Assembly (NCBI RefSeq): GCF_032362555.1
Contig: NC_083535.1
Coordinates: 6,324,001-6,388,000, forward strand
Reading direction: 5' to 3'
DNA from: Amyelois transitella
Lineage: Eukaryota; Arthropoda; Insecta; Lepidoptera; Pyralidae
DNA: 64,000 nucleotides
Below the pieces are notes generated by a model. That model had not been told where the DNA came from. It saw only the letters and a list, made by a program, of their open reading frames with translations, and did no database searches. Below are positions 1-64,000 of this stretch, piece by piece. Each line of letters starts with the position of its first letter. The first letter of the stretch is position 1. The position numbers and the translations under genes are program-made.

Positions 1-559
1 ATAATATAAATATGTATTGAAGACTATAGGATGCCCCGTCCATCGTCAATTCACAGAAATTTTCTCTTGGTGCAATAGACCAATTAAGAAACATTTTATC
101 GGTATTTCAAACAGTCACTCAATAACGGTAAAGTTTTGTATATAATAAATAATAAAAATTGAGTTCTCTAATTGGTTCTATTTGAATTTAAGTTTGGATA
201 ATTGTGAAGTTGACGTCAGTGAAGAAAATGCTGCAATGCAGTTTGTTACACTTCTGCACTGGACAGAGCTTTATATGAGTTTGCAGTACATAGATGAAAA
301 TAACCCGCAATAACATACATATAGGGTAGTTGCATAGGCGCAACAAGTGTTATTATAATATAGATTTATGTGAGTCGTATTTAATTCTTAGCCATAGCAA
401 ATTAGACTAGAACCATTGCAACTCTTCCTTTTGATTTGCAATGGTTCTAGTAGTAGTTCTAGTTTGAAGAGAATTTTTGTCATGTCTTGCTATTTTCAGT
501 AATATAATCTGCTTCAAGCCAAATGTTGTCTTAGTAACAATTAAAAGTGAAACAAAAAG

Positions 560-1653
560 GTTGGCTAGTATCACACTGTTGTAGGACAATCTTTGGACAG
601 TAAAATTACAATTGTTTGATCAACTGTATCTTTTTGTTTTAGAAAACAGTCTCCTACTTTTTGTTGATACATCAATGAACAATTTATGTAAACAAATAAA
701 TATATGTAGATATGTATATTCTCTCCTTGCTCCTGGCTTTAGTGTTGATGGCATCCTCACCATTCTCCAATCAAGATAAGCCTGGTAGCCTTGCGAGTAA
801 GCATGAGTAAGGTTTTTACAGGAAGTGACTCTCATCTGTCCTCTGCAACCTTTGCAGGGAAACCTACTCTATATTGGATTGATTATGGTGACACATCCAG
901 TTGCTTGAATGTGCAGGTTTTCTTACAATGTTTTCCCTCACCGTAAGAGCATCAGTTAGTATTCAAATAGTGGGATTAGAACCTGTGCCTTTTAGGCGCA
1001 TCATACATTTTGACCAGGCACTCACCAATTCAACCAGTAACACTTTCAACTGTAGAGATTTAAATATATTTTAAAATTGTTAACTCACCAGGTGTCATCT
1101 TACACTGAGCTTCACTGCGAGTATCTTCAATTGGAGTGTTAGAAGCCAATTGGTTTGAGTCATATGATTTGACAGAACCTGTTGTGAATTCTTTATTGAA
1201 TTCATTTTTGCGAAGAATAAGTGTGACCTGCAGAATTCATTACAATTGAAGTCACTGTAAACATTCCTACAAATATAATATGCAATTTCTCAGAAATGTT
1301 ATGACAACAAATTTATTTTATGCCTTAACATTAAAAAATTAAACTTTACAGTATTGAATTACCAGAATGATTCTTTATGCAAAAACACATGTTAGACTTT
1401 TTTTAGAAATTCCAAAAAAAGATGAAATTATACTTACTTCTTGTGGTGAAGGCAGAACAGTGATTCCATCTTTTTGTGACTGTGAAACTAAACAAGATGA
1501 ATGAAAAAGCCGAGAGTTGACAAATGAAGATCGGTATTTACATCGGTATTCCGATTTATGGTCTATAAACCAGTTACCTAATAATTTTTGTCTTAGCCCA
1601 GGATCTAATTTTAGACAAGTATTGAGTATAAAACTGATATTTGAACAATTCAT
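560..1653 (-). CDS. Small unrecognised protein gene (exons 1-2 firm, exon 3 tentative)
   Basis: I do not recognise this gene. Exon 1 is 1653-1438 (ATG to a GTAAGT donor, exactly 72 codons). Exon 2 is 1227-1089 (acceptor TGCAG, donor GTGAGT, 46 codons plus 1 nt) and is open in the matching phase. The first 72 residues are basic and rich in Ser, Cys and Arg (RLFHSSCL around residue 50), which could be a mitochondrial targeting region. Exon 2 is hydrophilic (SVKSYDSNQLASNTP). A possible last exon begins near 614 after GATACAG. It is in phase, adds about 17 residues (DQTIVILLSKDC) and stops near 564, but its acceptor is weak. The start lies 980 bp from the divergent Vap33 start, so the two genes probably share a promoter region. 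A first exon of exactly 72 codons and an open, phase-matched second exon argue for a real gene. Confidence 0.5.
640..1010 (-). repeat. Lepidopteran dispersed repeat (SINE-like)
   Basis: Read on the minus strand, this contains 'ttccctgcaaaggttgcag' and 'tgactcat'-like text that recurs, diverged, at 46,720-46,860. The adjoining 'gcaggttttcttacaatg' recurs at 16,760. It overlaps the unassigned 3' part of the small minus-strand gene. Open frames inside it are probably not coding. Confidence 0.6.
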
Positions 1654-2632
1654 ATTTACGTTACGGTTTTAATAAGATAGCAAGGCATGTTATGAAATCA
1701 CAAATAAACAAAAAATAAGTTTAATTCGCTGATTTTCTGACAAGTTTATCAGTGAAATGAAATAATTAAATCTTTGTTCTTAGTTACTTCAATTTTTATT
1801 GGTTCTACTGCCATTGACAAAATAAGTTGACGTTTTTGATAGAAGAGCAAGCAGGTAACCTAAAAGTCCTAACCGGAATTGAAGGCCTTGAAAGTCGATA
1901 ATATGTTAAAAAAAAAAGATGTCTTGTTTATCGATTAGTATAGACATTAAATTGTCGTTGCTCTTATTTTTTCTATTATGCTCGCGGAAGGAATAGAACT
2001 AAAAAAATTTAAAGAGAGAAATTAAGTAAGCTTTTTACGTATGTTCGTTCATGCAATCATTACGCTCAGCGTTTATATTTCTCTTAATTCAATCATTGTT
2101 GTAATATTTATTTACATACATCGTGAATTGAAAATAAAAAAGGAAACGACTTAGGCGTTACATATTCTTGAAGAGAAATTAATGTAATAATTGTTGCTAA
2201 AATACTAATAACTAATTCTAGATGTACCTATGTATAACCAGGCACAATGCAATTTTTTGCTGCCAGTAGTGCGCGCGCAAGGTGTAGTAAAAAAATATTT
2301 ATCGATTTAGACAAAGTAATAAAATAAATATAATTATGTTATTGTAAATTTGTACTATGAGCTACCAAGGAAACAAATAAATATTGTAAAATGTAAATTC
2401 ATTTTCAATTTCGAACATTTAAATAATTGTTGTGCGTTTCATTTCGTCTTTTTTCAAATTGGTAACCCCAATTCGATAATAGACTCCCCTAGAAAGAAAA
2501 GGAACGCGCATGCGCTATGCGCATGTCGAATTCGTCATTCATCGTTCGCTTTGGCCGACATCGTGCAACTTAAATTTTTCTCAATCTACAAATTTTTCCA
2601 ACGAGATATTACATCAATTATAAAAATACAAA
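1654..2632. promoter_or_regulatory. Probable bidirectional promoter region
   Basis: These 979 bases separate two divergent start codons, that of the small minus-strand gene and that of Vap33. Most of it is AT-rich. A short CpG-bearing stretch at 2500-2560 holds the palindrome GCGCATGCGC (2506-2515) followed by ATGCGCAT (2517-2524). The first matches the NRF1-type motif, bound in Drosophila by Erect wing. No clear TATA box stands out. The region's role is inferred from its position and the motif. Confidence 0.5.
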
Positions 2633-5600
2633 ATGCCCAACCAGGTATTAACTATAGAGCCCCAAAATGAACTAAAGTTTAAAGGTAAGTGCCTTATTTT
2701 TTTGACGTAAGTAGCAACCGCCGCATTGGAAACTTGGGCAGCAGACATAGGTCGAGAGCTAACTATGCTGACAAATGGAGTTTCTATTTCCAGATATCGT
2801 AATTTTTTTAGGGTGCGGTTGAGTAAATGTTGTTTGTATTCTTATATTATTTAGAATTGCTATGAACTGATTTAGCTGAGTGACATTGTTAACATTAATC
2901 TTGGACAGTACATCGACGAAAATACGACCTACAACACAATAAATTTTGTATTTGCGCTATTTCATATCAAAATATACCTCTATTACTAAAATTCCAATAA
3001 GACAAATAAATCCATGTTGAGACTTGATAGTAGTAGTATGCAGTAGTTATTGTAGGCAAAAGAAGGAAACCTAATGACCTATATCAACATGCGAATTATA
3101 CTTAGGAACATACAGTTGTTCGATAGGTAGGTATGTCATAGAATCGGTATTTGGTGATTCACAATGTTAGCAAAAGCTTATTTTCTATTTAATACTTTTA
3201 ATTACATGCTGGTCTATGGCAGAATAATACAATTTACCACTTTTGCTACAAAACAGCCAATGATGTTTTGTATTGTCAAAAAACAGTAGGGTTTCTCATA
3301 AATAGTCTGATGAATATATTAATTTTTATATATTGTTTTGTTTGTTTAGGAGTGATTGAATTACTTAATTCAAGTGCAGCATTTGCATATTTTAATTTAT
3401 GCTCTAGTTGTTGAGCTATAATACAATAACTAATCAAATAACCAAATAGTTGTTCAGTTTCATTTATGTTTTAAGTGTAACATAGGCATAATATTACTTA
3501 CCTATTCACAAAAAAGGTACTACAAACATTTTGATATCCAATTCCCACCTTTTTTATAATTATTTTTTGGCCCATAAACATGAAAATCTATTCTGCCAAT
3601 AGATATCTGTGTTGCATATTCAGATTCATATTGTTAGAAGAAAGATTTATAATGCTCATTTAACATGTCATTTAAGTTTAACAAATAAGTCAACTAATTG
3701 TCAGTATAAGTCATAAATACTTATTTAGTCTTACATATTTATTCTGTATTTTTTTTTATTTCTCTTATAACCAAGTAGAGCTTTACCTATATGTTAGTTG
3801 ACATAATTGAATAGTTCTGAATTGTAAGTAGGCTTATCTTTAATAAATACATGTCTATTTTTTTTTAAATTGTGGATTCCGTATTTTAATTATTTATTTA
3901 TGGAAATGACTGACATCATAATTGTACAAGTAGTGAGAAGTTACAACAAATTATAATAATTATGCTGCTTAAATTTTTACATTGTTTCTACGTAAACATT
4001 ATCTTTACAAATTAAATTACTTATTTAAATTTATTATTTTAAACAGGCAGTGGCAGGATACAAACCTCAAAGAATGTGAGCTTTTTCTATTTAATAAAAT
4101 GTGTAATAGGCATACATTTATCTCTTTGTACCTGTACATTTTATGTCAGTAAAATAAAAAATATTTTGTTATCAGACAGATATTGATTAAGTTTCTGCTA
4201 GATCATTTGTCTTTAATTGGTTATTAATGAGACAAAAAATAAACACAAATTGTTTCCAAAAATTTTGACTCCAAGTTACACTAGGAAAGACCCTCTGAGG
4301 TAACATAGGAATACCTAACACTCATTTTTTAGAAAACTTCATACTTTAAATTTACGGGCAAATACTTATATATTTTCCTAAACTCTGATTTTCTTATTTG
4401 CTTTTAAGCCTTGTTTTCCTTTGCGGTGGTGTTCACGATTAATACTTTGAGCTCATGTTATAAGTATAGTCAATATTATTGATTTTTTTAGTTGATTCTG
4501 CAGGATTATTCGAGCAGGGGTACACTACCTACATGCGACTCATTAACCCCTCCAGTGACACAGTATTGTTTAAGATTAAGACTACTGCACCAAAGAAATA
4601 CTGTGTACGTCCCAATTCTGGAGTGCTGGAGCCTAATTCGAAAGTTGAAATAGCAAGTAAGTGTTCATCAAGGATAATAAATTTAATTTGCATGCATAAA
4701 ATATGTTTCTAATGTCCCTGACTTTTTCAGTTACTCCACAGCCAGTGTATGTCGACCCCAATGAGAAAAATAAACACAAGTTCATGGTGCAAAGTGTTAT
4801 TGCACCAGAAGGAAAAACCAATATAGATCAAGTGGTATGTAGTTATTATGTGTTACATGTAATTTGAATTTTTTGTTTTTTAAAAATCTTATAAATGAAT
4901 GATTATTTACAGTGGAAGGAGATAAGTCCAGATCAGCTCATGGATTACAAGCTGAAATGTGTATTTGAAACACCTCGTGGCACTAATCTCAATGTATGTA
5001 ATACCTAAATTTTATTTTTAAATTAGTCTTTCATATAACCACCATACCTTGAAATGTTTGGATTTTTAAATTCTCTAATAAGAAATCATAGTGATTTGTT
5101 CCTCTATATTCTATAGGTATATCAAATTATAGTTTCACAATAAATCAAAATCCTGGTATCAATGTCAGGGTAAAGTCAGAAACTCAATTCAAATTCAAAA
5201 TTTTTATTGATTATTATAGGATACTTCATCATTAATAATTGTCAAAATATTTGGTTTCACAAGGTTGACCTCAAATAAATTACTTAAAACTGAGTTTACT
5301 GCCGCTTCCAAGGCGTCAGTGCAGCAGAAGCGGTAACAAATTGCACTGCAGCATTTTTTTCAACAACATCAACTGCACAAATATCCAAATTTAGAATAGA
5401 ATGTGGACGAGAGAATACATTGTTCAGATTAATATATATATATGAGATTTTAATAATAAATATATATATATATATTATGTTTTATATATATATATATTTT
5501 TTATGGAATGTGAACAATGTCAACCCACTGTCTTCTGGCCATTATTCTTGGTATGGCAACCTGCCCAGATTGGATCATGCGAATGCTGTGAGTAGGCAGG

Positions 5601-8600
5601 TAGGCAGGTTAACTAAAATTTAATTAATATAGACAATAAAAAAGTTGTTATAGAATACTGAAAACATTGTTACATGGATTATGACATAAAGATAATTTAA
5701 TTACTCCATATAATAATTATCTACAGGACGCTGGCGACAATGCCGCCCAAAATGATGTGACCAAAAAGAGAGTCGCCGTCGCGGAATCCTCAACAAAGGT
5801 GACAAACCTAGACCACCACAATACACCATATTCGATTTCATGAGAGTTCCTGTTCATGTAATAACGACATTGTACTAACTCGATATTCACGGAACTCTTG
5901 CTTTATGTTGCACGAAAATTTTGTAGTGTTTGTGTGCTTATTAATTTTTTATTTGCCCCTATTTTCTTCTAAATTTCATAAAACTAAATTCATTTCTCAT
6001 TGGCGTCATTGTATGAGGTCGTCCTAAGGGAACAAAGCCAACGCTTATCAAATCAGTCCAAGCCTGGCATGTTTTTGATTATTATATTACAGGATGCTGT
6101 AGAGGGTCTTAACCAGGAGGCAAAGAGGAGAGATGATGACCACACGTCGGGGTTATCCGGGAAATCTACGGTACCTTATTTTGTATTCTCACTTCATTTA
6201 AATAAAAATTATTGCCATTTTTCACTTCCATATCCGTCAGTTTCATTGATGGAGCGTCAATCAGTTAGCTATTTTTCAATCTCACGGGCCTTATTCATTT
6301 GTGCACTTTGAGGTACATTATTCAAAATAATTATTTGGGTTACACTCGGGCTTCTTAATTTTTGGTTTTGTAACAGGTATTTTTTACATTGATAATGAAA
6401 AACGCTGTGATACGAGGGTCAAACTGAAAGTTTTTAGAAAATCAAAAACTGAGCATTCTTCTATAATATTAGTTTTATTATATCTTTTCAAAATAGTGTT
6501 TCCTTTACGTCAATACATCGCTGCATCCGATGGAACCATTGGGAGAAGCACCTTGCCCACTCTTCCTTAGGTGTCTCTTCGACGGCCCTTTCAAACGTAG
6601 CGACTGCTTCCTCAGCGTTCACGAAACGTTTACCGCGAAGTTTTTCTTTTATTTTGGGGAATAAATAGAAATCACAAGGTGCAAGGTCGGGGCTGTATGG
6701 CGGGTGACCCAGTAATTCCACATTTGATGTCGCCGAGGCGTTGTCGTGATGAAGGAGAATTCTGCTGCGAGGTCGTTTCTCCCGAACTTTTTCAAAAACA
6801 AGTGGCAAACAAATATTGGTATACCACTCTGCATTAACTGTTTTTTGATCCTCTAAAACAATTGTTGCGTAATGGCCTGTCCTTCCGAAGAACGAAGCCA
6901 CCATCTTTTTTCCCATACTTCGACCTCTCTTCACTTTTGTGGGCAACTCCTCGAACGGAAACACCCACTGGGCCGACTGCCTTTTAGTTTCTGGATCATA
7001 ACAATAAATCCAGCCGTATGTATGTCGAATACGGCATTTGAGTCACCTCCGTTAAATTTTTCAATCATATCACGGCACCAATTAACACGACGGAGTTTTT
7101 GGGCCTCAGTCAAATTATGGGGTATCCACCGGGGCACAAATCTTCCTGACCTCCAAATGTTCATGGAGGATTTAATGGATTTGGCTCATGCCAATGCCTA
7201 GACTTGTCCGAATCTGCTGATAGGTAACTCTTTTGTCAGCCTCTATCATACGCCGCACAACACTGATGTTTTCTTCATTCGTCGCCGTAGAAGGCCGTCC
7301 CTCACGCAGATCATCGGTGAGATTAGACCGACCACGCTTAAATTCATTGAACCAGTTGTAAACAGTGGCACGAGATGGGGCTTCATTATGAAAGGCCAAT
7401 CGAAGTCTTTTGTAACTTTCTTATTGAGTTAACTTACACCGAAAGTCATAAAAAATCATTGCACGAAAATTTTCTCGCGTTAGATTCATATTTTTGGCAC
7501 GAATTATTTTCACTTTGCCGCCAAATTGCAAAAATAATGACAATAGAATGAAATTTTTACTCATTATTATTGCTAAAGAGTTCCATTTTTGAAATCCGAA
7601 TTCATTTTTTTTATTATATAAATAACAAATGGCCAGTTCTAAAAACTTTCAGTGTCGCCCTCGTATGACACCATAATTACTTAAACATAAATTTAATTTT
7701 ATACACTTGGATTGACTTTATTAATAAAAGTCTCTCGGATTTGATAAGATTGAGTGGCACATTGTATCATAACATAACTAATACGACCTTGGATCTCCCT
7801 TTCTACTGCATGTTTTATTTTTATTTGCAATTAATTACGTCTGTGTTTATTATAGCGTAACGCATGTCTATTTTTTATTTTTATTTTTTTCAGACCCTTC
7901 CTACATCTGAGAACGTGGAAAGCGATCTGCAAAAAGCATCGTTAGAAGTTATTCTTTTGAGGGAGGAAGAGAGCAAGTTAAGACAAGAGAATTTGCAGTT
8001 AAAAGTGAGTAGATTTTTATATATATATTTTTTTTTATTTTTTTATTTGTAAATATATTAACTAGCGAATTCATGTTTTGGTATGCGATAATGCTGCATC
8101 GCGAATGATCTGCTTATACATGGATTCCTAACTAACAGTTACGTTTACTTCAATTAATACATACTTACTTATTCTTTACTAAACGTTACATACAAAAGCC
8201 CCTGGCGTTAAACCCGTTTGCGTACGCTCTTGGGTATTTGGGATCAGACTACTCTCACCTATTGAGCTACCACAGAGGAAGATGCATGTAAGGACCTGTA
8301 AATTACTTTTAGAATGCTATTACATTTGTGGGTTAATAAATAGGTATTTATCTAGTATATATTTGACAATATGGGGGACCTGACAATTTCGAACCCAGAA
8401 AGCTGTGTTGTTGTGATTGTAATTTTATTCTTATGCTTCGTCTATGTGATTGGTGTCGTGAATGAACTAGGTATTGTTTCTTATATTCACATTAAAAACA
8501 ATAAAAACGATCTCGATACCGATAAACCATTGTTATTTCGTAATAACTTAAAGTACCGACATTCGTTTATAAAAGACTTTCCTATTATAAAACAAAAGAT

Positions 8601-10716
8601 GGTTTTATGAGTAAGTTATTACGACCGCCAAAAATCGAATTTAATTTATATTGTTCCTGTACATTTTTATTTATATCAATACAAACAATAAATACCTATC
8701 TATACTAATGTTATAAAGCTGAAGAGTTTGTTTGTTTGTTTGTTTGAACCCGCTAATCTCAGGAACTACTGTTTCGGATTGAAAAATTCTTTTTGTGTTG
8801 AATAGACCATTTGTCGAGGAAGGCTTTAGGTTGTATAACATCACGCTGCAACTATAAGGAGCGAAGAAATTATGGAAAATGTGAAAAAAAACGGGAAAAA
8901 TTATTCATCCTTGAGGGCTTCAATGATGCCCAAAATATCTATTCCACGCGGACAAAGTCGGCACAGCTAATAAGATATTTCTTGTCCAGTTGTATGTCGT
9001 AACATAATATATAATCGATTAATAATTTAACTTTAGCGGTGATGCTTACACATCAGAATAACACATAGACAACCATTTATATATATATATATAATATAAT
9101 ATAAGTGAAATCGCGTGCTGACTCTAGTGAAGTCGTGAATCAGAGAAGAGAGTTTACCTTTGAGCTACTGCGAATGTAAAATGCAATTTTGATTTAGTTA
9201 GTACTGACATAAATGTACAGTCGCCTACAGGTATAGACTATTTGTACGTCACTACTAACAACTAACTGTTACCCGCGGCTTCGCCCGAAGGACAAGTTTA
9301 GATAATTTTCCGAATCTGAACTGAGGGTTGAATTTGAAAAATTATAAGGAGTCATATTTCAGTTTTCTAAGAATTAAGTTCAATCAGTTTTTCTTTCTCA
9401 ATTCGAGGATCCACTTATAAAAAAGGTACATTGAATTTCAGCGCAGCGATTGCCATAATGCTACTGTGTGATGCGCATAAATATTGAGCCTCAAGTTTTC
9501 GTTGATGTCGTACGAGACGGCTAAGGCAATAAGCACTTTCAGCCAGTGCACTAATATTCCGAACAGGGAACTATAAGGGACTAAATACAAAAAGAGGAAA
9601 CCTTGCATATATTTCAAAGTGAAAGAACATTTTTTTTAACCCGCTACTGCCAGAAGCAGAGGGATGATGATGATTTATAATTATATTGACTTGCATGAAC
9701 TGCGAAATGAAAGAATCTTTTTGAACTGGTTCTGTATCGCGGTCGAAGGTGGACCCTAATCTCCTAAACATAGAACTCAATCTAAGAACTAAAACCAGAA
9801 GGATTATGATGATTTATTATTATACTGACTTGCATGAACTGCGAAGTGAAAATGCAAAAGCGGACCCTTATCTCGCTCAACAGAGCATTGCATCTAAGGA
9901 TTTAACAGAACGAGGATGATTTATTTCATTATAATAGCTTTCTCCCGTATCCTATGCCCTTCTTTATTTTTTTTTCATGGAGAATTGTTTAAGTTTTTGA
10001 CGTGAAAGACTGATAAAAGAACACACTTTCACATTAATAATATGTACTAATGGCTAAGTGACCGAACCTTTTTGTATATTGGCTGATTTGCGAATGTGCA
10101 TAATTCTTATTTTATTTATTTATTTAAACTTTATTGTACAAAATACTAATGCATAGCACAATTAGCAGACCCTAATGCTAAAAGCATTATTTACCAGTGA
10201 ACCATTGCGTCTATAGCGACTGTACAACATAATACAACTGTTTTTATATCTTCGAGTATCGTGAATGAATTGGAAAAAATAAGTTCCTTGACATATTAAT
10301 CACACATCGTTTTATTTACTGCGTGGACATTAGCAAAGACTACATATTGATTTGTTGTAAAATTTACGTAAGGGGCTGGATTCTACAACAGAGGGAATCC
10401 TAGTGTGGGATCAATGCTAAATTGTAATTTCAAGGTTATTATTGGAATAATAAATCGATTTTATTCCTTATTTTCATTTATTCATGTTTAGCTTAGTAAC
10501 TTAGTAACCTTATTTTTAAAAATAAAAAAAACTAACTTAACGAAATTTCAGGAGGAGCTGTTACGCCTGCACCAAAGCGCAAGCGGCGACGGGCGCGTGA
10601 CCCGCACTCACTCGTTCGAGCCCGAGAAGACGGCCCAGGGCGCGTCCATGCCTTGGATGGTCACAGCCCTAGTCATGGCCTTCATAGGCATCATCATCGG
10701 AAAGTTCCTCATGTGA
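2633..10716 (+). CDS. Vap33: VAMP-associated protein (VAP-A/B family), ER contact-site receptor
   Basis: Exons: 2633-2684, 4504-4656, 4731-4834, 4913-4993, 5727-5798, 6093-6170, 7894-8004, 10552-10716. They sum to 816 nt, or 271 aa plus stop, and every junction is in phase. Residues 5-130 form an MSP domain with the family signatures FKIKTTAPKKYCVRPNSG and DPNEKNKHKFMVQS, which bind FFAT motifs of lipid-transfer partners. A linker follows. Exon 7 encodes a coiled coil (LREEESKLRQENLQLK) and the last exon a tail-anchor membrane helix (WMVTALVMAFIGIIIGKFLM), so the protein sits in the ER membrane facing the cytosol. Length is close to the vertebrate and Drosophila members. The exon 2 acceptor TTCTGCAG|GATT is preferred because the result aligns with VAP-A/B without a gap; another in-frame acceptor lies 12 nt upstream. 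Intron 6 holds a mariner and intron 7 a Helitron-like copy. Confidence 0.95.
5165..5400. repeat. Dispersed repeat in Vap33 intron 4
   Basis: The stretch has 'tactgccgcttccaaggcg' and 'agaagcggtaac', text seen again in short form near 39,570-39,620. It lies wholly in the intron and shows no coding frame. Confidence 0.45.
5425..5505. repeat. (TA)n microsatellite
   Basis: Several runs of alternating TA lie between 5430 and 5502, inside Vap33 intron 4. Confidence 0.85.
6413..7663 (-). mobile_element. mariner transposon, decayed copy, TA target duplication
   Basis: This 1251-bp element lies in Vap33 intron 6, flanked by TA (6411-6412 and 7664-7665). Its ends are inverted repeats of about 27 bp sharing ACTGAAAGTTTTTAGAA, with three differences near the tip. 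On the minus strand it carries pieces of a mariner transposase: a helix-turn-helix half (7399-7172), a middle piece (7164-6940) and a C-terminal piece (6964-6488) with HHDNAS and YSPDLAPCDFYLF. Frameshifts separate the pieces, so it is not functional. The spacing between the second and third catalytic Asp is 23 residues instead of the 34 usual in mariner, and the segment around the first catalytic Asp is damaged. Confidence 0.93.
6488..7399 (-). pseudogene. mariner transposase pseudogene
   Basis: Three minus-strand blocks in different frames together cover most of a mariner transposase of about 340 aa. The N-terminal block has the paired HTH text (VYNWFNEFKRGRSNLTDD, EGRPSTAT). The middle has WCRDMIEKFNGGD. 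The C-terminal block has KKMVASFFGRTGHY, the HHDN motif and PDLAPCDFYLF. The residues before the expected WIY.YDPE segment are missing, removing the first acidic catalytic residue, and about 11 residues are missing between HHDN and the third Asp. It is an inactive passenger inside the Vap33 gene on the opposite strand. Confidence 0.9.
8356..8610 (+). CDS. Open frame with one membrane helix in Vap33 intron 7 (possible alternative last exon)
   Basis: An AG at 8354-8355 is followed by an open frame in the phase needed after Vap33 exon 7. It runs to a stop at 8608-8610. From the ATG at 8371 it encodes 79 aa with one clear hydrophobic segment (VVVIVILFLCFVYVIGVV) and a basic tail. It could be an alternative C-terminal exon replacing the usual tail anchor, a tiny separate gene, or a chance frame. 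The acceptor lacks a good pyrimidine tract. AATAAA occurs 3' of it near 8688. Confidence 0.25.
   Translation, partial: YIFDNMGDLTISNPESCVVVIVILFLCFVYVIGVVNELGIVSYIHIKNNKNDLDTDKPLLFRNNLKYRHSFIKDFPIIKQKMVL
8699..8970 (+). mobile_element. Helitron-like non-autonomous element
   Basis: It begins TC after an A (TCTATACTAATGTTATAAAG) and ends CTAA before a T, with a GC-rich stem text just before the end (CACGCGGACAAAGTCGGC). These are the 5' TC, 3' hairpin and CTRR end, A|T insertion features of Helitrons. Related copies lie at 34,723-34,989 and 35,681-35,906 (reverse) and 63,445-63,657 (forward). There is no coding capacity. Confidence 0.75.
9640..9920. repeat. Two-copy tandem duplication of about 135 bp
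   Basis: The text 'gacttgcatgaactgcgaa' and its surroundings (gatgatgattta upstream, ggaccctaatctc downstream) occur around 9665-9760 and again, diverged, around 9800-9900. It is noncoding, in Vap33 intron 7. Confidence 0.55.
10100..10230. repeat. Dispersed repeat in Vap33 intron 7
   Basis: The text 'tttatttaaactttattgta' and 'ttaccagtgaaccattg' resembles a common lepidopteran repeat that I know from other loci. The assignment rests on recollection of the pattern, not on a second copy here. Confidence 0.35.
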
Positions 10717-10916
10717 ATGGTCTCTCTGACACGCGCGGTGAACCCTCACCTCGTACACACCGCTGTTATACCACTCCCCTACCAACAGCACAAGGCTTAA
10801 CGTTTCGATATGACTCAAATATTCTGTCGTGCACTTGTGTTCATGATCTGACTGCACTCTGTCAGGTTTCAAGGCGTTTAAGTTTCTATTCTTTCAATTC
10901 TGAAGCGCTTTTCTTT

Positions 10917-11075
10917 TACATACATATACGTCACGTCTATATCCCTTGCGGGGTAGACAAAGCTAACAGTCTTCAAAAGACTGATAGGCCATATTCAGCT
11001 TTTTGGTTTGATGATAGAATTGAGATTCAAATAGTGACAGGTTGCTAGCCCATCGCCTTAAAGAAGAATCCTATC
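10917..11075 (+). repeat. SINE-like repeat in the Vap33 3' region
   Basis: It contains 'tatcccttgcggggtagaca', 'gactgataggccatattcag' and 'tgacaggttgctagcccatc'. The same order recurs at 62,250-62,330, and parts recur at 40,550-40,625 and 51,250-51,380. It starts about 200 bp after the Vap33 stop and may be carried in the 3' UTR; AATAAA occurs at about 11,325. Confidence 0.75.
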
Positions 11076-11743
11076 CTTTATAAGGTTTTGTTTTCTTTTG
11101 TTTAAATATAAACTCTTATACTACTACTCTTACTCTACTATACATGATATCAAAACTTGCTTATTCAATATATACTATCAACGTCAAGTAAGTTATTTTT
11201 TATGTAAACTGATTTATCCGAATGGTAGATATATATGTATGTAAAAGTGAAATGTACAAACATTTAATTTCTTTGCATTTTATGAAATGTTTTAGATTTC
11301 TTCACACTGAAATAGTAACAGACAATAAATATATGAAAAATACACCAAACAAATACTACCTACCTTCACGTTGTGTAAAACATTTAAGAATTGCAATTAA
11401 GACTTGTTCACAATAATACAATACCAGGAGGCAATAATATAAATTAATTATTAACCTGTCTTTGCCAATCTTTCGCACATTATTAGCATCCCCATGTTTG
11501 GGGTCAACACTGAAATAGTATATTATTTTTGATTTAACCCTTACTTAAAATATTTGATTATGCAAATACTTTGCCTACTGTATAAATAAGAAGCTCGAGT
11601 TAAAAAGTATATGAATCAGGCGAATAGCTAATCTTATATCGTGAGACACAGACACTAATAATAGACAAAACCTCATACAATCTGTGAAAATTGTTATTTG
11701 GTTAATTGTTAGCGAAATCTATGTTCACTCTTTGACATGGATC

Positions 11744-11792
11744 GGGATCGATTCTCAGTTGACATTACAAATGTCAACTGAGAATCGATCCC
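11744..11792. repeat. Perfect 23-bp hairpin with 3-base loop
   Basis: GGGATCGATTCTCAGTTGAC... (11744-11766) is exactly reverse-complemented at 11770-11792 around the loop ACA. It lies directly before a degenerate minisatellite. Confidence 0.95.
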
Positions 11793-11796
11793 GGGA

Positions 11797-11925
11797 CATC
11801 TGAAGTGATAAAGACTAGGCCATAGGAAAACTGGAGTGATTAAAACTAAACCATCGGAAATCTGGATTGATTCAACTACTAGGCCTATAACTAGGCCATG
11901 GAAGTAGTCTGAAGTAGGCCCAATA
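11797..11925. repeat. Degenerate minisatellite, period about 31-40 bp
   Basis: Units of the form 'ctg(a/g)a(g)tgat(ta)aa...actaggccat(a)gga' repeat three to four times, for example TCTGAAGTGATAAAGAC, ACTGGAGTGATTAAAAC and TCTGGATTGATTCAAC, with TAGGCCAT-like text between. Confidence 0.6.
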
Positions 11926-12660
11926 TTTGACTCGTACAAGTACCTACTCGAAGTTTTTCACTCGTTCTATTGGTATGAAATACAATGTATAGAATAGCCT
12001 TGGACAGAAATACGAAATACCAGTATGAACCTGAATACTTATTTAGATTTCGAAGTGAAATAAAGTATAGCATACCGAGTTATTCAAGACGCCACTGGTA
12101 GGAACGCCAAGGTCTATTTACGGCATAGAAGTAACTTTTGGAGATCCTACGTATTAAAAAAATCAAATCAGATAGATACACGACGTAACGTTCGCTCTGG
12201 ATTAAGGATATTGGGAACACTTGCATACATTAACTAAATGAAAACAAGGAGGCCCTTATTTTGACCTAAAGGCAGGCTTATGTTCGATCGATTATATTCA
12301 CTAATAACCAAGTCGAATATACTCCTGCTGTTTGGGTTCAACCACACATCAGACCTTGAGTGCTGAGTTTTTTTTAGACTGAAATGTTAACATTACATTT
12401 GATTTGACAAGAGCCCTGACGGAATAGAAAGAAGCTTATGCCATACATATGCTAAGCTATGAATGAGTATCTCAAATCGAACCATACGTTTTTGACATTG
12501 AAGCAAGATGAAAATGCGGAAACGACAATCGGTAAGGTTTATTTAGAACACATTACTCAGGACTAATTATTGGACGTGTTGTAAATGCCTTAAGATTACA
12601 CTAAAAATTAAAGAAAAGTATTCGGATGGGAATTTCATAGTGCACACTCAATTATTATTT

Positions 12661-12855
12661 ACATACATACATACATAAACTCACGCCTCTTTCCCGGAGG
12701 GGTAGGCAGAGACTACCTCTTTCCACTTGCCACGATCCCTGCATACTTCCTTTGCTTCATCCACATTCATAACTCTCTTCATGCAAGCTCGGCGGTTTCG
12801 GGCACTTTTGACCTGACCCTTCACCAGGACGTCCTTAATTTGATCAAGATATGTT
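12661..12855. repeat. SINE-like repeat (lepidopteran)
   Basis: It begins with an ACAT run and carries 'cgcctctttcccggagg', which recurs at 40,782-40,800 as 'cgcctctttcccggagggta'. It ends near 'gatcaagatatgttcgt'. Confidence 0.7.
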
Positions 12856-13603
12856 CGTTCAATTATTATTTTAAGTACGTAAAATTAAAAACTTAAGTTT
12901 ACTTAAAAAATCATCAAATGCCAACCCTTCTTAAATATCTATGCACATGCATCATATAACTGGCCTTGAGAAATTAACCGAGTTAATACGAGTGTCGTAA
13001 ACACAAACGAAGTCAGGTGCAAACGCTGTTAATAATCAAATCTGATACATACTTGAATACTTTTTAACTCTAGTAATAATTAGGTATTAGGTCGTCAACT
13101 TCGTGTCTTATATCTGCAATCAGGAATGCAAAAAAATTGTAAGCGTTACCCGCCCATCTACCTACGTCCATTGTTACACTTCCCTCCCTCTTTCCTTTCC
13201 CACTTATGTTTAGAATAAAAGTGCACGAAGATGACGGACTAGTTATTTTACAAACCGTTATGTTATTAGGTCACATCGCAGTCAAATATCAAAGTGGTTT
13301 GGTATTTTTATAGTTATTGTAAATCACCCATAATCATGTTTAAAACTTTGTATAAAGGTTCGAATCAAAAATGCATTACATAACAATTTATGAAAACTAA
13401 TTTAGAGCTAAATGCTCTTTAACCTTTTATGTCGTTCACAAATTTTAAAATATATTAACTATAGAATTACACAAATCTGATGGCAAAAACATATAATTTG
13501 AGTAGATGACGAGTATAATAAATTTAAGTAATGTAAATACTGTATCTATTGATCGGTATCTGTAATTTCTTATTATAATTAATATTAAACGTTTTGGCAT
13601 CTA

Positions 13604-13980
13604 TGAGCACTCATTTGAAATCATGAAACAGAAAAGTGCTTGGTCTGTTTTTAAGATATTTAACACAAATATTCCGAGACGCAATATAGATAAAATTTCT
13701 AAGAGAGGAAAGCAGGCTGACAGGTTGCTTACTAAGATTAGTAATTTATATGACCGAGGAACCTTTGTGAATTAAAACTAAGACCTCGGGACCTGTGCAA
13801 CTGTTCATCATTTCTCATAAATAAGTAACAAAATCGTTGTTCTCTATAGCAAAAGCAATTGATGCCCCAGTTTTATAAACAGATTTTTGGAAAAATTAAG
13901 CTTAATCATTTGTCTTAACATCATGTTACATTGAAGCTAGCCACACAAGAAATGTAATATTTGTTTCAAATGAGTGCTCG
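13604..13980. mobile_element. MITE with TA target duplication (Tc1/mariner type)
   Basis: The 377-bp unit is flanked by TA (13602-13603 and 13981-13982). Its ends are inverted: GAGCACTCATTTGAAA at 13605-13620 and its exact complement at 13964-13979, with a T/C difference at the tip. It has no coding capacity. TA flanks and short inverted ends fit Tc1/mariner MITEs. Confidence 0.7.
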
Positions 13981-14238
13981 TATTATGTGTACGACTCTAT
14001 ATTGCAATACAATTTAAGTAAAAAATTACAGATTTAAAAGTACGCTTGCCATGTTAATGGGGGAAAGGGAGTGGTAAATTTTAGTAACTCGTTTATATGT
14101 TAATTTCATAAAAATGTATTATATTTCCTTTTTCAATGCAATTCGTTAAACTTGAGTATTGAGTGCTTATTAAGTAGGTATTCGTATTCTTATTGTCCGT
14201 GCCTTCACGTCACCGCTTACTGGCCGCCACAGTTCGTG

Positions 14239-14375
14239 TAATATACCAATTCTACATAATTGCATTGATGTCATTTTAAAAATTAGTGATACGTGTTGAG
14301 TGTAGTTTATCGCGCCGGCCGCGATTTAATTCTTTTCCTGAAACATTATTAATATTTGATCGAATTGGTATATTA
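14239..14375. repeat. 137-bp unit with 14-bp perfect inverted ends
   Basis: TAATATACCAATTC (14239-14252) is exactly inverted at 14362-14375. The interior holds a GC-rich palindromic stretch (GCGCCGGCCGCGA near 14,310). It may be a small MITE. Confidence 0.6.
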
Positions 14376-15396
14376 GCGACGTTCAACAACGAATCTTTTG
14401 TTCTGACAATATTGATTGACACAATAGTGCCCCATAGAGGCCATGGTTTATCACAGGAATGATTTAGCTATGGCTTTACCTAGCTTATTTATAACATTAT
14501 TAATTATACACTCAATTCATGCATATAAAACATGTAGCGGAATGAATAATTTATAAACATTGAGGTTGGTTCGAAGCTCGGGTAGCTTCGATCTTATATC
14601 TACGAATAAGATTGCCTATAGTGTTGTGGCCAGTTATAAAACTACCACCTCCCATATAGTAACACCCAGGCTATTTTAGTTAATTCCTTTTAGACTACCA
14701 GTTGTTGAATATTTTGAAATTCCAATAGAAACACCTGACAAAGAAGTTAATGGTAAATAAGGTCATGTTCTTGTTATATTCACAAACATCGATCTGTAGC
14801 AATCTTATGACTTAAGTATTAATGAGACCGCGTGTCATACAATTCATACATTACTCGTTAGCGGCTTTAACATCCGTGGTTCGTAGCAGCTTTAATAGAA
14901 GAGTCGGTAAAATTAAAAGATTTCAGTTATTGCATTTTATCTAATGTTATTTTAATTTCATTTTATAAAATGGTGGTTTGGTTTTTATGTTTTATACCGG
15001 AAGGGCGATTCAGTATGTGATGCCAAGAGTGCCGGTAGCATTTTAGTGAACTTGCTAGAAAATTGCTTTTTTTTAACAATTAGTGACATTCTGTCATTGT
15101 ATGTGTATTCATTTCGCTATTGGCACTTGGTCCCGAAACGCCAGGATGACTATGTTAAGCACTGGGTCATATACAGAGACGATGGTGAGAGAAACCATAA
15201 TTCGACGGAGCTAGTACTGTTTAAGAATCATGTTATGTTTAAAATGTACGTTCAAATTTAATCTCGTCGGGACCAGATTGGTGGCATAAATTTTTGGTGT
15301 TGTTTCGTAACGTAGTTAATTATTATTGACTTTTTTAAAACATAGTTCCTATACCTCTAAAAGTCCGCCCGTTTGCATTAGTTTGGCCACGCTGGG

Positions 15397-15885
15397 ATTG
15401 CGAGATAAATTTGAACAGTATACAAGAGGCATCATAGACGATTTTTGCATTAATTTGAATAACGTTAATAAAAGCTTACCTAATATTGGTGATAAATAAA
15501 TATTTTTTATTAAGATAAATGTATGCTGTCAGTTTTTTTAATCAGTTCCTTTGTACAATCCCGTATACACTTTTTAAGATTTATGGATTTTTTTTACAAA
15601 TTAGATTTACTAAATTCAAAATCGCCATGCCCTGGGACAATTTATTTTGAGATTGAAGGATGTGTAAATAGTAACTATGTATCAGACTTTTTGGTTTAAA
15701 TAATAAATATTTTCCTTGCTTGCTGCAATATATTATGTTATCAAAGAGGTGGAACTAAATACCGATAAGGTTAAATTGCAATATATTTCGTATCATGTTG
15801 AAAAGGTCCAGGAATTTACAAATAACTCATTGTAAACCTTTCGTGTTAGTTCCTTAAAAATCGTCTATGTTTATCTCGCAGCCAT
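15397..15885. repeat. Imperfect long inverted repeat (possible MITE)
   Basis: TGCGAGATAAA then CATAGACGATTTTT on the left (15,397-15,445) reappear in inverted order on the right as AAAAATCGTCTATG then TTTATCTCGCA (about 15,855-15,882). There is no clear target duplication and no coding capacity. Confidence 0.4.
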
Positions 15886-16754
15886 TGCCTAAATGTAGGT
15901 ACATTCATTATGTGGCAGTAAAGACGTGCTTTCTTCAAGGGTGTTGTGTGTACTTGCTCTCGCCTCAGTCGAAAATTTTATCTCGCGTCCCTAAATTGTA
16001 ACCAAGTTTGTAGCATTATCGGGATTGTTACCAACCGTTATGTCATTAATAATCTTGGTTTTTATCGAATAAGAATCATCCATAATCCTTATGTATTGTC
16101 ATGATTGTATTATAAATAATTACTGCTTTTCGTCATCTTGTATAATCTTATTTTGAAGGAGGATATTGTATTGATGTAATTAATGACATTTGCGTATTGG
16201 TAGCTTTTTTTATTAACAATAGAGAACCATTTAAATTAAAATTCCCTTACGGTATTGTTGTTATATTAAACTATGCTATATTGTATCGTTTTCTGAAATA
16301 AAAGACTTAATTTATGACTACTTACCTGCTTTTATGGAAAGTGCATGAAAAAATTTGACTTTACAATTAACTTCATATTGACTAGGTTTGAGACAAATTT
16401 TTATTAAAAATTATCTTTGGTCCTTTTAATTTTCCTGTCATCTCCTGGGGGAGTCCGTGGAGGATTTTATAGCTAGCCGAGAGTGAGAGAACAAATTTTC
16501 TTTAGGAACGATATTCTGGCGGTTTGACCTCTATCTACACCCTCCCTATGGAAAGTCAGTCCATAGAGGATTTTATAGCGCTTTGCCTCATAAATGCCCT
16601 CAGTTCAATTTCAAAGGTAAACCAAATCTCTATAAAATGATATCATTATGACATTTTGTCCTCTTTTTACGCCCTTAGTTCACTGTCAAAATTTTAAGGA
16701 TATATGTAAAGAGTGAGAAGACAATTATTTTTTATAAGCAAGCAACAGACGCTG

Positions 16755-16835
16755 GGACGTGCAGGTTTTCTTACAATGATTTCCATCACCGTAAAAGTGA
16801 AGATCTGAATCGTGCCTTGGCAGGATATTAATCTG
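16755..16835 (+). repeat. Dispersed repeat fragment
   Basis: The text 'gtgcaggttttcttacaatg' and 'atcaccgtaa' matches the copy at about 912-945. Confidence 0.6.
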
Positions 16836-18013
16836 ATCGCTCTTATCATTTTTATTGTAACCCAAAAAAGTTCAGATTTTAGTGATCGGGATAGTTGCTG
16901 TTACCTCCTTACACTATTTTACACAGGAAGAGAAACATCAATACCTACTACCAAGGGTTACCTCCCGTTGGATTCACACTCATACCTATAAGTGGGTTCT
17001 TATATTTTAACCATAGTTTCTATCTAACCTACTGGTCCCAATTGAGTTGGTCGCTGTTTTGTATAAGGAAATTCCGAAAGTTCTCTAGTGATTAAATAAA
17101 ACAAACATTACGGTCATTGATGAAATTGTTAATATATTGCATATAGACATTGTAACACGTGACAAATATTATCTTGGGTTTCAAAAATATTAAACAGGGT
17201 ATAACTCAAATATAATGGTCAAATTACATTATAAAACATTTTAAAAAATAATATCAACATTGATATAAAAATAAATTTCATTAAATCTTATCTTAAAATA
17301 ATACATATCATAAAAATACATAATCTTAAATATATACCGATTATTGGCCGTTAGGTTAAACCCTCCATTAGATATAGAGTATCGTTAGAGAGATCTGATG
17401 ATCTAGAAAAAAATTTGTTTGCCTTGAATATTCCAAATAAAGCAGTCCAAAAAAAAATATTAATGTCAAAAACGGAACAGTATCAACACAGTATTTCATG
17501 TACTTAATTAAAGATAAATTCTTAAAGTGATGAAGTTCTCTATTTGTCGGGTTCCTGACAACCAATCACCGGCCTATAAAGTTAAAGTATTAACTAAGAA
17601 AAATGGCTGATGCGAACCAGAAAATAATAAATACTGTGCATCATTGAGATCATATTGAAAACTATAATTATGATATTGCTAATTAATTTAATGCATTAAA
17701 ATTAAATGCTGTAAATAAAAAAAAATACTTAACAATAATAAAACTAACAAAAATAATTAGTAGGTTTTACATATGGTAGCATGCGTAAGTACATAACATC
17801 TAGACGTTGATTATTAAAATGTTTAGATCAGATAATGTTTTCGTATCTATCCACTGAGAATACGAATGATAATTTACCTACATGAGTAAACATTTACCTA
17901 AAGCCTCAGTAGTGGAAATAGGAAGAAAATAAAAATAGAATTACTGACCACAAAATTTATCATTCATTGTGACGTCAAGGCTTCTTCAGCAAAATAATGC
18001 ACGATGAATTGTT

Positions 18014-18273
18014 CCATTGGTGGTAAGGATGAAAGAGCGGGTGATAGCTAGCTCTTTATTAACCCTATCATGGCCAATTTGAAGCGACACAAGCCAGAAT
18101 GTGCTTGTCAGATATTTGAATATGTTAGATGCAAGAACTTAGTTCTAAAAAATTTATGGGGGACCCCCCATTAATTTTTTAATCTCCTCTGGCTTGTGTC
18201 GCTTCAAAATTGGCCATTACAGGGATAATAAAGAGCTAGCTTTCACCCGCTCTTTCATCCTTACCACCAATGG
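18014..18273. mobile_element. Foldback MITE, about 85-bp arms
   Basis: The left arm (18,014-about 18,102) and right arm (about 18,189-18,273) are complementary with few differences. The tip is CCATTGGTGGTAAGGATGAAA, and the inner ends share GAAGCGACACAAGCCAG. The short interior includes GGGGGACCCCCC. There is no open frame. The target duplication is not clear, so the exact edges may shift by a few bases. Confidence 0.85.
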
Positions 18274-19435
18274 CTATCTCTGAAACAGCCAAGCTCTGAA
18301 CAAACCTTCAATGTTTCTCAAGGCCATGCGGCCTACGTCGGTCACCGAAAGAGAAATGATCGAAAACATGACGTCACCAGAGAAGATTATGTTTGTGAGT
18401 GTAAAACGAAAGACTGGTCAAACTGAAAAGAAAAATGCCTGAAAGAGGACCATGGATTACGGAGTATTGAACGGGCTACTAGAAACATTCAAGGAAAAAT
18501 AATAAAAATAAAATCTTTTTATAAGATCATGCACGAGCAAAATTATTATAATTTAAACTTACAATCGTTTGATTAATCAAATTAAAAATAATTTGACACT
18601 TGCTTAAAAATAATAAATAGAAAGAATCTAATTTATAAAAATATACATGACTTAAAGCTTAATGAGTTCCATATTTTCAGCGTATTTTTACTGGGGTTTA
18701 TTCAAATTTTTGCAAAGTAACTTTTCGTATAAAAAATTTAAGCAATTTTAGAAAAGTTTCGTCCACATTTTTGATTGCAAATCCGCATCCTTTCAAGACA
18801 ATTCGGTCAGTTCCATACAAAGCTTATTTAGCATAAAAAGCAAAATAGTACCGAATTGAAATTAAGTAGGACTACAGCGGCCATCTACCTTAATACTACA
18901 AGTACCTAACAGTATACGTACTAACCTCCCGCCGGATACAGCCAACACATACAAAAATACCCTACGGGTTTGCCGCCAAATGTACTATTCGTAAAATGTG
19001 CAATTTTTATAAACAATAAATAAATGGAGTTCTTAATCAAAAGAAACCCTATTTATCTATCTAATTAATTTAAATACATTAACAATGGATTAAATAAATT
19101 AAAAAAATTAATCCATCATCAATGTTACATTTGGGAACCTATCTATTAATTAATTAAACATATTTCGCAATTAAATATTATGCCGTGGAATCATTTCTAC
19201 AATTTAAGGTATAAATAAAATATTTACTCTGGAATATTAAATGCATATTTACCGCAAATTTTTACCAATTGTACATTCTTCGTGAAACCCAATTCCTCAG
19301 CACCCAGCTTCTCCCTCCACTTTAGACCGACAAGACTTACGACTTATCACACAGATTTTTAATCATGTGTCTAAGTTTCTATAACATTATCACTAATAAA
19401 GATACATAATAAGTCACAAAGATTAAATATACTTA

Positions 19436-19821
19436 CGTACTTGAATCCAGACAACATCAATACCACCAAGAATTGAATCAATAACTAGTGTTTTAAACCT
19501 ATCCTGCTTTTTTCGCCTCAGGAGGCGCCTCAGATTGCGCGACAAACGCTCGCTGGGCGATCGGTGAGGGCTATTCACGAACCACGATAATGCGAATGAC
19601 CATAAAACTGTCGACATAGAACTGTTTCTATGGATATAAAGATGACTTATCTTTTTCCCTTGGTAAACATATGCCTTATCAAAGTTCCTGAGTAGCAGGT
19701 ATAAGTGGGGAGGGGTGAGTAGAACATGGTTTGGGATAGGATACCATAATAAACGGATTAATATCTCGCCCTCGCGCGCCCGCGTGTTACTGACGTTGTC
19801 GCAATGCGTTGGGCCAGTCAT
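19436..19821 (-). CDS. Orphan open frame ending at a splice donor (possible first exon)
   Basis: From an ATG at 19,821 the frame stays open for 128 codons and then meets CAA|GTACGTAAG at 19,435, a good donor. The 5' half has CpG-rich text, unlike the flanks. I do not recognise the product: it has an LRRLLRRKK basic patch, no signal peptide and no known motif. No matching next exon was found on the minus strand down to the Vap33 3' end. It may be a first exon of a gene or lncRNA, or chance. Confidence 0.25.
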
Positions 19822-20372
19822 TGGCTTACTTCACTTTTACTTTGACAATTGTCAATACGACAGTACGGTATGAAGTTCTCCAGTCATACTTAGGTAAAGT
19901 GAACTAAGTCAATTCTGTGATAGCAACAAATTACAACTAGTTTTACTACTGAGTCCACACATGTCGATGTAGCGATCATAATTGAATGGTAACCTTATGA
20001 TGAAACTAAGTTTCTCTGTTAAAAGGTTATAGAATTCAGTAGTTCAGAAGCTGAACGTTTTGTTGTATCGTGGATCTTATAAGACTAACCCGTCGCCAAA
20101 CTCTAATCAAAAACCGCCTACGCTAAGCACACTGCGGTCTTTGATTATATCGATAGTTCAAACATAATAGGTACAAATAAATTCAAGTTGAGAAGGATTG
20201 AGTTAAAAATTGTAACAAAATGTTTTTTTTTTTTGTCATTTTGGCATCCAGTATTTTAAAGCCGCAAACTCTGTATTGAAGGAGAAAGGTTTAAAGCGCA
20301 TGAAGTAATTTTAACTTTTAAGATACTTAAAAATAAAAATCACTAAATGTGCTCGACTAGAAAGTTATGTGT

Positions 20373-23300
20373 TTAGTTGTCTATATCAAAGTTGTTATGC
20401 TCGAAGGTGGGTTCATCCTTCAGGAAGGTTCCCGAACGTCCCATTACCGGTATATCTGAAGTTTCGTTATTTTGGCGGCTGCTGGATGGCTTGCTCTGTT
20501 TGCTGGTTGTCTTCGTGGGTTTCTCCTTGGCGGCAGTTTTCTGGACCATTTTGGCCGAGCTGGACTTGGTCGCCATCATCAAGGAGCCGGGGACTTTGCG
20601 TTCTCCCTTGCTGCGCGAAGGTTGAGTCAATGCCGAGGGCCCACCGCCTAAAATAAATTTTAAGCGACAATTTATTTTATCCTTGCAGGTAATAACCAGG
20701 TCGCACATCGCATGCAAAATCCTTACTAATATTATAAATGCGAAAGTAAATTTGTTTGTTTTACCCTCACGCTACTGTTGTAATCTTCTTGAAATATTGC
20801 GTATACAAATTGAAGTCTGGAGAATTATATCCCGGTAAAAATTATATAATTCGTATTATTTTGTAGGTGGCAGTAAATTAACGCGGGCGAAGCTGCAGGT
20901 AAAAGCTAGTCTTTGTTATAAGCGATGGTGAGGTATGCTAATCGTTCAATAACGGCATTGATACACGACAGTCCATTTGAAGTTTGCCTTATAAATTTAC
21001 ATTTGTATTAACGAAAAATACGAGTATTTTGCAACGTGTCAGTTATTAAAGTCAAAGTATTCTAGTGGGATCTATAAATAAATTTACCTCCGCTGATATT
21101 CCTCTTCGAAATATCGCTGATACTGTTACTACCAGTGTGCACTGGCTGTTTGGTTTTGCTCATCGTGAGAGAAACCGGGATCTTTGTTCTAGACTTGCTG
21201 TAGACAGAGTGCTGGCTGCGGGATGATACGGATGACGACAGCTGGGCAGCCGCTGCAACAGAACATTAAAAAAAAAATCTTTTATTATAATTCATTTATT
21301 ATGCCATAACAATTTATAAAACACAGCATTGTCTAACAGTAATCGTTCAAGTTAAGCCGAACTGTACTAAGTATAAATTAAATATAATAAACTTTATATG
21401 TTTATGAACAATGCTAAGGTTTAACGTAAATTTCCTGTTATTTTAAGGTATCAAAGCAAAGGTATCATTATACTCACAATCGTTGCTAGCCTTGGTATGT
21501 TTGGCTTTAGTGAAGGTAGCGTATTTGTTACTGTTTTGCGATTCGCTGAGGGAATCCGTGGAAGGTTCGGCCGTTCGAGGTCTTGAATTAGTAGCCAAGC
21601 TATCCTGCGACATCGCGTGCCCCTTCCTGTCCAATTGTCTGGACTTTGTTCGCGAGCCTCGCATGCCATGCGTATGTATCGGACTCGAATTACGCGAAGA
21701 CTCACTCGACGACATCATTTTAGGCATCAACTTCCCCTGAGCCGCCATCTTTTTCTCTGGCTGCTTCACTGCTTTGGGCTCTAAGTATCTAGGCTTCGCA
21801 TTCTCAAACATTTTGGTTGATCTGGAACTAGTACTGCATTGAGGTTGAGCATTCTTTGCCATATTGAACTTGGCGCGTTCTTCTTGGGCCTTCGTAGTTT
21901 TAACCTTGGGAACTTTGTTGGATTTGTTCCGGTCTCGCAGCTCGACGTGACCGCGCAATGAATCCTGTACGTTAAAAGAGGTAGAAGGTCTCTGCGAATA
22001 AGGGACGAAGCAAGCTCTCATACGTTCGATTTCAGCATTGTGAGAGTTAAGCGAGGGTGGTGGCCGACTATGGCGTAGATTGGGACACCTACGAGGTTGC
22101 ATAGGCGATGCGACGCATCCCAATTTGCGCAATTTCTGCTGCAGAGCCAGCGGTAAATCGCGGAACGCCTGCGTGTTGACGACGCGTAACGCATCATCCA
22201 CAAGTAAGTATTGGCACTTCAGCTTCCATACGTTCGCACGCGCGTGGACGAAGCTCTCGTCTCCGGTGAGGGCTGTGTTTTGGTAGCCATTAGATATCAA
22301 GTCGGGTTTGGCAAGTTGTTGCATCTGTATTTCTCTGACTACGCTTTCAAGGTATGCGTAGCCCCGACAGACTTCTTCTATGGGAGCTCGGTTGAGAGCA
22401 GCTTCTACGAATTCGTCGAGGGCGCGTAGAGCGGGAGGCGGCGCATCTAAAGGCAGCGGCTCCATGGAGCGGAGTACGGCTTCGAGGCGAGAGGCGGCGA
22501 ACTGCGCGGACGCATTGATCAGACGCCGACACATCACTTCCACGTTATCCGTTCCGCGAACGTTCGCCTGGAGCATCATCACTACAACATAGTGACATTA
22601 ATTAAACATTAATCTTCATAAGTATAAATTGTAACCGAACGATGTTGAAAACTTGAAAAATTATACTTAAAACTCGACACATAAGACTAACAGAAGCAGA
22701 TTTCTTAGGTGTTTTAGGCTTGATCCGACATAAAAGGTAAATAAACAAACATTTCTCCCCTCACCCTTCTAAGGGGACAATACTGGGAGTCAACTTTGAG
22801 ATTCTCAGTGAACTATGTTATTACACTGATTTTGTTTTACGGCGAACAAAGTCGCGGGGCACAGCTAGTTTGTACATAAGGTTCTTGGCTCAGCGGTAAG
22901 AATAATCAACAAATAATCTTTTAGTAAATTAAGTCACAACTTACTTGCAAGCCCGCAACCAAACACAGTATCTGCAACGTTTTCCACAGTCATATTGACA
23001 ACATGCTGCTGGAAGCACCGGTCATGAAGGTCCGCTGGCAGAGTGGCGAACGCGCGAGTTGGCCACACTTTAGGGAAATACTTGGTGATCCAACGTAGAC
23101 ATTTGTGGTACAAGTCGTCGAGACCACACAGCGATGAAAGGGGGAAACATTCCAGCACTCCAGCGATGCAGACGTGACACGGCTGAAACACATACTGCTA
23201 TGATCATTTGAACAAGTATTTTCATGAAGTTTTAATACAAATGCCGTGTGGTTCTCGACACTTTAGAATCTTCATATATTTACTTTGGTAACATGGAAAA

Positions 23301-26300
23301 ACAATTATCAAAAAAAATTGTCAAACTCACTTACCCTATGGAAATGGTGACAATATTTCGACTTCAAAGAGAACATAATAGCTTCCTTCAATCCCTCCAA
23401 GCCCAACATATCCGCCAACGTGGCTAGTTCTACAATGCTCACGGACTCCGGAATAGCAGATGTGCCTGAATATATGTGGCACATAGCAAAATGCACCACA
23501 TTGTATGCAAACCTATGGACAAATAAATCTCAAGTTAATAAGCCTATCCCTTAGTCGCCTTTTACGATATACTATATCTATAACTAATATACTATATCTA
23601 ATATACTATTCTTATTATATTGGTGCCGGGATCCACACTTACGGGTAGTTGAATAACAAAAAAATATCATTCGCGGTAACAGCGCGAAATTCAAACGTCC
23701 GTTTGTAAAGCGTAAAGCGAAGATCGCGCCGCAACACAGTAACATTTATTGAACTCTTATATACCCCTGTCTAACCATTTTCACAGTAAGTGTTGTACAA
23801 AAAAGGTATCGATGCGATTTCTTACAAAGATCAATTACACAGTCTAAGAACTTTTTATCTATTTAAAAATTATAAAATTTCTTTATAAATTTTCATGGGT
23901 AACAGTAATGGAAGATACCTAAATGTTTTATTATCTGAATATTTATTATTTACGGAGAACGTTATTTTAACGACATCTGTCAAAAACAAATGGAACAGTG
24001 ATTGGAAATTAGAAAGTGGTAAAAAATATTGGATACCGTAAGACGATATTTTTTAAATATATTTGTAGGGATTGTTCAAAACAATATTGGAAATATCTTT
24101 TTTTTTTTTGAATTCGTTCAGCATTTCTTCAATAATTATATCACTTACGGTGGAAGTGGAATAACGTTGCCTGCACTTTCTACCCAACCACCGCTCAAAA
24201 TGCCAGCAAAATATTGACACCTGCAAGAAAAAAAAAAACAATATATATATTATATTTTTTCTTTTTTTTATTGTAACCTATTCAATTAAATTTTAATATT
24301 ACAATAATTCGTTTTACCGTGAAGATAAAATGCATTTATGTGCTTTTATACGTCTTCCTGATACTTCAACGATGACGTCGGGAGCTATTTCTTCCAAAAA
24401 CATACGCAGCAAATCTTGCCCAAGACGAGATTGACATTGATTTATAATGCTTGAAGTTAATCCTGTATCTTCAGGTGTACTATTTCCTAAAATAGGTAAA
24501 TAATAAAACATTAATTTAATTTTACACGATATAGATATATATATCTTTAAAAGTTATTAAATTGATAGTACATATAGTAAGTGCCAAATATGAACAAAAA
24601 CTATTCTTACCAACAGCAGATCGGCAAGCGCTGCTCTGCATACTGCTAAGTTCAGAGCCATCAGACGCCTGGTCCTCTCCATCAGCGGGACCTGGCCGCA
24701 TTGGGGACCGCGTCCTACTGGATAACGACCCCGGCATACTTCGGCTAATTTCGTTTTGTAAATGTGGAAACAATCTATTTAAACTCAGAGCATTTTCTGA
24801 ATGAAACGAACTAATGACGTCCATGGATATTGGAGCAGCGTTTTGATTTTGACCACACCAATTATTCTCTGGAATAGATCTTGTCATTCTTCTATCGATC
24901 GCCTTACCCTTGCCCTTGTAAGGTTTATTGAGAGGCTTATCCAAGTCTGATAACTTCACAAAAGGTTCGGGAACAACTGGTGGCATTTCTCCATGAAAGA
25001 AATCTCCTGACTCCATTTCATTTGTCGATTCTACGTCAGTTATAGATTCTTCACGAATAGTGGAAGCCGCAGAGTAGCGGCCGGGTGCATCGTAACTCAA
25101 TCCCGAAGCTCCAGCTTCATTCCAATCATTTTGTTCATCAAAATTTGAGTCCCGAGTAGATGGGTGACCGTGATCGGTCGAACAGTCAGCGGATGGCTCT
25201 GCATCTATGGACATATTAGCTATCGAACTGGTCTGTTGTTCAATATTTTGTTCAATTGTATTTTCTCCTTTACTTTTATTTTCTGTGACTTTAAAACACG
25301 TATCACTCAAGTCAGATTTTTCGACCGTGTTATTTTTAGGCAAATTCGCTAAAATGTTTTTTGGTGCAGATATTATTTCTGTAATACTGATTTTGGGATC
25401 CTCGCACAAACATTCATACTTTTCGAAATCACGTTCATCGCTGTTGTCAATTTGAGGAACAAAAGAATTGTGAGTTTCTAAATTAGGTAATCCATTGGTC
25501 TTGGAGCAACTCTCATTTTTAAAAACATTTTTTGATTCGATTACATTACTTTTCTTTGCAGAGGAACCTAAGCGAGCAGGCATTTCTTTAACTCCTGTTT
25601 TATCTCCCAAGTCTATAAACATTGAGAATATATATTTCTTCTCAGCAGAAGTTTCCACGTTTTGTTTAGCAGCCGATGTAGACGTTGGCATGTCAGAGAA
25701 ATCTATATAAAATTTTTGTGATGATTTTTCACTGCCATCTGAATCGACAGAACTTCTACTTCTGTTACAATTATCACCATTCAAATTATTAGAATAATCA
25801 TTTAATTTTATTCCAGATTCATCCTTTTGAGTTTTATGATCATTTTTAGTATGTTTTGACACATCAATAACCCAAGCGGCAGAACTAGACGGTTTTGGAG
25901 ACTGGCTTTGGCAACGGTCTAAATTTGGGATATAGGCTCCAGATACTATCGGAACATTTTCCAACTTTCTGCGTGTTATAGGACTATAAGTACTTATTTG
26001 TGGTAAATGATCTTTAATTGATGCTCCTCCAGAAACAATAGGAGAGGAATCATGTGTTTGTTTTATAACTTTAGCATTTATGCATTCGTTTTTTAAAGTA
26101 TCAGACAATGGCCCTTCACAGTTTTCTGTAGAATCATTACACTTGGGTGTTAATACTCGAAGAGAATTATGTGGTGTGTTGGGTAACGGACAGATGTCTT
26201 TTTCGGCTGAGGTTTGTGGCTCTTTTTTATTTTCAAAGCTGTCTACTTGAGCTACTTTTTCAAAAGCATCTGAAATTAATGAATCTTCGGTTACAGGTGT

Positions 26301-28783
26301 CATATCAAATATTGTAGGTGATAAATCTTTGTGATTTGTCTCTTTATTGTCCGTTTGTTCTAGCGAATCCTCATTGTCATTACTCTCAGACCAATCGTTT
26401 GGACTTAAGTCGAGCTTATTTGAGCAAATGGGTACAGGTTGACTTGGAGCATTTACTGTTTCTGCTGCGAAATCTTTATTTAATTTCATGTTGATGGTGT
26501 GATCCTCTTCGTCTATTAACAATGTAGCATCAATAAAACATGATGTTTTCTTGAACGGAGATTTATGTACCAAACTTGTACCAAAAGATTCATTAAAATC
26601 ATTTGGCTTACTTTGACCGGAGGTATCATCAAACTGTCTTAAATTGCTCGCTTCAATAGATGAATCTTGTTTTGTAAATTCTTGTTCATGATTTATTAAT
26701 TTCTTACAAATATCTTTTTCAGCTGCTTTGGGAGGAAACACAGACTCCCATGACCCAGTTTCTGAAGATAGTGATGATGATTCCATTATCACTATTTCCT
26801 CATTCTGACGTTGTTTTTCTTCTTTTGATGATTTAGAATCTTTGTATTTTTGGGTGGAGTCTATATTCTCGCAATTAGGATTGCTTTCTGATGAATTCAT
26901 AGCTGATTGATCTCCCCCTGATACGAATTTGCGTTTTTCCATAGAACTACTCACGGACATGGAATCATGTGAATTACTTGCGTCATCAGTGGTCAAATCG
27001 TGAAGAGTGCTTTCATTCAATGACAAATCGGTCAAAGTGATATCTTTATGACTATTAATGCTTTCCAGTAAACCAGTATTTTCTAACCCCGAATCTGAAG
27101 AAGTGAATATATTTTCCATTTTTGTAATACTATCACCAACATTTAAGTGAAAAGTGCAGGCTGATGAATTTGCTACTGGAGAACAGGCATAAGCAGCTGA
27201 CAAATAATCCGAAGATGAACTTGGATCATCTGCTATTAAACTATCAGGTGAATAAGTAGAATCCGGAGCTTTATCGGATATACTTTCAGTATTTCTGATA
27301 ACTTTGTTACAATATTCAGTATATGACAATTCTGTATCGTCTGTGTATTTTTTAATGATAACCTGAGATCTTTTCTTATTTTCTTCTTTTGTTATATTAC
27401 TTAGACAATTATCGTTCAAACTTTCGCAACTAGTCGAATTTTTCACTAATTTATTTGTGTCTATGTTCAAATATAGAGTAGTAGGCTTAACGGACTTTTG
27501 ACTTTTATAAAGATCAGGTGCCTGTGATTTAATAATAGAGTTAAATGCGTTAAACAGTAGATCTTGTTCTTTAAGTTCTTTATCAAGTATATTACCGCTA
27601 CTGTCAATGGGAACCAAAGCGTAATATTCCTTATTTAATTCCGTACTTGGACTAGAAGTAAGAGATTTTAAAGTTTTATCTGCATATGGACTAACACATT
27701 TAGGTGTAAGAAATACGTCTTGATCGTCTACTTCTTCTTTGGAATTCCAAGAAGAAGAATGTCGGGGCTTGTTCTTCCCAAAAATTTTATTTAGATATGC
27801 AATAATTTCATTTTCTTGATGGTTTATGTTGCACTCAGTATAAACGTCGCTGAAATAAAACACAGGAATTGTCATTACTGCCATCTATATTATTTATGGA
27901 AATAACTTATGAGGTTTTTAAGCGATATCTTATTCTCGCGATATTTATTTCAGAAACTAGCTATTAACATAAAACCTACTCCTTTATTACTAGGTATTTC
28001 ATTGGAATTTCATTACAAATTGGTGAAATAGATGAATCCATAAAATTTTTGAAGAAATATTATAACCAATGGTTATAACCACTACAAAAGACATTAGCTT
28101 GCACCTTGATATAAAAATCTACAGTTAGTCAATACATAAATAACAGATTCAAGTGCACACTTCATACTTCCGAATTAAGTTTAAAGTCAATATAAGCTAC
28201 ATAGGTTTTATTTATTAAGTTAATGAAAATATCGCCATACCTTATGAATGAATAAATTTCTTCAAAGGTACTGCGTTCAATGTTCAGATGCAATATAGTC
28301 TGAAGCTTACGATAAAAGTTTTTCGTCCGAGTTTTGAGTATACATGAATGGGTTAGTATTTTTAGTTTTCCACAAATCACTTCTACATCAGAATAAATGG
28401 ATTCATCGAAAATTCTGTAACAATGAGTTGAAATATGAATGGAAAAATGTTTGGCGAGGTTAAAGCAAGATTGGTCGATAAGTTTAGGTAAGTTAAAATT
28501 AAAGTAACGGAACACAAGATATAAAATATAGTATTCTTTACATCGACCATCTTACGCCAGATATATCGCACTACATGTCGAGATACACGTCTTGTACCAC
28601 CTTTGTATTAATAATTACGAAGCATTAATAGTATTAAATACCTTAATAATATAGTAATAAATACCTAGCAATATCCTCTTGGAGCTGCTGTTGCAGATGC
28701 AGCTCCAGATGAGACACTTCATCAGAGGCAGATGGAGGGTAATTCGCCGGCGTCGGCTTAACCCTGGAACGCCCACCCGGCAT
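20373..28783 (-). CDS. BTBD8: BTBD8-like protein (two BTB domains, BACK, long disordered insert)
   Basis: Exons: 28783-28665, 28414-28241, 27849-24611, 24486-24318, 24220-24149, 23512-23335, 23182-22945, 22581-21478, 21252-21088, 20647-20373. They sum to 5733 nt, 1910 aa plus stop, with all phases consistent. Residues about 41-110 form BTB1 (YSDVEVICGKLKILTHSCIL). Residues about 98-1177 are a Ser/Asp/Asn-rich disordered stretch in one exon. Then come BTB2 (IAPDVIVEVSGRRIKAHKCI, then YFAGILSGGWVES), the hinge ADMLGLEGLKEAIMFSLKSK and a BACK region (CLRWITKYFPKVW), followed by a basic Ser-rich tail. Domain order and the hinge text match vertebrate BTBD8, known as an AP-2-binding regulator of clathrin-mediated synaptic vesicle cycling. 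The vertebrate linker between the BTB domains is far shorter. Function is inferred by family. Confidence 0.87.
20720..20909 (+). mobile_element. Helitron-like short element in the last BTBD8 intron
   Basis: It starts TCCTTACTAATATTATAAAT and ends AAAAGCTAG before T, preceded by ACGCGGGCGAAGCTGC. These are the TC start, stem-forming GC text and CTAG (CTRR) end of Helitrons. There is no coding capacity. Confidence 0.75.
22735..22868 (+). mobile_element. Helitron-like 3' fragment in a BTBD8 intron
   Basis: It ends GGCACAGCTAG before T after CGAACAAAGTCGCGG. Its inner text 'ctcacccttctaagggg' is shared, diverged, with 30,830-30,930 ('tcccaccctttaaggggc'). Confidence 0.6.
23530..23645 (-). repeat. 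SINE-like repeat fragment in a BTBD8 intron
   Basis: It has 'agcctatcccttagtcgcct' and 'ttggtgccgggatccacac', seen also at 51,297-51,375, interrupted by a degenerate 'atatactatatct' tandem run. Confidence 0.7.
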
Positions 28784-28791
28784 CAAGCATT

Positions 28792-31492
28792 CTAAAGTTA
28801 ACACAAAAATCCGTGAAAACTTGTGGTTATCAATTCTTTTTAAGGCTCTAATCTGAGTGAGGGAAACGCGAGAGGGGAAATGACTATATACTCATATTTT
28901 TATGCCAAAATACCATTTTCCAGATTCTGATGATCTTTACTTATGAAGCTGATGTATATTTTTGAATGATTAATTAAAGTATAATGTAAAAATATAAACC
29001 ATGTTTTAGATGTTTTTTAGTTTTAGTAGGTACAACCTACTTTATATAAAGTATACTTTTAAATAAAGCTCTATTTTATTTTGAAACCTTTTTTTGCATT
29101 ACATATCTTTTTACTTTTGTTGTCTTTTTTATCATAAGAGATTTGAGTTAAAAAGAAAGATCTGACAATCAGGTGAAAGGAGTAGTTTGCATGAATTAAA
29201 AAAATAATCTTTTTGTACATGTTGGCATTGTATAAAAACCCAAGTCAAAAATCTCACAAGAAGTAATGGTGATAAGATATACATACATATGAACTTAACC
29301 TTGAGAATATTCTCTAATTGAAACTAAATAAGGATATTTAGTAAGCTTCATTATTTTTTCAATTATTTGAAGCAACAATCTAACTTTTATTAATGTTCCG
29401 CTAAGAAATTCGAGGGCCACACGAGACTCCTTACAACCGTCATATATATTATCGTTTGAAGCACTTATCTTAAGATAGCACATTCTCGGGTCTTAGCGAG
29501 ACAGGATATTTTCAAGTGTGCGCGTTAAAGACCTGCAAGGCAACCTAGTGTGATAAGCAAGCGATGAGATGGCGTTCATATTTGTAAGAGTTACAGCTGA
29601 TAATCTTTCAGTTGTTATTAAGTATTTAAAATTGCCTTCTAGTGTGTTAGAAAACTCTTAGTAAAGAGTCTCCAAATATGTACAAAAAATTTAAGTAGTG
29701 TTTGACATGGATAACAAACTTTATGACAACACCACAGTAAAATGATAGGTAGTGCAACTCAGTGAGGCCGCAACTTCTCTGTTGTATCTGTATAAAATCA
29801 CAGCTCCATTGAATACATAATTATAATGAATGACATCATGCAGCAACAATATTTATTGTTATGCTAGACACATTCATTCATGCCATCACATTATAATTCA
29901 ACAATTACCACTACAAAAATAATTATACCTGCAGTTATACACATAAAATTTTAAGAACAATGAAAAAAATTACAGCTCTAGTTGTCTAGTTGTCCATTTT
30001 AAAGGAGTATTGGGTTGTGGCCCAATTTTATTTATTTATTTTTACATATAAATAAATACAGAACTTCTTTTGAGGGTTCCATATTCCAATGGCAAAAAAA
30101 ATCCTTACAGTGTGATGTTTTTGTAAAGGTTGACAAAGAAAAATTAAAATTTTGATGTAGCACTCCAAAATGTAAATTTAATTGAGGGATATTTATGTAT
30201 TTCTATTTTTGGTGAATCCTTGTGGAATATCATTGGTTAGGTATTTGTCAATATATTTCCTTATTCTAATAGCCAGCTTATGAAGAAGTAAATTAGTTAA
30301 TTTTAACTTAATGCTAAATTAATTTTAAGTCCTCCATCATTTACACATGCATTAAGGCTTTTAGTAGTATGAAATTCATAAGTATCATGTATTTTACTAA
30401 ATGAAAATTTCAGTAAAACCACACCCACTAGGCACATGGTGCGGGAAGGGTGGATAGAAATTATTGGATTGGACAAGTATTGGAGTTAGCTTACTCTTTT
30501 AGTATCCAACAAAGTCAAATACTTTGTCAGTGATGACTATTTAAAGAACTAATTTAATCTGCTAAGGTGTTTAAGTTTATTTTTTTACATTAATTTTTAT
30601 TGGTGTCGAATAAATCCGTAATAATAGACATTTGTTGAAACTTGAGAAGTGCTCTTTAAAAATCAATAAGTTGGATCTGGACAAGACCCACAGAAGCTAA
30701 AAATGATATTGTTTGCTTTTGTCTGTCTTACTGTTTATATATTTATTGCATTATATATGTATAAACTATTGCTCCAATTTGAATTTAGTTTACTTAGATG
30801 TGTTAGGCTTAACATAAAACAGGTATATAACATTTTTTTCTCCCACCCTTTAAGGGGCAGTACAGGGGAGTCAGCATTTATGAATTGAGATAACCATTGA
30901 ACTTTTATGGTCAAAAAAGTCACAGGCAAAAACAAGTTAATTACTTTTTGAATAAAAAAGATAGGGTTTTTAGAGATTATTGGTGGTCAAACCATAAAGT
31001 TGCCCTACTAAAATGGCTGATGGTTTAGAGTGATTTGAGTGACTATCTTGCTCTGAGAAATATTTTACCTAGTAAAGTATAAAGTCAATCACATAACTTA
31101 TGATTATATTTAGTATGTGTACATAACCAACAATACAGGCTAAGTATTTAGATACAGGTTTTGAAGCTTGAAACTTTTTTAATTCCAATTAGAAAATTGT
31201 TTATTGATATAATTTAATTACTAAAAATAGGTAAGGTGTTAATGCTTTTGACTTTGCATAACTAGAGGTGTAGGCTTAGTAAAAAAATAAATAGCCACTT
31301 TAGAAGACATTAATAGGTAACAATGAATTTTATTACTTAATAGCACACTACTTATGAGGTAAATTGTGTTTTATTAAATGGCACCACGAAATATTGGTTT
31401 TATATACATACATAAAACAAAGAATCTATTAATTTAACAAAACATAAAATCCATTGATTTCAGAGCGCTTCTTTTTCGTAAAAAGCACTCAC
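28792..31492. other. Probable first intron of the BTBD8-like gene
   Basis: The coding exon 1 acceptor (AACTTTAG) is at 28,792. A donor CAG|GTGAGT on the minus strand is at 31,493-31,492. Between them I see AT-rich sequence with a Helitron-like fragment near 30,825-30,935 and no supported coding exon. Confidence 0.45.
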
Positions 31493-31650
31493 CTGTAAGA
31501 TGAATCCGATAGTTTTAATTCCGAATAATCAATAGCAAACTATTAGCTGATAACACATCACGACACAAGTGTGCAATTTCCATGGGAGGGAGTAGAGGCG
31601 GCGGCGGCGGCGGATCAATAATTCATTAGCTCCCTGCCAGTGCAGCGCAG
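31493..31650 (-). promoter_or_regulatory. Probable 5' UTR exon of the BTBD8-like gene, with a uORF
   Basis: On the minus strand a stretch with a GCC/CGG trinucleotide run (about 31,597-31,613) leads to the donor TTACAG|GTGAGT at 31,493. It holds an upstream ORF, 31,583-31,515 (22 codons plus stop), whose ATG sits in the context CTCCCATGG. Coding exon 1 begins with another short out-of-frame ATG at 28,790. Both could limit translation. The transcription start is not defined. Confidence 0.4.
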
Positions 31651-32209
31651 AGCTATGCGTACCGGTGGTGCGCCGTTTTTTTTATCATAAATACACAACC
31701 CCAGGACCAGGAACAACAGAAAATGAAGGAACAAGGACAAGGGACGTCAACGTCACAAGGAAAGGAAGCACAGATAATAAATAAAATAATGCATGATTGA
31801 AAAGAAGTGCGTGTAGTTTGTAGAGGGCGCTCGAGGTTTTTCCAAGAACGTAATGTATGGTTGAGCGAAGGGTTGGGACATTTAATATAATAATATCTGC
31901 GGGTTGAGCGCGTGGGTTTCACTTTTCCGCACCGTGACCGCACCCAAAAAATATTTCAGGAAAATGCATGTACTGTACATATTTTCTGAACGTATACATA
32001 GTTTATCGATTTTCTTGGCAGGCAGCCTGCAGCAACTTTGGTAGTTTGGTGGTGTTTGGTTCACAGAACGACAAGCTATTAAATGTGCGTGGGTGGGGAG
32101 AAAAACGAAACATATATTCAAGTTGAAACATTAATATTTGTAATAATTTTAATAGGCATAATTACTGATTTTTGTTTGGTTTTTTTTGTTTCACAGCAAC
32201 TAAGAGATA

Positions 32210-32295
32210 GGCTTTTTGAAATTCTTCTTATGGGCGATAAGCTTGCAACCTGTCACTATTTGAATCTCAATTCTATCATTCTCTTCTTTCTCCTT
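32210..32295 (-). repeat. SINE-like repeat fragment
   Basis: The text 'gcgataagcttgcaacctgt' and 'cactatttgaatctcaattc' is the reverse of the family at 10,917-11,075. Confidence 0.7.
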
Positions 32296-32659
32296 CTTTC
32301 TTTGGTGGTTAACTAAACTGAAAGAATGAGAGGGCGAAGATATGACGATATGCCTTGTCAACGTTGGTGTGTAATCTCCATAAAACGTTATCACTAACAC
32401 TAGTACATTACTACCACTTTAATACGAGTAAGTTACACCGATGTACCTGCGCAGAAATCAATTTTTGTCATGGCGCGAAAATATCTGCGCCAATCATAGT
32501 GCGCCATTTGAACGCGGGATCAAAACCGTTCGCTATTCGCTTGTAGCGACATATTTACGCCACTCGTCAACACCATCAAATCACACAACTGTCAAAGAAA
32601 TTGACGCGCTCAGCCAATAGCAGCGAAGAACCCAAATCGCGAATTCAAAAGATTTCACG

Positions 32660-33356
32660 GATTGGAGCTATATATACAACCTCCGACACAACATCGTTGG
32701 AGCCGCGGTTCCCCAGGCATAACACCTAGCCTGGCGGAAGAACTTCCCTTTGGTGAGTCGAGTCGAATCGAATCGAATCATCGCTCCTGCTACAGCCTAA
32801 TTGCGTACGCGCAATGTCTGGAGTTCGCAGGAGCGCCACGCCGTCGCGGCAGTCGGTATTTGCCTGGCTTACGGAGCTCTAACGTACACTTGAGTGCAAA
32901 GATTCTAAACATTTTTGTAAACAATGTCTTTACTTAAAAGAGGAAAACCTTTGAGGGGTCAGAGCAGGGAAATAGTATATAATGTGCATCAGTTCATGCG
33001 AAATGAAGCTCAGCTTGCTAAAATCCAGGTATTTAGCGCAAACCATGTTCAAAGAGTGATGGAACGTACTGCAGTTGCTACAAGTAGGTATATCTCGCAA
33101 AACAGTTGCTGCCATTATAAAGGAAAAAGATTGTGCTACATCGCAACCGTCAACGAGTGGTCGTAGTTTCAGAACCCCTAAAAAGGGTCACCGTAAATTG
33201 GTATATCGTGCAAAATTAGACGATTTCGATTATCAGGCCATACGTCGAAAAATATATGACTTTCATACGGTGGAAAAACAAGTGCCTACTGCAAAAGCTA
33301 CTTACTACATGTATTAAAGAGCGATATCAATTTAAGTGGCAGACGCGAAACGCTGA
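32660..33356 (+). pseudogene. Truncated DNA-transposon transposase (N-terminal half only)
   Basis: From ATG 32,924 the frame gives MSLLKRGKPLRGQSREIVYN. Then, after a small frameshift near 33,085, it gives GISRKTVAAIIKEK and, further on, DDFDYQAIRRKIYDFHTVEK. This order matches the N-terminal DNA-binding part of a transposase family common in arthropods and usually joined to a DDE_3-type nuclease. No DDE domain follows, so it is a truncated copy. A TATA-like 'gctatatatacaacc' lies upstream at about 32,667. The family is assigned from recollection of similar insect proteins. Confidence 0.55.
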
Positions 33357-33359
33357 GAA

Positions 33360-34248
33360 AAATTATAAGAAAACTGTAGGTATACTGTATTCCCAAATGT
33401 ATTTGCCTTTACTTTAATTAAACCAAGTACAATCTGCATGGAAAGAGAAGCAACTGACACGATCAAGTAATGTTTTTAAATCAGTGGCTGGATTTAAAAA
33501 CAGATTACAAAAAAAAGCAGATTTTAACAGATTTAAAAACATTTCTGTCAGTTGCTGGCACTACTTCAATTTCTTTGGCTGGCACACACTATGTTCTTTA
33601 CTTCGCTACTAGACCAGATTGGAAAACAGTTCATGTATAAAAAAACAACACCATTAATAGTTTCTGGAAATAAGAAAGAAATAACTAGGACTCCGCACAG
33701 CACTTTATATGCAAAATGTATTTTTGAAGAAGCATAGGTTTGGCACACTGACTGCACCCTCATGATATTTTATACTATAGATTACAGTATTTAAAGTTCT
33801 TTTACCACTTCCATTGTATTGTATTTTAAATAATATTCCATGCCCAAAGAAACAGTGGCGACCTCCTCGTTTCAACTTTGAACTTTGACAATGCTGTGAC
33901 AGGAAAACGACCGAATGACTGAATGATACAAAACAAGCACAAGCATGAATGAGTGAAGTGACTAACCGACTTCACTTCAGGCCCGTTATATATTATCTGT
34001 GGCTGACTTGACTGTGGCTGACTGAGCGATGTCATATTGGAAATGATAAAAACTTAGAATAATTTCTGCAGAATTATCAAGTTTTGTTTGATTTTCGATG
34101 TGGTTTATTTGTGTTTTCAATTAAAATAGAATATTATCTTTCAAAGATCATATATAAGGCCAATAATATTGATGTGAATGATTTTCTCATTAAGTGATAA
34201 AACATCGATTTTTTTTTACTTTTTCATTAATCTATAAATTATGTGAAG
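33360..34248. other. Intergenic stretch, nothing certain
   Basis: There is a short near-duplicate run around 33,480-33,550 (acagattacaaaaaa, acagatttaaaaac). Otherwise I see nothing supported before the possible first vari exon. Confidence 0.4.
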
Positions 34249-34279
34249 ATGGAAACTCCTGCAGAAAATTGGGACCCAG
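34249..34279 (+). other. Possible upstream (5' UTR) exon of vari with short uORF
   Basis: An ATG at 34,249 opens ten codons (METPAENWDP) and reaches a donor AG|GTAACC. Joined to an acceptor at 35,969 it stops after five more codons at TAA (35,984). It is then in frame with the vari start 15 nt later. So it looks like a 5' UTR exon with a uORF, or the start of an N-terminal variant whose next exon I could not find. Confidence 0.35.
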
Positions 34280-34722
34280 GTAACCTTTTATTTATTTACA
34301 TATTTGAATATAGGTACAGCTAACCAAAACACTAGGTAGTATAAATCGGGTTATAATTCAATTCTTTTCGACTATTATAATTATAAACACAGCGATTTTT
34401 TAAATGTATTAAAATGCCAAGCTTTGTGCATTATCCTTTTGCTCTTGTGTGTACAAGCACAACTCATATCTTATTTTGATCTATATATTACCTTATTAAT
34501 GAAACATGGGTAATTAAACTGCATAAGTGTTACTTAAGCATAATCTTCAATGCAATTCCTGAAAGTAAAGTAGCTTCAATGGTTGGGCCTATTTTTATGC
34601 ATCAATATTTTAGTTTGAAGTCTTCAGAAAACCAATCAGGTCATCTCAACTCCCAATTGGTTGGTGTAATCTAGTAGCTCAATCAATATTATCAAAAGAA
34701 GAAATTTAAATTATATTAATTA

Positions 34723-34989
34723 CTAGCTGTGCCCGTGACTTAGTCCGCGTGGAATAGTTATTTTGGGCATAATTGAAGCCCTTAAGGATGAACAAATTGC
34801 CCCGTTTTTTTTCACATTTTTCATTATTTCTTCGCTCCTTATAGTTGCAGTGGGATGTTATATAGCCTAAAGCCTTCCTTGATAAATGGTCTATTCAACA
34901 CAAAAAGAATTTTTCAATTCAAACCAGTAGTTCCTGAGATTAGCGTATTCAAACAAACAAACTCTTCAGCTTTATAATATTAGTGTAGA
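34723..34989 (-). mobile_element. Helitron-like element, reverse orientation
   Basis: On the minus strand it starts TCTACACTAATATTATAAAG and ends CACGGGCACAGCTAG before T. It closely matches the copies at 8,699 and 63,445. Confidence 0.78.
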
Positions 34990-35680
34990 TTAGGCCCTAG
35001 TCTGACCAAGCTTTTATTTAACTGGCAATGTATCCCACCTCTATTACTAAAATTAATTCTGGAGAAGATGACTGCAACTGATTTAGCTGTTATTTCTTGA
35101 TGTCAATGTTTCAATCAAGCATGACCTGATGGTGCACCCAGTATAAGCTCCAATGGTGCAATTTCTTAATAATTAACAGTATAAAAGGTTAATCACCACA
35201 GATATCAGTAACATAACAAAAATTATTTAGTGGATATGTTTAAAGTTTGTAACTTTTTATAAATAACTTTTTACTAAAAAATATCACAGTACATTACATC
35301 TTCAGAACAAAAATCTTTGTATTTTATTATGTCACTGAAAGATTCTATTATTTTACATCCACTTTTCCTTAAATTGATAAACTTACCAAACACACCCATA
35401 AAATAATATGTAAGCAATGACCAAACTTGTGTGCTCTGATAGGTTGAATAAGTCATGTGTTCCATCTCTTTCCTCTCCTCCCCCATTAATTGCTAGGGAG
35501 CATAAACAGATCAGTTGCATGTGTGTTTTATTGATAAATTTGCGAAAAATAAAATGGAAATAAGATAATACAATTGTGTAATTAGTAAGATAATTATACA
35601 TATAACAAAAACTTTGTATTAGAGTAAGTGACTTTTACTAACAAATACAAAAAGTTAGAATAATGAGGTCTTATAATATA

Positions 35681-35906
35681 CTAGCTGTGCCCGCGACTTC
35701 GTCCGTGTGGAATAGTTATTTTAGGTATAATTGAAGCCCTCAAGTAAGAATAATTTTCCCCGTTTTTTAATAGTTGCAGCATGATGTTATGTAGCCTAAA
35801 AACTTTCTCGAAAAATGGTCTATGCAACACGAACAGAATTTTTCAATTTGAAACGGGAGTTCCTGAGATTAGCATGTTAAATGAACAAAGAAACTCTTCA
35901 GCTTTG
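35681..35906 (-). mobile_element. Helitron-like element, reverse orientation, 5' end worn
   Basis: Its end CTAG at 35,681 is preceded (minus strand) by GTCGCGGGCACAG. It shares 'ggaatagttattttaggtat' and 'ctcttcagcttt' with the copy about 960 bp upstream. Confidence 0.72.
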
Positions 35907-36001
35907 ATTTTTAAAAAATTAAATAATCTTTGTGACTACTACTACTAGATACTAAAATGTATTCTTCAGAACTCTTTATCTCATAAAAGAACCTTCAACA
36001 A

Positions 36002-39000
36002 ATGAGTAATGTCAGAATGAATTATGGGACCTATCACATTTCAGCACTAACAAGATTGCTATCATCTCTCAAAGAGGTACAGCCTGGAGGAGAAGATGTG
36101 GCATTCCTCAGTGAACTTTTACAGTCTAAGCAACTACACGCCCTAGTTCAGGTGCACAACAAAATTGTTGCCAAGGGAAAAGATGATAAATTTTATCCTT
36201 TGCTCTCAAATGTCATGCAAGTCACTCTTGAAGTTTTGGAATTGCTTGCTGACCTGTCATCTGTATCGAAAGAATATGAAGAATTGCTTAGCTTGTTACA
36301 GAAACCACATTTCCAGGTCAATATTATTTCTCTTTTTAATTCAACTGTATTTAGCAGTTTATTTGCAATTTTTTTATATTCCTATGATTACCTTTTTTAT
36401 TGTTGTATTTCTTGATTATAAATCAAATAAAGAACAATCATTCTTCATCTTTTATTGAATAATAGAAACATTAAATACTCTGTTTCTTTCTTATATACAA
36501 GCATACATCCATTGTGAAATGTTGATATCATAACAAATTGGTAACTGATTGTTTCCCAGGCTATACTGTGCACTCATGATGCAGTTGCTCAAAAAGATTA
36601 CTATCCACACCTGCCTGACGTTCCACCTGATGTTGACGAAGAAGAGGAAACGGTCAAAATAGTTCAACTAGTCAAAAGTGATGAACCACTGGTAATTATT
36701 GAAAAATATTTCAAAATATCTACGCTTTAATTGATCATGTTCAGAATAGGGTTATTATGTTGCACTCTATAAATGTACTTATTAGTGGCGTTCCGCGCAT
36801 AAGGGTACCACATGTTGTTAAGTTTCTGAGCTATTTGCGTTTTTGGAAATCAGGTTAAAACATATCATTTTGTAATTTTTACCATTATTAATAATATATC
36901 AAAAAGTAGACATTGTTTGGGTCTGGGTCTTTATCTGTGAAGTTCCTCCCGGATATAATTTATTTATTGTTTTTTTAGGCTACTACTAATTTAAACTCCA
37001 TTTTTTTAGATTTTTCATTTAGATGTACTACTTTAAAAAAAAGTATTATGAAATAATTATACATATTTTTTAAATCAGCATATAAGTCCTCTTCTAGATT
37101 CGACATCAAAGTTTAACACAAAACCTAATGTTATCCTTTTTGCGTGTAACCCACATTATATTAATGCACTATGCTAAATCGCGAAATTGATGTTTACTGT
37201 AGATTTCAAAAAATAAAAGAAATGCAAATGATTTTTTACGCAGGATTGATTTCATTGAAACACCTGATTTTGAAGCCTTTGTATCTAACACTTGTTTGAT
37301 GTGATATATTGATGGCATTTAGATATAGCAGCTATGTTAAAAATATTAAAACAGAGTCATTCCAATGAAATTAAAATATTATTCGTACTTAACTAGCACC
37401 TTTCTCAGGCTAATATAATATTCAATAAATAATAAAGAAATATTTATATTATAAATAACTGAATACTATGATTATTATATATCTATAATTAGGCTGGGAT
37501 AATTAAACACATATATACCTAAAGTTACTTATATTGTCATGTACTAGAATAACTACCTACAACAGTTATTATATATAAATGTTGCATTATTATTTAACTT
37601 GTGACGCATATAATAAATGTAATTAATGAAGTAAATCATATAAAACTAGAGAATTGTTCGTTATATAATTTTAGGGTTAAGCTAAGGGTATATTGAAGAA
37701 TGTTTTTTTATCAAAAGGGTGGCGCACAGAGTGCAGAACCTATAGTGGTAAGTTTTGTATGTAAAGTATTATGTTGCTGTTTTTTTTTTTTTTTTCAATG
37801 TTACTGTTTATGATCGACCAAAATTATGGGGAAATTTGGTTTTATACATATATTATCTGCACATTGGGTAATAGCATAATCATGTAGAAGGCAGTTGTGA
37901 CCTTAAGCAATCTTTTGTCCCTTTTTGGGACTCCCTGTTATTCGATGAGCGAATACTATTTTGATTTTAATATCCTAAGAGTTCTATTACGTATTTTGGA
38001 AACCTTTCCCGTGATTCTGGTTGATTCTTTCCTTTTCATGTTTATCAAACGGTTACCCTCAGTATTTTTATATCCTACCATCATTATTCTCTATAACCCT
38101 TTTATCTTTTTCTAAATCATTAGCTGCTATCTCTAGATGTTCATGCAATTTGTATTGTGATGTATCACATGACTCTCAATTTATTTTCCTTTTGTTCCTA
38201 AGCTATTTTAATATTTTGGCACACACAATACACTTTGCTTGTAATATGAGTTATTTTTGTTTATTGACCTACTTTTAATTTATTGCATTGTAATCTTGAA
38301 TCAAGCATTTTTATGGAAATTATTGGTTCATAGTACTTATTGCATTCAAAATCATTTTTGGAGTGCTTGAGCAGAAAAATCATTACATACAACAAATGTT
38401 TCTTTTGTCTAGTGTCAGTAAAGTTTAAAACTACCTTAATTGCCGTCGCTGGACTTAACCATCTTTATTACTCTTTATTAGTCTTAATTCTATTTGGATA
38501 AATAAATGATTGTCCACAAACAACAGGATGTGTCTTGATTATAACCATAGGGGGTAAATAGAAACTTGTCATTGGACAAATAGTTATTATTATGATTATT
38601 GTTTAGGTAAATATGTATATATAAATCAGCTTGATTCTTATCTAGTGTTCTTTCTATTAACATACTTGAAAAAAAAAATTTGCTGTCATAAAATCAATTC
38701 TCCAATTCATATAAAAGTTACAACGAGTAGTATGCCGCTACACTCCTCAATTATGTTTTCATTACACATTCAACCTCAATCTGTTTGATGATTTATCAAG
38801 ACGTCGTCCACGCGCAAGATCAAATAAGGCCTATTAATGCTTACCTTGAAAAAATATAAAGGTCCGTGTACCCCTATAAGATTAGGCCCCTTATATTATT
38901 ATGTGTGGGATTATCATATATGACGCGTTCTACAGGGTGCTACTATAAAGACGGACGAGGAGACAGGGAAGATTGTGATAGCCAGGGTGATGCACGGGGG

Positions 39001-42000
39001 CGCTGCGGACCGCTCGGGGCTCATACATGCGGGGGATGAAGTGATAGAGGTCAATGGCATCAGTGTTGAGAACAAAACACCGGCAGACGTGTTGGCGATA
39101 CTGGTATGACGATAAAATACCCCTTAACAATAAATTAATTCAAAACCTTACATATAGGTATAGTAACTACTATTTCTGACTAAACACAAGTTTAGTCAGA
39201 AATAGAAGAATTATTTTTGTCTTACATACGTTTTGATTTTTTAAATTTAATAAGCCTTTATGTTTCCAGCAAAGCTCAGAGGGAACAATAACATTTAAGC
39301 TGGTACCATCTTTTGGAAAAGGAGGTTCTCGAGAAAGTAAAGTGAGGGTCCGAGCTCTTTTCAACTACAGCTCCGCCGAAGACCCATACATACCGTGCAA
39401 GGAAGCTGGACTCAATTTCAAGAAAGGAGATGTATTGCACATTGTTTCTCAAGATGACGCCTACTGGTAAGTTTTCCACGATATTTTTCATGTCTATTTA
39501 TTATTTTCAAAATAGGATACAAGGTATCGCTTAATGACGTCAAAGTATAATATAAAAATATCTAATACCGCTTCCAAGGCGCAAGTGAATTAATATAAGA
39601 CTACCGCTTCAGTGCAATCAAATTTCTCTTTTATATATTTACTTCGAAAATCCAAAGAGTGTTATTAACATAGAGGGATCGACCCTCGAAAGCTCGTCAA
39701 ACTAATATAGAATCTCTCAAATTTTCCCCACCGATTTTTCATTTGTATTTTTCGGAAAAGAAACTGGCAATAAATTGCAAATATCCTCATTTGCTTAATG
39801 TCTGTAATTCTCCAACTTAAGGTTTACGAAAACTCTAATTGCTTACTCACCTTCGAGTCACACCTATTCAAATAAACATCCAAGACAGGTCAATTAGAAA
39901 AATTGTTATTTTTTCATCTTGATCTGACCGGGGAACCCGGGCCCTTTGGTTCAGAGACGACTGCCTTTACACAGGCCTTTGAATGAGAGGCTATTGAAAA
40001 ATGTTTTGTGATTAATATTTCAGGTGGCAAGCCCGTCGCGAAGGTGATAGAGTGATGAGGGCTGGGCTAATACCTTCAAGGGCTTTGCAGGAAGGCAGAA
40101 TCATACACGAGAGGCAGACTGACCCGCAAACCATGGATGGTCGGTTCAATTGATGTTTTTATAATATTGTTCTAGTCTATAGGTTTAAACATGCCTTATG
40201 AAGGTGTCTTTCGACTGTTTAACTTGTTAATGAAAATGATTTTGTGATTTTATTGAGCCTTTACGTTTGACATATGTATCCTTTTCTGTATAAATGATAA
40301 ATGGCTGAACGTTAAGTTTTTGTTACATTCATTTAATTTTCATTAACAGTGTGACAGAATATTAATTACTTTTTATATAAGCTACATTATAATTTTAGAA
40401 GAATAACATTTGAGAAAATATTTGCTATTTTTGCTTTGCAACTTTAGTTTGTTTCTTTCGTTTTGCAAATGTATAATGGTATTGCGACGTATTGTTGTAT
40501 TGTTCCTTTTAATATACACCATTATCCAGAGCCTACAGCTACAAGACCGAAGGTTCAGCACGTTTAGCTGAATGACGAAGCGAGATTCAAATATTAGTGA
40601 CAGGTTGCTAGCACATCGCCTTAAAATAATAACCTGAATTAGAAGCCTTTCCTTTGATTGAATTTTAAAATCTGCGTGGAAGGACACACATGGTTTTTTT
40701 GTGTCCCAAATAATCAATCATGAAATATTTTCTTTCATATTACTCCATAATGATTATAATGTATGTAACAACAATAAATAACGCCTCTTTCCCGGAGGGT
40801 AGACAGAGTCTACGTCACTGTCTCTCTTACATGTTGGCTTCAAAGAACGCGTTATAAGCACTATAAGTTTTACATGCTTATAAAAGTGTTTGGCTAAGTG
40901 TTATGGCCAAATGACTGATGTCTACCTGCTTTTGATTTTTTTTATTTCCCACACTCCGATTAAAGAGAGATATCATACAGATTGAGTTAGCTCCTTTTTG
41001 TATAATAGGATACTAACTCAACGATACTATATTTTATAATAAACACATAAATTAACTTGATGCTGGTATAAAAATGAAGTTAAGTTGCGAGTAGATATCA
41101 TGTTATTATAATACCGCGGCGCACGCGAATTATTTTGTAAACGTTAATGTGAAGGAGTGGTGGTTCCGGGATATTAGAATAGGAACACTTCATCTCCTCC
41201 CGTAGATGTCGTATGAGGCCACTAAGGGAAAATGTACCTTCATTTAGTAATACGTCGAAATTCCCAAAGAGGGTTGACACAGGCAGACGGTCGGTCATAA
41301 AATATAAACCGAATCAAGGCGGATCCCGCGCCCGGAGCTATTATAGTGTAGAGAGTTGTAAGAAGTTAGGTACTACGGGAATAAAGTTCAGGCTGGGTTA
41401 TATATCTCTGCTGTTACAAGGTCTTCGCTTAATTTAATTACTTTATCGACTTTTGAGTCCCCAGGATAAAACTAACCGCCAGCAGGATGATGATATGTAT
41501 AAATATAAATGAATTGTAAAAGCATACTCTTAAAATTTATGATTCTTTGTTGTATCTATAAATAACGTCCTACAGCCTTTAGGAATGTAACGCTTTTATA
41601 ATTTAAATATATTTTTACATTGTAGTTAAAGTGAAAGAATTCTTTTTAAATTTGCTCAAATTAATCTGATTTCCTCTCAAAATGTAAAAACATTTTTTTT
41701 GTCATGAAGTAATTATTTGCATCTGCATCAATCCGTAGGTAGAATCATGCTGTGCTTTATTTGATTAATTTACATAAGCGACTGTCAAGAATGTGTAAAA
41801 ATAGAGTGAGAGAAAACTAGGGTCAGCTTACTGCCAAAAAAATAATTATGATGAAAATCAATTCTACAATTTCTGCTCGTTAATGAGGAAAATCAATAAA
41901 AAAATTGACGTTGAATAGAAATAAGAGAAGTATTGGTTTATATACTGCATTCCAATAATTGCTTATTGCTATGCGATTTATTTTTCTATGAATGAATGAG

Positions 42001-44601
42001 TGAGCGCGATCTACATATTATTAGTATTTTATGACTTTGTAAGGTTTTCATGTACACAAATGAATATATGAATGATATCCTAAGATAATATCAATTGACT
42101 TCGCAGGCAAGCCAGCGCTTTGCAGCCCATCGACCGCCGACTCGGAATGTGGGCCAAAAACGCCTTGTTCCCCAACGCCCACGGCCACCGCTCTTCTCCC
42201 TTGCAAATCTGTGCCGAAAGTGAAGAAAATCATCTACGATATCACCGAAAATGATGATTTCGATCGGGAAATGATCCCTACGTACGAGGAAGTGGCTCGT
42301 CTGTATCCGCGCCCTGGGTTAGTGCGGCCGATTGTGTTGGTTGGCGCGCCGGGAGTTGGTAGAAACGAGTTGCGCAGGCGACTGATCGCAACCGACCCAG
42401 AGAAATTCGTCACGCCTGTGCCGTGTAAGTTATAGCTATAGTATGACAAGCGAAAGTTGTGAAAGCCTTGTATATACAGATATTATATTATCAATAATCA
42501 AGCATTTCGAGAATAAATTCGTCCAAAAATTTTGAAATAGATTGCCGGTATCGTAACTTCAATTTATGTTTTAATTGATCTAGCGTATTTTTAGTTAAAT
42601 CTCTTGAGATATTTCCAATTCGTTATATCTTGGTTTTCGCCGTTTTTTTCCTCGCAAAGGCACGTGATCACAACCATCATTGTTTGTTCGTTTGTAATAT
42701 CTTTATTGCATAGAAATTTACTCAGTAACAAGAAAATAGTCAGTACATAGTTATAAAAGAAACAAATCACTTGCAATGCCGGACTTATCCCATGAAGAGA
42801 TCTCTTCCAGTCAACCAGCAAATAATAAAGGAACTAGATAATTCAGTAAAAAGCAGCAAGTCACTGTGTTTTTATAATAGCAATAATATACTAACAGAAA
42901 TACAGATAATATACATATACCTCTAAATATGTATGTATAAACTTATTAATAAATAAACATACATAAACTAAGATAAATTGCCTGCCGTTCGATCTAGGTG
43001 CTCAACTGGACAGGAACTTAAATACATTATTTTTAAAAATGTTAAGGGTCTGTGCTTTGTCATAATTTTTAGATACAATCCTTCCAGGCGAGCCTTTTAT
43101 GATAATAAATCTTTAGACATTGCCATGTCTTAAGATTTATTATCATATTTATATCACAAAAGCAGCCATAATTATTATAATGATATTTCAGTTACGTCAC
43201 GGCCACAAAAAGCTAGTGAGCAGAACGGGAAAGAATACGTGTTTGTGTCAAGGGAGCGGATGGAACAAGATATAGCAGACGGCAAGTTTATAGAGCACGG
43301 AGAGTATAAGGGCAACTTGTACGGCACTTCGGCGGAAAGCGTCGAGTCTATCATCAATTCAGGTTATCCATCACATAATTGATGTTTGTAAAGAATAAAC
43401 TCTAAACTTTTATACGAATTTGCACGAAATATGGCACAGATTTAGGATTGACTAACGGGAGTAACAAAGGCTCCTTTTTTGGATCAGTGCAGGCATGAAT
43501 ACGGGAGTTCCTTACGCGATCAGCAGCTCTTATAAATATTGCATTGTTGCAGTGTATATAAGTTTTATACGTATATTTTATAACAATAAATTTCACTCTT
43601 TTTAAGACTGTTGACTTAGCCCGCAAGAGATAATAATATAAATATAAATGTATCTATAAAAGTGTTTTCCGTTCCAGGTCGAGTGTGCGTATTGAGCCCG
43701 CACTGGCAAGCCCTCAAGATGCTCCGCACTCCTCGACTTAGACCGTACATAATATTTGTGCGCCCGCCACCGCTGCAGCGCTTGATGGAAACGCGCACAG
43801 CTTCCAACGCACGATCCACCTTCGACAAAGAGAGTTCTCGAGCGTTCACGGTAAGTGAAACATAAAATTTTATCATCAACATTAAATAGATGTCAGGAAT
43901 CCTCTCGATCCCTCTAAAATTAGACCATATTTCCATTCACTTCCCTCTCTTTTTGTTTACACCATTCAGAATGAGATGAAGGGGTATAATAATTTCAAGA
44001 TCATTTTATTCCGTCGTTGGTTATACTTAACTAATTGTAACGCCGTTGCTACAGCACTTGATTCAATCTGTTTGCAACACTATCCTCTTTCTACAATGAG
44101 CGCCCTCGAGCGTTCACAGTCAGAGTATAACATATAGTGTTCCTCGCATCGTCGGTCGATCGCAGGTCTTCATTATATGTTAAACTCAGAATGTCGCGAC
44201 GTCTATTGATGCCACAGGCATCTTGTGAATATGAGAAATATGAGTAAGAGCGTGGTTATTGCTTGAACAAGTCGACACGATCACAGGTGCTATAGATGGC
44301 AATCATTAGCCGTTTATGTATTATCTTGATTTCGTACATGTACTGCGGACAGATTAAGTTTCTACGAATGTTGAGTTTCGGTAAAAACAGCGTAATAAAA
44401 TATAATATTTCGTTTGTTCATCAGGAAGAAGAATTCTCAGACATAATTCGTTCATCCAACCGCATCAACTTCTTGTACGGCTATATGTTTGATGAGGAGA
44501 TTGTCAATGACGATCTAGCCGGAGCTTTGACCCAGCTTCTGAAGGCGTCTTGGCGGGTCCAATCTGAACCTCTCTGGGTTCCCGCTTCGTGGGTTCAGTA
44601 A
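36002..44601 (+). CDS. vari: Varicose / MPP2-MPP6 MAGUK scaffold
   Basis: Exons: 36002-36316, 36560-36691, 38936-39103, 39270-39466, 40024-40139, 42107-42424, 43192-43362, 43678-43850, 44425-44601. The total is 1767 nt, 588 aa plus stop, in phase throughout. Domains in order: L27 region (residues about 10-120, [20 protein letters not shown]), PDZ (about 150-225, [20 protein letters not shown]), SH3 (about 235-310, [23 protein letters not shown]), and a guanylate kinase-like domain (about 385-588, [22 protein letters not shown]). The protein ends [10 protein letters not shown], as MPP2/6 proteins do. It is a cytosolic membrane-associated scaffold; in Drosophila, Varicose is needed at septate junctions of epithelia. 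The P-loop is the degenerate GAPGVGR, so kinase activity is not expected. The donor after exon 5 is GTCGGT. Start ATG 36,002 was chosen because the frame upstream is closed. Confidence 0.95.
37718..37747 (+). CDS. vari: Candidate 30-nt cassette microexon of vari
   Basis: In vari intron 2, after TTTTTTTATCAAAAG and before a perfect GTAAGT donor, 30 bases stay open in the gene's phase 0. They encode [10 protein letters not shown], to be inserted between the L27 region (KSDEPL) and the PDZ domain (GATIKTDE). It is rich in small residues, as a linker insert would be. It is not counted in the 588-aa model. Confidence 0.5.
40550..40640. repeat. SINE-like repeat fragment in vari intron 5
   Basis: It contains 'gaagcgagattcaaatatta' and 'gtgacaggttgctagcacat', as in the family at 10,917-11,075. 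Confidence 0.7.
40780..40840. repeat. SINE-like repeat fragment in vari intron 5
   Basis: 'cgcctctttcccggagggta' plus 'gacagagtctac' matches 12,685-12,715. Confidence 0.7.
43098..43147. repeat. 23-bp stem hairpin in vari intron 6
   Basis: TATGATAATAAATCTT(T)AGACAT is inverted around TGCC with one mismatch. It could fold in RNA or be a tiny MITE. Confidence 0.85.
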
Positions 44602-47600
44602 AAAAATTACACGCAAACGGTGTATATGTCGAGCCGAAAGAGCCAGTTTGCAAAAAATTTGAATTTGCCAAGTTACTGTCTGCCAAAAACTCCCCATCTT
44701 CTTCCAAGTCTTCCTGTCCAAAGTTCACAATGGTCATCTCTCAATCGAAACATTTTTAGTATATGTTTACAGCGAAGGCTATATGACCATAGAAACCACT
44801 ATGTTGCTGATTTCGCTGAAATTTCTCTTTGAATTATTTTTGAAATTCTAGGAAAGAGCTAGATTTTATATGCTTCATAATTCATGAAAGTAAGTCCAAA
44901 AGGTAAAGCCAAATTTGCTAAATAATTTTGATAATTATTTAATGTGTAAGCCAAACACGAGGCCACTTTTTTAGTGCGATGTGACAAATATATTATTATC
45001 TAAATACATATTCTTGTTAGGTTGGCGCTTAATTATTATAGTGCAAAAGTGACATTACTAGCAACTACTTTAGTTATTCGCGTTTTCAGAGATTGAACAT
45101 ATTTAGTTGAGTTTCTTTCGGCTTGATAAATACACTATTCGTTCAATATGTTTTATATTTTAGGATGGAACTAACTTCCTTATAAAAACTAAAACAAATG
45201 TGAAATTATAAAATATTTTTATGTATTCTTATTAAGATTACAATATACAGGTTCCCACAATAAGAAATGGTTCCATCCTGTTATTTTCTAGTCATTTTAT
45301 AATTTTTTTGAAAAATCCCATCGAATTAAATTTCTAAATATACTGATAATGTTATTATACTAATGCAAGTATCAAATGTGAACACCAACTTATGACAATT
45401 GAGAATGCATATGATAAATATATACTTATACAAGTATATATAAAAAAAACATTAAGCAATGAAGTCGCTTTCTACCAGTATATGTTAAAGCTTAATCTTT
45501 TGTGACACATTTACGTTACCAAAAATAATATAAGTAGGTAAGTAATATCTTGTATCAAAAAGTATTTCTTGTCATTTGTTGTGACCCAAATCTTTATTTT
45601 AAAATTGCGTAGACTAATGTTTATTGTTGTTGACTATTTCTTTTTTTGCGATAATGTTTAAAGACTAAGCTAGATTATTATTATGCGTTTTCAGTTTTTT
45701 TTACGTAATATTATGTGATTTGTATGAAAACAAATACTGTAATGCATGTGCTTGATTATATTTTTGAATATTTTCTCGTGTATTATAATTGTTGTGTTTA
45801 TGAAAACGTAAATAATAATATCGGCAAATGGTATACTTTCTTATTAAAAAGTGTTCATTCAAGTAAATAATAAATTTACTTATTAAAATTATTTAACTTA
45901 TAAATATATCCTTAAATGAGTGCTTGCTTTGGTAGATACACCTTACAAATATAGTCTTTAGTCATATTCTTCGTGAAATTGTGGATGCGTGACTTTGTTT
46001 TTTTTATAAATTGTGCCTCCCTTAACACGTCTGTGTGCCCAAATGTGTATCTTTTGTAGTTATATTAAATGAGAGGGTAAAAAATAATTATGGCAGTTTA
46101 AAAAATATTGCTTTGCGAAAGTTCAGGATTAAGAAATTGTTATCTTGAATGCATAGGTTTATAAGTAATCGTTGTACCAAAAGATTACTTGGTAAAACAC
46201 CATATCAAAAATAATCACAAAACATATTACTTTTTGTGTAAAGTTATAAATTCACTAACATTTTATTTTAGTGAATTTATAACTATAATATTTCAATTCA
46301 TTGAAAACAAATATTTCTAAATTTTTTTAAATCACTGTTACCACCGAGTTAGTTAAAGTAGTTATATACGAGTATTTTTATTAATTTTTCTATAGGTAAA
46401 AAGAGAGGCATTTACTAATTGGGAAAGCCATTTTTTCCTTATTTTAACGTGCATTCTATTTAAAAGTCTGATCTTTTACATACCATTTTGTTAAGATTAA
46501 AGAAAACTGCAATATTAAACATATTATTGAATTACGAATATTGACTAAAGCATAAGCTTTTTGTTATGGAGATTTAATTAATATGAAAGGAATGAATATG
46601 ACATAAAAAGCCAGGTTGTAATGGAAACCATATTTTTTTTATACTTTTATGCAATACCTACCCGAGTTGTGTACATTGATTGATTGCCAACCATCAGGTG
46701 AAGGAAAACATCGTGAAGAAACCGGCACATTACGCCCACTGGATGTGTGTAACTATGGTGCAAAGAGTTAGGTTCCCTGCAATGTTTGCGGAGGTCAGAT
46801 GGTGAGTCGCCTCATGTAAAAAAATGACTCACCCAGTTCAAGATAGTGTTCATAAGCGCACCTCGGTCTCCTCTCCCGAACTGAGGATGCAGCTGGTACT
46901 TGGGAAGAATGATATTACTTACTTAAGGAAACACTAGTCGCGATACATTTCCATTACAGCTTGGTACAAGATGTCAATGATTTGACAATGCAGAGAACAT
47001 TGCACATGGATGTACAATTAAGACAATGAATGCAAATATTCACGTAGATTTAGTTTACAAATATTTTAAAGTTGTCGCCACATCAACTCTAGTTTCAACC
47101 AATTTGCAACAATCAAAATTTCACTTTAGTAGTGATAAAATGATTTTCTGAACAATCTGAACTTAACAATGCCAAAAGATTTAATAAATTCATAGCATGA
47201 GTTTTTAGAATATTTCACTAATTTCAAAATGTTTACAAAATATATTATTTATTATAGTCGTGTCAAATCAAATCTAACGTACCCTAGGTTTGATGTAGCG
47301 ACAAGCAAATATTATAATAGGTTTCTAAAGCGACGCAATAACGGTAACAATATTTTAAACTGAAACTTCCTCAAATATAGTCAAATAGGGATCTGTGATT
47401 ATGTGTCCTTAGGTTAATTAATTTACGCTGCTTAGCCAAGAAGTCACGCAACATGAGCGAAAAGTATTGAGAGGTAACCTTGTCATGGGCTTGACACGGA
47501 AATCGTTTCGGTGTAGATATTACTAAATATATGTGTATTTAGAATGTTATACACAGTTTTCGCCTAACTCAAGTTAACCTTTCCAATATTTCTGGTTATT

Positions 47601-47848
47601 TTTAGAACTTTTCTTGGCCAAGATTTTTTAACGCTATGCCATTATGTAGATTTAGCAATATCAACGCCAATACGTTATAGTAGTATAGCGTCGCACTTAC
47701 GTAATTAGATCAGCGCGATCTTAAATAAGCAAATATATGATGACGCTTTGTACTCGAATTTGATCGACTTTCCACTCTTTTTTAATCAATAACTGTGAAG
47801 TGGGAGTTGTATATAATTAAATGTTTCGTCAACCTCTGAGCACATGCA
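44602..47848. other. vari 3' UTR and intergenic DNA
   Basis: The vari 3' UTR starts here; its end is not defined, as several AATAAA-like signals occur. A 16-bp perfect hairpin is at 46,243-46,283 and a SINE-like repeat at 46,720-46,860. No supported coding exon was seen. Confidence 0.5.
46700..46865 (+). repeat. Lepidopteran dispersed repeat
   Basis: It has 'aggttccctgcaatgtttgc', 'ggaggtcagatggtgagtcg' and 'atgactcacccagttcaag'; it is a diverged copy of the repeat near 760-880. Confidence 0.75.
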
Positions 47849-47889
47849 GGCCGTGCGCTGCGTTAAGCGGGTGCACGGCGCGGGCATCC
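47849..47889 (+). repeat. Harbinger left terminal inverted repeat
   Basis: The 41-bp end matches the reverse complement of 50,898-50,938 with one difference. Confidence 0.95.
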
Positions 47890-47957
47890 GACGCGGGCAT
47901 CCGTCGCGGGCATCCGCGTCGTGCTCCGTCGCGGACAAATAGCCCGTCGCGGGTATC
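47881..47957 (+). repeat. Subterminal 13-bp repeats of the Harbinger element
   Basis: CGGGCATCCG occurs at 47,881, 47,894 and 47,907 (period 13), with a variant CGGGTATCCG near 47,950. Such subterminal arrays are likely transposase or partner binding sites. Confidence 0.8.
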
Positions 47958-48028
47958 CGCAACGACCTCCCGCTAAACGCAGCGCCGCCAGTACAATTTT
48001 AGACGTGCGGGTGTACAGTCGATTCATA

Positions 48029-50212
48029 ATGGATTATTTGTTGATATACTACCTAGCCAAAAGACGACGTAGACAACAGCGGCAGCCAATCAGCCCATAT
48101 GTCTCGTCCAGAATGTTGTGTGGAGAATTTGTAACCAAGTTTACGCTATTAAGAGAAGATGAGAGGAGATTTTTTAAGTATTTTAAAATGTCAACGTCTA
48201 CATTTGATGAATTATTTTCGAAACTTGAACCATATTTGAAACATAGTGCTAATACTCTAAAAGTAAGAAGTGTATCAATTATATTACCAATAGAGAGGTT
48301 GGCAATAACGGCAAGGTAAGTAAATAAAATGTTTTTCTTGATATAAAATATTTTTATTTTGTCAGTCAAGATCACGCATGTATACAACCAAATCAGTTAT
48401 TGGACTTATCATAATCATAAGTAACAGTAAAATCACAGTGATTGGATTTATCACTTATTATAATTAACAATATTTTAATCTACAATTACTTTAATGAGAA
48501 CTAAGTATAACAATTTGGTAGTGTAGGTACATACGTAAAGTAAATCAAAATCACAGTCATTGTAATTATCATAATTAACAATATTATAAGGCTACTTCCA
48601 ATCTTTGTCTTTCTTCAAATAGAGTATAAATGCAGTAAATAATTGATAATAGGATTAATGTTCTGCTTGAGTGTCATTTGTCAGTACGATGTTCGATAAA
48701 TCCTCCAATGTAATAACATTTTCTTTTTCAATGTCAATTAATAAGTTTAATACCTTTGATCGAAACAATAATTTTTGATATGTAGACAATTTTTTTATGT
48801 TTGGCATAATAGATTTAAAAAATGACAAGTCTTCATCATTTTCTTCGTCCTTTTTGTGTTGTATGGATTGTAATAATTGTATTTCAAAAGGAGTCGGCGA
48901 CGACGCCTTTTTACGCTTTGATTGTTTTTGCGTTTCTCTGCTTGCTGTGTCATTTTCATTTCCAGATGTACTGGTCTCAGGTATTAACACCTCACTAGTG
49001 TCAACTATTGGGTGTTGGGACAATTCAAGTGTACTTGTATGACCCGAAGAGTCGTCCTGAGAATTTTCCAAAGATTCTTGTCCTTCTACTCTTTTGTTAG
49101 AGTCCAGAAAAGTCATAATATTATAATAGCTGTACCCTTTTCCTTTTTTAGCACCAGAACCAGACTTAAGTTTCTTGTTACTAGCTTTGACTTTCGTATA
49201 GCAATCTCTCGCGGTTTTCCATCGCGCTTGTATTTTTTTTTCTGAAAAATGAAAAATATACATACTTAAAAAATAATTTTGTATTTTTCACAGGTACTTA
49301 GTAAGTGGACATACTTTCGTGGATATGCACTTGGCGTACCATGCGGGACAATCTACCATCCGAAAAATTGTTAATGATGTCTGTCAAATTATATGGCAAA
49401 GACTGAAAGAAGAATGTATACCAGTATTTACACGTATGCGATGGGAAGACATAGCAGAAGGCTTTTTAAGCAACACAAATTTTCCTAACTGTTTAGGTGC
49501 TGTAGATGGAAAACATATACGGATTATAAGACCACCTCACAGCGGATCACTTTACTACAATTACAAACATTACTATTCCATTGTCTTGCTTGCAATGTGT
49601 AACGCAAACTATGAATTCACCTACATAAATGTTGGAATACAAGGTAAAGAATCTGACTCTTCAGTTTTCACCAACAGCACTTTATTTCAACAGATGCAGG
49701 ATGAGCTATTAGATATTCCTCCTCCAAAATCATTGCCAGTGCTACAAAATAATAAACCAACCAATACTGCAGCTACCACACCAGTGCCATACGTCATAGT
49801 TGGAGATGAAGCGTTTGGACTGTCTACACATCTTATGCGACCATATGCGCGGGCTATTGCAATGGATCATAGAAAGAAAATATTTAATTATAGATTGTCA
49901 AGAGCTAGACGTTACATTGAATCAACCTTTGGAATAATGGCCAATAAGTTTCGAATACTTCATCGTCCACTTAACGTTTCTAGAGAACATGCCATTTGTT
50001 TCATAAAAGCAATTTGTATAATGCATAATTTTGTACGAAAAAGAGACGGATTCGGTAATATCAGCGATGTTGTCATAACACCCCGCCATATCCGCGATAT
50101 CACAAATGGATTTGGGCTAGTTCAAAGAAACTCGTATACAATACGAGATCAGTTCGCTGATTACTTTGCCACAAACGGTAAGGTATCGTGGCAAGATCGC
50201 TGTATTTATTGA
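48029..50212 (+). CDS. HARBI1-like Harbinger transposase
   Basis: Two exons, 48029-48315 (donor AG|GTAAGT) and 49294-50212 (acceptor CACAG), give 1206 nt, 401 aa plus stop. The N-terminal part is basic with a helical DNA-binding look (AKRRRRQQRQ; FKMSTSTFDELFSKLEPYLK). The DDE_4 nuclease core shows the three acidic sites: GAVDGKHI (first D), VGDEAFGL (second D) and YIESTFGI (E). No frameshift or stop is seen. In PIF/Harbinger elements this nuclease cuts and rejoins the element but needs the partner protein for nuclear entry and end binding. Its intron (48316-49293) contains the partner's second exon on the other strand. The ATG lies 180 bp inside the left end, so the promoter must be in the terminal region. 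Confidence 0.95.
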
Positions 50213-50696
50213 TTATTTACTTAAGTTAAAAAAAATTTGCTCGTGAAGAGGTCACAATACAATAGTTAAATAACAATTAACATAAGTAAATACAAAATGT
50301 TTACTAAGCCTAAAGGTGGGTACAGACTATGTAACATATTACATGTTATTTTAACATGTTTTATATCATTCAGTGTCCACATTATCTGAAACTTGTTATA
50401 TAGCAATGTCGTATAACATGTTATGTTATATAGTCTGTACCCACCTTAATAAATGAAAGAAGTAAATAATTATGTAGTAAATAAATTTATAAAGTCATAA
50501 TAAAAAGTAAGAATTTACCTGTTGACTTTTTTTCTGTGTCACTGAAGTCCTCATAATTTTCGTATAATTCTTTACAAATCTCGAGCCATGCAGCTTGACG
50601 CGCATCCCTGTCTTTATACAAGTTGTTAGACAGATCCCATAAAGCGGGGCGACATTGCACTTCTAAAATAACACGTTCCGTATCAATATCACTCAT
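48655..50696 (-). CDS. MADF-domain (Myb/SANT-like) Harbinger partner protein
   Basis: Exons 50696-50519 and 49241-48655 give 765 nt, 254 aa plus stop. Residues about 8-100 form a MADF domain (VILEVQCRPALWDLSNNLYK; WLEICKELYENYED; KIQARWKTARDCYTK). It is followed by a Ser/Thr-rich middle, a basic run (KQSKRKKASS) that could be a nuclear localisation signal, and a C-terminal BESS-like stretch (DEDLSFFKSIMPNIKKLS). This pairing is standard for PIF/Harbinger. Its intron (49242-50518) encloses the transposase's second exon and the nested MITE. The ATG is about 240 bp inside the right end. Confidence 0.93.
50314..50446. mobile_element. Nested 133-bp MITE, TAA target duplication
   Basis: It lies inside the Harbinger element. 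The inverted ends AGGTGGGTACAGACTATGTA and TATAGTCTGTACCCACCT are flanked by TAA (50,311-50,313 and 50,447-50,449), the TWA duplication typical of PIF/Harbinger MITEs. It falls in the MADF gene's intron, so it need not break either gene. Confidence 0.88.
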
Positions 50697-50897
50697 GTTT
50701 ATCAACTTGATTGTACAAGCACGGCGCGTGCGACACGGATAACGCAGCGGCGCTCACTGATTTTCTAGAAACATCTCCGCTCGCGTGCTCCGTCGCACGG
50801 ACACGCGAGCGTACCCCCGTCGCCCGCGCCGCGTGTGACGGGCGTTCCGCCTTACGCAGCGCTGCTCTATGAATTTACATGAAACATCACGCCGCGC

Positions 50898-50938
50898 GGG
50901 TGCCCGCGCCGTGCACCCGCTTAACGCAGCGCACGGCC
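50898..50938 (-). repeat. Harbinger right terminal inverted repeat
   Basis: It is the partner of the left end and is followed by the GCA duplication. Confidence 0.95.
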
Positions 50939-51244
50939 GCAAGGTCTTGCTATTGAAGGTAATTATTTACGTCCGCAGACGATGGGGAATATATTAAAAC
51001 GCGCTGTTACCCTATAGGTAAAACAAGGTGTTGCCCAATAAGATATTATTATATTTGCCATTGTGACCTGAATAGCATAGGTTTTAGTCGTGTAATTAAT
51101 TAGTATCCACTATTTGTCTAGCAGTAGGACTATATCGTTAGCGAGATAAAGTATATCAAACCGAAGTAAATAACTCATTGTAATACTCGTTTCGATTAAC
51201 CTGTTTAGATAAAAATTTTTTATTCCGAAGAAGAAGTACCTTTT

Positions 51245-51380
51245 GATATAGTGGCAGGTTGCTAGCCCATCGCCTAAAAAAGAATACAAGTTTGTAAGCC
51301 TATCCCTTAGTCGCCTTTTACGACATGGAAAGAGATGGACTGGTCCTATTCTTTTTGAATTGGTGCCGGGAACCACACGG
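51245..51380 (-). repeat. SINE-like repeat
   Basis: It has 'ggcaggttgctagcccatcg', 'tatcccttagtcgcctttta' and 'ggtgccgggaaccacacggc'; this is the best preserved 3' part of the family in the window. Confidence 0.8.
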
Positions 51381-52162
51381 CACTACTACATAATTCATTT
51401 TTCAAAATATTACAAGTCCGTGACGACTGAGGCCAATATATATAAACTAATTGTTCTACATTTTCGCAGTCCTCTTTCAAAAAGCGTCATAACATGAAAA
51501 ATATCTCTATAATATCAATAAGATTTAAAAAATATGTATTTGGTAAACAGTTTTAGTCTAGCTATAGTTAATCTCTCCAATATTTCTGGTAATATTAAAA
51601 TCTTTTCTTGTCAAGATTGTTATCTCGTGACGTAATAGGTAAATTATTGTATAATAATAGTAGTTTATAGACCCAATGAAAAATACATTATACAGAAGTC
51701 TGAACTTATACAATGGGATGGACTAGTCCTGTGTAAATATTTGTTTTAGTAAATTAGATCTCAAATATACCTAAACTCTTAAATACTTACATAAGAATGT
51801 AACATTTAATTTTTAAAGCTTCTAAAGCATAAAACTGAGTATACATTGTAATATACTCACTTCAAATAATATAAATATATATTTAACAAGATACTTTAAA
51901 ATGTATGGACATATAAAATTATCCGCTCTTTCCATTGGTGTTCTGTCATTATTATAATGATGTATTTTATTTCCAAGTCATGTAAAGTAGTGTTATTGCA
52001 ATTATATTTTAGAGGCACCATCATTTCACTTTTATTTTATTGTATTTATGAACTCATTCTTGGGCCTAAAGTTCATAGTGCAAAATGACATAAGAAATAG
52101 TTATGTTATAAAAGTTCTAAATGTTAAGGACATTGATTGTGTTCTTAATAGCCATATTTGAG

Positions 52163-52246
52163 TACAGTGGGCTCAGGAGAAACGTAGACCATCTCTCCTT
52201 GGGTGGTGTACTGTAGGTGGCCCAGATATCACCTGGGCCCACTGTA
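52163..52246. repeat. 84-bp hairpin unit
   Basis: TACAGTGGGCTCAGG is inverted at 52,232-52,246 with one mismatch. A second small palindromic text (GGTGGCCCAGATATCACC) lies inside. It is likely a tiny MITE. Confidence 0.6.
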
Positions 52247-54051
52247 TAAGTTATGTTTGTATAAGTAAGTGTATGTAATTCCTAGCATGAATAAATTTTC
52301 CTACTACATTACAAAATTAAATTACATTGAACTTTTAAATTTCTTAATTAATCAATCAAATAACTTAGTGAACTATTTGCATTGTATAAACATATAGAAA
52401 TGTTATTTGGGATTTTCATCCCTGAAATATGCATTTGATAAAGTATTTAATTTGCTGCTTTAATAAAATACATCAATATGTGTTGTTAAGAGAATTTGAG
52501 TGGTGTTGTGTGTAATAAAATAGAAAGTATGCGTCTTTGCAATGGCATAACTTCTTGAATATTCTTCTACTTGGCAGCGCTGTGTTCAATATAAAATTAT
52601 AATTTACTTTAAACCTTCAGAAAAAAAGTGTAATCAATAAATATAAAAATAAAATCAGTAATAAGTAAAATCAATAAATATTAAATAAAGTTATATATAT
52701 ATATGTATATGTATATTTTACATTGACAATAATTTTATTATAATATATCAGCAAGTACAGCCACAGCAAAGCCAAGGTAAGATATGTAGTCTGAACCACA
52801 CAATCAGTCGAATCGGTTCAAATTAGTGGCACTGGACGGTGACCACGAATGTCGGTAAAAAAATAAACAAAGAGACATTTAGTAGCGAAGTTTAATGATA
52901 GGACTGCCCCAAACCAATATTTATACTGGTGTTTCCGACTGCGCCTTCCGCTCGTCAAGTGCGGTGTTTTTAGGACCCTGGGTTCCGCCTTATCACGCAG
53001 AAGGAAATATACTCGTCGCCTAGTTGTATCACTGCTTTTGTTACACTATATATTTTTTTATCTTTGAATCAGTGTTCTACAATACTTATTTAATAAATAG
53101 TTCACTCTTTGTGATTGTTTTTTATATTTTTTTTATGTATGGAGACAAAATACCTGTTTGATGATCAGTAGTTATGAAAAGACGTTGGGCATATTTTTTA
53201 AGTTTAATATTTACAAAATCACATAAGACATGGGGCAGTCAAATAAATATTCATATTAATCACAATACTCAAATGTAGATTATAAAATTAATTGTGAAAT
53301 ATTTTAGAAAACCTTTAGATATGCTTTTTAAATTAAATCATATGTCAATAAAAGAAAGTCATAATAATTCGTAATTTAAATGAATATAAAATATTTCTTA
53401 CTCAAGAGCCACTGTTAATCAAAGTTATTGAAGGGAAAAGAAAATAATAGTATGTGACACACACAGAGTAATTTGTTTTTGGTTTTATCTTTGGTTAACA
53501 GTGGACCTAAACTAATCTTATTATCTATACCTGGATTGCGCAATAGTGTAGGTGTTTACTCGTTTTTGAAAGATAAATTTTCAATTGTTGTTATGGCCTT
53601 GATGATGTAAATCCTCCTAAAGTTTATTAATTATAAATCGAAAAAAGTATAAAGTTGATGCATTTAATAATATATTTGGACATGTAGTGACAAGGGTCTG
53701 CCACTGATCACTTGTATGTGGCACATATGATGCATGCACCAGCCACGGTCGCGAATTTAATTATGGGCTGTTTAATAAATTAATGGAAAAATAAGGCTTT
53801 TTTATTTTATCGACTCCTCAAATTATATTCGATGGCATGACTTCTGGCAAAATCATTAAGCGTTGTAGAGACAACAAATGAATAAATTACACAGCAACAA
53901 GGTATAAAAATGTCCTTAAACTGACTGAAAATGTATCACCGATCCGACTATCTCGAACACGTAGATGAGTAAAACGTAATTACATGATCTTTGACTAAAA
54001 AGAAATACAGTATCCTTGTATATTGAAAAACCTATCTACTGCCTTGCCTAA

Positions 54052-54710
54052 GGGTGCTTTCAATTTATGCGTTTCTTGTCGGACCGCTGCCGCACGCTTA
54101 ACGCGCCGCTGGTTCTATCTCGCTGTCGGGCCGCTGCCGACACCGAACGACTAAATTGAAAGAGTATTTTACAGCCGTGCGTTTTTATCCTAGTGATTTG
54201 ACATTGCCATAGACTCTGACGAAGAAACATTACTGTTAGTGCTCTTGTTGAAAATCATCAAAGATAAGCAAAAACGTCGCCCCCATAAAAGAGCAGTACC
54301 GGCGCCGATTTCAATGTTAACATTCTAAAGAAAGCTTATGCAAAATATATATATTTGAACAGAGAATAAAATCATAATATTTTTTATTATTATAAAATTG
54401 TACTATGAAATATAAAAATTTGGAAAAAGAAAGTGACGTAGTGTAATAGTTTTTGCCATTTGACTATTCTACTAAGACTATCGATGATATATTAACACAC
54501 AATTGGTACCTACCTTTTTCACATACTTAATCCCAGTTATGATGTTTATATTTCATAATTTGCATACAAATAAAAAATGGGTGTCGATTTAATTGTACAC
54601 CGACATTTGTGAATTTTTATGAAAAAAGAGGATCGTCCGTGCGCTGTACGTTTAAGCACCGCTTCGGCACCGTAGCGATCCGACACGAAACGCATAAATT
54701 GAAAGCGACC
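54052..54710. mobile_element. Harbinger-type MITE, 659 bp, TAA target duplication
   Basis: The inverted ends share GCTTTCAATTTATGCGTTTC and continue with similar GTCGGA.CGCT text. TAA flanks both sides (54,049-54,051 and 54,711-54,713). GC-rich ends enclose an AT-rich, noncoding centre. The ends differ from those of the complete Harbinger at 47.8 kb, so a different transposase would mobilise it. Confidence 0.85.
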
Positions 54711-54713
54711 TAA

Positions 54714-55369
54714 TAGTCGATTTACGTGTTTACCTTGTTTGTCGAGTAGAGATATTGGAGTCTTCGAACTTTAATAGTTTCGCCATATCTGTCTTGCCTG
54801 TTTGCGATTTAACTCGGAGACTATAAGTGATAGTAAGCTGTAATTTGGCATGGGAATACGTACGTAGAAAAAAGTATTAAAAAAAAAATTTTTTTGTGTA
54901 TCTCCCATACTAGTAAAGTGGAGGGTAATATTTTTCTTCATTAACCCGTCATGTGAATTATCGTTAAATAGGTATTTTAATATAATATAATAATGTAAAT
55001 TGGCTTGGTTAAGATTGACCAAGAATGACACCATTTCTCGATTTAGGGATCTGTTTCTGAAATATTTGGTTTTTAAGTTTATTCTTTGGTTAGAGGCAAG
55101 TCCCCCACTCAAAGTCGGCATTCGCTACTACTGAACCCTATAATAAGCGTGTACCGACACGCACTTGACCGGTTCTTGGATCATGTCGTAGGTACCATAG
55201 ACTTCTTTTGAATATTTGTCACGAGACAATTATTACCTTGTTTTTAAATTATTATGGCAAAGTCAATCAAAGTTCTTTTTATAGTTAATTTAACTGTCAG
55301 TACATATAGGAATACCCTTTTTACATTCATTTATAAAGTGATTATAATTTTAGACAAAATATTTAAGAT
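54714..55369. other. Upstream region of secreted gene A
   Basis: It is AT-rich with short chance frames and no recognised motif or gene. Confidence 0.4.
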
Positions 55370-56622
55370 ATGCGCATCTTTAATAATATTTATTTTAGCA
55401 TAATTTATTTATGGACCGTCCAAGCAGTAGATTACGATAGAAAAGATAACATATTAATGAATCCATTGAAACTCCTAGATTTAATATCTAGGGAGAAGTA
55501 CCATATAACACTGAGTACAAAAGAAGGAAACTCATCAGGAAATAAAATAGACAAGCATTTGTTGGATACTGAAGAGATTGAAATAACTACAGGTACAAGA
55601 TTGATTTTGTTAGTAAGTTAGTACACGTATCACTTGAAGAAGTTTTATGCAAACTGCATAAATTTCTATTTATGCATAAAACTTCTGATTGCTAACTGAT
55701 GCTGATGATACAACGAGGTAATCACCTCCATCCGTCCAACTCTTCCAACCATTTAGCAATCTTAATGAGTAACCATGACCTTTTCAAGGGTTAGGTTGAC
55801 CTACAAAATTTAGCCGGAAGTTGTTTCGTGCACAGTTGACTGATCCTATCAATAAATTTGCATGGTCAAAGGCGTACCCTGAGAGTCGGTCCAGGGAGAC
55901 AAGCACGGGTTTCTCTCCTGTGAATGTCTAAAAAACGACTAAGGACAAGAAAATTTCAAGGCTGTCACGAATTTCGCTTAAATGTCATACAGTCTTAGTT
56001 ATCAATCAAACTTCTGTACGATGTACGATAGTAATACATGATAATTCAGTCTCAATATTTTTAAATTGTTTAAGTATTTGGTTATAAACCCGTGCTTTTA
56101 CAAAACCTACCAGGCTTAGCCTTAGCACGGAAATTACGTTAATTATAACGTTAAATACCTATATGTCGGCCGGCAAGTCAGGTATAGTTACTGCACACAA
56201 GACCTGAGCTGAACTAATATTAAATGCAAGTTAACTCATTAAGGGAGCCATATAATTTAATAAGTTCAAAATCTAAGGTTCAAAACGTACTTATAAAAAT
56301 AATAAACAGCGGTATTTGCCGCTAATCAGAGAGACAAGGTTAAAGGATGCCAACTGAAGTTAGGGACAGAGCTAATGTGAAATTATGCGATTTTTTAGCA
56401 AAAAACTGCCAGGACAAAGACGTGCTGAAGATGCGCAAGATCTGGAGTAGATGGAGCAAATGGAGTCCTTGTTCCGTGACGTGCGGCGGGGGGACCATCG
56501 TGCGACAGCGGGTGTGCGTGGCTGGGCGCTGTGCCCCCGACGAGCGCGAGGAACAGCGGCGGCCCTGCCTAAGGTCCCCGTGCCAGGTCGAACTGATTGA
56601 AGACCAACATGAAATTGATTGA
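55370..56622 (+). CDS. Small secreted protein with one thrombospondin type-1 repeat (gene A)
   Basis: Two exons, 55370-55592 and 56399-56622, give 447 nt, 148 aa plus stop. The phase-1 junction is intact (acceptor TTTTTTAG). Residues 1-19 look like a signal peptide (NNIYFSIIYLWTVQA). A polar linker with a possible N-glycosylation site (NSS) follows. Residues about 86-136 form a TSP1 repeat, WSRWSKWSPCSVTCGGG, with six Cys and the WxxWxxW motif that is usually C-mannosylated. The tail is acidic (VELIEDQHEID). TSP1 repeats act outside the cell in matrix or receptor binding. I do not recognise the specific gene. The TSP1 exon is much more GC-rich than its surroundings. Confidence 0.8.
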
Positions 56623-57371
56623 AATGGGATGCCTTGTTTAAATGCAGTATGTAGGTAAGTTGATTTAAACCAAATATCTTCTGCGCTGGAGACTTAAGTC
56701 GCCAGTCGGGTCCTACGAGTTCTTATACAGAGGAGAGGCTTTCTAAAAATTAATGATCCTATACGTAAAAGAGCTAGCTAGCCGTAATAAGTATATATTT
56801 TGACATGAGAGATGAGGCTGCTGAATCAGTCAGACCAAAGCACTTACAAGCGGTCAGGTCCATAATGTCACATTCCTACTTTTTTAGGATGTTAACAAAG
56901 TATGTAACATATCATGGGAGGAAGCAAAAAAAACGTCCGCGATAGGTGGCTTCAACTTCAAACTTTTCTAATTTTTTCACTTGATACGTTTCCATAGTGT
57001 CCATTTAATTATAAATGTAGATGGAAGTTTCACAACATCCATACGGCCAAATATATGTTTTAAATGTCAATAAGGATAGGCATAAGCAAACACAACATAA
57101 AAGCATCGGTCACATGTGTAATATAAATATTTTTATTTCTTCCGTAAATGAGCCTGCGAACCATTATCCTAGTTAGTCCATCTGCACCATGTTTTGAGTT
57201 CTCAGTACCTACTCAGTACAACGAACGTTTTCTTGGCATTCACTGTAACGCATGTAAACGAATTTTTCGTAGAAATTATTTCTTGGGAACATACCTAAGT
57301 ATCAGTCTGAATTGTTCGTTATCGTCAGTGCGCTGAAGAAGCTTGTGTGTAGTGTAAGAATTAATTTTAAA
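56623..57371. other. Gap between secreted genes A and B
   Basis: I see nothing beyond AT-rich DNA and a possible gene A 3' UTR. Confidence 0.4.
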
Positions 57372-60115
57372 ATGAATGTTCTTACATCAGTCATAATTTT
57401 CACAGTAGTAACAGATCTAGTATTAAGTGAGATAAAGTTAAATTTGAGTAAGTACATTTCTGATATACGATCTACTTCGACTAGATGCAGCGTTATAGCA
57501 CACGTGCAAAATTGTACGCCATCAGTGAATGTCCTCATTAGACTGGAAATTTTGCATAAGAGCGCTAAATACTATGTTGCTTTAATAGTTAGTTGATTAA
57601 ATGTACATCATACACTTTCGAATCCTACCATTACAATGTAGGCAACAGTAAACTATTGTCTTTTTTACATTACATAAACACTTGGCTGGGTACATTAGTT
57701 CAAATGTTAGGCAATGGAGTAAAAACGCCGTAATCTTCTGTGATTGCGAACACTTTTGAGTTTGATTTTGTTTACCTTTATTAAATGCATTTTAATTATG
57801 ATTTGTTTTTCAGTGCCTAAAGACACAACGGCAAGCGATGTACAAACGGTGCCTCCTCCATCAAGTACATCGCCAGTTCAAATACTTTTAGATAATCCTC
57901 TTTTGAATTCAATGTGGGTGTACCGGCCAAACTCCCACGTAAGATTTCATTCTATCTTCATTAATCATTAAAGACTGTAGGAAAACAAATCCAAAAGAGT
58001 AATCGAGGAATAACCTCGCTTTGAATTTAAATGTTTGGTTCTGTTCTGCTGTCAAACGAACCATAACAAAGCTTCTTTTTATGACTTTAAAGGCTGCTGA
58101 TCAAAATGTAAGACGCAGATTTAATCCTCTTCTTACCGGTCAAAGTTGAGTGTTGGGGTCCTATACCTAAATATCATATCTAAAGCTGAACTAGGCTTAC
58201 TTGCTTATCGAGAAACTACCAAATAAATAGTTCCGCAGACCCTTCATCACTAATCTAATCATAGGTAGTGCATCTTTAACATATTTTTATCTCATTACGT
58301 GGCCTGCAGAAACAACAACAACCTTTTCTTACATGTTAGATTGTTAGATGAACAAATTTTTCTTAGATGTTTCAAACTAGAAAATGTTACAGCCGGTGGC
58401 CCTTCAAGCTGATGATGGCGTTCAAGACCAGTTAAAGCTAAGGTCTGGCATATCCTTGACACGCCTTGCGAAAACTTTATATTATGACTACGAACCGTAT
58501 TTTAAAAAGGTATCTTACATGTGATAGATATTAATTAATGCATTTATGACTTGTCTGCATTGCATTTACTATAATTTCCAAATGCATTTGCATTTGTTTC
58601 ATTGTGTTTAGATTTTATTAAATGCTACTGCTATGATAACACAGAAAGAAAACACCTACCTACATAAAATGTTATGCGATCAGCCGCCCTTGCAGCGACA
58701 CACTCTGAAAATTTTAAGTTCTTAAGGTTAATCTGAAGAATTAGATTCGTCTAATGCTACAGCTAGTGTACCAGAAAAATTACTATCACAAAGACGTGTA
58801 CCGGAGCTATGAAGCTATGCACATCTATCGCTGAAAGAGAATGCGTTGGAACTCGTCGAATCGTCTATTGAATACGGAATCGTCGCATACCTACGCAAGT
58901 GTAGACTATCTCAAATCGCCTATTTTCACCAAAATTCTATCAAACACAACGCAACGCATCCTCGCTTAACGCCCGAGCACTCCTAAAGCAGGTCAGTAGC
59001 CGCGCAGTTTGAAAGCGGCCTGGCACCATGATGTTAGTACAAAAAAAACTCTTTCAAATAACAAAGGCGCGTAGGCCCGCGCTTTATTTTGATATGACGT
59101 ATTCGAAGAGTTACTTGTATCACAACGTGGCGCGGACCTGCTTTCCTTTTTCTGACCAGATTTGTCAACTTGTAGAGCTCAGATATATATTTTCTTTCAC
59201 AGGCTCAGTTCGAACCGTTCGAGACTCGATCGAAACCAATCAGGCTTGTGGCTCTGAGAAGGAACGGAAGGGCGCCATTGGAGCGAATTCGTGTTAGTTT
59301 CATAATGAAAATTTTTTTTAAAACTAGTTTTCTTTGTACCGTGTGGTTTACGGCAGTAAAGAATAGGACCACTCCATATCTTTCCCATGGATGAAGTAAA
59401 TGCCTTTAAGGGGGATAGGCTTCATTTAATATTCTTTATGGAGGCGATCGGCAACCTGTCACTATTTTAATCTCAGTTCCATTATAAAACCATACAGCTG
59501 AACGTGGGCTTTCAGTCTTTTCAAGACTCTGTCTGTAAAAAGATGTTATAATACGTATGAATTTACCTATGTACAAAAGAATTCATAGAACTAGAAAAAC
59601 AAATTCATTGTCAGATTATCAAAAGTAAATCACAAATAGGTACTTCGAATGTCGTTAGTAAATTACTACAATTAATGAGTAACACTCACTTCCAATCACA
59701 GCTTTCAACTTTTCCATTCGTCACTTGATTGTAGTATCTTATGGTTATGCATGAAGTTAAAAAAGTAAAATTATTTAGAGTTATTAGATACCTACTCAAA
59801 GGAAAACTATAACAACTAGGAAAGCTTTACTAGGCGCTATAAATGGCCAACAATACCTAAAAGTTCCTTCTTGTAAAACAGATATCTTTACATGTTATAG
59901 AACTACCAAAACCGATAAGATATACTTACTGTGACGGTTGGTGAGCTATGGAAGCCTCGTCTATATTATCACGTTAGTTAAAAGTTTACATTACTTAGCA
60001 GAGTATTAATAAAATTATCCTTTCTTTTTTTCTTGTTCAGACGGTGCCAAACGAGCGGGATCCTGTTATCGCTGAAATGCAATCCCCTTTTAACGAAGTA
60101 GGCTCATTTTGGTAA
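57372..60115 (+). CDS. Predicted small secreted protein, unrecognised (gene B)
   Basis: Exons 57372-57447, 57814-57938, 58393-58509 and 60041-60115 total 393 nt, 130 aa plus stop, with every junction in phase and with good acceptors. The first exon is a signal peptide (NVLTSVIIFTVVTDLVLS). The mature part has a Pro/Ser/Thr stretch (QTVPPPSSTSPVQ), then LLNSMWVYRPNSH, a helical-looking segment (LTRLAKTLYYDYEPYFKK) and the ending NEVGSFW. The stop TGG TAA overlaps what could be read as a GTAAGA donor, so an extra 3' exon is not excluded. There are no Cys residues in the mature part. The family is unknown to me. Confidence 0.62.
59325..59475 (-). repeat. SINE-like repeat in gene B intron 3
   Basis: It has 'taccgtgtggtttacggcag', 'aataggaccactccatatct' and 'ggcgatcggcaacctgtcac'. 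Read in reverse this is the family at 51,245-51,380. Confidence 0.78.
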
Positions 60116-60888
60116 GACGAAACGATTGCCCAACAATGAATAGGGTTTTTGGAAGTAGTCATTTTGTTTCAGCTCCCTAAGAAAGTAATTTATTATGCTA
60201 CTTTTAAAAAGTTAGTAAGTACATTAAAGGTTTTCCAATAAAATTTGTATTTGTATTTCCTTTTTCATACTTAATAATTTCCACATCGACTTACATCAAG
60301 GCTAAGTTAAGAACGGTGACAACTTTGTTTTCGTCTAGTGTAGTATCCGCCTTCGTTCTTCATGAAATATTCCAAAATTGTATCCAATTTTAACCAATAG
60401 CGTTATCGCACAAGTATTTATGCACCAATTGACTATTTATGAATTTGAGAGTTAGTTCGTTAACATTTTTGCCTAATACCTACATATACATAACAATTAT
60501 AAAACACATAACCTAATCATCAAGCATAGCATTTGGTCTTCCATCTACATATGTTTAATCCATTCCTTATCGATGTTTTGATATTCCTCAAAGTAGCCAC
60601 ATACATACTTAAAGGAAACTACCCACCTGAGATAACCCATACCAGGAATAGCTTGGTACCGAGATTATCTGCAAGAAATCATAAATAATTATCTCGAATA
60701 AGTGCTGCTGTTTTATGCAAACACCATAATGTATTTTATTTTTTGTTATAAATACATGGTAGGTAACTAGGTACCTAAAAAAATAAAATTTTCTTCGATG
60801 AAAATAAATGGGCAGTTGCAGGTCATAAAACTGCATCAATAAAAAACTACCTACTTATAGCATTTTTCAGTTAGGCAATGTCTCAGTT
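60116..60888. other. Gap between secreted genes B and C
   Basis: It is AT-rich with no supported exon. The promoter of gene C is presumably here. Confidence 0.4.
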
Positions 60889-63338
60889 ATGGTTTTTTGT
60901 ATAAAATGGCCTTTATTTTTTCTTATTTTATTTACAATGGTAAGTGCTGATGAACCCAGTGACACTGAGGACGATGAAATAAGACAAGCACTGTTTTTGG
61001 TACACCTACTTAAATCTGGTAAGTATTTTATCCATAGAAATCTGAATACCACAATTATATGTCTATTGTACCTACCCTAAGTGCCTAATTTATTGTGTTT
61101 TTAAGAAACTGGTTAATCTTTGACAGTAGATAAGGGAAAAGGCGTTGATAAAATTCTAATTCAAGTGATAAATACCTTTTAAGTACTATCTGCGGTATAT
61201 ACATACATAGGTATAGAGGTATAGTATAGGTATCTTGGGCACAATACTTGGTAACTACTTTTTATCAAGGAAAAATTGGTCGGGCAAAAGCTATAAAAAG
61301 CGCGCCTACAATCATAAGGGAAACCAAGTACAAAGGGTACTTTACATCTCCAAAAAAAAGGACTGCTCCCACAGAAATAGATCGGGACTGTTCCCGTAAG
61401 ATTTGCGATAACCGACGATGTGCGCGAGCGAAGCCGCAGGCAAAAGTATTCAGTAAGGGTCAATAGCCAACAGAATGACATGACTGCCATATTCTTGTGT
61501 CTATTTTAGATTACGCAAAGATATTTTTGCGCCAAAATTCTGAAGCACCAGCTGAAAATTTGTCTACATGTCCTCTGACTACGGAAAATTCTTCATTGAT
61601 TGCGTCCAGTACACCATCACTAACAACAAAGGGTTTGTAACTTAAGAATACATAAAATAATATTTATTTACTTTCTCTTTAGTTTTTTAAAAGGGGCACT
61701 TCCCCTAAACATCAAATATCATCAAAACAAACAGTTCTTTACATTAGGTACATGCCTATTTGAATTATTGTCTTAACTTGCCGTCCAATTTTTTTTTCAA
61801 TATTTATTTCAGGTATATTTTTATCAACAACCACTCCACAACCTGTAGAATCTTCAACAATACCGCTATTTAAACTAGCAATATTAACTACGCAGCTCCC
61901 AACACTTGGCCCTTTACCATTCGGTGGATTTGCACCAATGTCAAAAGACATATCAATGGATGCTCAAGATTACCCTGCATATTTCAAAAGCAAAAGAAGA
62001 AACCTCAGTAAGAATAAGAACACCTACTCGAGTACCTATTTTGAGAAAATTTTCGCTTTCTTATGATTTCAGTGATTCAGCGAACGCAAACTTCGTTTGT
62101 ACTCTGTAGTATGCGCCATATAAGTATTAAATTGCAGTATTAACTGAATCCTAAAAAGTTACGCGTTTAGAAATAATTTCTAACTAGGTACATGCAAAGA
62201 TTCAATACCTATTGGTTGAGTAAAAAAGCATACAAACATACATATAATCACGTCTATATACCTTGCGGGGTAGACAGAGCCAACAGTCTTGAATAACTGA
62301 TAGGCCACGTTCAGCTGTTTGGTTTTATGATGGTATAATGAAAAAAATTTTTATAGCGGTAACAAATAATACCTATAAACTAAGGAACTAAGAAGGACAT
62401 TATCTTTTATCCCGAAGAAGGAATGTATGTTCCCGCGAGATTGTCTATGAACAATATACATATGTTCCGGACGAGCAAAACCGCGGAAAATTCTATTTAA
62501 ATATACATATCGTTAATTTGTCGTGTTTGTTTCTTAGATTGATTGTGCGTATGAATTCGTGGTAGGTATTCGCGGTATAAATTTATTTCAAGATAATTAA
62601 ACAAAATGTCAACGACTTGAGAGTTTATTAGATATTCTTCTTAAAAATGAAAATGAATCAAGTAAGTTAAACATTATTCTACTTGAAGGGAGAACAGACG
62701 TGATTTTAGGAGGCGTGATTTTTTGTACCTAGGTATGCTTCGATCATATATTTCGTATGAATGAATATAAGGACACAAACAAACCCCTGTCTGAGGACAT
62801 AGTAATTTATGCCAACACATCTTTTCATTTCAGAAAATTTTCGGAGAAGGATGATGCCGATGGAATATTATTATTACTATGGTAGGTATTTGTGGGTAAA
62901 ATAATTTAGAAAAGATTTAAATTATTACAAATATTAGTTTAGCCTTGCACCAAATGATTCGGGATAATATCATTTTAAATTATTCCGATTTTAAGTCCTT
63001 TAAACCTTTCTCTTAGAGTCATTTCCATATTTCTCATATTTTGCTGGCCTCTACTAACTACCCAATCCTGTCTCCAAAATTAATTTGAACAGTTTACTTA
63101 CCTATGTAACTTACTACTTTGTGTCGGCCAAACCTCAGGAAATTATAGCGTGTACGCCCAGACAATGGTACTTATATTTTATCAGTCTAATCCGGCAAAT
63201 ATTTCTTCATCGCCCCATTTTTCAATAGATGTTTAATGCATTAAGTAATAGACTTAACAGTGTGTACAATGAATGTTGTACACACTGTTCAGTTTCTTAT
63301 TTTAGCTTTCAATTTTTCAGATGAGCCTATTAGAGCCG
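60889..63338 (+). CDS. Predicted secreted Ser/Thr-rich protein, 3' end outside the window (gene C)
   Basis: Exons seen: 60889-61018, 61510-61632, 61813-62007, 62834-62881, 63321-63338. All junctions are phase 1 and the last exon ends at a GTATGT donor, so the gene continues past 64,000 or in an exon I missed. The signal peptide is residues 1-20 (WPLFFLILFTMVSA). An acidic stretch (DEPSDTEDDE) follows, then Ser/Thr/Pro-rich segments likely O-glycosylated (STPSLTTK, FLSTTTPQPVESSTIP). A basic patch KSKRRNLKNFRRR and five Tyr in a row come at the fourth exon. I know no close family. The donor after exon 2 is the less usual GTTTGT. Confidence 0.62.
62240..62335 (+). repeat. SINE-like repeat in gene C intron 3
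   Basis: 'taccttgcggggtagacaga' and 'ctgataggccacgttcagct' match 10,935-11,005. Confidence 0.78.
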
Positions 63339-64000
63339 GTATGTACATATATTTCTATGAATGAGCTTTTTATTAAAGTTTTTGTATAACTCAACACTTA
63401 AGTAGTAAATTATTTCATTTGAAAATTCATAGTACGAATGAAAATCTATACTAATATTATAAAGCTGAAGAGTTTGTTTGTTTGAACGCGCTAATCTCAG
63501 GAACTAATGGTTCGATATGAAAAATTATTTTTGTGTTGAATAGACCATTTATAGAGGAAGGCTTAAGGCTATATAGCATCACACTGCAATCATAAGGAGC
63601 GAAGAAATAAAAGAAAATGTGAAAAAAACGGGGAAAATTTTTCATCTTTGAGGGCTTCCGTTGCGTGCGCTGTGAAAGCGGTTCAAGATACCAAAAATAT
63701 ATGTATGAAAGAATTATTATCTTGAAATAATCTAAAAAAATGTCCACGACAGTATATGCCTATCTTTTAAGATTAACTCACTAGAACCGTTTTAATGGTA
63801 ATCAAATTTGGTTGAAATAATGCATTATTTGTTAAGAGTTGTATCAACGTAATAATATTAATGTTTATTCAAATAAATGTGTTGTTGATAAAGAGTATTT
63901 AATTGTGAACAAAATTTTCTTTGACATCACTTAATTTCAATGAACATCTTAGAGGATATAACAATTTAAAAATAACACCGATATAAAATTCACCCGCGCG
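63339..64000. other. Window end, probable gene C intron
   Basis: It holds a Helitron-like copy (63,445-63,657). No further gene C exon was found. Confidence 0.4.
63445..63657 (+). mobile_element. Helitron-like element, 3' end lost
   Basis: It starts TCTATACTAATATTATAAAG after A and matches the copy at 8,699 through 'tttgagggcttc', then breaks off before the GC-rich 3' end. Confidence 0.75.

Follow-up and report, generated by a model that had tools for sequence, protein, structure and literature searches.

A complete PIF/Harbinger-type transposon occupies positions 47849-50938 of the window, the 64-kb stretch of the Amyelois transitella genome analysed here, and carries a transposase gene and a MADF-BESS gene on opposite strands, the second exon of each lying within the predicted intron of the other. 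The initial annotation had described an intact two-gene Harbinger-type element with an opposite-strand interlock, which the terminal inverted repeats (TIRs), Pfam domains and open joined frames bear out, and its exon coordinates, strands and phases all agree with the splice signals and joined translations. At the sequence level, the mutual interlock of transposase and MADF-BESS exons is confirmed and is wider than first noticed. Based on the anatomy of the element, its conserved splice junctions, the constraint on both frames, its recent amplification and the conservation of its topology in related families, all documented in genomic DNA, we consider it likely that this is a very recently mobile transposon whose two proteins would be expressed by splicing from convergent interlocked genes; its promoters, in vivo splicing and 3' ends are predicted. 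The features of the element are as follows.

47846-47848 and 50939-50941: target-site duplication GCA, left and right.
47849-47890, plus strand: left TIR, 42 nt, 98% complementary to 50897-50938.
47855-47865, minus strand, and 47975-47985, plus strand (1 mismatch): two TNACGCAGCGS motifs at the left end, candidate MADF sites.
48029-48315, plus strand: transposase exon 1, from ATG to the donor AAG|GTAAGT, phase 2.
48316-49293, plus strand: transposase intron, 978 nt, housing MADF exon 2 of the opposite strand.
48495-48490 (ATTAAA), 48479-48474 (ATTAAA) and 48358-48353 (AATAAA), minus strand: MADF poly(A) signals, ahead of transposase exon 1.
48655-49241, minus strand: MADF exon 2, with the rest of the MADF domain, the BESS motif and the stop; acceptor after TTTTTCAG.
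49242-49293: 52-nt stretch separating the back-to-back acceptors, intronic for both genes.
49242-50518, minus strand: MADF intron, 1277 nt, housing transposase exon 2 of the opposite strand.
49294-50212, plus strand: transposase exon 2, with DDE_Tnp_4; acceptor CACAG.
50313-50447: hairpin insert of about 135 bp, inside the MADF intron and the transposase 3' region.
50448, 50480 and 50499, plus strand: transposase poly(A) signals AATAAA, all ahead of MADF exon 1.
50519-50696, minus strand: MADF exon 1, from ATG to the donor CAG|GTAAAT, phase 1.
50740, 50852, 50887 (1 mismatch) and 50922: four TNACGCAGCGS motifs at the right end, spanning 50740-50932, candidate MADF sites.
50897-50938, minus strand: right TIR.

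In the expression scheme that we favour, each gene would start near one end of the element, by the candidate MADF motifs, each intron would hold the main exon of the partner, and two mRNAs would be produced by splicing. Each transcript would be polyadenylated before the first exon of its partner, leaving mature mRNAs mostly non-complementary and precursors complementary over about 2 kb. The annotated overlap of about 2 kb between the pre-mRNAs is consistent with the first poly(A) signals predicted after the stops (50448 on the plus and 48495 on the minus strand).

The proteins encoded by the joined exons are those expected of a PIF/Harbinger element. The transposase exons join to 401 aa and the MADF exons to 254 aa, both without internal stops, as the matching phases and open frames proposed for them had implied. 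Transposase exon 2 matches PF13359 (DDE_Tnp_4, E 3.7e-33) and carries acidic residues D, D and E at codons 49505, 49805 and 49919, which we take to be the catalytic triad; D71, D171 and E209 are invariant in a 10-row transposase alignment (A1). MADF exon 1 covers positions 2-40 of PF10545 and MADF exon 2 positions 44-84 (E 0.0005), the latter at 20.7 bits, slightly below the whole-protein cut-off of 22 because it holds half a domain, followed by a BESS motif (E 1.6e-11). The MADF domain is divided at the proposed intron. Together, the DDE_Tnp_4 domain with its D, D and E, the MADF-domain second gene, the TIRs and the 3-bp duplication place the element in PIF/Harbinger; an ISL2EU identity was rejected, since the partner is a MADF-BESS protein and a Pfam match to YqaJ is absent. 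A sequence search of the PDB at E 0.01 gave no relative, and neither an Rfam match above the gathering score nor a tRNA was found within the 64-kb window.

The element has moved very recently, as judged from 11 copies with 0 substitutions. A search of the 327-Mb genome with the first 30 nt of the TIR gave 22 matches, every one exact, which account for 11 complete elements, and no further TIR within 3 mismatches. The 11 aligned full-length copies differ at two indel sites: a 1-bp deletion at 49257, which falls in the stretch separating the acceptors and is seen in the window copy alone, and an extra T at 50851 in two copies. Taking a mutation rate of 2.9e-9 per site and generation and assuming a star tree, the lack of substitutions dates the amplification to less than about 30,000 generations. 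The amplification could owe to proteins supplied by another copy or family, a point against the favoured reading, and the family is too uniform to reveal selection. The target-site duplication of PIF/Harbinger elements is usually TWA; here it is TTA in 6 copies, TAA in 2, GGA in 1, GCA in the window copy and a 4-bp TTAA in 1 (L017), an exact 3-bp duplication being present in 10 of the 11. With GCA in the window copy and GGA and TTAA in L014 and L017, target choice looks looser than TWA.

The hairpin insert is equally restricted in its distribution. Its arms are 96% complementary, it folds strongly as RNA (fold z -10.8), and it is confined to the 11 copies in this genome when searched with a 31-nt arm at up to 3 mismatches. 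Its exact 17-nt ends are also confined to these copies; allowing 1-2 mismatches gave 57 places versus 24 for a reversed control. The near-identity of the copies and this copy-confined hairpin hint at a recent arrival from another species. The exon-exon junction of the transposase, as a spliced copy would contain it, was not found in the genome with 30 nt at up to 3 mismatches.

To place the interlock among relatives in the same genome, we ran four-exon profiles on the frames of 32 loci, six of which score like ISL2EU elements. The order of transposase exon 1, antisense MADF exon 2, transposase exon 2 and antisense MADF exon 1 is complete in 20 families, comprising 16 clade A families, out of 18 studied, and four clade B elements (B54, B55, B39 and B42b); F21 and F34b each lack one exon in the profile search. 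The highest transposase identity among modelled families is 68% (19-20 compared, B42b not included). The interleaving had been presented as a departure from a side-by-side norm, which does not hold here, since all 20 families with four placed exons, those of the second clade included, are interlocked. Among the families resolved with profiles that were seeded from the window element, and hence favour its kin, the interlock is the rule rather than the exception, and judging from these genomic arrangements it is a stable architecture kept by many distant relatives in one genome and not a one-copy freak. These counts leave out elements that were incomplete or degraded within the retrieved loci (including L036, L037, L043, B45b and neighbours in L035, L042 and L044) and B32, which matches MADF exon 2 only weakly (E 0.06). 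Being another copy of the F45 family, F48 is given no separate family count, and F50 is excluded from the two-gene models since the MADF frame has stops in the copy used.

A wider census gave a similar picture of MADF placement. Starting from the best 150 among 532 DDE_Tnp_4 candidates, and after removal of 10 that we took as ISL2EU on score and on loci L026, L028 and L031, it covers 140 places. MADF matches within 2.5 kb comprise 65 pairings with exon 2 antisense upstream and 52 with exon 1 antisense downstream, and 13 other placements at 12 places. Both expected MADF exons occur at 44 places, at least one at 73 and neither at 67, a count in which divergent partners will have been missed because the query was one MADF protein. 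Among the places listed, 10 of the 12 sites with an odd placement have another DDE place within 3.8 kb, and such matches probably belong to neighbouring elements; the sites at 19:1814112 and 23:4820688 have no listed DDE neighbour within that distance. Harbinger transposase frames of many different kinds, most of them open, are concentrated in a few islands (C7:2.77-3.11M, C27:2.87-3.19M, C30:1.73-1.90M, C20:1.82-2.01M and 7.22-7.34M, C19:1.79-2.05M, and C23:4.79-4.93M), an arrangement reminiscent of a transposon trap or a small-RNA cluster.

Element boundaries were sought in 19 elements, the window copy with its TIRs and GCA duplication among them, allowing a boundary shift of a few bases and skipping F21, F34b and F48 as incomplete. 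TIRs with a TTA or TAA duplication were found in F33, F35, F40, F41, F45, F46, F52, F53 and B55, whereas those of F49 and F50 lack an exact duplication. The 3-bp matches of F47, F51 and B54 are not TWA and were not counted as duplications, and no convincing TIR was found in F38, F44, F42a or B39 in the same search. Where TIRs were found, interlocked elements span 2.5-3.5 kb.

These data bear on whether the interlock is real at all. The MADF frames could have arrived in an insertion of their own, or one gene, or both, could be read unspliced, and the splice sites were indeed located by consensus (for F34b, the homologous acceptor was substituted manually, leaving the phase unchanged). We regard such an artefact as highly improbable, since all 11 copies of the window element hold the four exons within one TIR pair, and the order repeats in 20 families with phases and domain joins conserved where modelled. 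The transposase intron is in phase 2 in all 17 modelled clade A elements, and the MADF intron is in phase 1 in 17 of 17 modelled (16 families, F48 doubling F45); both phases are common to all 15 clade A families with models of the two genes. The transposase donor lies at the same aligned position in 17/17 modelled clade A families, at or near TLR|YL (R|YL). Among these models we kept two weak ones, F45 with a short MADF protein of 158 aa and F53 with a 506-aa transposase whose start is probably too far upstream.

Further support for the modelled joins, independent of RNA, comes from frames that are continuous where clade A is interrupted. Searches of genome contigs gave one relative, an intronless Harbinger-type transposase (L056:2679-3676), truncated and frameshifted, whose protein is continuous through both transposase junctions; searches of viral contigs gave none. 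The transposase lies on a 3.7-kb contig (JAHZIU010000197.1) filed under a Betaproteobacteria MAG, which is probably eukaryotic contamination, and no MADF gene was seen on it. In clade B, the transposase frame is likewise uninterrupted at the clade A junction, with an intron about 45 codons later and in phase 0 in the 3 elements modelled (B54, B55 and B39); the frames of B32 and B42b are also uninterrupted there. The MADF intron lies within the domain in clade A, and late in the domain or after it in clade B, where those of B54 and B55 are insecure (the B54 acceptor scores poorly and B55 was read by eye).

Since the introns of both genes are non-homologous between the clades, either both junctions shifted in concert or the interlock has two origins. 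In a tree without outgroup, one branch with support 100/99 splits clade A (18 rows) from clade B (6 rows, two of them short, with B45b placed in the clade by kinship). If the two middle blocks of convergent intronless genes changed places, both genes would be split and the interlock would result in one step; such swaps could have occurred at least twice, at different codons in the two clades. We hold this to be possible but doubtful. The dividing branch, the distinct transposase introns (phase 2 at R|YL in clade A, phase 0 about 45 codons on in clade B), the differing MADF introns and the existence of an intronless relative are all compatible with separate events. However, L056 shows no MADF gene and hence carries no information on the layout, models of the clade B transposase intron number only three, and the MADF introns of B54 and B55 are not secure. 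Moreover, a midpoint root, used for drawing only, nests clade B within clade A, next to F33, F34b, F45 and F49 (92/87); if it is right, one interlocked ancestor with junctions that moved in clade B is simpler, and the midpoint-rooted tree speaks for such a single origin.

Both reading frames look to be under purifying selection in comparisons between families. For the closest pair, F52 and F53, pS is 0.66 in both genes, and pN 0.19 in the transposase and 0.35 in the MADF gene; in the other listed pairs pN is well under pS, the narrowest difference being that of the F35/F40 MADF genes (0.52 vs 0.69). We give pS and pN in place of dN/dS, since synonymous saturation makes ratios unsafe, and this same saturation implies that the interlock is old.

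The geometry of the elements is consistent with transcripts that end before the partner gene begins. Across 17 elements, the transposase stop and MADF exon 1 are separated by a gap of 12-438 bp, and the MADF stop and transposase exon 1 by one of 14-838 bp, where 838 bp belongs to the truncated MADF frame of F45. A canonical poly(A) signal lies within the gap in 14/17 cases on the transposase side (6.6 expected, P 1.5e-5) and 15/17 on the MADF side (9.3 expected, P 6e-4). Taken together, 29 of 34 gaps hold a signal ahead of the partner's exon, against 16 expected (P 2e-8), with expectations from first-order resampling of the gap sequence. Transcripts can therefore end before they reach the exon of the partner, so that pairing between mature mRNAs is not a necessary outcome. 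However, five gaps hold no canonical signal (F47, F52 and F53 on the transposase side, F41 and F53 on the MADF side), and some mature mRNAs may overlap. The back-to-back acceptors are 30-143 bp apart in 12 of the 17 elements and 219-647 bp in five (the B54 value depending on a weak acceptor), and coding density is 50-84% in 11 families, with both extremes from weak models (F45 and F53).

We suggest that the topology persists owing to compactness, with two genes in 2.5-3.5 kb, and to the difficulty of undoing it, although compactness is uneven, the acceptors of F38, F47 and F51 being 468-647 bp apart. An internal deletion is likely to hit both genes and their separation needs both to be changed; autonomous copies would therefore keep or lose both proteins together. 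The interlock could instead be kept for regulation, whereby double-stranded precursor RNA or blocked splice sites would lower expression as copy number or transcription rises, either as self-limitation or by feeding into small-RNA silencing by the host. The initial annotation had likewise suggested that the overlap may couple splicing to expression or yield double-stranded RNA that enters silencing. We consider this regulatory explanation unlikely. The pre-mRNAs are predicted to be complementary over about 2 kb, but any retained interlock yields an equal overlap and its conservation does not discriminate between the two explanations. The donor itself provides an in-frame stop in 15 of the 17 clade A elements with a listed transposase exon 1 (the exceptions being F49 and F50), such that an unspliced message would give an N-terminal fragment only, yet a GTAAGT donor in phase 2 makes TAA by itself and the stop need not have been selected. 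In the window element's family, the only one in which such a structure was sought, the transposase 3' region holds a strong hairpin, and the placement of poly(A) signals restricts duplexes between mature mRNAs.

The ends of the element also offer a candidate control motif. TNACGCAGCGS at up to 1 mismatch has 6 matches in the 64-kb window, all within the element ends near both gene starts, where 1.8 are expected; six were reached in 3 of 100 shuffles. As the motif was picked after viewing the ends, a role in control is suggestive only. In zebrafish Harbinger, the Myb-like protein is described as binding a 9-bp subterminal motif (PMC9710019).

PIF/Harbinger elements with a MADF/Myb-like gene, as characterised in the passages considered of PMC9710019, are the nearest known system and likewise combine a DDE transposase of about 400 aa, a MADF protein, TIRs and mostly 3-bp duplications. 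Insect PIF genes, mostly domesticated pairs, are described there as adjacent or next to each other, and both proteins as needed for transposition of the rice and zebrafish elements. The main text of that source, figures aside, does not use the words opposite, overlap, orientation or nested, whereas the genes of the window element are interlocked. Three loci in the same genome (L026, L028 and L031) have a YqaJ exonuclease gene beside the transposase, not interlocked with it, and a THAP domain was found by profile in L026 and L028. We take this family to be ISL2EU (THAP, DDE_Tnp_4 and YqaJ); it shares with the window element a related DDE domain and an opposite-strand second gene. The loci were rejected as an outgroup, since as ISL2EU elements they are uninformative on the MADF layout. 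Profile matches at L027, L029 and L030 resemble those of these loci, and the DDE match of the L031 type repeats with equal score at 5 places. Passages of PMC9179366 support the ISL2EU name and describe two ORFs.

Nested genes of animals, in the passages considered of PMC8467205, consist of one gene within the intron of another, mostly on the opposite strand, and are expected to suffer transcriptional interference. The window pair differs in that the nesting of the second exons is mutual and the products are thought to be needed together. An interlocked Harbinger layout was not found in the open-licence literature, surveyed mostly by title and abstract and with Repbase and the original insect PIF papers outside its scope.

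For annotation, the interlock is a warning: software that expects a single gene in any given segment may predict gene fragments, and the MADF gene may be absent from transposon libraries. Provided that expression follows the models, elements as small as these would allow the co-expression of convergent overlapping genes to be tested on plasmids. Two proteins thought to be co-required sit in about the most interfering layout possible, and this layout has outlasted the saturation of synonymous sites. It is conceivable, at rather low probability, that the pair was made at least twice, each time by one rearrangement splitting both genes, and was kept over long divergence as a lock that prevents deletion or capture from separating the two required proteins, with paired precursors limiting expression. 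If so, the interlock would represent a gene architecture of transposons that recurs and can be selected.
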